64,000 bases of DNA from Microbotryomycetes sp. JL201. Lineage: Eukaryota > Basidiomycota > Microbotryomycetes. Shown here piece by piece: positions 1 to 64,000 of the stretch. Positions within the stretch are counted from its first letter, which is position 1. Every line of letters begins with the position of its first letter. Location: positions 186,001 through 250,000 of the forward strand of contig JAQYUZ010000022.1 of assembly GCA_033819885.1 (NCBI GenBank). Direction: 5' to 3'. Made by a program: the position numbers and the translations under genes. Below the pieces are notes generated by a model. That model was not told the origin of the DNA, made no database searches, and saw only the letters and a list, made by a program, of their open reading frames with translations.

Positions 1-1343
1 CGCCGGCGACGTTGCGATCATCACTGGCGTCCGTATCGCGCTTCCGGCTACCGTGCGCCGATCTGGGACTTAATCTTTCTTTGTCTGTACGCAGGCCGCT
101 CAGGGTATTGGACGCGCGACGGCGATTCTGTTCGCGTCCGAAGGAGCCAAAGTCGTCGTTGCAGACTTGGACGAATGTAAGTCCCTCAAGAGACTGCTTA
201 CTTGTTCACTTTGATCTCTGTGCTTGCCTCGCCAATCGAACATGTTTTTGCTCGGACTGACACTCTGCTCATTGTCGGCCCCACACGGGCTCGGGTTATG
301 ATTCCCCACTTGTCGCTTTCAACTCGCCGTCTGTGATGTAGCCAAGGCTCAGAACACGGTTGACGAGATTAAAAAGAACGGAGGTGAAGCTATCGCCGTC
401 GGTGGAGACGTGACCGCTCAAGAATTCCCGAAAAAGCTGATTGACGCGACTGTCAAGTGAGCCCAGCCCGTCTCTGTCGCCAGCCACTATGGCATGACGG
501 CTGTGAGAAGCCTTTGACTGATTTGTGTCTTTTCTACCTTCGCTCTCTGACAGAGCTTATGGTACAATCTCTCACATTGTGTTGAATGCTGGCTACACGT
601 TTGACAAGGTTTGTTTACCACTCTTGAGTGGGCACAACTTGCAACTAACACGTTCCGGAATCTAAACAAAACAGATGCTCCACACAATGACGGACGAACA
701 CTTTGACTTGATGTACAAAGTTCACAACTTGGCACCTTTCAGGATCGTTCGTGAAGCTGCACCTTATTTGCGTTCAAAAGATCCAAAGGTTATCGCTTCC
801 AACAGGAGCATTGTCACTGTTTCGTCCACTTCGGGATTGCATGGCAACGTTGGTCAAGCCAACTATGCTAATGCCAAAGCTGGCGTTGTCGGTCTCGCAA
901 AGGTCAGTCACGGCTCTAGTCAATTCGTGGCATTGAGCAAACCTGACGCGAGGGTTTCAGACTATCGCGAAAGAGTGGGGCCCGTTCGGCGTCAGGTGCA
1001 ACACTGTCGCGTTTGGTTGGATCACGACTCGTGTGAGTTCCAGTCTACGCTCTGTCGTCCGCTTTGGAAAACACTCCGACTGACAGTACGTGGACTGTGG
1101 CTTCAGCTGACCCAAGACAAAGGACTTGGCGCCCACATGGTTGTCGATGGCAAAAAGATTGCTTTGGGCATTCCAGGTCGTGGAGGTGACAAGGAATCTT
1201 CAGTCAATGCCGCCGCCGATATTCCTTTGGGTCGACCTGGAGCACCTGAAGAAGCTGCAAAGGCAGTCTTGTTTTTGTGCAGTCCTTTGGCTAGCTACAT
1301 TACCGGTGAGACCTTGCGAGTGGCCGGTGGCAGGGGCATTTAA
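1..1343 (+). CDS. SDR-family reductase, FabG-like (5' end outside window)
   Basis: Short-chain dehydrogenase/reductase that would use NAD(P)H to reduce a keto group; the closest familiar type is 3-oxoacyl-ACP/CoA reductase, substrate not deducible. The first visible exon encodes GDVAIITG and splices (intron about 29-94) to [20 protein letters not shown], giving the TGxxxGIG nucleotide-binding motif. Further exons carry the NAG motif ([10 protein letters not shown]), the catalytic Ser in VTVSSTSG, and the YxxxK pair in [16 protein letters not shown]. After two more introns comes the C-terminal [13 protein letters not shown] typical of FabG-like SDRs. At least six introns are visible, all short with GT-AG ends. 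The true start lies left of base 1. Family assignment is firm, substrate is not. Confidence 0.88.
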
Positions 1344-2125
1344 ATGGGTGGAAAGTGAAAAACAACAAAGCTTGTGGGGAATTGCAACAGTGACGAATAC
1401 AAAGTAGCAATGTGACCAACACAAAGTAGCAATGTGAATTGTCGAGTGCAGTCATCCCCTGTGCGGTAAAAAAAAAGGGGGTGGAATGTGGGAGAGACTT
1501 TATCAGCGTGGCTGTGGGCGAATACGACACCAAACTGTCAAACGCAATCCCCAAATCAAGAATGATGCTCTTGCAGCTTGAGCGAGCGAACCCTCCCCAT
1601 CTTGTGAGCGTTCTCAGCGGACGGTGGAAAGGAAAAAAAAAGGCGTCTCGCCAGTGCCAGCCAAGATGGGTGTTTGTGAGGGACGCTCATGATTAAAGGG
1701 CTGCGTGGATTGGGAGAATGCATGTGTGCATGGGAAAGTGAAGATGGGATTGTGCGTGTGACACGTTTGGTGTACAGGGGCAGGGGCATGTGCTGCGGTA
1801 CTCACTTTCGTCGTGGGTGGCAGGAAAGCGTGAATGAAAAAGAGGCGCGCGTGTGTGTGCGCGCGCGTGCGCAATGACTCGCTTCGTTTCATTTCACTCT
1901 AGCCCCTCCCCTTTTCATTCTCTCGCGCGGATCTGCACACAATGTCAGTCCCATTGCATTACGGTCGTCTGCTTGATTGGTACACTGCGTTCCGTTGGAC
2001 CCCCTGTCAATGCTCGGATCGACCGCGTGTTTTGCGACCAAACGATGCCGCATAGAACCACGCAAAGGGCTGACTCTCAAAGTTTTTGTGCACACGTGTG
2101 TACGGACATCAGGGTTCGCAACGCA
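1344..2125. other. Intergenic: SDR 3' flank and PDAP1 promoter/5' UTR
   Basis: No gene is supported here. A 17-bp word (ACAAAGTAGCAATGTGA) is repeated at 1399-1415 and 1421-1437, probably in the SDR 3' UTR. A 29-bp strictly alternating purine-pyrimidine stretch (GC/GT/GC steps) lies at 1844-1872. The first coding exon of the next gene must lie in the right part of this stretch, since a GCTGAC branch-like word near 2069 and an acceptor at about 2125 precede its first recognisable exon. I could not fix its ATG. Confidence 0.5.
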
Positions 2126-3185
2126 GGCAAGTACGGCAAAGTCAAACGAGGAGGCGGTCGACAGTAAGTTTAGCATCGGGGTCGAGTCAATTCAAACGAC
2201 CCGGGAAAGCACGTGACCTCATGCGACGACACGCCGCTCTGTCATCTTCTTTTGCAGCTTTTCAAGAGATTTGAGCAGGTTGGACAAGGAAGGAAACCCG
2301 ATCGGGTCAGCCAGAGGACAAGGTCAACGACAGGGGTCAGACGATGACGAGTCTGGGACAGAGCAAGACGAACAAGAGGATGACGGCACGGGCGAGGACG
2401 AAAGCGGAGACGAGTCTGATGGATTTGGTGGGACGATACAAAGACGAAAGACAGAGACTGTTGTCGAACAAGACAATGACGACGATGACGACAGCGACAA
2501 AGTTCAAGTGGGCGCTCAAAATGGTGGCGACGTTGACCAAATCACGGACAAGTTGGGCAACAGGTTGAACGTTCGAGACAAACCTGGAGACGTCGCACAA
2601 GCGAGGAGAGACAGAAAGACGGCAACAAAGCAACACCAACAAGGAGGTGATGGTCAGGAATCCTTGGCCGGAGGCGAATCGGGCAACGTCAACAGGCAAC
2701 CTAAGACGATGAAGATTGGAGACGTCGGCGCGCCCAGGGAAATGAGCAGGAGAGAGAGGCAAGCTTGATTCCTTTGGTTTCACAGTCTGTTTGCACTAAC
2801 GAACGGAGAACCTCTTCGTTTCGCGTCAACAGAGAAGAAGCGGAAAAGAAAGCTGCTCGCGAACGATACTTGAAACTGCACGCAGCCGGCAAGGCATGTC
2901 ACAATGGTTTTTTCCTCTCTTACTCGCCTGGTGACTCTGACTAGTCTCCGTTTCTTAGACCGACGAAGCCAAGCGCGACTTGGCCCGGTTGAAAGAGATT
3001 CGCAAGCAACGCGAAGAAGCCGCTGCTCGCAAAAAGGAAGAGGAAGATGGTCAGTCACTGTGCTCTCTTTGCTCGTTGAGCGCTACTGCCGCCTTGCGAA
3101 ACCTGACATGCTTGAACGTGCAGCCAAAGCAGCAGCTCAAAAGGCTGCGCTTGAAAAGAGTGGCAAAAAGGTTCTCAAGCGATGA
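2126..3185 (+). CDS. PDAP1/PP28-type casein-kinase-substrate phosphoprotein (start exon not resolved)
   Basis: Homologue of the 28-kDa heat- and acid-stable phosphoprotein (PDAP1, PP28 domain), a small charged protein of uncertain role. The visible exons read GKYGKVKRGGGRHFSR, then a long acidic Asp/Glu/Gln-rich stretch, then the diagnostic C-terminus MSRREREEAEKKAARERY, LHAAGKTDEAKRDLARLKE and IRKQREEAAARKKEEED. The first visible intron (2164-2257) is GT-AG and restores HFSRDLSRLD. The next two introns (2759-2832 and 2894-2958) are best explained as GC-AG introns, because only these junctions keep the conserved domain in frame. The last intron (about 3049-3121) is GT-AG, and the protein ends SGKKVLKR. 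The start codon is in an upstream exon I could not identify. Confidence 0.8.
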
Positions 3186-3384
3186 CAGTTTCCATGCTAG
3201 GCTCCGACGATCTCTAGTGAATGTGAAGAGGCTTTGTTGTACTACTTGTGGGAACATGTGAAAACGACTGAATGTGTACGATTGCAAATTGCACGAAAAT
3301 TGAAAATGAGACGACGAATTAAAGGAGGATTGACTAATATTTGCTCGATTATGCACAATGAGAGGGCTGTCCCTTTGTAGGGCT

Positions 3385-4818
3385 TCAAACATCTGTTCTC
3401 GTTGTCGATATGCTGTCGGGCAACTTGTGTCCGACCATGTGTGGTTCAACCGAGCTTGACGAGGACGATGACGCAAAGTCTAAGAAGACAGTCTTTTGTA
3501 TGACTGCAGGTACACGACGGTACAAGAATGACGGAAACGGAATGAGAGGTGAGGTACGCTCGACGTAACGCTGATACGTTTGATAGTTTGCCGAGTCGAC
3601 GCCTTGACTGACTGCCATGTGTTGACGAGCTGCTGCCCGCTCAGCAGTTGGCACGAGAACAAAGATTGTGAACACTAGAGTTGGAGACGGAGTTGAACAG
3701 ACTGTGTTAGCGCGGTTGAGCCAACGATTCCCTTGAGCGAAAACGCTCACATGTAAAAAAGATGGGACCGACGACAGATGCCCACAAGGCAGCTCGAGCG
3801 CGACCATCGAAAAAGTCGTCATCTGTGCCTGCAATGGTCGTCACCATGATCCACACGCCCCAAAGCATGAGGACGTGACCAAAGTAAGAAGGGTGGCGAC
3901 ACGTGGCCTATCACCGCATCGTCAATTTCAATGCGCTCAGCCTAGGTTGGGTTATCGACGAAACTCACCCAAGCTCCTTGCCTCATGACGCCGTTCCTGT
4001 TGCGCGAGAGCCAGATATACTTGTGCAAGTCTGAAGAAACGTTCAAGACGGTGCCAATGGCGAGGATCACGACGCCTGCATAGTCTGTCGCAAATTCGAA
4101 TTCCTCAAACGCGCCGTTGCCACCTTCGCTGCCTACGATCGGCGAGTGCAGCAATGTGAAGGGAAGCTGATCAACGATAGGTGAGTTTGTGAACGCTAGA
4201 GTGCGATGTTGTCAGACGGGTTCTCACCAGCTGAGTCCACGTCGATACTGCAATCACGATCCACATGACTGCGAATTGCGGGCCGCTTTGCTAGATCGAA
4301 CGGGCGCGAAGCTATGGCGTTAGCGAAACAACACAAGATTGAATCGACCGGCAGGACGCACTTTGACACTGTCGGATCGCGTGTCTGAACCTGATCGTTT
4401 GAGGGCCCTGGCGAGCAAAAATCCGGCCTGCCACGCTGACCAGGCGAGCAAAAACACGCTGCGTCGATAAAGTTGTATGAGTGTGGATGCTCCAAGCCGA
4501 ACGCGTTTCTTGCCTCACAAGATGACAAGATCGCGGTCGTACATTGCGCCTTGGACAAACAATGCTGCGAGAGCGCCGATCCAAGTCATGGGAACGGCGA
4601 AAGGAACGCTGTGCAGACGTACGTGTGTCGTCAGAAAGCTGTATTTGATTGCTAGGCACTGCTCCGCGCCCAAAGTGGGCAATCCAGAAACAGGCTCACA
4701 TCTTGTCGACTTGTCTGCGCCAAACGAGGCCGCAGACGGCAAAGATGCAGACGAGGCCGACATCAACGACAAGAGGCAGGACGAGACCAAACTCATCAAT
4801 GACAGTGAGGTAAGACAT
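3385..4818 (-). CDS. DUF1295 membrane protein, steroid 5-alpha-reductase-like (paralogue A)
   Basis: Multi-pass membrane protein of the DUF1295 family, related to the C-terminal part of steroid 5-alpha reductases; its substrate is unknown. The start chosen is the ATG at 4818 (MSYLTVIDEFGLVLPLVV), followed by exons with hydrophobic segments (VPMTWIGALAALFVQGAMYD; VFLLAWSAWQAGFLLARALK; VMWIVIAVSTWTQLV). Then come ATDYAGVVILAIGTVLNVSSDLHKY, CRHPSYFGHVLMLWGVWIM (the family's R-H-P-x-Y-F-G signature) and the C-terminal PTAERAAARQHM region with YQTYQRYVERTSPLIPFPS. At least five introns. It is clearly paralogous, exon by exon, to the gene at 15142-16615. It converges with PDAP1 (199 bp between stops). 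Confidence 0.82.
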
Positions 4819-5140
4819 GTAGTATGAGGGACACGCTTTTTGAGGAATGGGTTGTTCGGACAATGGGTGGAGAGATCAAGGAATTGTTACAACATTCAAG
4901 AAAGACGAAGTAGAATGAAACTCCTCCGTCAAACATGCGGTTGCCCGTGTGGGGTTCTGTCGCAGCGCCTCCTTCTGTGTGCTTGGGAGCAGCGCCTTCG
5001 CGGCGCCGGTCCGGTCTCGGATCCGACGCTAAAACGGCTGGGGCCTTGGCGCTTTATGCCGTCATCATCGCACGCAGTCGCCGACAGGGGTGGCGAGAGT
5101 CCGGACACGTTGGCGATGAGCAGTTGACCGGTACATGTAA

Positions 5141-5562
5141 TCAGGACGATGATGACGATGATGATGACGGCGGTGATGTTCGCGCGCGTGCCAGCTTTGC
5201 CTGGATTTCTGCAGCTTGCGCATCGAGCTGGGCGTGCTGGCGCCTGAGCGCGCGGATGCGGTCCTGGACGTCTCTGGCGTTGGCGGCGCCGTGTGTGCTC
5301 TCGAGCGACGAGTCTATTTCCGATGACGACAGACCGTGGCGACCAGAGTCGGCAGTGAGGCTCGTGTGCTTGACGCGCTCTTCCTCGCGCTCGCGCAAAT
5401 AATATCCAAACGCGGCGCACGCTGCAGGAGCGAATGTGTGTCATTGAATATAAGACGGCTGTGCGCATGTACTGGCTCAGTGCGTGGTGCGCGGTGCGTA
5501 CCTGGCAGCAACACGACGACGATCGCCCCAAACCGCTGACGCGAGCGCACAGTCTCGAGCAT
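5141..5562 (-). CDS. Small single-pass membrane protein, unrecognised
   Basis: Two exons, 5502-5562 and 5141-5421, joined across a GT-AG intron of 80 nt, give a protein of about 113 residues. It starts MLETVRSRQRFGAIVVVLL, so one membrane segment (about residues 11-28, FGAIVVVLLPACAAFGYY) lies right after a basic N-terminus. A charged region (LREREEERVK), a predicted coiled coil (DVQDRIRALRRQHAQLDAQA) and a Ser-rich tail encoded by a trinucleotide run follow. The basic N-terminus plus one TM fits a mitochondrial inner-membrane or ER protein, but this is inference. The reading frame is conserved across the intron, which argues it is a real gene. It shares a 136-bp divergent promoter with MCM10. 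Confidence 0.6.
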
Positions 5563-5698
5563 GTGACTCTGTGTGCCTCTGTGCCGTCGACAGAAATGCC
5601 CGACCTTGACCGGCAGCGCGCTTGCGAGACAACACACTGGCAAGAAAAAGACATTCAACGCGTCGACGCGCGTCGCTCTGTCTGTTCGTCTCTGCACG

Positions 5699-8600
5699 AT
5701 GGAGCGCAACACCCGGTCGCGCACGCCGCCGTCTCCGGGCACAGACTCGCTCGAGCAGCTCAAGCAGCAGCAGCGCGTGCTCGCGGCTCAGCAGCGCGAC
5801 TTGTCAGAGCGCATCAAACGACGCGAGCAAGCCATTCTCGAGCAGCAGCAGACCACAAACGTCATCGTAGCCGCAAGCCCATCACCACGTAAAGCTACAG
5901 CTACAATCATTGCATCCCTCGCTGACATTCGTTTGCTCGGCTCAGGCAAGCGCGCTCGAGCCTCTCTCGCCAACCAACCGCCACCGCCACTACCGCCAGC
6001 GTTCTACGACTCGACACTGGCAGGGCCGCCCGTATCCGACGCTTACGGTAAAACCTCAACGCTCAAGCTGTCCAGCCGACGCGAATCGGACACGCTCGGC
6101 AGACCAGGAGACAATGACGCCACTGACGGCGGGTTGCAAGACTTGCTTCAAAAAGAGACAAAGCGCAAGTCTTTGCCTTTGTACTGCAAACGTAAACAAA
6201 ATCCAAGACATCTAACCGCTTGCTTTGCAGCTGCCAAATCGAAATTCGTTACAGGGCTAGTCGGGATCAGCTCTGCGCGGTCAGATTCGCAAAAGAAGAA
6301 GCAACAGCGCGAACGGCGATCGACAGAATTTGCAACACCATGTACGACGACAACGGCCAAGCTGGTAGAGGCGCCGGCTGAACCCACCACAGTTGCAATC
6401 AGGAAAGAAAACGAAAAGACCGGAATGATGAGGCAACAGCAAGTCCGACCGAGCTCAAAGTCGGAGGCTCGAACGGGACAAGGTCATGAGCAGGCAGCCG
6501 GCGACGCAAGTGACGCTGATGATGATCTCGACGTCGTCGGCGCGCCCGTTGGCGGACAAAAGAGACGAAAAGACGGCACCGTCGTCGAATCTCTCCAAGT
6601 CGGACCCTTTGATCACGTTCCACCCAAGAATGATCCAGATTTTGAGACAATAGAGCCAAACAGTGGTATCCGACTCATGTAAGCCTGAATCGTCTGCACA
6701 CGAGCGAAACATTACCTGCAAACAGCTAATTGTCGTGCCAAACAGTCCTGGTTCGCGAGTCATGCCTCACGATCAAGTCCAAGCTCACCTTGACGGCAGG
6801 TATCATCTCACACCCTCACTCGTCAACTCTCTTGCTCGCAAAGAGCTAGGAACAGACGTCATCGACATTGACGTCGACGGCGACTTTGTGTTGATTGGCG
6901 TGCTCGCTTGGAAAGGACCGATCAAAGTCATGAACCCTTCCGCGAAGCAGGAATCAAAGCATCGTAAATGTCTCAGATTCACTTTGGTCGATTTGAGGTC
7001 TATCGAAACGAGCAGGAACGGTTCGAGCGTCTTGAGCGTTTTGCTATTCGAAGCAGAGAGCGTTGACGAAGCGATCGAACAAGATGGTTGGAGGGCACCT
7101 CAATATAGGGGCGGTAGCGGAGGAGCATATGAAAAGTTTTGGAAAGAGTCGCCAGGTGCCGTCGTCGCCATCTTGAATCCAAAGATGCTTCGAGCTAGGC
7201 AGGTGCGCGTCAGCATCGGGTTCATTTCTGCTCGTAAGAGATCCGTAGTTGACGTGGCTTTTCTTGCAGGAACCTGGCCAGCCGTTCAGCCCTTACACGT
7301 TGACGTTGTCATCTGCAAACTCTATGATGGTCATCGGTCGAGCGCGAGACTTGGGTTCATGCTCAGCTATCAAGGCAAACGGCAACAAGTGTGATGAATG
7401 GTGTGACGTGTGAGTCATTCCCGTGCTTCTCAAGCAGCTCTGTAATGACTCGCGATGACAATTCTGGCCTCCCCTCATCAAAATCCTGCAGTCGTGACCG
7501 CAAAGTGTGCGAGTTTCATTTGCACAGGTCCGTCAAGAGCGGTGCCGCGCGAAGACCAGAAATGAATGCCAGGTAAGCTTGGGCTGGTGTCTCGACCGTT
7601 GATGAGCTCGTCTACGACCATGAATGACGAGTCGTCCGCTGCAGTACGAATAGCCTGTCGGCGAGCGCGTCCATGAATGCTGGCAAGTTCGCAAAGTCGT
7701 TACAGAAGAAACCTGCCGCCTTTGGCAATGGTACGGTCCAACCTGCGCCCCGAAAGACTACGTGTGATCCGGTACGAAAGACAGGTTTATTACCAGACAA
7801 GAGAAAACCTAGAGTCGTCGATGGTGCAGAGACGTATATGACGACTTCGAATGGCGCTCTCGCATCGTCTTCCAAAATGAACATACACGACCAATCACGA
7901 GGCAACACGAGACATGTTTTGGCCAGTGACCGTGGATTTGTCAGAGGCGTGTCGGACGGTGTACCTCAAAGCGAACTTTTGAGACAAAATAAATTGGCCG
8001 AGCGCAAGAAGAAGGAGGACGACCTCCAGTTGAGACAAATCTTGTCGAAAGACATGGGCGAATCTGCAGGCGCGCAGTATTTGAAGAAACTCAAAGCTAG
8101 CAAGGACGCGACAGAAACTTTCGAAGCGAGCGAATCTGATGGTCAACAAGAAGAGTTTAAGGGGAGCAGAAAGAGAGGCGGCACCCTTAAAGACGACATA
8201 GACAGTGACGCCTCAGGTTCTGGAACGGACACGAAGAAGCAAGACCGGAAACGACCGTTTGGATCGACCGCGGTCAGATTGATTGGGTTTGATCCTACGA
8301 ATCAAAGAATGGACGAGGACGAAGTTGCAAAGCGACAAAGGGTCAGTCCGCATCCCCTTTTGTTTTGGCTCTCTGAACGAAGGGTGTCGCTGACGAGAAC
8401 GGTTTCTTTGTGGATGTCGAGCAGCTCGACATTGTTTCGTCCTTGTTGGCACAGAGACCGCCGCCGAGCTTGTCTGCTCCTCCAGGTCCAAAGGTCAGGT
8501 CTGGCGTCGTTGCACCAGTGGACGAAGCGGACGAGAGACGAAGAAAGCAGGAGAGAGAGCGAGAGATGCAGGCGCGTGAGCAGTGGTTTTCGCAAGACGA

Positions 8601-8752
8601 GGACGATGATTTGGTCGTAGAAGGAGGTCCAGCGGTAGACAAAGTCAGTCAGAAAGCCTCTCGGCACGAGCGGGATCCGAAGCTGACGAAGAACCCATCC
8701 CTTCCTTGCTCAGCCTGTCATGGTCAAACGCAAAGCCATCTCTGTAGTGTAG
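5699..8752 (+). CDS. MCM10: DNA replication initiation factor Mcm10
   Basis: Mcm10 binds DNA and helps activate the CMG helicase and recruit polymerase alpha at origins, in the nucleus. The start MERNTRSRTPPSPG is followed by a coiled-coil segment (LEQLKQQQRVLAAQQRDLSE) and a long disordered region. The OB fold then runs from about 6650 (GIRLM, PGSRVMPHDQVQAHL, DGDFVLIGVLAWKGPIKVMN). The zinc finger is exactly C-x9-C-x11-C-x2-H once the intron near 7415 is removed (CSAIKANGNKC ... VCEFH). Downstream RRPEMNASTNSL, YLKKLKASKD and VRLIGFDPTNQ match the conserved central/C-terminal Mcm10 block. An acidic tail ends PVMVKRKAISVV at 8752. Roughly eight introns are inferred; the one near 5891-5947 is 57 nt, in frame and stop-free, so it could also be retained. 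Confidence 0.9.
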
Positions 8753-8851
8753 TCTGGACAATGATGACCTCAGCGCGATGCCGTACAAGCATCCGATCTG
8801 TGTGCGATCAAAGTTTGCATTGATACGATGCATTGCACCATATTTCGCAAT

Positions 8852-10874
8852 CTACTTTCGACTTTTGGACAAGTCAACGTCAATGTACTTGGTCGGTACA
8901 CCCCGTTCTTTTAGCAAGGTCGAGACGAGAGCGTTGTGGGTTCCTTGGCACATTATTTCTACCTTTGGTTGCTGGTTCTTCTTTGCCGAGCCTGCAAGAG
9001 GTTGAACTGCACGCGCAATGGCAAACTCGATCAGTATTGGAACAAGTTTGCAACCGGGTCGAAAAGCCTTACTCGAAGTCGACGAAGCAGAACGCTTTTT
9101 CAACTCTTCTGACAACTCTTCAGAAGTAAACAAGCCGACGTCTGCCCAGGCTTCGTGATTTGAAACCAACGTGACTTGACGTTTGCCGACGTTCTTGATG
9201 ACGACTTTGACGATGGGCGGAGACCCTTTCTTGACAATGTTGTCTTGACCTGGCCGTTGGACAACCCAATACGACTGGCAAGCATTCAAAAACCGTTTGT
9301 GAGCGTCATCCTTGCTCAAAACATCGACCGCCTCGTCCCTTTTGAGTAACGCAGCGGACAGAGCGTCGTCCGGCGTAATGTATTTCTGGTCCCGGGGGTG
9401 AACTAGGTTTCCCTTTCCGTAGTAAGTGGACAAAATCTTTTTGATCTCGTGAGCAGTGTAAAGATCGAGCTCTGGTCGATCATGGTCGACAGCTTGAAAA
9501 ACGGGCAAAGTTGTTGATGTAGCTTTGTACAGCTCTTTGACTGTGACATCCGACGCGGCGGTGTCTTTGCCCGATGGACCAGTTTGTGATGCATGACCGT
9601 CACCGTTCAGTCCATCGTTGCCGCCGCCCGAGGCCAATGTCTTGTACGGTCTCAAGGTCGAGACGTCCAAATGCTCGCCATTGACGCTCATGACCATCAA
9701 TTCATTCCTGACTTCCTTGGACGTGATCAAACCTTCCTTGGTCATGGCTTTGATGAATTGAGCGAGCTTTTTATACTTTGAGCTTTTTTTGATGTCTGCA
9801 GATGACGGTGTTCCGGCAGGTCTGTATGGCAGCACGTACGTAGAGTACAAGGCTGACGCCGTCATGGGCAGCAGAGACGAGTCTTTGGACAAGGTCTGCG
9901 CAATAGCCAACAACAACGCGTTGCGCAATATCCGATCCACCTCGGCGCCATCAAGTTCTTGTGATCCAGCTGTCGAGCTGTCTTGCAACGAGGCCGAGGC
10001 GAGTTTGTCCGCCACGTCATTGTCGTCGTCGTCGTCGTCGTCGTCTCGTATTGAATGCCTGTGCTTGCTAGACTTTTTGGACGGGTTTGCTGCGTCCAAA
10101 TGGTCTCTTTGCTTTTGCTTGCCAGCTTTCTTTGATGTGGTCGAAGTCTCATCGTCGTCTGGCGCGGCGCTCGAAGGCTGTTCGCCACTGCCGCTCGCCC
10201 AAAGAAAGTCGCCTCGTGCATGAAGCTGTTAGCGTACGAACCAAACTCATCAGCGGGAGTGGCACTCGATGGCGTGTGAGAAGCGATCAGCTGACAGTCA
10301 TGACTGCTTTTCCCTTTCTGTCTTGCATGAGGGCTTGTTTCGAGTCTGCGAGAGTGCCGACGGCGACGATCGTGTTTGACGGTCCTGCCGCAATGGCGAC
10401 GAGTTGACCTTGTCGCATGTCGTCTGGCAAGTCTTGCAATGACTTGTCCGACACGCCCTGCGAGAAGAGTGCTGCAGCAGGAGCTCAAGTTAGCTGGCCA
10501 GCAAAGAGACTTGGAATCGGGCCGATTGCAAGCTCGCCTGCTCCTTGAATGAGCGGTGTGACTACTGCTTGCGCGGTAACGAGCGTTGGCAGCAAGTTTG
10601 GAACGACGTCAAACGTGTAGCAGGTTGGAACGAGTGTGTCTGTGGTGGCCTTGCCGAGCCTGAACCACCGCGGATCGCCGTTCTGTGCCTCGTACAAGAC
10701 GACGGGCTCGCCGAGGTGCGTCTCTGCCTTGCATGTCAAGATGTGGTCGGGCACGGCTTGCTTTGCGATGTCTGGCTCGAGCTGAAACGCCGCTTGAACT
10801 TCTTCACGCAGCCGACGCAGGTCGCTCGAGCGTACAGGTGCCTTGTTCTTGTGCTCGAACGGTCTTTTGAACAT
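8852..10874 (-). CDS. Translation initiation factor eIF2D (ligatin/Tma64)
   Basis: eIF2D delivers tRNA to the ribosomal P site independently of GTP and recycles 40S subunits. Domains in order: N-terminal DUF1947-like fold beginning MFKRPFEHKNKAPVRSSDLR (canonical eIF2D start); PUA domain (LFSQGVSDKSLQDLP, GQLVAIAAGPSNTIVAVGTL, LHARGDFLWASGSG); an acidic linker with an Asp run encoded by a GAC/GAT trinucleotide tract near 10020; a winged-helix/SWIB-MDM2 region (VKELYKATSTTLPVFQAV, YTAHEIKKILSTYYGK); and a C-terminal SUI1 domain (PKVEIMCQGTHNALVSTLLK) ending VPTKYIDVDLSKSRK. Two introns interrupt the N-terminal half, near 10460-10505 and 10215-10295. It converges with MCM10 with 99 bp between stop codons. 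Confidence 0.93.
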
Positions 10875-11105
10875 GATGATGAGCTCGAGTAAGGGTGCTG
10901 CGAGGCAAGACGTGCCTGAAAAGCGCGCGAGGCGTTGCTTTCCCCCCACATCACCACAAACAGCACCCGACCGCAGTGCCGGTTCCATTCTAGGCCTTGC
11001 ACCGCACCAGGGCGACATCCTGAGAGCTTGTGTGACTATTCTGGACTGACGCGCATCGCAGTTGAGCACGACAGCAACGCCCTGGCAGCGCAATCCGCGA
11101 GCGCC

Positions 11106-14100
11106 ATGGCCGACGACGGCAAACTGCTCGCAGACAGCCTCGCAACGGTCAGGACGCAGCTAGGTCTGCTCAAACGACATCTCGTGAGTCCAATGCGCCA
11201 AGTCTTGTACCTATCAGGACCCGTCAGGCGCAGCTCGGCCGTCAATCAGCGCCCGTGACGACACTCGTCGCCAGACACACCACGGCACAGCAAACTTGCA
11301 TCAATCACGTGCCCTAGCCTGCAATCGTCATCTTTGCGTCTGTCTAAAGTGGCACAAACCTGCCCCCGAAGAGACGAGCGCGCTGTCGAGCGGGACATGG
11401 CTCAGATCGGTGACACAGGACATCACCTGCAAAGCCGGGCTCTCTTGACAACGTGCACAAAAAGCAGCCTCACTTGTGGTAGCTTTCTCAAGACCCCGCG
11501 GCCTCGTCGGCAGAGTACGGATGCATATTGACCGCGTCATGCGCCAGCAGAGGCTCGAGCACAGCACGGCACAGCTCCTTGTCCAGCGTCAGCAGGCTAT
11601 TGACGACGGTTGCTTATCACCCGCAGGATCATGATCAGCTTATGGATGCCCTCAAGAGCGCAAGCACAATGCTCGCAGAGCTTCGCAGCAGCTCGTTCAG
11701 CCCAAAGCAATATTACGAACTCTGTGAGCCAGGGCACACTCCATTTGACAGCGACCAGCTCTCACCGCTTACATACACACACAGATATGGCCGTGTTTGA
11801 CGCGCTCAGGCACTTGTCTTCGTACCTGTACGACGCCCACGTTAACGGCCGCCACCACCTCGCAGACTTGTACGAGCTCGTGCAGTACGCGGGCAATATC
11901 GTTCCACGTCTCTGTACGACGGACCTCGTTGGATCAATAACAACCGACGCTGACACCCCGCTCGCCACAGATCTCATGATCACCGTCGGCACCGTATACA
12001 TGTCAATTCCGGACGCGCCCGTCAAAGAAATCATGAAAGACATGATGGAAATGGCGCGTGGAGTACAGCATCCGACGCGTGGTCTCTTTCTGCGTCATTA
12101 CTTGAGCGGAATGACACGCGATCATCTACCGGTCGGGGACGATCCAGGGTCCGTGCTTTCCATTCTCTGTAAAGCCCCTGTTCCTGCTGAACCGCCTCCC
12201 TCAGACCTGGTGGCAACCTGCAAGACTCGATTGGGTTTGTCTTGACCAACTTTATCGAGATGAACAAACTCTGGGTCAGACTGCAACACCAAGGTCTGTC
12301 GCGCGACCGCGAACGACGCGAAATGGAACGACGAGAGCTCCGCATTCTCGTCGGTACGAACCTTGTCCGACTGAGCCAGCTCGAGGGCGTCGACTTTGAG
12401 ATGTATCGGAGAACAATCCTCCCGAGCGTGCTCGAGCAAGTCGTTAATTGCAAAGACGTCATTGCGCAGGAATACCTGATGGAGGTCATCATTCAGGTGT
12501 GCCGTTCGTTGAATACCGGAGAGTGAGAGTAGCTTTGCTGACTGAAAGCTGCAACAGGTTTTCACGGATGATTTCCATCTGCGGACGCTCGGGCCATTCC
12601 TGACGGCCGTCGCCCAGTTGCATCCAAGAGTCAACATCAAATCGATTGTGATTGCCTTGATCGACCGTCTGGCCGCGTACGCCGCTCGCGAAGCCGAAAA
12701 CGAGAGTCCAGAAGAAAGACAGCGACAAGAAGAGGAAGCTGCCAGGCGGTTGATTGCCCAAGTCAAAAGGCAGCGTGAGCGCGCCAGGCTCGCGGCAGCG
12801 GCTGCGGCGAACGCGCAGTATGCGGTAGAGGCGCCGCCTGACGGGAACGATGGCGAAGATGCTTGGGGATCGATGGCGACTTCGAACGGTGCTTCGACAC
12901 CGAAACCCAGCACGCCTGCAACGGTGGACGCCGACGCCCTCAAGGTCCCGGAGAAACCAACAGGCAAGAAATTTCGTGGCATTCCAGAAGACGTGCGGCT
13001 GTTTGAAGTGTTTTGGCATCAAGTCGTCGAGCTTGTCAAGGCGCGACCCGACTTGTCCATCCAGGACATTACCGGTCTTCTCGTCTCGATGATCAACCTC
13101 TCACTGAGCTGTTACCCTGATCGTCTAGAGTACGTCGACCAGGTCCTGTCATTTGCAAAAGCCAAGACGCAAGAGTTTGCCGAGTCGCCCGATTTGCATC
13201 ACCCATCGACGATCCAAAACATGTTGTCTCTTCTGCTGGCTCCAATCAATTCCTATCTGACAGTCATGACGCTGCTCGCGCTGCCATCGTACCAAGAGTT
13301 GCTCGGCGCGCAGCCGTTTGCCACAAGACGAGCGATCGGGCACGCTGTCGTTGGTTCGGTATTGAAGAATGAGACAATGATCGACTCTCCTGAGGACGTT
13401 CAAGGCGTGCTCGACTTGTGTCACGTGCTGATGCGTGACCAGAAAGACCGCAGCCTGCCGATCGGTCAGTCGTTTCAACCGAGGATACCACCGGGTCAGA
13501 TGGGCGGTGGCGTGCGAGGTCAGCAGACCTACGACGTCGAAGAGATGGCAGAAGAGCAAGGCTGGATCGCCAGGATGGTGCATTTGTTCCGATCGAACGA
13601 CTTGGCAGTGCAGTTCCAGGTGCGACGGCGTTGACATCAGTCTGTCAACGACGTATCGCAACGTGCTGACTCGAAAGCGTATGCAGCTACTCCAAACCGC
13701 GAGAAAAGAGTTTTCAGAAGGCGGCGATCGCATCAGGTGGACGTTCCCGCCTCTGATCGTTGCCGCCATCAAGCTCGCTCGTCGGTACAAGGAGAACGAA
13801 AATGAGATGGCAGAGTGGGACGTCAAGATTGCGACGCTGTTCAAATTCATCCACCAGTGCACCTCGGTCCTGTACAACAAGGTCGAGGCGTCTGAAATAT
13901 GTCTGCGCTTGTACCTGTTGGCGCTTTCTTCGGCCGACGAGAGCGGTCTGGAAGAGCTCGCGTACGAGTTTGCGGTGCAGGCGTTCACGATTTATGAAGA
14001 ATCGATCTCGGAATCACGAGCGCAATTGCAGGCTATCACCCTTATAATCGGAACGCTGCAACAAACCCGAGTGTTTGGCACGGACAATTACGATACACTA

Positions 14101-14800
14101 ATCACGAAAGCGGCCCTGCACGGAGCCAAGCTACTTAAAAAAGGCCAACAGGCGACGGCTGTCGCATTGGCGAGCCACTTGTGGTGGCAGACGGACGTGC
14201 CAGGCAGACACGGCAGCAGCAACGACAAGCCGCCGCATCGCGATGGCAAGCGCGTGCTCGAGTGTCTGCAAAAATCGCTCAGGATCGCCACGTCGTCAAT
14301 TGACGAGCTGACGAGCGTTCAATTGTACTGCGACGCTCTTGACCAGTACCTGTATTACTTTGAGAGACGGGTCGAGGCGGTACGTGTTGGCCGTTTACTC
14401 CGACGCATCCGGCCGAGCTAACAAATGCCTCGTGCAGATCTCATCCAAGCACATTAATTCGCTCGTCGAGCTCATCACGTCCAACATTGACTCTATCCAC
14501 CAAACGGACGTGCATCCGACAAGCGGGTCTGCAACGAGTGGTCTGATCGAGGGCGTTTCTACCGCAGACGCCGTCGTAAGACACTTTCGCAACACGCTCT
14601 TGTACATTCAGGCGCGCAAGAACGGTATCGGTCACGATGGACAGCAACCTGCGCCACCGTCTTCTGTCGGAACAGCAAGTGTCGATGACGACGACGAGGG
14701 GTCTGCGGCGAGAATCGCGGCGTTGGAAAGTGCGAGGTTGTTTGCGGACGTGGACGTTGCCGGTCCGCTGTTGAAGCTTGGCAGTGTCGCGAACGTGTGA
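11106..14800 (+). CDS. VPS35: Retromer subunit Vps35
   Basis: Vps35 is the cargo-binding alpha-solenoid of the retromer coat, recycling sorting receptors from endosomes to the Golgi. It starts [20 protein letters not shown]. Exon joins restore the family signature [19 protein letters not shown] in the N-terminal region that contacts Vps26. Then come [31 protein letters not shown], and the middle part [20 protein letters not shown] with [10 protein letters not shown]. The long helical C-terminal half (about 12600-14400) includes [20 protein letters not shown] and [16 protein letters not shown] small-residue and acidic insertion (about 12800-12960) is not conserved in the family. The gene has about nine short introns. 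It shares a 231-bp divergent promoter region with eIF2D. Confidence 0.95.
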
Positions 14801-15141
14801 TCAGACGTGTCGAGTCGTATTCTGTTGCAAATTTTCGTACACGCGCGCAGGAATAATGACTTTGAGATTGTACTTGCGAGACTCTAGGACGGACTGCTTT
14901 CATGGTCGTCGGCTCGGCCATCGGCAGCGCGGACGTCCGCCATGTGTCGTCATACGCTCGGCGCACCTCGAGCTCCGGCGATCGCTGCCTCTCGCACTCG
15001 TCCAGCATCCCCAAGTCCTTCGCTCAGCAAGCCTTTCGTCTTGTTTGTCGTTGACGCAAGCCTCTTCTGCTGGACGGTCGACCTGTGCCCGTTGATCGCT
15101 GCAGATTTCTCCCGAGTGATCGCCCGAACCGAACAGACGCC
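14801..15141. other. Intergenic: VPS35 3' flank and DUF1295-B promoter
   Basis: About 340 bp between two genes on the same strand. I see no repeat, RNA gene or conserved reading frame here. Confidence 0.5.
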
Positions 15142-16615
15142 ATGACGGTCCGCTACGTGCTGGACGACTATTACCTTGCCATCACCTTTTTGGTGTCTCT
15201 TGGCCTGCAAGCCTCGCTCTTTGTAGTGTCGTTTCTCTTGCAGACCGACAAACTGTCAGCCACCGCTCACCGCACGCACACTTTCGGATCATCGGGACTG
15301 ACCAGACTGTCATGCACAGAACCGATTTCGCCGGATCGCTCGGATTCTTCACGCTGGCGTTGCTGTCATTCTTTCTCGGCAACGAAATCAACTACAACGC
15401 ACGAAATATCATCGCAACGCAAGTCGTCGCGAGCGCCTTTGCCATCATCGACTCGAGTCGTCCGATTGATCTGACTGCGATCTGATTTTATAGGATATAC
15501 GTCCTGATTTGGGCGCTTCGACTTGGAGGTTTCTTGCTGTTCAGGGTCCTCAAGACAGGTGGCGACAGCCGATTTGATGAGATTAGAGTGAGCAGCGATT
15601 CGGCGAGCCTGTGCAAGCGGTCGACCTTTGCTCATCGACCTGGCCTCGTTGCAGTCAAACGTATTCAAATTTGGCTTTTTCTGGTGAGCATGCTCGCCTC
15701 TCAGCTGTTGATAGTTTTTGACCGAGTCGGTTGTCGCACAGGTTTTCTCAAGCATTGTGGGGTTGGACCGTGTCTCTTCCAGTCACCATCCTCAACTCAC
15801 CTCGCGTCTCTGACCCGACACGAGGTGGCGGGCGATTGGACTTTGGCACGGCGGGCGACATTATCGGCATCATCCTGTTTGCGCTTGGTTGGGCTATCGA
15901 GATTTGCGCCGACGATACAAAGTACAGGTTCAAATCGCGCAAACCTCCGCGCGGAACAATTAATGACAGGGGTGTCTGGGTGCGTGCTGCGGCCCTGCTG
16001 GACGGTCGCTCATTCGTTCCGGGCGATCCAAGCTGACATGCGACGCAACTAGAAATGGTCGAGGCACCCTAACTACTTTGGCGAGATTATGCTCTGGTGG
16101 GGAATCTACGCCTTGTGCGTCTCGCCAGCAACGCACGACGTTGTTTCAGGCGGTGGCAAACGCGCGCTCGAGGCGTCCGTCGTTGGACCCATTTTCATCA
16201 CGCGTGCGTTGTACTTAATTGTCAGTGGTTCATACTGCTGACACCTAGCCAATAGTCCTGCTCTTGTTTGCCTCGGGCATCCCGACTGCTGAAAAGCCAA
16301 CAGCGAAGAAATATTACCTCATGTCGCACGGCGCCGACCGCGAGGCTGGAGACAAGTGGGCAGAGTACAAAGTGCGTAGCTCGAGTGTCAATGGCGGTCA
16401 TTCGCGTCTGATCTTGTTTGTTTCATCTCGCTTGCTCGTAGGCGTACCTGAATCGCACGTCAATCTTGTTCCCAATCCCGCCTTCGCTGTACAGACCTTT
16501 GCCGAGATGGGTCAAGACGTACATCCTGTTGGACTTGCCCATGTATCACTTCCAAGAACACACCGAAGGTCCAGAGGCGATCGAAGAAGAGAAGCGCAAG
16601 AGGAGTCGAGTTTGA
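15142..16615 (+). CDS. DUF1295 membrane protein, steroid 5-alpha-reductase-like (paralogue B)
   Basis: Complete DUF1295 protein. MTVRYVLDDYYLAITFLVSL starts the first TM segment; splicing then gives QTDKLTDFAGSLGFFTLALL (the family's TDKxTDF motif). Next are IYVLIWALRLGGFLLFRVLK, ALWGWTVSLPVTILNSP and GDIIGIILFALGWAIEICAD, then WSRHPNYFGEIMLWWGIYAL (R-H-P-N-Y-F-G signature) and the C-terminal PTAEKPTAKKYYLMS and YLNRTSILFPIPPSLYRPLP, ending KRKRSRV. The basic tail is compatible with ER retention (inference). About seven short introns. Relative to paralogue A on the opposite strand 10 kb away, the domain order and several exon junctions match, so the two arose by duplication. It converges with the monooxygenase gene. 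Confidence 0.88.
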
Positions 16616-16984
16616 TTGATGAGACAGAGACAGCTATTCCACTGTAGATAGTTGATTGGAATGTGTACATTTCAATCAATGGCCAGGCCCGGGAGGATGT
16701 GCGCGGCGAAAGTGGCAAAAGAGGTCCACTTGCAACTTTGCCACTGCTGACCCAGGCTGCATACGCAGCTTGTACTCTCCAATTCAAACCGGCCGCCCGG
16801 GCTTGACGAATACTGCACGCATTACCCGTTCGTCAAAGACCTCGATCGAGATGGGCCGGTTGAACGTTCACGATGCTTCTCTGCTCTCTTTGTGGTTAAT
16901 TGTTCCAAACTTCTTCATTTCATACAAAGAATGTATACGCTGCTGCTGAAGAAACCCAAAAGACACTACTGACAGAGAACCTTC
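16616..16984. other. Convergent 3' flanks, no gene
   Basis: About 370 bp between the converging stop codons of DUF1295-B and the flavin monooxygenase. Short ORFs here look like chance; no repeat or RNA gene seen. Confidence 0.5.
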
Positions 16985-19492
16985 TCAAAATCTCGGATCC
17001 CGCTTCGTCTTGTACGACGGGTACGTGCTGTTGTCTTCGTCAACCATGCCAAGCTCGCGCATGAGAATTTGCGTCGCGAGATGCTTCGAGTAGACACCTG
17101 GGACGAGAGACGATTCAGTTTCACGGGGCCAGTCTAAGCTGTACACAGGAGCACTCACGGGCTTGGAACAAGTTACCTAGAGCCACAGATACATCGTCAG
17201 TAACCGCTGATCAACCAACTCTGGCGACTGACCGCTCTGGATGTAAAAGCGAGGCACGCCACTCTGCCTCCAAACTCCTGAGTGACAGAAAGACGAGCCC
17301 AAAGTCAGTCAACTATGCTGGAGCGCTCCTTGATTTGCGCTCGACTGACCCGGAATTTCTCCTTGCTCGTCTTGGCCCCAGCATGAACCGATGCCGTCCG
17401 CAACTTCGTCGGAAATGATTCTCCGAATTGTCTCGCGCTGTGACGTGTATCCAGTGGCGAGCACCTGTCAAGGTGAGAGGATGCATCAGTGCTCTATGCC
17501 AATCCCTCATCTAGAAGGACGACATACGATAATGTCCGCCTTGATTTCCTCGCCATCCTTGAACAGGATACCATCGCGCGTCAGTTTTTCAACCTCGACA
17601 CCTTGCTTGATCTTGATCTTTCCCTCTGCAATCATTGATGATGCTCCGACGTCGATGTAGTATCCTCCGCCATCGCGGAAGTACTTGATGAACAAACCTC
17701 CCGGGTAATGATTCAGCTTGAAGCCTGCTTTTGTGAGGCCGTCCAACAGAGGTTTGTCGAGTTCGGCGATGCGCTTGGTCGCTCCAATGTGGAACTGCTC
17801 CAACAGATCGACCGGCAACGATTGCAACATCATGTCGGCATTCTCCAATGGAGGTCCATCCTCCTCGTAGAAGCCGCGCAAAAGTCCAGGAATTCCATGC
17901 TTCGATGACATGACATAGGTGTGCGACCTTTGAACGATTGTCACGTCGACGCCGTTCTCGTAAAAGTCTTGAGCAATGTCGTGACCCGAGTTGCAGCAGC
18001 CGACTACGACAGCCTTCTTGCCTTCGAAACCCATCGAGCCGGGATGCCTGGAAGAATGATGGCAGACACCTTGATATTCGTCTCGAGGGAAATCGGGCAA
18101 GCGAGGCTCGCCAGAGAAACCGGTCGCCATCACGAGGTGATTAACTTTAAGTGTTCTGGCTTCTTTTCCGTCGCGAGTCACCTTGACGGTCCACTGCTTG
18201 GTTTGCGGGTCGAATTGCGGGTTGCGCTCGACTGCCGAGTTCAGCCAAATGCAGAGCTCCATCTGCTCGGCGTAGCCTGCGTCATGATGCACATGGTCAG
18301 TATGATACTTCAAGAGCTCTTAATGAGCATAGACATCAGTCGACGAAAGGTCGCGGAGAATCGATGAAACCGGGCGAGGGGCAACAATGCGACCCGATCA
18401 AACGCTTCGACTCACTCTCCATCCAGTTTGCGATCTTGTCTTTGGGGCAGTATACAGGCCAATTGGGAGGATATGAGATGTATGGGAAGTGATCGGCCCA
18501 AACCGGATCGTGTAGACACAACGTCTTGTATCGGAGACGCCACGAATCGCCGACGCGCTTGTTCTTCTCGACAATCAAGTTTGGGATACCCAAAACGGTC
18601 AGTCGTGCAGCAAGCATGAGACCGTTCTGGCCGCCGCCAACGATGAGTACCGTCGGATCAGTGTCTTCAAAGTTTCTCCGTTTGTTGAGCTTGTCGAGCC
18701 AGTTGAGCTTTGACGTTTTTTCGCCGTGCTCTGCACCGAGTGGCCGTCTGTGGCGAGCAAATTCTTCGTGGCCTTTGATTTCGTGCAGAACGGTGCAAAA
18801 TGTATACGCCTTCCAGTCGCCCTTGCCTTTGGCAGATTCGCGCAAGCGCACGAAGCCTTGACCGCGCGTCTTGTCCGTTTTCATCTCAAAGAACGATTGA
18901 ACCCATTCGAGTTCGTCGCTGACCGGAACGAGTGCAGCATCATGAGGCTTGACGACGTGCAAATTCTGGAGCGATGGTACGCCAAACTTTTTCAAGTGTC
19001 CAGCAATCTCATTGGTGCGCAAGGTGTTGAAGTCGGTCTATGATTGGTGGGATGATGTGATCGCATCCGGTCCATGAGCGGAACGCGTCAGGTGGCAAAC
19101 CAAAAGTCCCACGGGTCAGCCCCACATTCTCTCAGGTGGCAAAACAGCGACCTGCGGGTCCTCATTCCCCAAATCACGTACATTGTCAATGTAAAGCATG
19201 TCACGCCACCAGCCGTCCGGGCAAAAGTGCTTGACAATGCCATCAATATCTTTGGCGTCGAATGCGGACTGGACGTCGGAAAGTGTCTGTCAGTATTGCA
19301 TATCGTGTAGCAATGCTCGAGACGCCGGGATCAAGTCACCTGGATCGATTTCAGAAATTCCTCTGACACACGAACAGGGTCGGGGCCTCGAGCTGCTGCC
19401 TCTTTGCCAACGGGGGCCTCGATGGACGTCGCGTCCGGTCGAATGTTTTCCTTGTGAACAATGTTGTGCTTGATGTTGTCAACGGCAGCCAT
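16985..19492 (-). CDS. FAD-dependent monooxygenase with N-terminal NTF2-like region
   Basis: Flavoprotein monooxygenase of the YUCCA/FMO/Baeyer-Villiger-like superfamily; substrate unknown. It starts MAAVDNIKHNIVHKENIRPD. The first part (about 200 residues, with AFDAKDIDGIVKHFCPDGWW and WKAYTFCTVLHEIKGHEEFA) resembles an NTF2/SnoaL-like fold. The FAD Rossmann motif follows (VLIVGGGQNGLMLAARL), then LRYKTLCLHDPVWADHFPY, the YPPNWPVYCPKDKIANWME region, LVMATGFSGEPRLPDFP, and an FMO-like QGVCHHSSRHP. The second nucleotide-binding motif is KAVVVGCCNSGHDIAQDFYE. The C-terminus contains ATGYTSQRETIRRII and ends TKRDPRF at 16985. Introns are short; several small exons lie between 16990 and 17520. 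It could act in degradation of an aromatic or aliphatic ketone, but nothing in the context says which. Confidence 0.87.
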
Positions 19493-19661
19493 GATGAATG
19501 TATCAGTGGCTAATGTGGGAGAGAAAGGAAGGTGCGAGCAGGTCTGTGAGACTTTGAGGAGCCGCTCGGGTCCCAAAGGCCCGCCCCACAATCTCCGCAC
19601 GCATTCTTTGTGGGGTGTGGCGACTTGTCGCGAGAGATAGCACTTGATCGCCTGCCGAAAC

Positions 19662-19703
19662 CAAAACTAGTTTTGTCTTTCGCCCGCCCGATGCCAAAAC
19701 TAG
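19662..19703. promoter_or_regulatory. Palindrome plus repeated half-site upstream of the monooxygenase
   Basis: CAAAACTAGTTTTG at 19662-19675 is a perfect inverted repeat. CCAAAACTAG occurs at 19661-19670 and again at 19694-19703, about 170-210 bp upstream of the minus-strand start at 19492. Spacing and symmetry fit a dimeric transcription factor site; the factor is unknown and this is inference. Confidence 0.3.
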
Positions 19704-20084
19704 GCGACTAAACGAGGCCTGCGGAAGAGTTTAGGTTGCGGGGCCTCTCGAGTTTCCGCGGGATGCAAGCTCGACTTTGCAAGCGCCAAAAGCGCATGCA
19801 CAGACGCAGAACATTAACAATGGGGTCAAAATTCCCAACCCCGCGCCGATACACTTTAGCGTCCTGGTCCTCCCGAATTTCTGGTCGAACCGGCAAAAAT
19901 GGAAATTGCCACTGCACAATCCTTACAGGTTTTCGAAGTCCATTCTGCGGCTCGGAATGAGCTCGTGAGGGCTCGGAGACGAATTTCAGAAGCGAATGGA
20001 CAACAGACCAGTTGCGCGCACATTCGCAGCCAGCGCTCGAAGCCACCGGCTCAAAGCCAGCGGAACTGGCTTCGGACATATTCA

Positions 20085-20459
20085 TCACAACAGCGTTTCA
20101 ATGTCTGATAGAGCGCCCCGTGAATATAATTCGCTCAACTCAGAGTAGCTCATTGTTTCCATCCGACGGCCTCGGCATGGTTTCAAGTCTCGCGGTCCCG
20201 AACTCGGGTCCTGCACGGCGTCAAAATTGCTTTCGACCTGTCGTCCGCTTTTGACGAGTCCCAAGCTTGATATCCAATCAATTGCATTTGAATTGGGTGA
20301 GGATTGCACATGAATTTGTGCCAATTGTTGACCAGTGGATGGAGCCCCGCTCGAGTAAAACGCTCTTCTGAGCGAGCGCGACAACTTGAGACCAGTCTGT
20401 CTTGCCTTGCTGATGCGTGCAGAGTAGAACATTAGATCTGTTACAACAATCATGTTCAT
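20085..20459 (-). CDS. Doubtful 124-residue ORF, no recognised domain
   Basis: An open frame starting MNMIVVTDLMFYSARISKAR, with no known motif, no clear hydrophobic segment and no obvious splice partners. It sits just downstream of the NIPA gene on the same strand. It may simply be chance in a long intergenic region. Confidence 0.15.
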   Translation of the reverse strand: MNMIVVTDLMFYSARISKARQTGLKLSRSLRRAFYSSGAPSTGQQLAQIHVQSSPNSNAIDWISSLGLVKSGRQVESNFDAVQDPSSGPRDLKPCRGRRMETMSYSELSELYSRGALSDIETLL

Positions 20460-20479
20460 CTAATAATTATCAAAGCGTC

Positions 20480-22247
20480 TCACGCTCTCTGCTCGTCACG
20501 GTCTCTTTCCTGAACAAATCCGTTCGTTGACGCATCTTCGTCATCGCTCAACTCTTGAGATTCAGCGTGGACCCCGTGGAAATATCCGCTCGATCTGTGA
20601 GGCGAGTGAGCGAGAACATACTGCGATCCGCCGAGTGTCAAGCTAAGCTGTCGACGTCGAGTCGACACTGGCGATTCGATGGCAATTTTAGGTACACTAT
20701 TGCCAAGGAAGTTGTCTGAAGGCGAAGCAGATTCTCCGTCAGGAGCCGATGACTGCTTGCTGTGCGCTGATGCAGTGGTGGGCTCCTTCGTGATGAGCCA
20801 CACGCCCAGGGCAGACATTGCGCAGCTGTCACGGAAGCAAAAGAGATCTCAGTACTCCAGGCTCGTTTCCACCGGAAGAAACGTACCCGAAAGCGAAATT
20901 GAGAAGGGTGGGCAGACCCACGTCATCAAATTCGCGGTAAAGGACCGCGCTGCCGACGATCGTAGACAGCGCGAACGTCATGAACTGTATGGGAATGACG
21001 ACTCTGGACTCGAATCGCTGCAATGCCTTGTTGATAAAGTTGACTTGGACGAGCGCCGTGGTGACCAAGACGGCCAAAATCGGGTATGTGATCCAGTACC
21101 GGAACGTGTCGAGGAACAGAAGCGTCAAGAATGAGGAAATGGCTTTCGTTGAAAGAACGGTGAAGCCGCCCGACAGAGCACAGATGCCCAGGTCGATCAG
21201 CACAAATCGATCGCCGTACCTTGTCCGAGACAAGCCGGCCAAGACGGCGATGCAGACGACGGACGTGATGGCGTATCCAAGGAAGAGAGGAGTGATGATG
21301 GCGTCGAGCACTTCGTCTGGAAAAAGTTCTTTGTCGCTCGACCGAGAAGAGTATACCACTGTTGCTCCTCCGAGAAAAGTGATGAGGCAACCGAGCAAGT
21401 CTCGCTTGCGGAAAGGCTGCGCGTCGCGCTTGTCAAAAGATTGCGCACGACGTGGGGCTTGCAAAGACTTGCCTCTTTGACAATCAACGGTGCCAAGCCA
21501 ACGTTGGCAACTAATGCAACGCTGCCGAGAGGCGCCACGAGCGAGGCCGGCGCGAACGCGTAAGATAAAAAATTGCCAAATTCGCCGAGCGCCATGAGTG
21601 AGATGCCGAGCCACCAAAGCGGCTCGCGTAGGTACATCTTGTCTGTCCTGGGTCTCTTTCTGCCGCCTGACCGAGAATGCGCATCACTCGCTTTGCCCAG
21701 CGAATGCGTTCTTGTTGTTCGAGACGCGCTCGACGAATGTGACGGCGAACGCTTGTTGTAGCTGGGTCTGGCTGTCAATGCGGCATTTGGCAAGAGGTGC
21801 GTGCTCTCATCGGTTGCGTTCAGCTGCGGGTCCGAGACGGTGCGAGTGAGGCGAGCTGGTTCTGGAGGGATGCCCTCGGGCGTAAGTTGCGAGTCTGGCA
21901 GCAAGCGTGAGCGTTCATCTGGCTGCCTTGCTTCTTTCGCTCTATCGTTGCGACTTGATAGCCTCTTGTGTGCGAGTCTGTATGACCGAGGATGACGAAA
22001 GTGGGTAGAGTCAGCGAGACAGTGCTCGAGCTTGGCGAGCGCGTTTGAAACAGGTCTGACTTTTGTACATTGAGGGCGACAGATATGCATGTGTTGCCTG
22101 TTGAAGGAACGAGGCGTCAGACCTTTGCGACAGGAAACCGACCGCGTGCGTCGGCGATCGCTGCTGAGCAGGTGCGGCATGTGTTCGCACGGACGCACCT
22201 GCGACGCAGATGGCGACTCCGATGAGCGGAGAACCACCCTGAACCAT
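20480..22247 (-). CDS. NIPA-family magnesium transporter
   Basis: Multi-pass Mg2+ transporter of the NIPA (DUF803) family, in plasma or endosomal membranes. The first exon, MVQGGSPLIGVAICVAG, joins across introns to NTCISVALNVQK and LAHKRL, giving the family's first helix and LNxQKLAH motif. A long Ser/Arg-rich cytosolic insertion follows (about 21700-21960). Then EPLWWLGISLMALGEFGNFL, APASLVAPLGSVALVANVG, DLLGCLITFLGGATVVYSS, and the remaining helices including QVNFINKALQRFESRVVIPI and FMTFALSTIVGSAVLYREF, all hallmark NIPA segments. The C-terminus after GVWLITKE is a polar tail of about 100 residues. The divergent gene SFT2 starts only 63 bp away. Confidence 0.9.
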
Positions 22248-22310
22248 GTGCCGCGGGGCGAGAGCAAGCTGTCGTTTTCAGCGGCGCCCCATTTTTGGCC
22301 TCTTCACGTG
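22248..22310. promoter_or_regulatory. Very short divergent promoter between NIPA and SFT2
   Basis: Only 63 bp separate the two chosen start codons. A CACGTG E-box sits immediately before the SFT2 ATG (22305-22310). No TATA box is visible. Both 5' UTRs must be tiny or overlap the opposite gene. Confidence 0.4.
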
Positions 22311-23500
22311 ATGGCCGAGACGTCATTCAGGCAGAACCTGCAAGGCACGCCGCGCGACCTCTCTCCTTCGAGCTTGGGCTCTCCCATGGGCACACTCCAT
22401 CGCAGACCTCTGACTGTGCTTCTGCCGTCGTGCAGGGTTCGCATGGGCGCGGCCAGGCACCGTCACGGACGACTCACAGGCGGGCGCGAGCAGCTCTCCG
22501 TTCCAAAGGTTTTACTCGTCAATTTCGGGTGGCATCCCAGTCAGGTCAAGCGAACGCTCGAATGAGGAAGAAGCGTCAGTCTTGAAGCTCACGCGACGGT
22601 GACGTCGCTCATCAGGCTGAATGGTGCAAACCGTTCACACCTGCGCCTTGAGGCTGAGGCTTGCCCTTGATGTGCACAGGTACTTTGCCCTGTCGCGATG
22701 GGAGCGCTTCCTCGGCTTCTTGCTGTGCTGCGTAGGCGCCGCCGTCTGTTTCATGCTCGCCTTTTTCGTCGGCCTGCCTCTCCTGGCTATCAAACCCAGG
22801 AAATTTGCTGTAAGCTCCAGCTGTCGGCCGTCCACATTGGATCACAGCCTCGGACCGTTTCGTGCTTTTTGAGACTGATCGTCGCCAATCCTCGCAGGTT
22901 TCATTCTCAATGGGCAGCGTGAGTGATGCAGAGGATCACTCAACGCGCCAAACCACTGACTTGTCGTGTCGTCCAGATTCTATTCATGGTTGGGTAAGCA
23001 TAAAGTCTCGGCCACGCCACGCTTTGTTGCCACCGAGCTGACCGGAATTAAAAACAGATTTGCAATCCTTCAAGGCCCAGCCGCACATCTCAAGCACATT
23101 TTCACGGCAGAGCGACTACCGTTCACAGGTGCATACTTTGGCTCACTTGCAGGAACGCTCTATTTTGCCATTGGCGTGAGTTGTTGCCAGTATCAAACTG
23201 GCTACCGTGCGATGCAAAGACGCTGATTATAATCTCGGGACGGCAGCGACGGTCATACCTGCCTACGCTCGTGTTTGCGGCCGTTCAAGTTGTCGCACTC
23301 GTTGTCTACTTTGTTGCGTACTTTCCGTACGTGCGGATCTTGAATCCCTGTGCAAAATCCCCGGCTGACCTGCAGCACGTCTGTTCTCGCGCAGCGGAGG
23401 CTGGCAAACACTATCATTTGGTTCTCGAATGGCCATGAGGGGCGCTTCGTCGGTGAGTCGAAACCGCTGCCGGTGCCTGTATAGCTCGGATCCGTGCTGA
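22311..23500 (+). CDS. SFT2: Sft2/Got1-like vesicle transport protein
   Basis: Four-TM Golgi membrane protein that helps vesicles fuse with the Golgi. The start MAETSFRQNLQG leads to exons GFAWARPGTVTDD and FQRFYSSISGGIPVRSSE, then the core: YFALSRWERFLGFLLCCVGA, FMLAFFVGLPLLAIKPRKFA, ILFMVG, FAILQGPAAHLKHIFTAERL, PFTGAYFGSLAGTLYFAIG, LPTLVFAAVQVVALVVYFVA and YFPGGWQTLSFGSRMAMRG. GPxAHLKH, ERLPFT and YFPGG are diagnostic of Sft2. About seven short introns. The C-terminus is uncertain: reading through ends at 23500, while a GTGAGT donor after RGASS could lead to a short final exon near 23555. Confidence 0.9.
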
Positions 23501-23742
23501 TGAGTACGGACATGTGCTTGAAGATGATGCCAGTGTAATTTGTAGAATACTCAGCATGTCTTGTAAAGTTCGGAACTGATCACGTGACTTTTTGAGAGCC
23601 GTCTGGTCCGTGAAGCGCTTTGGAGACAAATCCGAGAAATGTCAAAGTGACTCTCAAGCTTTTGAATGGTGCTCATTGCTTGAGCTCACAATCGCGCTCT
23701 GCCTGGGCGCTCGCTTCCCCTCCGGACATTCTCATCCGAAGA

Positions 23743-24720
23743 ATGGGCCCGTGCCATGTCGTGCTCGTCCGAACTCCCGTGTCCCCCTTGTCATCTGACC
23801 CTTACGATCAACTGCTGTCTCATTCGACATCGCCCCTGATTGTACATCACGTTCCGATCCTGACGACGACGCTGTTGAACCTCGACCGCTTGCAAAGTAT
23901 CATCAACGACGAGACCTCTCACCCTCATGAAAAGTATCAAGGTGTCGTCATCACAAGTGCCAGAGCAGTCCAGGCTTGGCACAAAGCGGCTACAACGAGT
24001 CGACAGCTAGACTTGGACAACGGCGACGACTCTGTCGTCAGAGACGGTACATCGACGGACACGGCGGCAGATTGGTCGAATGTACCATTCTACGTCGTTG
24101 GAAACCCTTGCAAGGACGCTTTGCTTGCATTACCTGACGAAGCGAAATTCAAGCCTCGACCGGACAACGTACTCGGCGCAGACGAATCGGGCACGGGTGA
24201 AAAGCTGGCAAAGTTTATAGTGGAGAGAACAAGCAAAGAGACAGGTGTGGACGTGAGAACGAGACCGTTCTTGTGGTTGGTCGGTGACAAGAACAGAGAC
24301 ACGGTACCAGACATTCTCGCCAAAGCTGGATATCAAGCGGAGAGGTTACAAGTTTACGAGACAACGTTTTGTCAAGATTTTCAACAAGTGTTGGACGACG
24401 TCCTTGCCAGCGCATCAAAGTCTGTCCGGATAGACGAAACCGATGGGCTCGCCACAACGGTGTGGATCGCCTTGTTCTCTCCTTCAGGCGCCAAGCATTG
24501 CATACAGTGCCTCAGGAATTGTGGGTTGTTGCTCCCAGAGGCGAACGGTGGAGACAATTGCGTGAGGACACGACCGAGATTCAAGATTCGGTTGGCGGCA
24601 ATCGGGCCCGTTACACAGACGTACCTCGAGCAAGAGCAAGGGCTCGCAGTCGACGCTGTAGCGACAAAGCCTGAGCCTCAAAGCCTGATCGACGCAATCA
24701 CGCAAGTCGAGAAACAATAA
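23743..24720 (+). CDS. HEM4: Uroporphyrinogen-III synthase
   Basis: Catalyses cyclisation of hydroxymethylbilane to uroporphyrinogen III, the fourth step of heme synthesis, in the cytosol. Intronless here, about 325 residues. I chose MGPCHVVLVRTPVSPL at 23743 because the familiar N-terminal strand (VLVRTP) follows directly; the frame stays open upstream. Motifs: YQGVVITSARAVQAWHKA (the T-S-x-x-A-V segment), PFYVVGNPCKDALLAL, FLWLVGDKNRDTVPDILAKA with YQAERLQVYET, TVWIALFSPSGAKHCI and RLAAIGPVTQTYLEQEQGL (A-I-G-x-x-T). Two-domain layout as in the family. Confidence 0.92.
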   Translation: MGPCHVVLVRTPVSPLSSDPYDQLLSHSTSPLIVHHVPILTTTLLNLDRLQSIINDETSHPHEKYQGVVITSARAVQAWHKAATTSRQLDLDNGDDSVVRDGTSTDTAADWSNVPFYVVGNPCKDALLALPDEAKFKPRPDNVLGADESGTGEKLAKFIVERTSKETGVDVRTRPFLWLVGDKNRDTVPDILAKAGYQAERLQVYETTFCQDFQQVLDDVLASASKSVRIDETDGLATTVWIALFSPSGAKHCIQCLRNCGLLLPEANGGDNCVRTRPRFKIRLAAIGPVTQTYLEQEQGLAVDAVATKPEPQSLIDAITQVEKQ

Positions 24721-25047
24721 AGTGATCTCGATGGGCTCTGAAGATCTCCAAAAGGACACGCGATAGCTTTTGTAAACAACATTGTTGCAACCACCACCAG
24801 CGGTGCCATCATGGCACATTCAACGTATCTTTCTTATATTCATTTTGTCTCATCCTTCTTCTTTATTCCATCATCTTGCTTGGCGGAAGGTTCTTCTTTG
24901 CCTCGGTCACATCCCACCGCTTCCTTGATCTTTTCCTTTCCAGCTGTTAGATACACAGGTCAGAAGACAGTCAGCACGGATGTTGTGGACTGAATCGTAG
25001 ATGATCAGAGGAAGAGGGGGCTAAGAGCGCACCTCTCTAGCCTTGTT
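24721..25047. other. Convergent 3' flanks of HEM4 and MDJ1
   Basis: About 330 bp, T-rich around 24820-24900 on the plus strand; no gene, repeat or RNA structure identified. Confidence 0.5.
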
Positions 25048-27117
25048 TCAAGGTTTTGGCTTGAACCAGCCAGACACACCTTTCCAAACGTCACCCAAGA
25101 AGGAGTGGTCGTCACCGTCGTGGGTGGTTTTCCCTGTCGCCGCGTCCGCTTCGGCACGAGGAGCCGCCGCTGCCGATGCTGATTCACCAGGACCGGCCCT
25201 TGGCTCACTTTTGCCAGAATCAGCCGGCTTCGTCGAGGCCTTGCTGTACTTTGGTGTCGGCTTCTTGAATGGATCGCCTTCCATTGTTGACCACCATTTA
25301 TTGGCGCCTGTCGAATCGTCTCTCGGCGGCGGTGCCGACTGCGACTCAAAACCAGGCGAGGACGATGCTTGAGAGGGCGGCTCAGACGATTGCGGTGGCG
25401 GAGAAGGCGGAGGATTCGGTGGGGTGGTAGACATGGACGATGAAGAAAACGCTGTGGAGCCCGGCACTTCTGTCTCTTGCACAAATTGCTCGAGAATTCG
25501 TCTTTGTGCCGGCGTCAATGCCCTGTAATCAAGGCGTAAGACAACGAGGAACGCTCGACAAAGATCGAAGTCATGACACACCTCGGCATATTGATGTTGA
25601 ATCTAACAATGAGATCACCAAATTCGTTCTTGTACAACTTTTTGATGCCCCGTCCTCGCAGCACAAGTTCTTCTCCAGGTTGCGTCCCGCCTGGCACTTT
25701 GACCTCGACGTCGCGGTCGAGCGTCGCAACTCGTGCCCGTCCTCCGAGAATGGCAGTATAGAACGGAACAGACACATTCTGATACAGATTTGTGCCTTGC
25801 CTAGTGAAAGTCTTTGATGGAGCAACGTTGACCCTGACGTACAAGTCGCCAGTTCGACCTTTACCGCCAATTGGCGCATCTCCTTCACCGTCGATCCTGA
25901 TCTTCATGCCCTCGTCGACGCCGGCCGGGATCTGAACCTGGACCTGCTTGCGTTCCCTGACGCGGCCGACGCCACTGCATGAGCCACAGTTGGATCCCTC
26001 GGGTACGACGGTACCACTTCCGCCACAAGCGTTGCATGTTGACGCCATTTGGAATCCGCTTTGGATCGTAAACGTGCGCGTGCCCGAACCGCCACAGACG
26101 CGGCAAGACGACTTTTTTGCTCCTTCCTTCAGACCGGAACCTTTGCACGTCTTGCATTCAACCACCGGTGATATGTTCACGGTGCGTGTGGTGCCCTTGG
26201 CGGCTTCGTGGAACGGCAGCGTGACGGAAATTTCAATGTTGTCGCCTACGTGGAAAGCTTGTCCCGGCCTTGCAGTGCCTGCACGCGCGCCGCCTCCGAA
26301 GGCTCCGAACAAGGATTCAAAAATGTCTGCTCCCGATGCACCTCCTGGTCCGCCGCCTCCGAAAAAGTCGCCAAAGCCGGCGCCACCGAACGAGGACGAA
26401 GCGCGCTGATAGGCGTCAGAGTCGAACCCTTGCTGTGTTGATGCGGGGCCAAACCTGTCCCAGTCTGATCTCTTCTTGTCATCTGACAAAATCTGCATAT
26501 GTGGGTGCATTTGCACGATGTCAGCGGTCGAAAACGATATCAAGAAATTGGCTGTCGCGCGACGCACGTCGTATGCTTCCTGAATCTCGACAAATTTCTC
26601 TTTTGCGCCCTTGTCCTTGTTCGAATCTGGGTGATACTTTTTGGCAAGCTGCAGACGACGTTGGTGGCGTGTGCAGCACGTGAGCGGAAGCGCTCGGAAC
26701 CGGATCGAACGAAACACTTGCCTGATAATACGCGCGCTTGATCTCGGAAGTGGAGGCTTCCTTGTTGACTCCGAGTGTGCCGTAAGGGTCTTTGACGGCA
26801 GCCAAGCGTGCGCTCGAGTGAAACGATCGTCGGGCGGTTTTCTTTGGTCGAGGACGAGCAGTTGCTGGTTAGCGCTCACGTCGTTGGACAAGCTGGGCAG
26901 GCCCATTCAAACCCATGCTAGGACTCACATGTTGGTGCACTTGCGAAGTGCCACGTTGTGTGTGTCGCGGATCGCGTGCAATGACGTTTGGCGACGGCGG
27001 TCTGCTCACGCGAGCGGAGGATGCCCACGTGCGCCGCTGGCATGCACACAGCAGCCTTTGCTGAGCAGAGGTGCCGAGCAGCGCCGTGAGCGGGTTTGCT
27101 CGGGCGAGTCGTGTCAT
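25048..27117 (-). CDS. MDJ1: Mitochondrial type I DnaJ chaperone (Mdj1)
   Basis: Hsp40 partner of mitochondrial Hsp70. The first exon, MTRLARANPLTALLGTSAQQ with Arg-rich continuation RTWASSAR, looks like a mitochondrial presequence; the next exon continues RRSFHSSARLAAVKDPYGTL. The J domain spans an intron (LAKKYHPDSNKDKGAKEKF, with HPD). A Gly/Phe-rich region (FGGAGFGDFFGG) follows, then four CxxCxGxG zinc motifs (CKTCKGSG, CRVCGGSG, CNACGGSG, CGSCSGVG), the C-terminal peptide-binding domains (VGDNIEISVTLPFHEAAKG; GDLYVRVNVAPS), and an unusual Pro/Ser-rich tail of about 130 residues ending VSGWFKPKP. It shares a 269-bp divergent promoter with DDI1. Confidence 0.93.
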
Positions 27118-27386
27118 GTGACTTGTGACAAAGAGAGTGAGCGACCTGGGACGGACCGGGCTACGGACCGCCAGCATTGCACAAGGTGCATAAACCGCCC
27201 AGAGAGATCATAGAAAGAGGTATCATGCAAATTGTGGTGCACATCCATCGAACTGATTCGAAACATGTCTATATTAGAGAACGCGCTCGTGCCTCTCTTT
27301 GTTTCACTCACCAACTCTGATCAGTCGTGTTACGCTCGTTCGCCCAATTTGTTCATTCCGAATAAAGACCACTGTTTTGCCTGGCA

Positions 27387-29269
27387 ATGCGTGTCACGAT
27401 TGCGACCGAGGACGGTCAGACATTCGTCATCGACGTCGACCCATCCATGGAACTAGAGAACGTTCACGCACTGCTCGAGGCCGATGTAGGTCATCAGATG
27501 CTTGTACATGACCCTACATGTGTCCACGCTCGTACTCACCTCGAGCTCGCGCACTCTCCTTGATCAGACCGGCATCAGCACGAGCGATCAACTCTTGTTC
27601 AGTTCGGGCAGACAACTGACGGGCAAGTCAGAGACGTTCGAGGCAAGTGTGAACTGCATGGCGCATCATCTCGCATCGTCATCGAGCGCGGGGCCGCGTC
27701 ACCTCTCGTATCGTTCTAGAATCATCTCATCTGATGCGCTCGGGCCCCTCTGCAGACCCTTGGAGTACAACAAGACGACGTATTGCTGCTGAGAAGTAGC
27801 TCAGCACCGGCAGCATCAACATCTGTCGCAGGAAGGTACACTTTTGCATCACGGTTGCCTCGTCACTTGCAAAGCTGACGACGGCATTACCACACGCTTC
27901 GCCACCGCACCTAGAGACGTCAACGCAGAGTCGGAAACCATGCGCAGGCAACTGCTCGGCAACCCTCAACTCATGAATCAACTCCGACAAGCTCAGCCAG
28001 ACTTGGCAGAAGCAGCACAAAATGATCCGGCAAGGTTTCGCGAGCTGCTCGCAAACTTTAGCGCGATGCAACAATCGGCCCGGTTGCAGCGGCAGCAGGA
28101 ACTTGAGTTGCTGAACGCAGACCCATACGATGTAGAGGCTCAGCGCAAGATTGAAGAAGCCATCAGGCACGAACGCGTACTCGAAAACATGGAGTCGGCC
28201 ATGGAAAACATGCCAGAAGCGTGAGCAGTCTCGTGGCGCTGACCGCAGCGCGAATCCTCTAACTCTGGACGGAGAAACAATTCGCCAGGTTTGGGAGCGT
28301 GCACATGTTGTACGTCAATATGGAAGTCAACGGCCAAAAAGTCAAGGCGTTCGTCGATTCCGGAGCGCAAGCAACGATCAGTGAGCCGATCGTGCGCCAC
28401 CGTCATCCTTACTTGTTTCGCTCAGCATCGACATTGCATACAGTGTCACCCGACTGTGCAGAACGATGTGGTATCATGCGCCTACTGGACACCCGGTTCG
28501 CAGGCATGGCTCGCGGCGTTGGCACGGCAAGAATACTGGGCAGGGTGCACAGTGCACAGATTAAAATGGGCGAGGATTTGTTCTTGCAGTGCAGCTTCAC
28601 AATCATGGAGGTCAGCCCAAGCCCTGGTCTCTCAGGTTCGGAATAAGCAGATTGCTTAATCGCGATTTGCAGGGTCGAGACGTCGAATTACTGTTCGGTT
28701 TAGACATGCTCAAGCGACATCAAGCCATCATCGACCTCTCTCAGGATGCGCTGATCATACAAGGCCGACACATCCGGTTTCTTGCCGAGCATGAGATTCC
28801 AAAGTTCGGAACAGACGAGCCGCTCGAGTTTGATAGGCAAGTTCTTGAAGTTCTTGTAGAGCGCAATCCTTGCAACTGACTGCGAATGAACGATTGCAGC
28901 CAAGGCAATCCGATCATCTCTGGTTCTCGGCCAGCTGCTTCGACTCAAGCATCATCCTCATCAGCTGCGCCAGCAGGAGCACCATCGACGTTTCCTGGTT
29001 CGGGCCAAGCTCTCGGTTCATCAGCTTTGTCTTCGTCCTCCCGTCAACCAACAAGACCACCTCAAGCACCAGCACAGTCAGCGAGCAGATCTTTGTCGTC
29101 CATGACATCGACGGCAGCAGGAGCATCGTCTGGTTCTCATCATCCCGACAGTTCGATCGAAAACCTGGTCGCATTGGGCGTGAGCAGGTCAGAAGCTATC
29201 AAATTGTTGGACGCGACCAACGGAAACGTTGAAATGGCCGCCAGCTTGTTGTTTTCGTCTCAATTTTAA
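27387..29269 (+). CDS. DDI1: Ddi1 proteasomal shuttle and aspartyl protease
   Basis: Ddi1 is a host ubiquitin receptor with an active retropepsin-like fold that cleaves heavily ubiquitinated proteins. Domains in order: N-terminal ubiquitin-like fold ([20 protein letters not shown]); the helical/HDD region ([36 protein letters not shown]); the protease domain with [10 protein letters not shown] (catalytic D-S-G-A), [20 protein letters not shown] and [20 protein letters not shown]; a Ser/Ala/Pro-rich linker; and a C-terminal UBA domain ([20 protein letters not shown]) ending at 29269. About seven introns. The protease is a normal part of this cellular gene, not a viral relic. Confidence 0.94.
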
Positions 29270-29461
29270 AGACGAACAAGGTTCGTAGGAATGGACTTTG
29301 GACTGAATCTCCCCTCTGTTGCAAAAAAAAAACTTTTCTTGCTTCTTTTGGTCCGCGGTCACCGTTTTGGGGAGAAGGGGAACTGCATGTGTTTCTATTG
29401 CACTGCACTGCACCACACTACACTTGGGAACCCGACGACTCGGCAAGGGCCAAGCAAAGCC

Positions 29462-31661
29462 TTAGAACACGCCGGCAGCCTTCAACAGGTCGTTGCCGTA
29501 CCGTGACTGGATATAGACGGCCAAAATCAACACCAGAATAGTCAACAACAATGTCGTCAACGCTCCTCGTCCAGCTTTTAACAATGAAACAAGTCGGAGT
29601 CACCATCAGCTCGTTTCTGTTGGCTACTGTTATTGGAAGCCATGACTGACCTCGCTGATCTTTCGGAGGCACCTCAATGATACGAACAGTATTGTCTGCC
29701 GATCCGGACACGACGAGGGTGCCTGCCGGGTTAAACTTGATGGCCGTGACCGGGAACTCGTGTGCGTGAAGAACTGTCATGATGGGCTAGAACGTTATTT
29801 TTTTCAGTACGTGAATTGTGGCCCGCAATGTCACTTTAGCTAGAATGTCCTTACCCGCAGAGTGGTGGCGTCGAGGATGCCGACGCTCAGATCTGACGAG
29901 CCGTACGCCAATAAAGATCCGTCGTCACTGTCCAAACAAACGCAAGTCCGGCCCCCATCAGTACGCGGAAGAAAGCGGTATACGAAAGCAAAACTTGCCT
30001 AACGTCAAACGCCGTCACAGGTTTTTGACTGACTGTTCTCGTCTTGACCAACTTCCAAGTTTTAGTGTCCCACATGCTCACGAATGATTTTTTGTCGCCT
30101 GCTGCAGGTTTGCGGGTTCGAACAGCAGGTGCGGCGTTGACGATCGTATAGATAAGAGACTTTGTCGGACCTCGACCGAATCTTTTGAATGCGCAGGGAC
30201 AGGTGAACGAATAGTCAGTCTCTGTCACGACTTGGTGCAGGGTTTTGAAAACCGCTCACTTTGCAGCTCGGAATGTACAGTTGAGCGACGCTTTCAGAAC
30301 TGGTCTCTCGATGACTTGAACTGTTTCGAGAGGTTGTCCTTCGATCGGGGCTTTCGTTGGCCAGGCGCAGAGTTTATCAGACGATGTGCCAATAAGCTAC
30401 GATGCAGAGAGAGGTCAACTGGCTTGGACGATATTCGCACCGAGTGCATCATGCCCTTACGAGGTCACCCGTGTCGTCGAAATCGAGGTCGAACAGCTCT
30501 TTGCCTTCATACTCGATCGAGGGGTACACGTCCGTCAATTCTGGAAACTTGTGCAGAGACATTTGAGAGTCTGTTGATCCGATGGCGAGCAATGTCGGGG
30601 ACGTTCTGCTGAACGCGGTGACTTTCTGCCAGAACAAGGAAAGAAACAGTCGATGCAGTAAGGAATTGTAAGGGCATGAAAGGCAGTGCTTGCGAGCATG
30701 CCAAAGCTGCACCCACTTGGTACTGGTCCTCGTCCGCAGACTTTAGAGTTTGCTTTGCGTTTTCGAACTTGATGCTGCGTCACGAGCACGACGGGTTTGA
30801 TTCGATCCTGCTCTGCCAGAATTTGAACGAATCTCTGGACTCACGCGGTGCCATCGTACGAAAACACGCGCAAGTTTTCGTTTTTGCCTTGTTTCAGTGT
30901 CGCTGTGCTCGAATTTATGCCTGCGACGATCGCCTTTGCCTGTGTGGCCGGGTCGCAGGTGGCTGTTGGTCGATTTGGTGTCGCGCGCGAAATTGCAGAC
31001 GAGAGGCACTGACCTGAGGCAAGATGGCGATTGTCATGGGAGCGTCTTCATCTTTTGAGAGTTCGTGCTCGTATTCGAGCGTAAAGGTGCGCTGTGCCGT
31101 CTCGATCGAGTACATGGACTGGGCAGGTTCCGTCATAGTCAGCCTTTCCAGCCTTTCCAGCCTTTCGGGAGGGTGAGTGTGCGACCTGGTGCTTGGCACA
31201 GCTCGGCTCGATCCGTATAGGCTCGAGCTCGACATGTGTGTTATATGAGGGGTGATTGGACTGACCAGCCTGTTTTTGACGCCTGTGCGTGAGCTGCCGC
31301 CGCCGCCTGCGAGCACGATCGTCTTGTCGTCTGTGAATCCGATCGCGTACACTGTTGGGAGCGAGCAGATGTAATGTTGAGGTGTTGGGTGATTGTGCAC
31401 ATGTTACGGACAGCGTCGGGAGGTCAGGCGAGCGAGCGAATGAGCCACATGCGGGATGTCACGTGCCGGGCGAGGCAGATGTTCGAGGAGGCAAATGATG
31501 ATGAGCAGGTCGTGAGAGGGAGGCGTTAGCAGACATGACTTGGCGAGACACATGGCAAGGGTTGGCTGACCTGGGAAGGCTACGTCGAGCGACCAGTGTT
31601 GCTTTGCACCGCCGTTGCTCGGCAGCGCGCTCGTCAGCTGCTTGGCACTCTCCTTTGGCAT
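29462..31661 (-). CDS. SEC12: Sec12/PREB-type Sar1 guanine-nucleotide exchange factor
   Basis: ER membrane WD40 protein that loads Sar1 with GTP to start COPII coat assembly. The first exon MPKESAKQLTSALPSNG joins across an intron of about 220 nt (31350-31571) to VYAIGFTDDKTIVLAGGGGS and SRTGVKNRL, the conserved Sec12 segment. WD blades follow: YEHELSKDEDAPMTIAILPQ, LLAIGSTDSQMSLHKFPELT, ELFDLDFDDTGDLV, KSFVSMWDTKTWKLVKTRTV, AHEFPVTAIKFNPAGTLVVS and GSADNTVRIIEVPP. A single TM helix near the C-terminus (ALTTLLLTILVLILAVYI) leaves a short luminal tail. About eight introns. It is divergent from the RING-CH gene with only 83 bp between starts. Confidence 0.88.
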
Positions 31662-31744
31662 CCTCTTCAGTTTGCTTTCAGCGTCGCGAATAGTCTGAGA
31701 AGGGTAGGAACCGAAAGCCTGTCAAAGCCCGGGCCTCTCGCGCC

Positions 31745-33424
31745 TTGGCTCCTGACCACTCGACCATGAGCGCACACCCGCCACCGGCCTATGCCGCCGT
31801 CACAGCAGCTTCAGCGTCAGCTAGGTCCACAGCGTCTCCTTCGTCCGGTGCAGAACGGGGCCAGCATGACGCGAGCGCAGCAGCAGCAGCAGGACCCGCA
31901 CCTGCTCTGACGCGCCGGCAGCAGCGTCAAACGCAGCATCAAGCACGCCCTCGCGACGTCAACGACGTCTCCGACAAGCAGTGCTGGGTGTGCTATGCGA
32001 CCGAGGACGAGGACAGGCAGGCGGGCGACAGCCGGCGCGAGTGGGTACACGCGTGCGAGTGCACACTCGTCGCTCACTCGGACTGCCTTCTCGCTTGGTA
32101 CGCTACAGACGTCGCCAACAAGCAGCAGCAGCCCTGCTGTCCGGTCTGCATGACCCCCTACAAAGTCCACGAGCGCCACTCGAACGCACTCCGCACCTAC
32201 AAGCGATGGGTCAGACGCTGGGACAAGCTCAGCACCGCAATCGCAGCCGCAGGTATCGTCGGCGGCTGCCACCTCGTCTTGTCCGCATACGGCGCGTTTG
32301 CCATCAGAGCCTTTGCCGGGCCAGACGTCGCACGCGCCCTCTTGTCACGCCACGACGACAAGCTGCCCTTGCGCTACTGGCTCAACTTGCCCTTGATCCC
32401 CCTCACTCTCGTACTCAGCCGAACGACACTCATCGACTCGCTTTTGCCGTTCGGACCGCTCGCGCTCGTCTTGTCATCAAACCCAGCCCACACAGACACG
32501 CTAGGCCTTGCCAACTTGTCATTCTCCTACCCACCTTCACCGACGCTCACATTGTGCCTGCTGCCATGGTTCAGGGTCGCTTACCTGAAATTACGCCACC
32601 GCGTATTCGACGCCGTTCTCGGCAAACGCACCAGGCTAGAAGGACTCGCCGGCTTGATGGACACGGTCAGAGCAGCAGACGAAGGGGAATTTGAAGCCGG
32701 CGTTGGACCGGGCAGGTTCGAGGTCGTTGCCGAAGTGGAAGTCGAAGAGCGAGTTATTGACGATGGCGACGACGCACAAAACCAAAGAGCGGACGACGGC
32801 GAGGGGCATCAGCATCTACAACCAGAGGTGCAAGGCCAGCAGCCCAACGCCGTCGTCAACAACCGCTTGCGGGTTGGTCTCTCGAGGTTGACGTCGCTCG
32901 TCGTCGGAGCACTCTTATTTCCAGCCACATGCTCCATCGCCGGTTCTGCTTTGTTTTTCTTGGCATCCCGTCAAGCGAACCGTCCGCGTCCATCACTGCC
33001 AATCGCGCTCTTGCGCAAGCTCCTCGGCGTACAAGCCATCATTGCAGCGCGCGCGGCAGGTGTCGCCGTCGGACAAGCGACCCCTTCCCTGACAGGCACA
33101 TTCACCAACTACATCAAGCTCATTCTCGCACCCAAAGCTTTCCCTTCTCGCCCTGTGTCACCCCTCGTCGACCCAGTCTGGGTACGCAACGCGATCGGCG
33201 GCGCCATCGTCTTGCTCTTGCGCGACGCCGTCGAATTGGGTGCAGGCGTGCTCGAGCTGCAACGCAAGGCTAGTCGGTCAATCGTCGGTCGTGCGTTTTC
33301 GGACGAACTCGATTTGGGTCCTGGACGAACGGATGACGTGGACCGACAAACTCGTGACAGCGGAGCATCGAGCGGTGGCGTCAACGATCAAGGCCGCCGC
33401 GCCATCGTTCACAATTTGTTGTAG
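31745..33424 (+). CDS. Membrane RING-CH (MARCH-type) E3 ubiquitin ligase
   Basis: Intronless, 559 residues from 31745 (an in-frame ATG at 31766 is also possible). After an Ala/Ser-rich N-terminus, a RINGv/RING-CH C4HC3 domain occupies about residues 79-140: CWVC, then HACECTLVAHSDCLLAWY, then CCPVC. Several hydrophobic segments follow (AGIVGGCHLVLSAYGAFAI; NLPLIPLTLVL; a pair near 32880-32960 and more near 33040-33230), so it is multi-pass, as in fungal Ssm4/MARCH-like ligases involved in membrane protein turnover. A charged loop (VEEREVIDDGDD-like, about 32700-32860) separates the TM clusters. Substrates unknown. Confidence 0.87.
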   Translation: MAPDHSTMSAHPPPAYAAVTAASASARSTASPSSGAERGQHDASAAAAAGPAPALTRRQQRQTQHQARPRDVNDVSDKQCWVCYATEDEDRQAGDSRREWVHACECTLVAHSDCLLAWYATDVANKQQQPCCPVCMTPYKVHERHSNALRTYKRWVRRWDKLSTAIAAAGIVGGCHLVLSAYGAFAIRAFAGPDVARALLSRHDDKLPLRYWLNLPLIPLTLVLSRTTLIDSLLPFGPLALVLSSNPAHTDTLGLANLSFSYPPSPTLTLCLLPWFRVAYLKLRHRVFDAVLGKRTRLEGLAGLMDTVRAADEGEFEAGVGPGRFEVVAEVEVEERVIDDGDDAQNQRADDGEGHQHLQPEVQGQQPNAVVNNRLRVGLSRLTSLVVGALLFPATCSIAGSALFFLASRQANRPRPSLPIALLRKLLGVQAIIAARAAGVAVGQATPSLTGTFTNYIKLILAPKAFPSRPVSPLVDPVWVRNAIGGAIVLLLRDAVELGAGVLELQRKASRSIVGRAFSDELDLGPGRTDDVDRQTRDSGASSGGVNDQGRRAIVHNLL

Positions 33425-33549
33425 TTTCCGCAGATTGTACTTTTTTATCTCTCTTGTTGTTACAAATTTTGTTTTTTCCTTAGCTTCTTGTAAAACTAGT
33501 TCTAATTCGTTCATCTAGTTCAGGACGTCTATGGTAACTGTCGAGCCCA

Positions 33550-35149
33550 TCATGCCGCAGGACAAAAGCTGACGACGGCATACTTGCCGTTGACTCGCCA
33601 TTTCGGCTCTTTTTCATCTAGCTCTTCGGCCTTGCCTGGCTCGAGACCAACGCACACGTCGGCTTTGCACGTCCGCAACGACAAGATTGGGAACAATCCT
33701 CGAAGCGGACCTGGAACAGGGCGACAGTTGCACGTCAGTTTGAAAAGCAATCTTGGACCATGCACCAACCTCACCAATGGCTTCGTCGAATGATGTTGTC
33801 GTTGGCCACCATGCGTCGGACGTCAACTTGCGCTAATCTCGGAATGATGCCCGAACCCATCAGTGATTCTGCGCATCGCCCTGCTCAGGCAACGTTCTCA
33901 CATAGTTGAGATCGCCCTTGAAGATGACGAGGGAAGACTTTTGCAATTCTTTGAGCAATTGTGGAGCGCGGTTGCCCATCTCTGTGAATGGCCACGGACT
34001 CGTCCAAAAGTCTGCCAGCTCGCCACCGCCCTCGCCCATCTTGAGGTCGACAGGCACGGCCAACTTGAACTTGCCCTCGTCAACATACTTTTGCCACCGT
34101 GTAACCATTTCTTTTAAAGCCATCTTGTCAGATTCGGACGCAGGTTCGTCGTCACCAAAGAACGTCGAATCGGCCAAAACCTCGAGTGTCAATTTGAAAT
34201 CGTGAGGTTGGACGTCCGACACGAACCATGGAATCAATTTCGGATGGAAGACGACCTGTGAAGCAAAGGGCGACAAGGTGACGAGCCAGTCTGCAAACAC
34301 CAAGTCGCTAAACAGCTCAAAGCCAGAGTTGTCGAGCACAATGTCAAAGCGCTCGGCGCTGAACGTCTTGACGTGGTTCCAGGTCGTGTTGATGTCGTTG
34401 TGCAAGAAGAACTCTTTGCCGCGCTCTACGCTCTGCAGTGCCTTGATATCGTCGTGAGTGAGTGACGTGAGCAGCGACAAGTCGGTAGCGTTGCCTGCGT
34501 GAGCGAGGAAATGACGAGTCAGGTCCAGTGCGCATCGAGGCTCGAGCGCGAGTCAAGCGGACTTTCCCCACAAGCACACTTCGATCATGGCGACCCAGTC
34601 TGCGTGCAAGACGTCTTTGTCCGTTGGCCTGCCCTTGTCGATGAGCTGCTTCATTGTTCGCGCCAGAGCCATGATGCCATCCTTGCTCGACCTGAACGTG
34701 TCGATTTTTTGTTGTGCGAACGGGTCAAACGATTGAAAATGCTTCAACTGCTCAAAGAGGCACCTGATGCGTCTGTACAGGTAGCATTCCGCAAACAGCC
34801 AACTTGCGCTGAACCAAGTCAACCGAGAGCCGCTCGTCTCGGCGTGCTCGATCTCGTCGTTGTACTGATCGAGATCGTCCGGGTAAGTTGTTCTGTTGCC
34901 GGTGACTTGCAAGGGCGCGAGTGCCCTGTCGTGACGCATCTCGTACACGAGCTTGGCCAGTTGCTCAATCAGGCGCTTGCCCTCTGCGACCTCGTCGTGC
35001 GTGACATGCACGCGGTTGTTGAGCTTGTTGAGTTGGTCTATGATGCCAGTGACGATCGTCGGCCACCTGTGGATCGTGCTCTCGCGCGCAAAGCTGTGCG
35101 CTTGGCTCGCCCGACTTGGCTCGAACGGCGGCTGCCATGACACGGGCAT
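33550..35149 (-). CDS. DUF89/ARMT1-family metal-dependent phosphatase
   Basis: Cytosolic damage-control phosphatase of the DUF89 family, acting on reactive sugar phosphates such as fructose-1-phosphate; also annotated as a protein-glutamate carboxyl methyltransferase. It starts MPVSWQPPFEPSRASQAHSF. Key blocks: TIHRWPTIVTGIIDQLNKLN; LTWFSASWLFAECYLYRRI; LWGNATDLSLLTSLTHDDI across an intron; the metal-site segment DIVLDNSGFELFSDLVFADW; HPKLIPWFVSDV; and IFKGDLNYRKLTSDAWWPTT across another intron. The ending is PLRGLFPILSLRTCKADVCV and GKYAVVSFCPAA. Four exons, length near the family's usual 450. Divergent from the UBX gene. Confidence 0.92.
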
Positions 35150-35461
35150 GCTGTTGTTATCTTGTTCCCACACGAGACGGTCTCGACCTCACGCAACTGA
35201 GTCGCTGTCGAGCGCGTGTCCCGTCGGTCAATCTTGTAGCAGAGTTCAAGGGCCAGTTGTCTCGCAGATTGCGGCCTGAGCGGGCCGCAGCACGTGCCAT
35301 GTCCGTCGTCCGAGCGCAATGCAACAAACGAAAGCATTGCTAGCCCAAAGTTTGATTGGCTCCCTGCTTTCATGAATGAATGGTCGCGAGCCGCGAAACA
35401 CGCGATGACGAGTCCGATAGATTGGTCGACTTCTGTCCATACACACAGCACAGTACGCGCC
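35150..35461. promoter_or_regulatory. Divergent promoter region, DUF89 and UBX genes
   Basis: 312 bp between the two starts. No TATA box or repeated motif stands out. Confidence 0.35.
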
Positions 35462-36768
35462 ATGTCGTCGGACAGGCAGTCGCTGCTCGAGATGGGTCAG
35501 TCGGCTGTAGCTATCATTTCGAGGATTCACCATGCCCCTCCTCTGCCTCGGAATTGTATTGATCGACTGACGCGTCCTCCCTCCGCCTACTCACCCACCA
35601 CGTTTGCACAGGCTTCACCGAAGTCCAAGTCAACAAGGCACTCGCCGCCACTGGCAACAGCGGTCTCACTCCAGCGCAAGTCGTCCTCTTGCCATCACTC
35701 TATCGCGCGCGGCCTCTGCCCACTCTTACGTCATGCGAGCAGATTGTTCTTCAGACGTTCATCGACTGACTGTCCATTCTCGTCATCAACAGTCTCGATT
35801 ATATCGACAAGCACGCCGACAAGCCCCAACAGTTCTGGGACGAGCCGGCTGGTCAAGATGGCTCGGCCAACGCAACAAACGAACCCGCATCGGCAGCAGA
35901 CGCGGAAGCAAAGAGCCTCAAGTGCCTCGAGTGCGGCAAACTGTTCAAGAACGCCGCGCTCGCCAACTACCACGGCGAAAAGTCGGGTCACGAAAACTTT
36001 GAAGAGACGACCGAGGAAATCGCGCCACTGACAGAGGAACAAAAGGCAGCCAAACTCGAAGAATTAAAGGCAAAGATGGCAGAGAAGAAAAAGGCACAGG
36101 CTAAAAAGGACGCAGAAGAGGCAAAACGAAACGAGGAGATCAGGCGCAAGGGAGGCAAGGAACAACAAGAGGCGCTCGCGAGACTTCAAGTAAAAGAAGC
36201 AGTCAGTAGCCAAGTGATTGTCAGAAAAGACGAAACCCTGTTGAAACACTCATCGCTGTGCTGTAGGAAAAAGAGGCAGCGCAACGCAAGGCCGAAAAGC
36301 TAGCAGACCTCAAGGCTCGAGCGGCCGTGCGCGCTCAGATTGAGGCAGACAAAAAGGCCCGAGCGGACAAGGCCGCGCGCGAGAAAGCACTGAGGGAAGG
36401 AGTACCTCTGTCCGGCGACTCGTCACCGTCCTCCGCTCAATCGAAACCTCTCGCGGCGACGAGTTCATCGATTAGCTCAAGCGCGCAAACGACCAGGTTG
36501 CAAATCAGATTGCCGAGCGGAGGTCAGCCACTCAACCACACCGTACCGTCCACATCAACACTCGCGGACGTCAAATCATGGGTCGGCGAAAAAACAGGCT
36601 TGGGGTCCGGCTTTGCATTCAGCTCAGTCTTTCCTCGGTGAATTCATTCGACGGCACAAAATTACTCGGGCTGACTTGTTCGTCAACAGAAAAACGTACA
36701 GTGCTGCAGACGAATCCAAGACGATGACCGAATTGGGTCTGGCACCTTCGGCAAGTCCATTGCGATGA
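35462..36768 (+). CDS. UBA-UBX domain protein (UBXN1/SAKS1-like)
   Basis: Adaptor linking ubiquitinated clients to Cdc48/p97. MSSDRQSLLEMG joins across an intron to FTEVQVNKALAATGNSGLTP, forming a UBA domain. Then come a C2H2-like zinc motif (CLECGKLFKNAALANYHGEK...H), a long Lys/Glu/Ala-rich coiled coil (about 36040-36400), and a UBX domain (RLQIRLPSGGQPLNHTVPST, LADVKSWVGEKTGLG). The last intron splits the UBX just after the conserved FPR loop, and the last exon gives KTYSAADESKTMTELGLAPS. It ends shortly after the last strand. Converges with APC1 (121 bp between stops). Confidence 0.87.
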
Positions 36769-36889
36769 TGCCAAAATATCAACAAAAAGCTCCGAAAGCT
36801 AACAGTCTTCGACGACGCAGGCGGTTCTGATGGTGCAACAATAGAACAGCTATCAGATTTCGTTGATTGTCAATCCCATCTGCTTGCTT

Positions 36890-39800
36890 TCAGCTCGCTT
36901 CGGCCCAAATTCCCGCCGCATCCTCTTCAAACAAAACCGTCCAGGTTGGCCTGCCAGCCCGAGTCAAATGCTCTCTGACGCCACTCATCATTGTGCGAAG
37001 TATTGCGATTCGCTGCTCGAGTTTCATTGCCTGAACGATCGTGTTTTGCACGCAATCGCGAGCGAGCGCCCGCAATCGATGCAAAGTCGAACTGCCTACA
37101 GACATGTTTGCAGCGAGGTAGAGCGCAACCGGTCCTCTTGTGCACGTGTCGGCAGTGGCAGGATTACGGAGAATCGTCGCGAGCTTGTTTTTTGCTTCGG
37201 CGTCGTTCTGAACAAGCTCCCGGGTCTCGATACTGCACTTGCGTCGCAGATACTCCAGGAAAGCGGGGTGGAGAAGCGGTTCACGAGGAACGGGAGCTTG
37301 TGCCGACTTTGATGGCCTCGCAAACGCCTTCTGGAAGGGCCCACCTGGCGAATACCAGTGAAGCACGGAAACAATCTCCTCGAGCGCGAGAACGGCAGCC
37401 GGCTCGTTTGGGCGCAGCTTGATCGTGTGCCATGCCTTGTAAATTTCAAGGTAAACGTCGATAGTGGTCTGCTTATCTCGAGTGAGGCATTCAAGCAGGA
37501 CGCAGGCGCAGAAAGCTTCGAAACCAGAAGGTCCGCCACTGCTTGTGCTGCTGACTGCTGGCCCAGAAGAGATGTCCCAGCACAACTTGCCTACAGCAGC
37601 GCGTGTCTCTGCGCTGCCGCCGAAAGAGCGCACGAAGTCGCGCAAGCCCGCAACGGATGGCGACAGCAAGCGGACAGTCTCTCCGAAATCGATGACAGAG
37701 TTGCCCGTTTCGCCTTTCGATCGCGTGAAGATGCTACGAATGCCGCGAGGGTCTTGCGCATATGTCAAGTGGCCACTTTTGCGTTTGACCCAGAGCGTGC
37801 CAGAGTTGCCCATGCTCGCACGCTCGCCTGCAAAATCGATCATGAACGGCCAATAACGCGGCGTGTCAACTTGCAAAGACCGAATCAGTCGCAAATCCGG
37901 CACCAAAGTTGGGGCGACAAGCTGCTTCGTCCGGACGTCGGTAGAGCCTGCTTCCGCCAAGCGCAAACGTACAGGCAAGAATACAGGCTCTTGCGTGTCG
38001 ACATCCCGAGCTTCAAGACATCGTGACTCGATTGCTATTGTCCAGAGGTGTCGCAGGGCTTGCAAATGCGTGCGATTGTCGCTGGGAGAGGAAGGGAAAA
38101 CCGGATACATCGACACGAGTAAAGCCGCGACAGCCTTGTCAGACGTCCCCAGCGTGTAGGCGCCTTTGCCGAGCAGAAGTAATCCGAGCGCCATGTGCGA
38201 TGCCATGTGAACGCCAAAGCTGACACCTTCTCCGAAGTGGCCGTGCGCAACGCGCAGTCGGCGAAGCACGTTGAGCTCACCAGTGCCAGCCATGACCATG
38301 GCAAGTGCAACTGAGACAACGTTGAGGCAGGCTCGAACGGCTTGGCGCCACATGCGTGTTTGAATCGTGCCGGCTGCGACAGCAAAATACAATCCGTTTG
38401 TGAGCAGTCTGCCATTGAAGTAAAGCAACTCTCGCTTTTCCCACCTTTGACATATGCAGCCCGAGCCAGACGGTCGAGGTAGTGAATAAGCGTGCTATGC
38501 GCTTCGGCGGCAGCAGAACCGGCAAACCTGAAACCTATCGCCAAGCACGCTCCAGACAGGATATTCCATTTAGCGATTTCAATATCGCTGTGGGTCGGTT
38601 TGCCGTTGCGCTCCGTGGCGTCTCGAATGAACACAGGCAAGCATGAGTCCACCCACTGCTTCGATGGTTTCACTGCATCCCACATGATGAGGGAACGAGC
38701 TAGAGTGCGGAGGAGCAGGACATCTGGGCGCACGTGATCCAGCTCGCGGGCGGTGTCTGGCACATTGAGAATGTCTGCAATGTCTCGACGACCTGACTTG
38801 AGATAGATCATTGCCAGGGCGATGGTCGCTGGTGCCGCAGTGATGCTGACGTCAATTTGAGGCTGTGTGGCGCTTACACGAGACGAAAGAGCGCTGACAT
38901 CGCCGAGAATGAGCTGCCTCAGGGTTTGGAGTAGCTGCACTTCGGCAGATATGGCGTTCGCGTGTCGGCCTGCGCCCAACATGATCATTCCGCATGCGTA
39001 ACCAGCGCTCAGCGCATATGCTTCTCTGCACGCAGGTGGATCGTCGACCTTGATGACTCTGATGGACTCAATCTCTCTGATCATAATGTCGGCAAGACTG
39101 CGACGCTGCGATCCGAAGTTGAGCAAACCGATGCCGACAAGTCCGGCCGCCTGAATCGTTCCCGACACGCTCAGTGGCGAAGACTGAGGCGGATGTAGAG
39201 CAGCAAGGTGTACGGATATCAGACTGGTCACTTTTGGGTCGCTGGTGCCGATGTACGTCGCCGCCAAACCAATCAGAATCGCAACAGAGGTTGGATCGTG
39301 CTTCACTTTCAGCAATTCGAATGCTTGATTGAAGCCCAGCATGTGCAGACGACGCACGAGGCCGAGGCCGAGGAGCACACCAGCGAATTTTGGACTGAGA
39401 TCTTCCGAAGTCCAGGCAGGCAGGGAAGTGAGCTTGTCGAGGTCGCGCAATTCGAGGGCCGCGGCCACGCCATTGTGGAATTCTGGCCATGTGAGCCGGT
39501 TCGACTTGCTCTGCCCGTCTCGACCCTCTTTCTCTTGGAGAGTAGCCGGTGATGGCATTGGCAGGAGCCGGGCCGACGTGTTGATTGCGGGAATATGGGC
39601 CGGAGCAAGTTGAGCACTGCCGTCGTTCGTGCAGAATGCGAACAAGGCTCGTCCGGTAGGCAGGGCGAGTGTGCGATTCGACAGTGCAAAAAGCAGGTTC
39701 TGTTGGACATTTGGCGTCAATTGGTCGCTGTAGACGTGTCTGTTCAGCAATGTTGTGGATCACAACGAACTGGGACCCGTACATGGACCGCTCGCCGCCA

Positions 39801-42800
39801 ATTGTCACCGCTTGCACTGTCTGAAGCATCCGGGCTACTTCATCGACTCGCCTGTCCTCGTTAAATCTCATCACGCGCTGTAGCCCTGCAACTTGCTCGT
39901 CATCTTTGCCACGAGCTGAATCGAGCGATGGCAGACCCGTTGCCGGCGGAGGCATCTGGCAAATTGTTTTTGTCAGCTGGCTGAATGCAATTCTGAGTGC
40001 CTATGACTGACTTTGGCAGCCTGCGCTGCCAAGTCACTCCGCCCGATGAATTCGTAGGCCGTTAGGGGCCATCCTGCGGGGGCATCGAGCTGACACAAGC
40101 GCATTGCCTCATGACAAGGCACACGAATATGAATAGGGAGCTTTGAAACGGTTTCTATCGTCCAATGGTGGCTATGCATCGCCATGACTGCTGCTTGAGC
40201 GCGCGCAGATAGAGAGCGAGACGTCGGATTCATTTGAGAGAAAATACTCCAGACTTGATTATAGCGCTCGATAGGGTCCAGTAGCTCGTATATTGTGTTC
40301 GAAAGCGAAGCCGTTCGGCCCAGAGGAGCGGCCACCGTCAAGATGGGTGAATCAAGTCCAAGGACGGCATCTTTCAAGTTCATATCAAAGGATGGCGGCG
40401 GTGATGCGAAAATTGGACTCGTCGCTGAGTACAGCAGCGTCAATCGCTGAGAAGTGGCAAGATGTCAGGAGACTCACTAGAGCGACTGGGCTCGGGCAGA
40501 CGCGGAGAAGCTCCAGTTATGCGAGAGTAAAACGTGGTCCACTGAAGCAGACCTAGTGCAGCAGCCAGCTGATGACACAGAACGCATAATTCAGCGGTAC
40601 TTGAGATGTCACTCTGCATTCGAGATTCTTCTGCCATGAGATGAAGGGCCCAGAGTGCCGCCTCTGCATCGTTGCGATCAACTGTAGCTTTCAAGCCTCG
40701 TCCGTGACAGGGCCAAGGCTCTGTTGGACGGTTCGCAAGATGGGCGATGAGCTCTTCGCTGAGTTGTTGCGTGTTCGGCTCCAGCGAAGCTTCTGCAAAA
40801 ACAGCAGCATTGAACGCGGCAATGAATCTGCTGGCTCTTGAGCGACTCGTGTCCGGAATGATTGAACTTGACAGGCCGAGCATGTTTGTCTCGATCGTTG
40901 ACAGTAATATGGCAGATACGTTGGAAGCCATGGCGGCCAGCAGCTTGAGTTCGAAAGCTTCGAACGGCCGCAATGCTTTGATCGTCTCAAAGTGTGGAAG
41001 GGGTCCGTATGAGTCGCCACAGTGTGGGATTGGCCCAAGATCCGAATTGGGCTGGCCATGAAGGGCAAGACGTCGCGTCGAACGGTCTTGATGCACAAAG
41101 TACGAAACGGAATCGTTCGCCAGCACGACGAGTTCCTTGATAGATTTATGTCGAATGACCGCAGCACAAACTTTCTGAGCCGGAATTTCCAGCTCGTAAT
41201 GCGCCGACAAAGTGTTGTCAGCGTTTGCTGCGAGGCGCACGAGCCAGGCTGTTGCTTGCGACCTGGAATGGATTGCGACTCTCGCTTGCCGAGAGAAAAC
41301 ATTGTACAAGGTTGCAGAGTCGCACTCAAGCCTGTTCAAATGAGCTGTCAGGGGTTATCTGCTTTGTCCTCCGCATCAAGCTCACACTGTAGGGACCGCT
41401 AGCTCGAGCAGCAATGTGCAGTTCATTGTCGCCTGTGTCGACGCCTCTATTGGATCTTGCATGGAACCGAACTTGATGGAACGGCTTTGCCCCTGTCTGC
41501 TCGTGCTTCCAAGGGCCATGCGATCCATCGTCACACTAAGATCGATCCTTGACAGCGAGGTTCTCCGGTCTGCTAGATGGTTATGAGCGCCAGGGCGGCC
41601 TGTGGTTTGTGCTGCAGACCCAAGTTCTTCTTCGAGAGCTTCGAAGACTTGGCTGACGTCGTGACCGAGTCTTGGAAGTGGCTGCGGTCCAGCTTGAAAG
41701 GATTGGCGCTTGTTCATCTTGTGCGAATTAGTTGACGGCCGTGACATGCTTTGCTGCATGTCTACAAGTGTCCGGGGTAGGCTCGATCTCCTCCTTGGTT
41801 GCGGACGCATCCTCTTGCCATGCTCGTTAGTGTAGTCGGAAGCTTTTTTGTTTGTTAATCGAGACTGGTCGGGAATCACAGAATCGACAGACACGTCCGC
41901 TTGGTTGGGGGCCGATCGACACGACCAGAAGCGTAACTTGTTGCCAGTGATGTCTTTGCTAACGACCAAGTTGTGCTCGCCGATCCCGAGCGCTCCGGCG
42001 AAGATGATGCTAGTGAGCAGGCTTGATGAAGATGGCAGACGCTCGAGGCGGATTCCATCGGGGTCTGAAGCTGGTGATGTGCCTTTGATAGTCTGGAATG
42101 GTTCAAAGGGATGTGACATGTAGAGCAGTGCTTCTGACCCAGACTGGGGCGGAGAGGCTAATTCGAGCAAGAGGCCGATCGACAGCGGCCATACACGTGA
42201 CACAGTCGCGCCGAGTCGGCACGTAAGCGGCTCACTGTGAGGCGGATAGACGACAACGCTGTCTGACAAGATGACGACGAGGCAACGCAGTGGCGGTGGC
42301 GGCTCTGCTTTTATTGGGGGCGTTGGTCTCAGAGGAACTGCCAGCGGCTCGTCTGTCCAAGCGATTGATCGAGTGAATTCCTGTGTTGTCAAGCCAAGGG
42401 CAGTGGCAGCACGCGCACTGCACGCTGGGGCCTCGGTTGGCGCCTCTCGTGGCCTCGCTGTCCTCTCGATGCGGAACGAAGCGAAGAGAGCTGTGATGAT
42501 GTTCTGTTCGAACGACAATGTCTTGCGCACCGTGCCATTGTGCCGCCACACCAGGCGTTTGCCTGTCCAGCTCAACTCGCCAGCTTCGTCGGCGTATTCC
42601 GCGCTTCTGCCACCGCTATTAGCGGTCGCATTCGCCGAGGTCGATGCTTGATGATTTCTGGGTGAGCCTCGCGCGCATGTACTGTCGCTTGCTGTGGCAC
42701 TGCTCCGGCTGCGCATCGCCGCAACAAAAGCCGACGGCGGTGACGCGCGGTCAACGCCAATGACCGGCGGCGGGCGCGGTATTGGCAGCTCAAGCATGCG

Positions 42801-42899
42801 TCTCAGTGATCCCGGGCGTCGTGGCTCGACCAAGCAAGCCTGATGCGAGTTGTTTGGGTGGAAACCAGTCGCGACGCGCGTCAAGTTGCAAGCGAGCAT
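36890..42899 (-). CDS. APC1: Anaphase-promoting complex subunit 1
   Basis: Largest scaffold subunit of the APC/C ubiquitin ligase that triggers anaphase; nuclear. Close to 1,900 residues. The N-terminal beta-propeller region runs from about 42899 (MLACNLTRVATGFHPNNSHQ is my start choice) with EYADEAGELSWTGKRLVWRH. The middle domain includes ALWALHLMAEESRM. The PC-repeat block is LQRVMRFNEDRRVDEVARML, KFAGVLLGLGLVRRLHML, TSVAILIGLAATYIGTSDPK, GIGLLNFGSQRR and AGYACGMIMLGAG. The C-terminal domain includes LLLLGKGAYTLGTSDKAVAA and THLQALRHLWTIAIESRCLE. Only about five introns (near 38430, 39750-39960, 40440, 41340), few for its size. The start codon could be further upstream. Confidence 0.93.
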
Positions 42900-43032
42900 G
42901 TGGCCGACCGTGCCGCGCATGAGGATAGGCACTATATATGACAACACGGTAGACAATAAGCTCGCGTGCTTGCCTGGGACAAGTTGACCATTTTTCAAAT
43001 TGATGTTGCCCGAGCACGCAGCGCTAGCGTGT

Positions 43033-45632
43033 TTACCACAACCTCGACTTGATCATGTCATAGCGACTGATGTTGGGCCACGCAATCTGCGACTGCTTGT
43101 GCGAGTCAAACTTGTCGGACTTTAGGAGATCAGCCACTTGGCGATCCATGTTCTGAGCAAGAAGAGATTTTGTTGTCAGCTCGTCCGAACCGCATTCGCG
43201 CGGCCTCCAAGCCGAAAGACGCTTCACGCACGGCCTCTAGCGGGGATTGGCCAATTTTTGGTCGCTGGCGATCGTTCAATCGATCTTCTTGCTCTCGCTC
43301 CGCCATGGAGGCCCAGCGACTGGAAGCGAATGACCTCAAATTGATTCTGAAATTAAATGCATGTCAGACATGCCAGTGTCCGAGTGGACCTTGAGTATCC
43401 TCACCCGATCAAGAGCTTGAGAGCGACAAGACTGCGAGGTTACGCGCTGGCCATTCAGTCGCTCATTCCCGTCCAAAAATACCATACAATAACTACTGAC
43501 CTGGCCCATACAATACTTATTATCAACCCGGATACGAACCAGCCTGCCGCTTTGGCGCTCCAATCGATTGGAGAATTCAGGAGCAGGCTTGACTGTGGCA
43601 CGGCGCATTCGTCGATGTGCGTGTCGTCTCGTAGCATTTCGAACGCTTGCATGACGATCCTGACAACGAGGCAAGCGAGCGGTAGAGGCGCAAATCCAAG
43701 ACGGCGCGAGACTGCCGGCGACTGGTCGACAAAAGGCTGCAGCGGGATCGCGTCAGCGAGAGCGTCAACATCCATTGTGTCGCGCTCACCTGATTCGTTC
43801 GGCGCCCAGGTCCTTCAATGAGATCTCTACACAGGACATCAATGAATCTGCCATACACTGCTGGGCGAATGTGATTAAACTTGGTAATGAAAGCGTGCTT
43901 GAGCCAGTCAACGCAGCATTCGGAGATCAAGACCATGATTGCTGGGCTGAAAATCGTTTGCACAAGCGTCAGAAGTGGGAGAGCCGGCAAGCTGAACGAG
44001 AGCGAAAAAGACGCTGGTAGCAGCGAAAAGAGCGAAGCCGAAGTCGTCGACGTAAGCTCTATGAGGTTGCGCAGGGCAATGATGAACAGCATGACGCTGA
44101 GTTGAAATCGCTCTACCATATCTGGTGCAGTAGTTTAGCGCATCCGACGTGTTCTTTAGCCACTGGCCACGCTTACCGGCGCACGTGAGCTGAAACAAGT
44201 TTTCCTTCTCAAACTTCTTGAACACGCTGCCTTTGATCTCGACAAACTGATTGGACAGCAATAAAGTTAAGAGGGCGTTGGAATAGGAGTTGATGGCAAC
44301 GTTTAGTGTCACGAGCTGGTAAAACAGGACCAGAGTGTGCGCGACTGTCGATCGGCGCGTCGTGTTAATTCGTTGCACGGTGATCACCTGGCAGCACTTG
44401 TGCGCACCAACATAGGCCACATTCAAGCCAAAGAGGGCTGCCGGTCGAATGTGAGGATGAGTGCCATCTGTCCTTCGTCCAAGCGCTTGCCGCGAGAAGA
44501 GCGAATCTTGCAAGTCCTGGCCGAATGAGCAACACAGTCGATCGGCAATCTTGTGATTCAAATCAGTCAGAGGCCAGGCAACAACGCATTTGCTTGATTG
44601 GCTGACCTCGAGGACGTTGAACAGGACGTAAAGTTTGATCGTGTCCTGGCCGCGCACGCTGTGATACATTTTGCTGGCGTCTGTTACTCTTCTGAGGGCC
44701 GCAAACGCGGCGACCAGAATAGCAGCTTTCGTAAGGTCGCATTTGTGCGAGAGGCGCATATGACGCCGCCGGTGCGTCTTGAGCGTGATGTTTTGATAAG
44801 TATTTGCCACAAGGTGATAGACGGCCGTTGCCACTCTCAAAGGCAATATTGTGAATGTGTACAAGAACGAATCGAGACATATCAAAACCCCAAAGCAGAT
44901 GATCTGCTCGATACAGGCTTAGCAGTGATGATAACGTCCAAGGCAATGACGCTCACCCTTTCCAGCTCTTTTGGCACCGTCAAAAAGTTTGTCACACGTT
45001 CACTCTTGATTCCCTCTTCGCCATCCATCTCGACGGCAAGTACCTGCGCGTGGAAACCAGTCAATGAGCGCGAAGATTTGAAGTCGGCCGCATCGAAATA
45101 CTTCTTCCTGCAGATAGTCCCACAAGGTATACGGAAGTCTGTGTAGCTGAACGGGTTTGGAATGACTTGTGAAGGTTGACGTCGGAGAGCGAGCTGGCTC
45201 GGATGTCTCGTAACCTTCTGTTGGCGTGGGAGCTCGGGCCCCTCGGTCGCTCGTTGAGGGAGGCGCAATTTCCAGCTCGGGCGCTGAATGAATCGAGTAA
45301 TCGGATCTCGTACGGCTAGGATGATGCACACGGAAGGTACCTGGTCCGTTGCCATGATCACGTGGATCCTGATGTTGTTCGGCGCGCGAGCTCTCGGCAT
45401 CCGAACCGGCGTACGAGTCCGCGACCCGCTCAGAGAGATCGAGCAGAGTGTTGTCGACCGTGCTGGCATCTTTGCGCGTGCCGCCGGCCCTGTCATGGCC
45501 TGCGTCATGACCAAGACCATTCTGTCCGTCGATCACGGATCCACAGCGCGGAGAAGGAGGTGGATGCAGTGGATCAAGCTCGTTCGCATTGTTGTCGCCG
45601 CCATCCGGCCCATGAGCTTGATGCAATGACAT
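43033..45632 (-). CDS. TAPT1/EMP65-family ER membrane protein
   Basis: Multi-pass ER membrane protein; in yeast Emp65 works with Slp1 in membrane-protein quality control, in animals TAPT1 affects cilia. It starts MSLHQAHGPDGGDNNANELD with a disordered N-terminus. An intron joins LWDYLQEE to VLAVEMDGEEGIKSERVTNF. Then FLYTFTILPLRVATAVYHLV, DASKMYHSVRGQDTIKLYVL, ADRLCCSFGQDLQDSLFS, LVTLNVAINSYSNALLTLLL, QFVEIKGSVFKKFEKENLFQ, DMVERFQLSVMLFIIALRNL, AFITKFNHIRPAVYGRFIDV and the C-terminal YDMIKSRLW. These blocks are nearly invariant in the family. About eight introns. Confidence 0.92.
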
Positions 45633-45764
45633 GGTCGCAGACGAAGGTCGCTGTGACCGGATTGGCACGTGATCAATTCAGTTTATGCCGCAACTATTCG
45701 GGCGTTGTGCCTCTTTCAGGATCTATCTGAATGTATGTCTGACTGTTGCATATACAATCATCGG

Positions 45765-46581
45765 TCACGTTCGCCTCTGTGCAGGCGGCAACACGATCGC
45801 TTCCGTCTGAACCAAACTTCCATCCATCAACAGACCAACGTAAGGCTGCACTTGATACTGAAGTGAAAATACGGCAGACACATTCCTGTTGCAGTCAACT
45901 GGGTCAGTGGCAAGTCTGAGACACGTGTGTCCATCGGGATGACTGACTTGAACGAGTTTGTGATTTCCTTGAACTCGTACTTTTGTTTGCCGTCCGCAAT
46001 GTTGATGCGCGCGAAACGCTTACCCCTCACTATCCTGTCCCATAAAACGACAGAGTTGGCGGGCTGCAAACAAGGGGACAGAGCCATACATTAGCTTGAC
46101 AGCAGAAAGGGGCGGCGGCACAAGGGCGAAACCCGTTCGACTTGCGTAGTCTCCAGTCTGGTAGTCGGCGCGCAAATACACAAAAATTTGTTTCGTATTC
46201 CAATTGAACATGGGTGACAAGTCTGCACACAGACGCACGAAAGTCAGGGCGCAACATCAGGGATCGGAAAGCCGGAATGAATAGCTTACCTGCGATAACG
46301 TCGAATTTTGCAAACGCGTATTCTCGCGCTCGGACAGTTCTATCATAATTCGAGCGGCCAAAGAGGACATTGATGTGATTCAGCTTTAGCGAGCTCGGCT
46401 CGACGCGCGCCGGCAGCACGAGTGTTGTCAGCGACACGAGGCTGAGCAAGATCATGATGACACTTGTCGCTAGAGCTCTGAATGGGAGCAAAAGTCGGCG
46501 TCAGCAGAGCTGATGACGGCCAGCAGAGCGTTTGGCAACGGCGCACGTGACGTTGTTGAGCCGTTGCAAGGTCGAGTACAT
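45765..46581 (-). CDS. SPC3: Signal peptidase complex subunit 3
   Basis: Essential ER signal-peptidase subunit with one N-terminal TM helix and a luminal domain. MYSTLQRLNNVT joins across an intron to ALATSVIMILLSLVSLTTLV (the TM), then LNHINVLFGRSNYDRTVRAR and EYAFAKFDVIADLSPMFNWN, then TKQIFVYLRADYQT and SVVLWDRIVRGKRFARINIA. The last exon reads FSLQYQVQPYVGLLMDGSLV and ends PPAQRRT. The FDxxADLxxxFNWNTKQxFxY pattern is diagnostic. Four or five exons; total about 190 residues, as usual. Confidence 0.92.
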
Positions 46582-46676
46582 GGTGGGCAGGCGCAATTGT
46601 GATACTCTATCGCATGTGGAACGGTTTGGAGCAGACGGCTGGTGTGTCTTGGTTGCGCGATAGTGCAAGAGCGTCC

Positions 46677-47177
46677 ATGCTCAAGTTCCGCCCGCGTCGT
46701 GTATCGGCCAGGTTTATCATTTCGCCGCACAGCAGGCACGCCAAAGCTTCACGCAAGACACCCTATCAGGCGCTTTGACTCGTCATATTCCATCCGCGGC
46801 CAAAGATTGCTATTCGGCAGGACCCAAGCTCAACTTGACCACTCGCAAAAAACCTCTTGCACACAATGCAGCGGACGTGGCAGAGGCTGACGACGAGACC
46901 TATGCCTTTGTCGCAAGTGTCTCGAACAGCACTCAGGCTGCCGCCAAAACCCGCAGACAAACCGGCACCGTCTCGCACAGCATCGCCGACGATTGACCGC
47001 CTGCTCGGCCGCGCGACGAACGGCGGTAATCAGCAATCAGTTCCAACAGTTAGTTTGCCCTCTAACTTGAGAATAGAGGAATACGTGCCGCGGCGACAGG
47101 ACTTTGCTGGCGTCAAGGCTTCACACCGTCAACTGGTCAGTTCAGTCTCTCGGCACGTCATCCGGGCTTTCCGTTAG
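46677..47177 (+). CDS. Possible small gene, frames not resolved
   Basis: Starting at the ATG at 46677 (MLKFRPRRVSARFI...), open stretches pass between frames. A Lys/Thr-rich piece (KLNLTTRKKPLAHNAADV, DDETYAFVASVSNST) lies in one frame. A second, IDRLLGRATNGGNQQSVPTV followed by LRIEEYVPRRQDFAGVKASH, ends at 47177 in another. The amino-acid make-up looks protein-like, but I found no splice pattern that joins the pieces well and no known domain. Divergent from SPC3 (95 bp). Confidence 0.3.
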
Positions 47178-47444
47178 GTCTGCTTGCTCATTTGCTGGTC
47201 ATTGCTGATGGTGGGTGTGCCAATCTTTCAGCTACGCCGTTTGCGTCGAGAAGCATGATTTGGGCAGCTCGTCCAGGGACAGCACACGCGACAAATACCC
47301 CTTCCGACATGTAGCTATGTTTAGCGCGAACATTCAATGCATTTTTTGTACACCACGCGCGACAACAACAGCACATTATAAGAATTAGAGAGAATTCGAC
47401 CTCACCGGGCAATGAGTCGAGCAACGACAATTGCCGCCAGCTGC

Positions 47445-48311
47445 TCAGTAACGGGCCCCTCTAAATGCATATTCCCTCATCATGGGAGACGCACTCTCGT
47501 CGACTGGCTCACCGAAGGGCGAAAACTGGCCAAACGGGTCAGGCCGTGAAGGTGCCATCATGTCGACAACCCGACTTCGTGAACGTTCTCGCCGACGTCT
47601 TACTAGCAGCCATGACAAGAGAGCGAGTACCATGATGCTTGCGACTGCAGAGCCAACAGCTGTGCCCGCAATCTGACCGCTACTCAGAGACGGATTGCTC
47701 GAATTCGCCGAGACTGACGGATCGTTGGGATTGGCAGCCGTTGATACTGGCTCTGACAAGCTTGTCCTCAAGGTGCTAGGCTCTGTCCTCGTTGATATGA
47801 CACTGCTCCGGCGGGTGGGTGAAAGCGAGATTGTCGCCGAAGACGAGGCAGCAGCAGCTACAGATGTTGCAAAGTATGGGCGTCAGCGGATTCTCGCACG
47901 AGCTTCGGAGCGTTGCATTGTTTCTCACTGCTGATGATAACGACTATAGTCAGTGGGCCGTTGCCACTTGTCCCCTGAATGGTCGCTGTTCCATTGCCGC
48001 CGACAATGGCTGTGCCTGCGCTGCCGGGCACCGTGGTACTCAGAGGAAACTGACTGGCCGACAGAATAGCCAAGCTCGACTGAGTCGCGATCGGCGCCGT
48101 TTGCGCTGGCGCTGTCGCGGTCGTAGTAAATGTTGAGGCATCGCTCCGACCAGTAAACACAGCCGCTTGGCGCTATGAAGTCGGCAGATCAGCAATTGCA
48201 CACCAATGCTCATCAGCGTTGGCTATGTCAAAGGTTCATGACGCGACGCGGCCGAGCGGGTCATCACTGCGCGCCAACACGACGAACTCACTTTGACTTT
48301 CCACAGTGTCA
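47445..48311 (-). CDS. Ser/Thr-rich single-pass membrane protein
   Basis: Unrecognised. The C-terminal exon encodes ASSSATISLSPTRRSSVIST, then a Ser/Asn/Pro-rich stretch, one clear TM helix (IAGTAVGSAVASIMVLALLS) followed by a basic stop-transfer WLLVRRRRERSRSR, and a short cytosolic tail ending REYAFRGARY. An upstream exon gives a Thr/Ser-rich, probably O-glycosylated ectodomain (ASTFTTTATAPAQTAPIATQ; TVPGSAGTAIVGGNGTATIQ). The intron between them (about 47862-47945) has a GCTGAC branch word. The proposed start MTLWKVK at 48311 shows no good signal peptide, so the true 5' end may differ. The layout resembles fungal wall-sensor or mucin-like proteins, which is only an analogy. Confidence 0.55.
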
Positions 48312-48473
48312 TATTGGACTGTGTTTTTGACGCGCGAACATCAATCTAGGCGGTGAGTGGACTTGATCGCAGTGGGCCAAGCAGTCGCGAGCTTAGCTTC
48401 GTTCAGATCTCCCACATACCGAGATTGAACTTTTGTGCAAAATCATGTCATTGTGTCTGCATTGCAACAGCTC

Positions 48474-51400
48474 TCAAAACAGCAAATCGTCCATGTCATT
48501 ATGCGGTGTTTTGGAAGAGCCATTTGCACTTGAAGCACCAGGCGCCGTGCCTGATCCGATCGAGGCATTACCAAACAGTCCCATCAAATCTGTTGTATCA
48601 AGTCCAATTGAGAGCATGAGCGTCGTCTCCTTTGTATGGACGAGAATAGACTTGCCATCAAGCGGGTTCGTCGACAAATTCGACGCCGAAGGCGCGGCGA
48701 ACAAGTCTGCATTTGATCCATCTCCAGCCGTGTCATTGTCATCAAAGTCCAGCAGCTGCGCAAGCAAAGACACGAATTTGTCGGCTTGAGACAGACTTTG
48801 AGCGCTCCAGTCACTTACATTCTCAGCCTTCTGACCTGCCACAAGTGTCGCAAGAGCCGCCTCTCTTGTTGCAGCATCAGTGCGTTGCACAGCAATCTGA
48901 TCCGCGCCAAGTTTTCCGCCGGCAATGAAAGTGCGTGCTGGCCTAAATCCGTTCCGTTCGGCGTATGTCAGCGGCCAAGACTGACGCCGAGATGAATACT
49001 CGTGTTCTCACTTGTGGTAGACAGCACTGTGGTGCAAAGAGGAGGGTCAGTCACAGATTGACGTACACACACGGCGACGCACCTCAAGCAACCAAGCTCT
49101 TTGATCAGCTCCTCGAGAAGGCCGGGTGGTACAGAAGTCGCTGGCAAGGAGATAGGGGGACGCGACGCAAGAATGACGGCCTGAAAACCGCGAGACTTTC
49201 CATCAGTCGAATCTCATGCTCAGTCCAAAGATGATGACGAACTTTTGCGGCATCTGTGTCGCTGCTGAGCAAACGCCATTGTATATATGCTCGGTCGCGC
49301 AAATCTGCAGAATCGGCCGACTTTGTAGCGAGTCCGAGAACACGCTGTACGAGCGCTTGTGCCGCCTCTGGCCGTCGCAGAAACAATTTAACGACGGCAG
49401 TCAATGTCTGCAATTGCACCTGTCGAGCCACGAGAAAGATGAGATGGGCATGCGACTTCTAAAAATTGACGCTCACTTGGATCGGCTCTTCCGTATATGT
49501 CTCCAAAAAAGATCCGATGAGCTCGTCGGCATTGTCAATTTTGTCAGCGTACTCTCCAAGGATCCAGATCAATGATGCCTTGGCTTCGGGTTCGTCCAAC
49601 GAGTCGAGAGATGCGCACAAAGTGGGGATGATGCCTTCGTAACGCTGAGGATACTTGCGGAATATGTCCTGGTACAAGGCGAATTTGAGCGTGAGCTGCA
49701 CAGAGAGCCGAGGCGTAGGTGTGCTGACTCGCCTTGATGACAATGATTGCTTCTTGTACGACGTAGCTCACTCGTGTGGAAATCAAGTCGAGGAGCACAT
49801 TTACGCATCGCTCAGTGGACGCCTCTAATTTAATGGCGCACTGGCCGATGGCCCGGACTGATTTCCGGACAAAGTCAACGTCGACCTCGGAAGCGTATCT
49901 GCCGGCGAGATGGAAAAAATGTCAGCGTCCGACGCAGCGGGTTTGGTGTGAGGCCTACTCTTTGAGCTCGCTCAGGAATGTGTCAACATTCTTCTCGGTT
50001 GCGAGCTTGATCATAATCTCGAGCTTTTCCACCTTCACATACGGCGGGTCATTGTACTTGCAGAAGAAAACGCGCATCTCGTTCGACAGCGCGTCGGGAC
50101 GTTTTTGCAGAATGAGGTTGATGTTGCGGAGAGCCACCCACTGCACTTCTGCGGCAGAAGATACCAACGTCACTGTGGTCTGAGGAGGTCAGAGCCAGGA
50201 CGTCTCATCGCGACACGAAAAGAGAATTTGAGAGCGCTGACCGAGCGGGGGCGCCATCTTGCGCAGAATGCCACGAACAAATTCTTCCCGGTGTATGTTC
50301 CTTATGTGAATCATGATAACCTGAATGATGGATGAAGGGTGGATGATTGTGAAATTTACAGAAAAAGACATAGCTCACCTTAATCGCGGCAAGAACGACA
50401 CTGCCGTTTGCGTGCTGGAATTGAGGTATAACACGCTCGCAAATGTGTTCGGCTTCTTTCTCGTCTCCTGCTCGGTACTTTGCAACTGCGTTCAGGATGG
50501 CTATCCGTCCCCACTCTGTACACTCGCCGAGAGCCACCAGCAGCCGTGAGAGCGTCGCCGAATCGAGCACAAACACCGAGTCGTCCTCGCTGGACTCTTG
50601 AATCTCAGTCAAGGCCAGTACAGCATTAGCAACGACCTATTGCGTGCGCATGCGCATGCATCAGTCGGAAGCTCAATCTCGAACAGTTTCTGCAGTGACT
50701 TGCCATAGGGTTGCTGTCGGTCACCATTTCCTGTAGCTGTGTTACGAATCCATGCTCGACAGCGAGCGAAGGCTTGAGGTCGAACAATTTGAGGACACAG
50801 ATTGCGGCCGTCTTGCGGACGTACGGGTTCTCGTCCTTAAGGCACTTGCGAAGCGGATCGCTGACATAATCGAGGATTTTGTCGGCTCGCAAGCAGCCCA
50901 TCGTGCGTATGGCCAGCGCCCTGATGAGAGGATTTGGATCATCCGTGTCCTGCGTAGCATGGCACAGAGTTAGCAGTCAGTCCGATGGCGCACGACCGAC
51001 GGGCAATAGCGAACCTTGACAAACGTGTTGACGGCGAGGATGACGAGTTCTGGTTGTGTCTTGGCGTAATTCATCAGGTAGAGGTATACGAGTTTCTTTT
51101 GTTCTAGGCTGCAGGTGCTATTGTCTCAGCTTGCGCCGAGGCGCTGAGAATGCGCCGAAGCGACCGGATACCAACGCACTCATCGGTCTGCATGTTCTTG
51201 AGCACATCAGGAAAGAGGGCTGCGCGATTAGGTGAGTAAGCATGCGAGTAGTGTGCTCAGGGCTGGTCAGCCCTCACCAGACACGTCCTTGCCGACTATG
51301 TACAAGACAAATGAGAAAGCAGATGTAGGCCACGGTCAGCGTAGAAGGGCGGAAGGCAGCGAACAGAGTGAGCCCGACTTGCCAGTCATGGACGCGATGA

Positions 51401-51518
51401 CGCGCTTGATGGCCTCTTTGCGCGTGTCGCGGTACTGCGAGTTGAGGTCTGCGCGCAGTTCTGCATTCTCACCCTTTGCTCGAGCGCCTTGCAACCTCGG
51501 AATCACGCGCGACGCCAT
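48474..51518 (-). CDS. Beta-adaptin of a clathrin adaptor (AP-1 type), no ear domain
   Basis: Large beta subunit of a clathrin adaptor at Golgi/endosomes. After [20 protein letters not shown] come [163 protein letters not shown] and [20 protein letters not shown]: the full HEAT-repeat trunk. The hinge has a clathrin box (LLDFD) and ends in an acidic MDDLLF; the appendage domain is absent, as common in fungi. AP-1 versus AP-2 is not certain. More than ten introns. Confidence 0.92.
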
Positions 51519-51941
51519 GACGACTGGCTGGTTGGCTGGATCTGGGCGAAGGCGTGGTGGTGCACGCGTGATCAAACCAGACGAGGGCGTCTGCGAGCTA
51601 TGCTAGCAGCAGTCAAGCACTTGTCGCCAAGCTGTCAACAACGGATCGAGGGGGCGAGCGGAGGACAGCCGGCGTGCCGGATTGAGGAGCGATGAACAGT
51701 AACGCGACAAGGTCACGTGCCCCGAGTCTGCCCTCTTGTCCTGCCGAGCTCCTTCATCAGCTTCTGCACACTCGCGCTCAATCGTCAGTCCACGCTGTAG
51801 TCAACACGTTGAACTTGCGACTAGACTTGTCGTCTCCCAGCCTTTTCTGCTGTCGCGCACTTCGGTTCAAAAGCCTGGCCACGCCAAAAAAAACTCGCCC
51901 GAGCGCACACTATTGACCCGCCCCGCGTCGAAACAACAGCC
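51519..51941. promoter_or_regulatory. Divergent intergenic region, beta-adaptin and DIM1
   Basis: About 420 bp between starts. Short ORFs here look like chance; no repeat or structured RNA noted. Confidence 0.4.
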
Positions 51942-53363
<1,422 letters not shown>

Positions 53364-53724
53364 GCAGGTTCTGAGCGCCCACATTTTCATGTTGTTGTTG
53401 TTGTCACCAGGAGGAGGGTCCTGAGCTTGATTTTCATAATTGCATTTGAGCCAATGGTTCCTCTTCTGGGTGGGACAGTCAGCTTGCTCATGCAACATCC
53501 TGAACAGTGTTGAAAAAGGACACTGCAGCTGAACTCGCTTCAAGTCAAGGCCAGGCAATGCCATGCAAGCGCTGAATTGACAAGTCTGGCGTTCTAGACA
53601 AGGGAGTCTGGGAGGTTTGAACGTGTAGCCCAGTGAATCAATGCAAACTCATTCTCTTGCAAACTCGTTCTCTTGCAAACTCGTTCTCTTGCAAACTCAC
53701 TGATCTTGCTGTACAGTGTTGTTT
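53364..53724. repeat. Start of repeat island; 16-bp tandem repeat
   Basis: No gene. A 16-bp unit (GCAAACTCGTTCTCTT) is repeated about 3.6 times at 53643-53700 with one base change. A minus-strand open frame overlapping the end of DIM1 has no known domain. Confidence 0.6.
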
Positions 53725-53880
53725 TGTTGTGAACCTGGCTCCTGAGCTTTAACCGAATACACCAACTGGCCTGCCAAGAAGGCATAATTCCATGCTGGAA
53801 GCCGGAATGCTCAGTACTCTGTCAGCCAAAAAGCTGATCATGGTCAAAGGCTTTCTATTTGGATGTGAGGTGGTCTGACA
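53725..53880. repeat. Old LTR-like copy, family L1 (copy 1)
   Basis: Starts TGTTGTGAACCTGGCTCC and ends GGTCTGACA. It matches copies at 55026-60957 (split) and 63143-63293 along its length, with many differences. TG...CA ends and about 156 bp suggest a solo LTR. A clear target duplication is not left (TGTTT/CGTTC). Confidence 0.6.
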
Positions 53881-55025
53881 CGTTCTTCCAGGACTTGAAA
53901 CCAGATTTTGTGTCACAAATGCATTCAAGTCAGCTGGGAGCAGAATCATTGTTCTTTCCACTTGGGACCTGCGCTCAGGCCCTGTCTTGCAAGCCTTGCT
54001 TTGTTCTCTGGGGTCTCTTTGTTCTCTTTGTCCTTAATCTCTTAAGCTTTGTTCTCATGCCTTGGTCATGGGTCTTCTCTGTCTCAGGTCTCAGTCTTTG
54101 TCCTTGCGTTTCACTGCTCTCTCTAGATTAAAAGAAGGCCCTGCACTTGGTTCTCTCTCTCTCTCTCTTGTTTCCGCAAATAATATCTCGTCTTTCCCTT
54201 GCCACATTGTCTTGCACTTTGCCGCCTTTGCTTGAAGAGACTCCTGTCCTGTCCTTGTTTGCTCACAAGAGAGAAGCCTTGTGGGTTGGTATGCTCAGGT
54301 GTCTGCAGGTGTCTGGGACTGTTGGCTTCTAGGTTTGGTGGACAAGTCTCTGTCTTGGTCTTTGGTCTTTGGGAATGCTGTGCTGGAGTTGGAGCTCAGG
54401 AGCCAGGTTGCACAGCATTCAGGTATTTCAGCACAGCTTTGGGTCTTTGGGGCTGTGCACAGCTTTGGTTCTTAGAGTCTGTCTAGCCTCTTCTGCTCTT
54501 CTCTCTCATGCAATCACCTTCTCTCCTTCAAGCATGCAGCATCCCAAGTGACTCTGTGACTGCTTGTAGCACTGCAATTGTCCTCTCTTCTCCACTTGTG
54601 CCTTTGCCTGTAACTTGTTGACAGCGCCTGGCCTCCTCTGACATCCTGTTTGTTGTCAAGCAAAAGAAATCTGTGGCAATTCAAGAGAGTAATGCTGGCA
54701 CATGTGCAGTCATATTGGTTACTCAATGTCACAGCACGCAGGCCATGTGAAGCAAGAAAGGCAAAACATCTGCTGTGTGTTTGTTTCCTCCTTCTTGCAG
54801 ATGGTGGAAATGATTGCTTCTTAGGAAGTACATGACAGCATGTTGCAGAAGCAAAGGGGCATTTGATAAGCTTCAGGTGACTAAGGCCAGACGGCATGGC
54901 AAGTAAGCACAAACATGAAAAGGCAATTGCAATTTTTTTTTTTTTTTTTTTTTTTTGTGGAATGGAAAGCCTGCAGCATTGGCACAGCCTATATGTAGCC
55001 AAATACAGTTGTTCCACGTCCTTGG
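53881..55025. other. CpG-poor repeat DNA without genes
   Basis: Low-complexity CT/TG-rich sequence with a CT microsatellite near 54155-54170. From about 54224 to 54623 (400 bp) there is not a single CpG despite near-50% GC. A run of 24 T (54933-54956) may be the poly(A) tail of a minus-strand retroposed copy. No protein with a known domain. Confidence 0.6.
54933..54956 (-). repeat. 24-nt poly(T), possible retroposon A-tail (minus strand)
   Basis: Uninterrupted T run; read on the minus strand it is an A-tail following sequence from 55025 down to 54957. No matching target duplication was recognised, so the retroposon reading is inference. Confidence 0.35.
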
Positions 55026-55050
55026 TGTCATGATTCTGACTCCTGAGCTT
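55026..55050. repeat. Left piece of an L1-family LTR interrupted by the copia element
   Basis: TGTCATGATTCTGACTCCTG followed by AGCTT matches the first 25 bp of the other two L1 copies. The rest of the same LTR continues on the far side of the copia insertion at 60834-60957. Confidence 0.65.
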
Positions 55051-55301
55051 AATGAATAACCGTGTAACGCTGCTACACGAGTTAGATAGATGATCAACCC
55101 TGTTGCAATGCGAGCCAAACCGTGTAACGCTGCTACACGAGTTAGATAGATGATCGACCCTGTTGCAATGCGAGCCGCACTAACCTGCTACACGAGTTAG
55201 ATAGATGATCGACGGAGGAAAAGCCTCCGTCGGAACTTGCATAGCCTAGGGCCCAATGCCTCCTGTCCTGTTGACGCCTGCTCATGCCGTGCCTTCTTAC
55301 T
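55051..55301 (-). repeat. Copia 3' LTR (251 bp)
   Basis: Ends are fixed by comparison with the other LTR and by the target duplication. It holds two and a half units of a 60-bp tandem repeat (the other LTR has one and a half), with a GTGTA/TACAC inverted pair in each unit, and a stem-loop at 55211-55231 (stem GACGGAGG, loop AAAAG). The ends are not the usual TG...CA. Confidence 0.88.
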
Positions 55302-58300
55302 CGCCCCTTCGCAACGAGAAACCATTTGAGTTGCGCCCCAGAACCAGTGCCGCGTCCGTCCGTATGTCGCCGCCTTGTACCTCGTCGTCGTCTGTCATGC
55401 CCAGTAAATGACACATGCGTTGATGTGTGACGCAATCCAGCCCCTTTGTCATGACGTCCGCAGTTTGTCGCGCCGTGGCAACCCAATTGATCACGACAGT
55501 TTTGCGTTCGACGTGATCCTGGACAAAGTGATGGTGTACCGCGATGTGTTTTGTCTGTTGGTGATTCGTGGGATGGTCGGACAGAGCGATGGCGCTCTTG
55601 TTGTTGCAGTAGATTGGTACAGGCCCAGATTGCTTGAAACCCATCTCGGCTGTCAGGAATTGAAGCCAAACGGCCTTGCGCGTTGTCTGTGAGAGGGCGA
55701 CATACTCAGCCTCTGTCAAAGATAGGGTCACGAGCGTTTGGCGCTTCGACGTCCACGAGATTGGCCCGCCGCTCATTTTGAAGACAAAGCCGGTAACGCT
55801 GCGACGGGTAACGGGATCTGCTGCGTGGTCAGCGTCGCAATACGCTAGAAGTGAGTGTGCAGGCGCGTCGGCGTAGTGCCGATACCGTATGCCAACCGTG
55901 CATGTCTCTTTCAGGTAACGTAGAATCCGTTTGAGGTCAGACCAATGCGTCCCGGTGGGCGTAGCGGAGTAGCGGCCAGCCACGGAGACCGCGTGGGCAA
56001 TGTCAGGTCTTGTTGCGCCGGCCAAGAAATTCAGCAAGCCCAACACGCGGCGGTAGTCAATCGGTAACGGTTGCGCCTCGCGTTTGGATAAGTTGGAGAC
56101 AGGTTTATGGGAATGGGGTCGCATAGGCAAGGCACGTCCGCTGCAGGTTGACATGCCGACCGAACCAAGCAGTTGATCAACAAACGCCGTTTGCGTGACG
56201 GATATTGTGCCCAGATCCCCCTCGCGTGTGACCTGTTGTCCAAGGAAGTGCCCCACGCTGGGCTGGACCTTGACTTGGGATGCGGCCGTGAGTGCATCAA
56301 TAAACTCGTCGAGGTCGCCATCTCCGGCGAGAATGCCGTTGTCGACGTGAATTGCAAGGAGAATGGTGCGCCCCTTCTCGTCGACGCGCTTGAACACAGC
56401 GTGGTTGTGTTGAAGGCGAGTAAAATTTTGAGATGTCAGCCAGCTACAGAACGTTGTGTAACATGCGCGCCTGGCCTGACGCAGACCATACAGTGCGCGT
56501 TGGAGCTTGCAGACGGTGCCATCGGGCAGCGCAAGGTAGGCGTCGACGTCAATGGGTGCGTTGAGATAGGCGGACGATACATCGAACTGGCGTGTGGGCC
56601 ACCAATTTCCGGCCGCAAGCGACAGGAGGATGCGAGAAGAGGTCGGGCGACTCGTCGGCGAAAACGTGTCCGTGAAATCAATGCCCTCTTGCTGCATGTC
56701 GCCTTGTGCTACCAGCCTGGCTTTGTACTTGTCGACGCGGCCCTCGCCATCACGCTTGACAACGAGCACCCATTTTGATTTGATGGGGCGTATGCCTGCC
56801 GGGAGGAACTCAATTGGCTCCGAGAAAGTGTTCATTGCGTGGAGCGCCGCCATTTTGGTGTCAATTGCTTCGATCCATCGATCACAATCTGGCCCAGCTA
56901 ATGCGCGTTTGTATGTTGGTGCGTCCTTGTTTGGCTCGGCGTACAGGGCAATATCGTTGCCGTCTACATAGGCGTGACCTAGAACATCTTCAGCGCTGTC
57001 ATTGTCGTCGTATTGAAGTTGAGTAGCGCACATCAGGAACTTGACTGTGCTACTGGCGTCAGACACATGATAGGCTGTGCCGGACCAAGTGCAATTTTGG
57101 ATGATGTTGCGGGTGTCAACGTTCTCAAGAGGGCTAGGGTTGGGTCCGGTGGGCACCGTGACGTAGTCGCTCGCTACAAGGGTATCTGCTGCGCCGTGGG
57201 TGGTACTCAGTGACGAAATGGACTGCTCACCCTTGCCAGTAGTTGCATTACGTACCGGCGGGGGAGCCTCCTCGATAAGGTGCGGGCTCCCCACTGCTGC
57301 ACTAACTTTTCCGTAATGAGTAGGGGCCTTGCGTGTGCGTTGTTGTCTGCTTGTGGGTGCAGCTTGCCATGCTGGACCAGGATTGTCAAACTGTAGATTG
57401 CGTGGTGGCGTCGCGGCATTGTCGCTGTTGTTGGTGTCGTGACCGTCCCTCCCTTGCAAGTCTCTGTGGCGCTCTTGATTGATGTCACAACCATCCCTGT
57501 CTCCATGGCTTTCAATCCCATTTACCGCCTCTCCATGTTGCCTACCCTCCGCCGAGGTGTCCGAGGTGCGTGTCAAGTCATTGTTGATCGGTGTCGTAGG
57601 TGAGTCGTCGTTTGAAGATGAATCTTGAGTCGTGTTGTATCCGGGCGTGAGATCCAGTCGTCCATCCGCGGCGTAAAGTGGAGTTGATTGTTGTTGGTAT
57701 GGTGTTTGAGTGGTTGGTCTATTGTCAAGATTGCTATCTATGTCCAGAGCCCTATGTTCCGGAGAGGTTCCGTGGCTAGTGCCTTTGGGGATGTGTTCTC
57801 TATCAGCAAAGGTCACACCGTCTGTTGTATCAGCATTATCAAGGTTCTCCCAGTCCGTCTCATTTCCCCAATTCAGTACCTCCGTATCGCTGGAGCGCAC
57901 CCAATCGAATTGATCTTTGTGGAAGGTGGCATGCGACGATTCAAATACCTTCTTTGCTGTCGCGTCGTAGAACAGCCAGGCCTTGCTAGTCATTGAGTAT
58001 CCGACGAAGCGGGCAACGCGGGCCCTCGGCGAAAGCTTACTCCGGGTCTGTAGAGTCTCGTGTGAGAACGGGACTGTGGCGACGCAACCCCAGGTGCGTA
58101 GCCGGTCGGTTGCAGGCGGATAGTCTGCAGTGCTGGCGCCGTCGTAGAATACCTGGGCCGGTGTGCGGCCGTTGTTGGCTTTTGACGGGGTCAGGTTGAT
58201 GGCGTAGACTGCCGCCTGCATCGCCAGTAACCAGAACGATGCTGGTAGGCCAGACCATAGGAGCATAGCCCGAGCCGCGTTCTGAATTGTGCGCCAACCT

Positions 58301-60543
58301 CGTTCCTGGACACTGTTTTGATTGTGTTGGTACGGCGCCGATTTCTTGTGATGTATGCCGTCGGCAAACAGCCGCTGGAGGAATTCTGTGCTGTTGAATT
58401 CGCCCCTGCCGTCGGTGCGCAGCGCCTGTACCTTGAGCGAATGATGTTTTTGCATGTGCGTCAGCCATCGGATCAAGGTGTTGGGCACAAGGGTCTTGTC
58501 GCTGAGCCCAAATATCCATCGGTACCGCGATGCGTCGTCGGTAACGCCAAGGACGTAACGCGCGCCGCAGTGCAACGCTCGAGTGCGGACGGGTCCGTAC
58601 AGGTCGGCGTGAAGGCGCTGAAGCGGCGTGGTGGACCAGTGGACGGCACTCTTGCGGTTGGACACAGTGTGAGACTTGGCTAAAGCGCAGTGCTGGCATT
58701 TCTGAACCTCATCCAGTTGACGTGTGCGTGATATTTCATTGCAGTGCGCTACTGTAATCTGACCGTCCCTTTCTAGCTCCAGCAACCGTGAGACGCCAGG
58801 GTGACCTAAGCGCTTGTGCCAGGTGAGAAGCCCTGCGGGAGTAGGGGACGGTACAGATGCCTTCAGCGCAACGTCGGAGGTTGAGGCCGTGAGCCAACTT
58901 GCCTTGGCGTGGAGCAAATTGTTGCGGCGTTCAAATGTGGCCATCAACTTGTCGCCTTTCAGCAGGTGATAGTTGTTCCCCTCGCCCCAAGACCGGAAAC
59001 CGTCATTGTAGAATGCGCCAAGAGAAAGCAGCGTGATCTGTTGTGTGGCCAGCACGTTGCCGGGGACGTAATACACCTCCTTCACCACGAGATTGTTGCT
59101 AGCGTCTTCGAAGCGACCGCGCAACATTCCAACGCCAATGGCGCGACCATTACCAGCAAATCCTGCGACGGGAAAGCTCTGTTTACCAAGTGGTTGGTAC
59201 CCAATCAGATTTTTCTTTGAGTTGGTAAAGTGCTTGGTGGCACTGGAATCCAGGATCGTTAACTTGGCCTTTTCTGCGCCCACGTGCAAAGCGAGCTCGT
59301 GGATGTGCGCGGCGAAGTCCCTTGCGAGTTGAAACCAGCTTGCGCCTCGCCACCAGGAGGCTGATCCGCACTCCCCATGACGAACCATGTAGCCGCCGGC
59401 TGTTGGGTTGTCATCTGCTTCCGAGTTGACAGCCACGTCGCTGATGTCGCTGTTATTGTCGTGGGTCACGTGGTACGCCTTGGCTTGTGCAGGTGTGGCC
59501 TTGATATTGATGCGGGCTAAGTTGGCGATGCGTTCATTGAGGCAAGCTCCTTTGTCATGGCGGTGGGGACAGCAGTTTGCCCAGTGGCCTTTTCCAAAGC
59601 ACAGCTTGCAGCTGCCGCGTAACCGGACGCCGGTGGCCTCCATGACAATGCCATGTTTAGTTAGCGGGCCTTGCTTCTTGGTCTTGTGAGGTGCATCTGC
59701 CGGCTGCGCGGAGAAGGCAGCGGCTGGAACGTTGTTTGCGAGGGAAACTGAGTCTTTAACGCGAGCGTCGTTGTCGCCAGCATATACGACGAGGGCACCC
59801 GCTAGCCGAGTCCATGAGACATCGTCTGTTGTGGCCAGGTGTTGATCGAAAACGGGTTGAAAGAATATGCCCGCCTTCGTTTTGGCCGCAACAAGCAGGT
59901 CAGCTAGGACAAAGTCTCTGATTGTCTCAGCTTTCTCCTTGACAATCCATTCCTGATACACGGCTTGTGGCTCTCTGGTCAGGTGTCGCCGCCACTCTTG
60001 AGAGCGATAGGCTGCCTCGCACTGGTCTGCGCGTTTCTTGAACTTGCGTGTCCATGCTTGCATGGTCATGCCTGAGTCTGTGAAGGTGGGCATGTTGTGG
60101 AACGCGTTCCGTGCGTTCATCATGGCCAGTCGTCCAACTTTGCCAGCAATTTGAGTGTCAAGCGAGGCAAACAGCTGGGTGATGTCCTCCGGTAGGGTCA
60201 CGTCGTCGCTACATGGACCCAGGCAGATGCGGACCAGTTTCAGTGTGTCGCCTCTGCGTTTCCGCCAGGCGTCGTTCTCTTTTTGGAGGTCATAGATTTC
60301 CTTCAAAAGCTCTTGTTTCTCTTTGGGGAGGTGGGTTTCCTCCGCGTCACGGCGCAATTTGTCGAGGGTCGCCTCCGACGTGCAAGTAAGTTTGCCGTTG
60401 ATGATGGATGCAAATCCCGCCTTGTCGAGCACAACGCGGAGGTCCTCCCGGAAGGCGTGGTAGTTGTCGCCCACTGGCCCCAGTGGGTAGTTGCGCAACA
60501 TGTCCGCGGCGGCCTGCTGGAGGCTGTCGTGTGCACGCGACAT
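55297..60543 (-). CDS. Copia gag-pol polyprotein (1,748 residues)
   Basis: One open frame. In order: gag region with a CCHC zinc knuckle (CKLCFGKGHWANC); aspartic protease (LDSSATKHFTN); integrase zinc region (HKRLGHPG ... CQHCALAK) and core (LHADLYGPVRTRALHCGARY, RTDGRGEFNSTEF); a long acidic/Asn-rich linker; reverse transcriptase (KYKARLVAQGDMQQEGIDFT, FDVSSAYLNAPIDVDAYLAL, LQRALYGLRQARRACYTTF); RNase H (YCDADHAADPVTRRSVTGFV, LTEAEYVALSQ). All parts of a copia polyprotein are present in a single frame. The stop overlaps the edge of the 3' LTR. Confidence 0.92.
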   Translation of the reverse strand: MSRAHDSLQQAAADMLRNYPLGPVGDNYHAFREDLRVVLDKAGFASIINGKLTCTSEATLDKLRRDAEETHLPKEKQELLKEIYDLQKENDAWRKRRGDTLKLVRICLGPCSDDVTLPEDITQLFASLDTQIAGKVGRLAMMNARNAFHNMPTFTDSGMTMQAWTRKFKKRADQCEAAYRSQEWRRHLTREPQAVYQEWIVKEKAETIRDFVLADLLVAAKTKAGIFFQPVFDQHLATTDDVSWTRLAGALVVYAGDNDARVKDSVSLANNVPAAAFSAQPADAPHKTKKQGPLTKHGIVMEATGVRLRGSCKLCFGKGHWANCCPHRHDKGACLNERIANLARINIKATPAQAKAYHVTHDNNSDISDVAVNSEADDNPTAGGYMVRHGECGSASWWRGASWFQLARDFAAHIHELALHVGAEKAKLTILDSSATKHFTNSKKNLIGYQPLGKQSFPVAGFAGNGRAIGVGMLRGRFEDASNNLVVKEVYYVPGNVLATQQITLLSLGAFYNDGFRSWGEGNNYHLLKGDKLMATFERRNNLLHAKASWLTASTSDVALKASVPSPTPAGLLTWHKRLGHPGVSRLLELERDGQITVAHCNEISRTRQLDEVQKCQHCALAKSHTVSNRKSAVHWSTTPLQRLHADLYGPVRTRALHCGARYVLGVTDDASRYRWIFGLSDKTLVPNTLIRWLTHMQKHHSLKVQALRTDGRGEFNSTEFLQRLFADGIHHKKSAPYQHNQNSVQERGWRTIQNAARAMLLWSGLPASFWLLAMQAAVYAINLTPSKANNGRTPAQVFYDGASTADYPPATDRLRTWGCVATVPFSHETLQTRSKLSPRARVARFVGYSMTSKAWLFYDATAKKVFESSHATFHKDQFDWVRSSDTEVLNWGNETDWENLDNADTTDGVTFADREHIPKGTSHGTSPEHRALDIDSNLDNRPTTQTPYQQQSTPLYAADGRLDLTPGYNTTQDSSSNDDSPTTPINNDLTRTSDTSAEGRQHGEAVNGIESHGDRDGCDINQERHRDLQGRDGHDTNNSDNAATPPRNLQFDNPGPAWQAAPTSRQQRTRKAPTHYGKVSAAVGSPHLIEEAPPPVRNATTGKGEQSISSLSTTHGAADTLVASDYVTVPTGPNPSPLENVDTRNIIQNCTWSGTAYHVSDASSTVKFLMCATQLQYDDNDSAEDVLGHAYVDGNDIALYAEPNKDAPTYKRALAGPDCDRWIEAIDTKMAALHAMNTFSEPIEFLPAGIRPIKSKWVLVVKRDGEGRVDKYKARLVAQGDMQQEGIDFTDTFSPTSRPTSSRILLSLAAGNWWPTRQFDVSSAYLNAPIDVDAYLALPDGTVCKLQRALYGLRQARRACYTTFCSWLTSQNFTRLQHNHAVFKRVDEKGRTILLAIHVDNGILAGDGDLDEFIDALTAASQVKVQPSVGHFLGQQVTREGDLGTISVTQTAFVDQLLGSVGMSTCSGRALPMRPHSHKPVSNLSKREAQPLPIDYRRVLGLLNFLAGATRPDIAHAVSVAGRYSATPTGTHWSDLKRILRYLKETCTVGIRYRHYADAPAHSLLAYCDADHAADPVTRRSVTGFVFKMSGGPISWTSKRQTLVTLSLTEAEYVALSQTTRKAVWLQFLTAEMGFKQSGPVPIYCNNKSAIALSDHPTNHQQTKHIAVHHHFVQDHVERKTVVINWVATARQTADVMTKGLDCVTHQRMCHLLGMTDDDEVQGGDIRTDAALVLGRNSNGFSLRRGE

Positions 60544-60642
60544 TGTGATTTGTTGGGTAGCCTAGCGAACGGTTTGTTTCTTCGATGAGGTGGGGCGAGG
60601 CCTCGTCTACCGTTTTCTTTGCTGGACAGGCCGACGCTACCA

Positions 60643-60833
60643 AATGAATAACCGTGTAACGCTGCTACACGAGTTAGATAGATGATCAACCCTGTTGCAA
60701 TGCGAGCCGCACTAACCTGCTACACAAGTTAGATAGATGATTGACGGAGGAAAAGCCTCCGTTGGAACTTGCATAGCCTAGGGCCCAATGCCTCCTGTCC
60801 TGTTGACGCCTGCTCATGCCGTGCCTTCTTACT
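60643..60833 (-). repeat. Copia 5' LTR (191 bp)
   Basis: Matches the other LTR except for one fewer 60-bp unit and three transitions, all TCG/TTG (or the complement). The primer-binding site begins at the next base (60642, minus strand), confirming the boundary. Confidence 0.88.
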
Positions 60834-60957
60834 AGCTTCAATCAAGAACATCAACTGGCTCAAAGGGGTGTAACCCCAAGCTGGATGGCTGGTATAACAT
60901 CAGCCTACAAACTGGCAACAAAGATAATGTTTCTTTTGTCAATCATGTTGTCTGACA
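60834..60957. repeat. Right piece of the interrupted L1-family LTR (copy 2)
   Basis: Continues the L1 LTR after the copia target duplication: AACTGGC, CCAAGCTGGA and the terminal GTTGTCTGACA align with copies 1 and 3. More diverged than copy 3. Confidence 0.65.
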
Positions 60958-61488
60958 CTTCCATGTTGAGCTGAATTTGCATAGGCACTCAGCTTGCTGT
61001 GCGTGCTGTGCAAGAGTGCTGGGGGTCCAGCTAAAAAAAACACACCCCAGTGAATTGCAGGCTTCTGATATGTCTGCATATCACACAGAAAGCCTGATTG
61101 GCCAATGGCAGGCGGGGTTATTTGTTAGCCATGGGCTTACTTGATCATGCTTCTCATAATTGAACTTGTTAGTGACGCTTCTGAACTGCTTTCTACTTTG
61201 GACAGCTTCTACCCTGGTATTCACTGCTCAGGCAAAGCTGTGTAATCCTTGCAGCCTTGCTGGGGTCAATGGCAGGAGAATGCTGCTTAACTTGCAACAG
61301 CAGTTTGCATGGAATGTCTGTGTGGGCACTTTGCAAAGCAAATGAAAATGTTCACATTGCCACTTCTGCTTTGCAAACACAAGGAGCATGCTTATGTCAC
61401 TGTGCAAGCTTCAGGTTGAATGCAATCTCTCTGGGATGTGAGATTGTTGCAAACTTGCTTTGCTTGCACTGAATCAAATCAAGACTGT
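60958..61488. other. Repeat-island DNA, no gene recognised
   Basis: About 530 bp, CpG-poor, CTTGCA/TGCAAG-rich. No known domain in any frame. Confidence 0.5.
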
Positions 61489-61826
61489 GTCAGAGACAGC
61501 CGAGCGTTGCAAACAAGTTGTCGAGCAAGACGCAGTGGCAAGTCCCTTTGCAAGTGGCAAGTTGCAAGACGGGAGTCCCTCAAAGGTGTGAAGCAAGGTC
61601 AAGCAAAGTCTCAGACAAGGTGAAGACGCGTTTGATCTAGTCTTGTCTTTGTGCTAGCTCTGTTAGTTTTCTGCAACTTGATTCTCGTCTTCACCTCGTC
61701 TGAGACTTTGCTCGACCTCGCTTTGCACCTTTGAGGGACTCCTGTCTCGCAACTTGCCACTTGCAAAGGGACTTGCCACTGCGTCTTGCTCGACAACTTG
61801 TTTGCAACGCCCGGCTGTCTCTGACA
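61489..61826. repeat. Large near-perfect inverted repeat (foldback/MITE-like)
   Basis: The left arm (61489 to about 61629) and right arm (about 61686 to 61826) are about 140 bp each and differ at only about eight places, all transitions and mostly at CpG. The spacer is about 55 bp. Outer ends read TGTCAGAGACAGCC. No transposase and no clear target duplication were seen. A transcript would fold into a long hairpin. Confidence 0.8.
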
Positions 61827-61838
61827 GACTGAGAATCA

Positions 61839-61891
61839 AGCTCTGCCTTGAGAAGCCTCAAGGCAGAGCTTCTGCTTCTCAAGGCAGAGCT
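61839..61891. repeat. Compound hairpin next to the inverted repeat
   Basis: AGCTCTGCCTTGAGAAGC (61839-61856) is the exact reverse complement of 61874-61891. A partial extra copy of the right-hand word lies between them, so two alternative stems can form. Confidence 0.65.
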
Positions 61892-62178
61892 TCTGGTCCT
61901 ACTCCAGTGGGGCAGAAGAAAGTGGTGCAGTTTACGTGACTGTCAGGAGAGGAGAAGGCATGTGGTACATTGCCAGTCAAGAGCTGTCACAGAAGCTACA
62001 GAAGCCAACAGTTGCACTGCAGACTGCAGACTGTGCATGTGGTAATTGTCTGCAGCAAAGATAATCTGACTGTGCACTGTACCTTACTTCTCCATTTGGG
62101 TCTCCTGTTTTGTAGTTTACCACTTGCAAGAAAAACACCTTACACCTTTGCTTGTAACTCAATTACAGTGCCAGGCCT
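61892..62178. other. Repeat-island DNA between hairpin and solo LTR
   Basis: About 290 bp with no recognisable gene or element; rich in TGCAGACTG-like words. Confidence 0.4.
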
Positions 62179-62853
62179 TGTTACAGATTCCTAATATCTG
62201 GTGGCGGTGCTGGGTCAGCGGACTTGACCGCCAGTGGCTGTCACAAACAGTTTTGCCACTGTCACGTGTCACGCCTTTGCTTGGACTTCGTGGAAAGCAA
62301 GATTGGATCAAGATGGTCATCAGGCATTGATTTGGATCTTGTTTACGTCAGTCTTTTGTCATTGTTAGCTCTATTTGTACATAGTTGTGCTCCAGCTCTC
62401 ATGTTCCGTCACCAAGCCATTTCTTGGTCTCAAGCTTTATTCCCTGTCGTCATTGCCCTGCTCCGCCGCTTCCTTTGCTTTCAGTCAGTAGCTTTTGTCT
62501 TTCTTGCAATTCAGATCTTGTTGTTTACCGTCACCACGGTTTGCGCCACTTTGTCCTCAGCCTACGCTACTTGCTTGCCAGAGATCCCCAGCCTTCTCTT
62601 TGCACCTTGCATTTGCTCAATTTGCCACTGCGCTCTTGCCACTCAACTCCAGCCGCGACAGTGGCAACAGAATTTGTTCTTTTGGTTTCTTCCTGATTCT
62701 ATGAGCTTAGTCCTCTTCTTGCGCTTTGGGTAGCTACATATAGTCGTTGAGGAGGCTCTCTCTTTCTCTTCCTCAGATCCTTACTTTGTGTTCACGCTCT
62801 GACAAGAGAAGCCTTCTCCAGACAATAACACTACTATTATACAATCTGTAATA
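62179..62853. repeat. Solo LTR of a second retroelement family (675 bp)
   Basis: Starts TGTTACAGATT and ends AATCTGTAATA, short inverted ends, with a perfect 5-bp target duplication GGCCT on both sides (62174-62178, 62854-62858). Contains a CATATAG TATA-like word near 62735 and a CT-rich interior. No coding capacity, as expected for a solo LTR left by recombination. Confidence 0.75.
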
Positions 62854-62858
62854 GGCCT

Positions 62859-63137
62859 TCTTTGACAGAAGATCTGAGTTTCATTCCAGACATCTGTCTT
62901 TGTCAAGTTATGTCCTGCGCCCTTGTACTCAAGCAGGTCAAACTCAGCCATTTCTGCTCCTCCTTCTGATGGACAGCTGGCCCAAGGCCATTCAAGCTCT
63001 GGCTGACTTCTATCAACAGACCTTTTGTGGTAGTGAGAAGGTGTCATTGACAAGATATAATGAAGATTGCTTTGCTGCCTGCTCCACTCAGGCTTCTGAT
63101 CTTCAACACAGTTCAGATCCTTCTGCTGGCAGTGTGG
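62859..63137. other. Repeat-island DNA with an undefined open frame
   Basis: The plus-strand frame at 62900-63163 runs into the next LTR and lacks any known motif. Probably a decayed repeat fragment. Confidence 0.4.
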
Positions 63138-63142
63138 TGGAG

Positions 63143-63293
63143 TGTAATGAACCTGGCTCCTGAGCTTTAACCAAGTACACTAACTGGCCAAAAAGGCACA
63201 AAATCCAAGCTGGAAGCTGGATTGCTCAGTACTATATAAGCCAAAGAGCTGGTCAACAAAGGAATTCATAGATGTGTATTAGGTTGTCTGACA
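63143..63293. repeat. Solo LTR, family L1 (copy 3), with intact target duplication
   Basis: Starts TGTAATGAACCTGGCTCC, ends GTTGTCTGACA (151 bp), flanked on both sides by TGGAG (63138-63142, 63294-63298). A TATATAA promoter word lies near 63234. The intact target duplication proves these are the true ends of the family and helps define copies 1 and 2. Confidence 0.8.
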
Positions 63294-63298
63294 TGGAG

Positions 63299-64000
63299 TG
63301 ACATAGAAAGACCAAGGCAAACTACAATCCATAATAAATATACTTGAGAATCCAGCCCAAGGCAATCTGAGGGACTTTGTGCCTACTTCTGTGCCTTTGG
63401 GTGAGATGCCATTAATGCCACAAGGTCAATCATTCCTGTACCACATAATGCTGCGCCTTGCAATGTGCTCTGTCTATTGGTTCTGCATTGGCTTTTGCCT
63501 TCACTACATTCTTTAGGTCACCACCTTGTCTGGACCATGCTTTGACCTTCAAGCTGAGAACAATCAGCTTTGTCAACATGCTGCTGCTCATGTATGTAGG
63601 AATTCCACCAGCCCCAATGCGCAGCTATCTCAGTAGCAAAGAGAGGGCCCTGGACAACAAGGATGAGCTGGAGGCGCACATGAACATGTTATGCAGTGTA
63701 CCTTTTCCCTCATTGCTTTCCCTAGGGCCTCGGCCTCTGACCTTAGCCGGACTAGCCGGGTTGTTTTCTTACCACAACATAGCTGTTCTCTCCTACGCGT
63801 CCTTGTCGCTTGGCGCTCACATAGAGACTTGTCCACTTGCTACAGGTGTACCACCAGCCGCATTGCGTACTTCGCATAATAGGAACAGGAGCGTTTGGTG
63901 CCGGACAAGTTTGGCTGAAGGCAGGTTGAGGTTGCAAGGCAACAGGAAATGGCAACGAGTGGCAAATGTTGTTGTTCTTGCTTCTGGCAAGCTGGTGTTG
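63299..64000. other. Right-hand end: repeat-island DNA, no gene recognised
   Basis: About 700 bp; only short unconnected open frames. A CCTAGGGCCTCGGCC-like GC-rich patch near 63720 is the only feature that stands out. Confidence 0.4.

Follow-up and report, generated by a model that had tools for sequence, protein, structure and literature searches.

The TpCpG-directed, RIP-like pattern reported for Microbotryum and the Pucciniomycotina is the closest described system to the one found here, and a TCG-biased mutation of this kind had already been mentioned as reported for Microbotryum and some other basidiomycetes in a preliminary description of this locus. As far as the available parts of the published accounts go, it shares with the present case the TCG trinucleotide, hits in gypsy and copia elements and a DNMT1-class (Masc2-like) gene without RID, and its footprints are more numerous in non-recombining, transposon-rich regions. 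It differs in that the present genome allowed one element to be followed both in CpG-poor islands and beyond them, the outside copies sampled being clean. Neurospora-type RIP (RID / DIM-2) likewise produces C-to-T changes in transposon DNA, on both strands and with variation from copy to copy, but its target, in the literature excerpts available, is CpA and not TCG as here. The CpG hypermutation of Rhizoctonia solani AG8, also a CpG-biased C-to-T change in a basidiomycete that is denser near repeats, affects genes and repeats alike according to the accessible part of its description, whereas here the DNA outside the islands is not depleted; its authors there expected a CpG and not a TpCpG bias.

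Methyltransferase genes of the host

Judged by sequence similarity, the assembly (17.15 Mb) carries genes for cytosine methyltransferases of the types found in basidiomycetes. The search for DNMT1-, DNMT5- and RID-like genes, proposed as a check in the preliminary description, was run once as a six-frame PF00145 search of the assembly (E 0.01) and revealed methylase exons at two loci only, one DNMT1-like and one DNMT5-like, with no third locus (e.g. RID) found in that search. The DNMT1-like locus shows BAH and two methylase exons, one of them matching DNMT1 chains in the PDB, and gave no Pfam or PDB match for a replication-focus domain; the DNMT5-like locus holds a methylase exon and an SNF2-like part that matches PDB 7r76, with no Pfam match for the SNF2-like pieces. 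A DNMT1-class gene is thus present, and no RID was found in that one search, as in the Pucciniomycotina; the class is meant here in a broad sense that covers Masc2-like and other DNMT1 classes. To our knowledge, a TCG preference has not been described for either methyltransferase. An ammonia-lyase exon elsewhere in the assembly is identical in 324 of 493 residues to PDB 1t6j from Rhodosporidium toruloides, an identity that is uncalibrated as a lineage marker and points only weakly to a host in the Pucciniomycotina. A 5.8S search, with 39 of 660 candidates scored, yielded no match.

The CpG-poor island and its elements

The window, that is, the whole stretch of 64,000 nucleotides analysed, carries host genes in positions 1-53000 (Pfam family match for four of five long frames tested, one below the cut-off), where the CpG observed/expected ratio (o/e) per kb is 0.87-1.44. 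This ratio is 0.13-0.41 in 53001-55000 and 61001-64000, on both sides of a stretch at 0.86-1.16 (55001-61000) that contains a copia element. In steps of 150 bp, the left edge of the island is preceded by values of 0.71-1.41 (51801 to 53150), followed by 0.28 at 53151-53300 and by 0-0.55 in the later steps to 55100. The last 450 bp are milder in depletion (0.60-1.05 from 63951 on), and the contig ends 417 bp past the window end.

Table 1. Elements of the CpG-poor island, in window coordinates.
Feature	Position	Strand	Remarks
CpG-poor transposon island, left part up to copia	53151-55050		CpG o/e in 150-bp steps
Nearly CpG-free repeat family member	54254-54598		holds most of the zero-CpG stretch; 8 copies aligned
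Copia target-site duplication AGCTT, left side	55046-55050
Copia LTR, 3' LTR by reading frame	55051-55301	-	extra 60-bp unit; TCG kept at the three differing sites
Ty1/copia open frame	55297-60561	-	RVT_2 downstream of integrase
Copia LTR, 5' LTR by reading frame	60643-60833	-	three TCG-to-TTG type changes
Copia target-site duplication AGCTT, right side	60834-60838
CpG-poor island, right part	60839-64000
Hairpin-like gypsy LTR derivative	61488-61826		141-bp inverted copies of LTR 3' end around 57 bp
Stretch of about 420 bp common with C45:573236-573655	62239-62659		92% alike
Family X copy, MITE-like element of about 355 bp	63026-63530	-	TCG-depleted; interrupted by 151-bp element
151-bp element without CpG, inserted in family X copy	63143-63293	+	18 copies aligned

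The order of integrase and RVT_2 in the minus-strand frame bears out the copia identity assigned earlier. Besides one 60-bp unit the LTRs differ, as described, at three positions, each a C/T or G/A difference within TCG, with all three changed bases in the 5' LTR. The arms of the inverted repeat (61488-61628 and 61686-61826) differ, as described, at eight places in 141 bp (94.3% identity), all transitions and seven of them in CpG (five TCG, one CCG, one GCG, one non-CpG); one TG/CA doublet has the look of one CG that was mutated on a different strand in each arm. This repeat had been called unrelated and is corrected here to a gypsy-LTR derivative, bounded by a 5-bp duplication GACTG (61483-61487 and 61827-61831). 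With respect to a relative on contig C12 in which CpG is kept at this place, TCG is gone from 8 of 12 sites in one arm and 5 of 12 in the other, and other CpG from 1 of 17 in each. The stretch common with contig C45 is CpG-poor in that copy too, and eight of its ten TCG read TTG in the window, with at least two sites changed in the opposite direction. Seven other copies of the 151-bp element, among the 18 aligned, are 96-99% like the one in the window.

The stretch 54224-54623 is free of CpG (0 CpG) at 50% GC, as first described, but its use as evidence of mutation in that very copy was rejected: all eight aligned copies of the family have 0-1 CpG each against 12-22 expected, and four of the seven other copies are 95-97% like that of the window. 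Therefore, the loss of CpG predates their spread, and the family was already CpG-free when spreading.

For the copia body the earlier picture is corrected. It is CpG-rich, but it has not been exempt from mutation and is mildly depleted of TCG, as seen in a TCG share of CpG of 0.199 against 0.265-0.332 in equal-sized overlapping windows of the gene part and in the polarity of change with respect to contig C22. From the C22 copy to the window copia 28 of 97 TCG are changed, against 4 of 63 in reverse, and 11 of 94 ACG are changed (only alignments of at least 150 bp were used, and window 60258-60718 was compared with two C22 copies, part of it being counted twice). A search of the middle of the element (56000-58000) against the assembly returned one match, itself. 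The element may have had further copies, since lost or unassembled, the part searched being 2 kb only.

C-to-T change by sequence context

The sample was small, made up of interior controls totalling 40 kb, of the window and of what searches fetched, with repeat copies from 21 contigs; comparing these, the TCG signal is far stronger than a first reading of the window could see. The change from C to T in the fetched repeat copies is concentrated at TCG. Compared with a gypsy copy on C12 that keeps nearly all its CpG, it was found at 114 of 298 TCG, 30 of 522 other CpG and 9 of 1536 non-CpG C, corresponding to rates of 0.383, 0.057 and 0.006 (changes peculiar to C12 are counted throughout among the "other" substitutions, and C12 itself carries a few hits); the respective figures are 62/185, 13/307 and 5/1079 for the LTR and 52/113, 17/215 and 4/457 for the pol end. 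Among gypsy alignment columns with at least three comparable copies, 25 of 26 and 40 of 48 TCG columns are C/T-variable, versus 12 of 44 and 13 of 81 columns at other CpG (Fisher p 8e-9 and 2e-14). In non-copia pairs of 90-99.9% identity (156 of at least 100 bp per identity band, without the identical ends of contig C21, and overlapping, with single mutations counted more than once), C/T differences occupy 523 of 956 TCG, 61 of 553 ACG, 87 of 539 CCG and 57 of 673 GCG; the 12 non-CpG contexts lie at 0.011-0.085 and transversions at TCG are not raised (0.004). The direction is also clear: where a CpG-rich relative (C15:104348-107552) has TCG, other copies read T at 63 of 132 sites, against 4 of 48 in reverse, and CCG is changed at 25 of 76, in a test that pools all 12 alignments of this relative (69-89% identity, some overlapping).

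CpG is converted to TG or CA, with no CG-to-TA in 611 CpG cells, and no consistent preference at positions -2, +2 and +3 was found in the alignments. Hits are placed on both strands, graded and different from copy to copy, while ACG, CCG and GCG are also lost in the islands, more slowly than TCG. The tabulation of transition contexts in aligned copies of several families, suggested at the outset, thus gave a TCG excess over the other contexts, and the transposons show the excess of C-to-T change at TCG/CGA that characterises the Pucciniomycotina process. A TCG-directed mutation process in the islands is strongly supported. The claim that independent repeats share the mark of a mutator holds for its TCG direction, seen in several families and in the polarity; that this mutator acts on repeats holds only in part (see below).

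A cytidine deaminase preferring TpC, with an APOBEC-like preference, or an error signature of retrotransposon reverse transcription would account for the strong preference for T before C, but there is little change at TCA, TCC and TCT (0.049, 0.073 and 0.020 versus 0.547 at TCG), both strands are hit, and so is family X, which is MITE-like by its ends and by look not a product of reverse transcription; this explanation was rejected as highly improbable. Base composition, assembly error or an alignment artefact might be suspected, since many of the island copies are found where contigs end and the gypsy LTR itself contains an assembly break. The effect is, against this, context-specific and polarised, with transversions not raised, several families agreeing and interior controls without it, which leaves an artefact scarcely credible.

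In DNA outside the islands, CpG is depleted neither in eight interior 5-kb controls nor in 1-53000. The published RIP-like index, recoded from its description with the overlap taken as TCGA, was above 0.25 in 21 of the 24 fetched stretches with CpG o/e below 0.9 and at or below -0.01 in 22 of the 24 with o/e of at least 0.9. The exceptions are C44:121200-123800 (-0.18), the starts of C12 (0.01) and C44 (0.19), and, with a CpG o/e of 1.09, both of the identical ends of C21 (+0.19). With these exceptions, the index is positive in transposon regions and not elsewhere across the 48 stretches; at the scale of single 1-kb windows it is noisy in 1-53000, exceeding 0 in 15 of 53.

Ordinary decay of 5-methylcytosine by spontaneous deamination, in heterochromatin methylated at CpG and without any dedicated mutator, would fit the milder change of ACG, CCG and GCG in the islands, the rate at other CpG together of about tenfold that at non-CpG C, the most depleted island DNA with nearly all its CpG gone and two methyltransferases whose classes are both of the CpG-maintaining kind in the literature available in part. 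However, the CpG contexts are unequal, TCG exceeding other CpG 6.7-fold and non-CpG C about 65-fold, and deamination has no rule for a 5' T of its own unless methylation were confined to TCG. We consider it improbable as the sole process.

Islands, copy number and the proposed mechanism

Family X offers a contrast between locations. In four island copies 33 of 54 TCG are hit, against 1 of 30 in three copies in CpG-normal DNA (p 8e-8), where seven of ten places were compared (those on C16, C47 and C60 being left out), the ancestral C was inferred from agreement of two CpG-normal copies and "CpG-normal" was judged by the flanking CpG (o/e 0.87-1.20). None of six frames tested at the three spared places gave a Pfam match, so that CpG-normal here does not mean gene-rich. 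A linked inverted duplication on C22 that adjoins genes (473 bp, 96% identity, 29-30 TCG per arm) shows no TCG difference; together with the lack of a third methylase locus in the search, it sets the present case apart from Neurospora-type RIP. From the family X contrast, this unhit duplication and the TCG-depleted copia with its single-copy middle, the target looks like the transposon islands and not repeats as such. On C25 and C38 a subtelomeric position of the island was rejected, as it lies at the end opposite the TTAGGG array; of the 12 contigs with such arrays, eight carry them at the start and C6 at the end, the others being C1, C72 and C78.

The same observations bear on classical homology-triggered RIP with a TpCpG target, operating in the sexual stage above a threshold of length and identity and leaking into neighbours. 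Islands would then be hit as holders of long repeats, short copies elsewhere would escape by length, and the hits in copia would stem from leakage or from copies that it once had. The signature is identical to that reported for Microbotryum in the accessible accounts, hits vary in degree and from one copy to the next, and family X, at 355 bp, is shorter than the Neurospora thresholds given in the available part of the literature (about 400 bp linked, 1000 bp unlinked). Length (355 and 473 bp) and young age could in part explain the spared copies, and classical RIP would allow both; the outside-island duplicates sampled are short or linked, apart from the identical C21 ends. Against it stand the C22 duplication without TCG difference, the TCG-depleted copia, of which the central 2 kb occur only once in the assembly, and the intermixing of top- and bottom-strand hits (run counts deviate from chance by no more than 2 sd, C60 being lowest at about -2 sd). 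We regard classical RIP as rather unlikely, while giving it more weight than deamination.

The reading we favour, with a probability of about 0.55, is a heterochromatin-directed TCG mutation of the islands by a cytosine methyltransferase. Island DNA would undergo TCG-directed C-to-T mutation where a cytosine-5 methyltransferase, at work in the heterochromatin of the islands, brings about or allows the change. The enzyme would most likely be the DNMT1-class one, strongly favouring CpG that follows a T, and the DNMT5-class one would maintain CpG methylation. A hit would destroy the CpG and so protect the partner strand, and direction would come mainly from location in heterochromatin, not from copy number alone. 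The outcome is that of the RIP-like TpCpG process reported for the Pucciniomycotina. Weighing against this reading are the short length or young age that may have spared the outside copies, the possible lost copies of copia, the rise of CCG and ACG besides TCG, the index exceptions, the lack of a described TCG preference in either enzyme class, and the missing matches for a replication-focus domain and, in Pfam, for the SNF2-like pieces.

The TpCpG process of basidiomycetes has so far been inferred from patterns, and this genome provides a matched test within one species, with the same elements hit in islands and spared outside, a nearly unhit reference copy and only two methylase loci found. 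Depletion of CpG in a single copy can mislead on the age or mutation of a transposable element, as there are families that had lost their CpG ahead of their spread. More tentatively, and taken jointly, the basidiomycete TpCpG mutator may be a process borne by heterochromatin and not a sensor of duplication: a chromatin-recruited, TCG-preferring methyltransferase would mutate any island DNA, single-copy or not, and ignore repeats elsewhere, while small non-coding elements free of TCG, such as the 151-bp family, would keep spreading, even beside genes, as immune survivors.

Repeats of the CpG-poor end of the window

The assembly comprises 17.15 Mb in 92 contigs, the one holding the window (its bases 186001-250000) measuring 250417 bases. 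CpG depletion sets in at about 53150 and extends through the remaining window, the Ty1/copia element excepted, becoming weaker across the final few hundred bases. Pairwise comparison bore out the three substitutions claimed for the copia LTRs in the preliminary description, all three of TCG type, as well as the eight differences between the arms of the inverted repeat, all of them transitions and seven at CpG. This hairpin-like inverted repeat probably entered as one unit, since a 5-bp duplication flanks it. Its predicted RNA fold has -283 kcal/mol (z -31). The gypsy-type element behind it encodes SH3_Tf2-1 and a chromo domain; its LTR of about 405 bp is unbroken in seven other copies, and the C24 copy has a deletion.

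Features of the CpG-poor end, in window positions
Feature	Position	Remarks
Dispersed repeat, left flank	53726-53885	same repeat as interrupted by copia
Dispersed repeat, diverged copy	55032-55050 with 60834-60870	read by eye; copia nested within; AGCTT duplicated
Ty1/copia element	55051-60833	assigned from domain order; frame on minus strand
LTR	55051-55301	one 60-bp tandem unit more than the other LTR
LTR	60643-60833	
Inverted repeat	61488-61826	two inverted 141-bp gypsy-type LTR 3' ends, 57 bp between; GACTG, flush 5-bp duplication on both sides
Family X copy	63026-63530	MITE-like, about 355 bp
Dispersed repeat, right flank (151-bp element)	63143-63293	same repeat as interrupted by copia

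Contigs C9, C31, C89, C51, C5 and C44 start, and C33 ends, within the LTR of the gypsy element, at a distance of 76-103 bp from the LTR 3' terminus; because seven contigs break there, further unassembled gypsy copies are hinted at. The two ends of contig C21 (C21:217191-218852, stretch L008; C21:1-1662, stretch L009) are identical over 1662 bp, inverted, and terminate in a copia-type LTR, which reflects either a genuine inverted duplication or an artefact of assembly. TTAGGG arrays occur on 12 contigs. No match to 5.8S rRNA was found in the assembly, and therefore the rDNA may be absent from it.

Context and direction of the changes

Repeat copies were gathered by DNA searches with the LTR, the dispersed repeat and the inverted repeat as queries; together with later fetches these revealed CpG-poor stretches (observed/expected below 0.9) on 21 contigs, in a sample where families of such transposon clusters (islands) are over-represented because the searches began from one. 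All copies were aligned against each other and C/T differences tabulated by context, as had been proposed. Among non-copia pairs of 90-99.9% identity, in a small sample whose pairwise counts are not independent, they affected 523 of 956 TCG sites, with 61/553 at ACG, 87/539 at CCG, 57/673 at GCG and fractions of 0.011-0.085 in the twelve non-CpG contexts. Since the compared pairs overlap, the count was redone per alignment column: for two regions of the gypsy-type element, 25/26 and 40/48 TCG columns were variable, and 12/44 and 13/81 columns of other CpG. Measured against the gypsy copy on C12, in which CpG is almost fully retained, ten other copy stretches show loss at 114/298 TCG, 30/522 other CpG and 9/1536 non-CpG C sites, and the rates therefore stand at about 65 : 10 : 1.

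The direction of change is loss of TCG. TCG of a CpG-rich relative reads T at 63/132 positions in other copies (reverse, 4/48), CCG being raised as well (25/76), and the window copia set against its C22 relative gives TCG loss at 28/97, the reverse at 4/63 and ACG at 11/94. Each copy has its own set of hits, a few being common to several. CpG becomes TG or CA, and TA was seen in 0 of 611 cells. The base 5' of the C influences the change, with no consistent effect of positions further out. Top- and bottom-strand hits are intermixed approximately as by chance, the short C60 copy being about 2 sd more clustered.

The 315-bp and 151-bp families are uninformative on TCG because they are nearly devoid of CpG. 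In the latter, CpG is absent from 11 of the 18 copies aligned and present once or twice in each of the others; seven copies besides the one in the window resemble it at 96-99%, including one (C35:61746-61896, stretch L021) that lies in CpG-normal DNA with a sugar-transporter frame nearby. This element spread after its TCG targets were gone, or never possessed any.

Probable confinement to islands

No TCG deficit was seen, and CpG observed/expected was about 1.1, in eight interior 5-kb stretches and in window positions 1-53000. Family X was compared at seven of the ten places where it was seen. Its four island copies are hit at 33 of 54 TCG; three copies in CpG-normal DNA (C22, C6 and C44; flanks 0.87-1.20), 87-91% alike, retain TCG, with 1/30 hit when counted leave-one-out and 0-3 of 10-17 hit when copies are compared in pairs. 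These spared copies possibly arrived recently. At C22:156491-158088 (stretches L006 and L011) a copia end is duplicated in inverted orientation over 473 bp, with arms at 96% identity and less than 1 kb apart. This duplication lies within a few kb of GMC oxidoreductase and carboxylesterase genes and shows no TCG difference between arms over 29-30 sites per arm; escape of spared copies through length thresholds is another possibility. The central part of the copia (56000-58000) matches nowhere else in the assembly, and TCG makes up 0.199 of copia CpG versus 0.265-0.332 in same-size windows of 1-52500, although the element may have had former copies, since lost. Taken together, family X, the C22 duplication and copia favour direction by island chromatin, and the gypsy chromo domain would fit heterochromatin targeting. 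On C25 and C38 the islands lie at the end opposite the telomere repeat.

Candidate methyltransferases and known cases

The suggested search for DNMT or RID genes yielded DNMT1-like (C8) and DNMT5-like (C55) loci; no separate RID-like gene was seen, as the genome search for the C-5 methylase family gave three exons at two loci and no third locus. The C8 gene combines a BAH domain with two methylase exons, one matching DNMT1 chains in PDB; a replication-focus-like part upstream was read by eye and has no database match. A DNMT1 with replication-focus domain plus DNMT5 is the basidiomycete set according to a 2026 review. At C55 the methylase exon lies just above the Pfam cut-off in one search and below it in another, and is joined to an SNF2-like part without Pfam match. 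The sole PDB match of the latter is 7r76 (entry name 'DNA repair protein Rad8'), which we take to be Cryptococcus DNMT5.

The pair of methyltransferases suggests that the host is a basidiomycete. An ammonia-lyase exon shares 324 of 493 residues with PDB 1t6j, presumably a Rhodosporidium toruloides entry, and this weakly favours Pucciniomycotina. A host outside that subphylum would make the mutation pattern more surprising, because a 2012 paper reportedly found no TpCpG RIP-like mutation in the species tested outside Pucciniomycotina. In the literature, such mutation is described for Microbotryum and, via that paper, for Pucciniomycotina (PMC5381629, PMC10502011, PMC4352252), one of these sources noting stronger footprints in non-recombining regions; a published report on Salmacisia states that a strong RIP signal is absent in that fungus. 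As TpCpG RIP-like mutation has already been reported, this genome is a further case of a known process.
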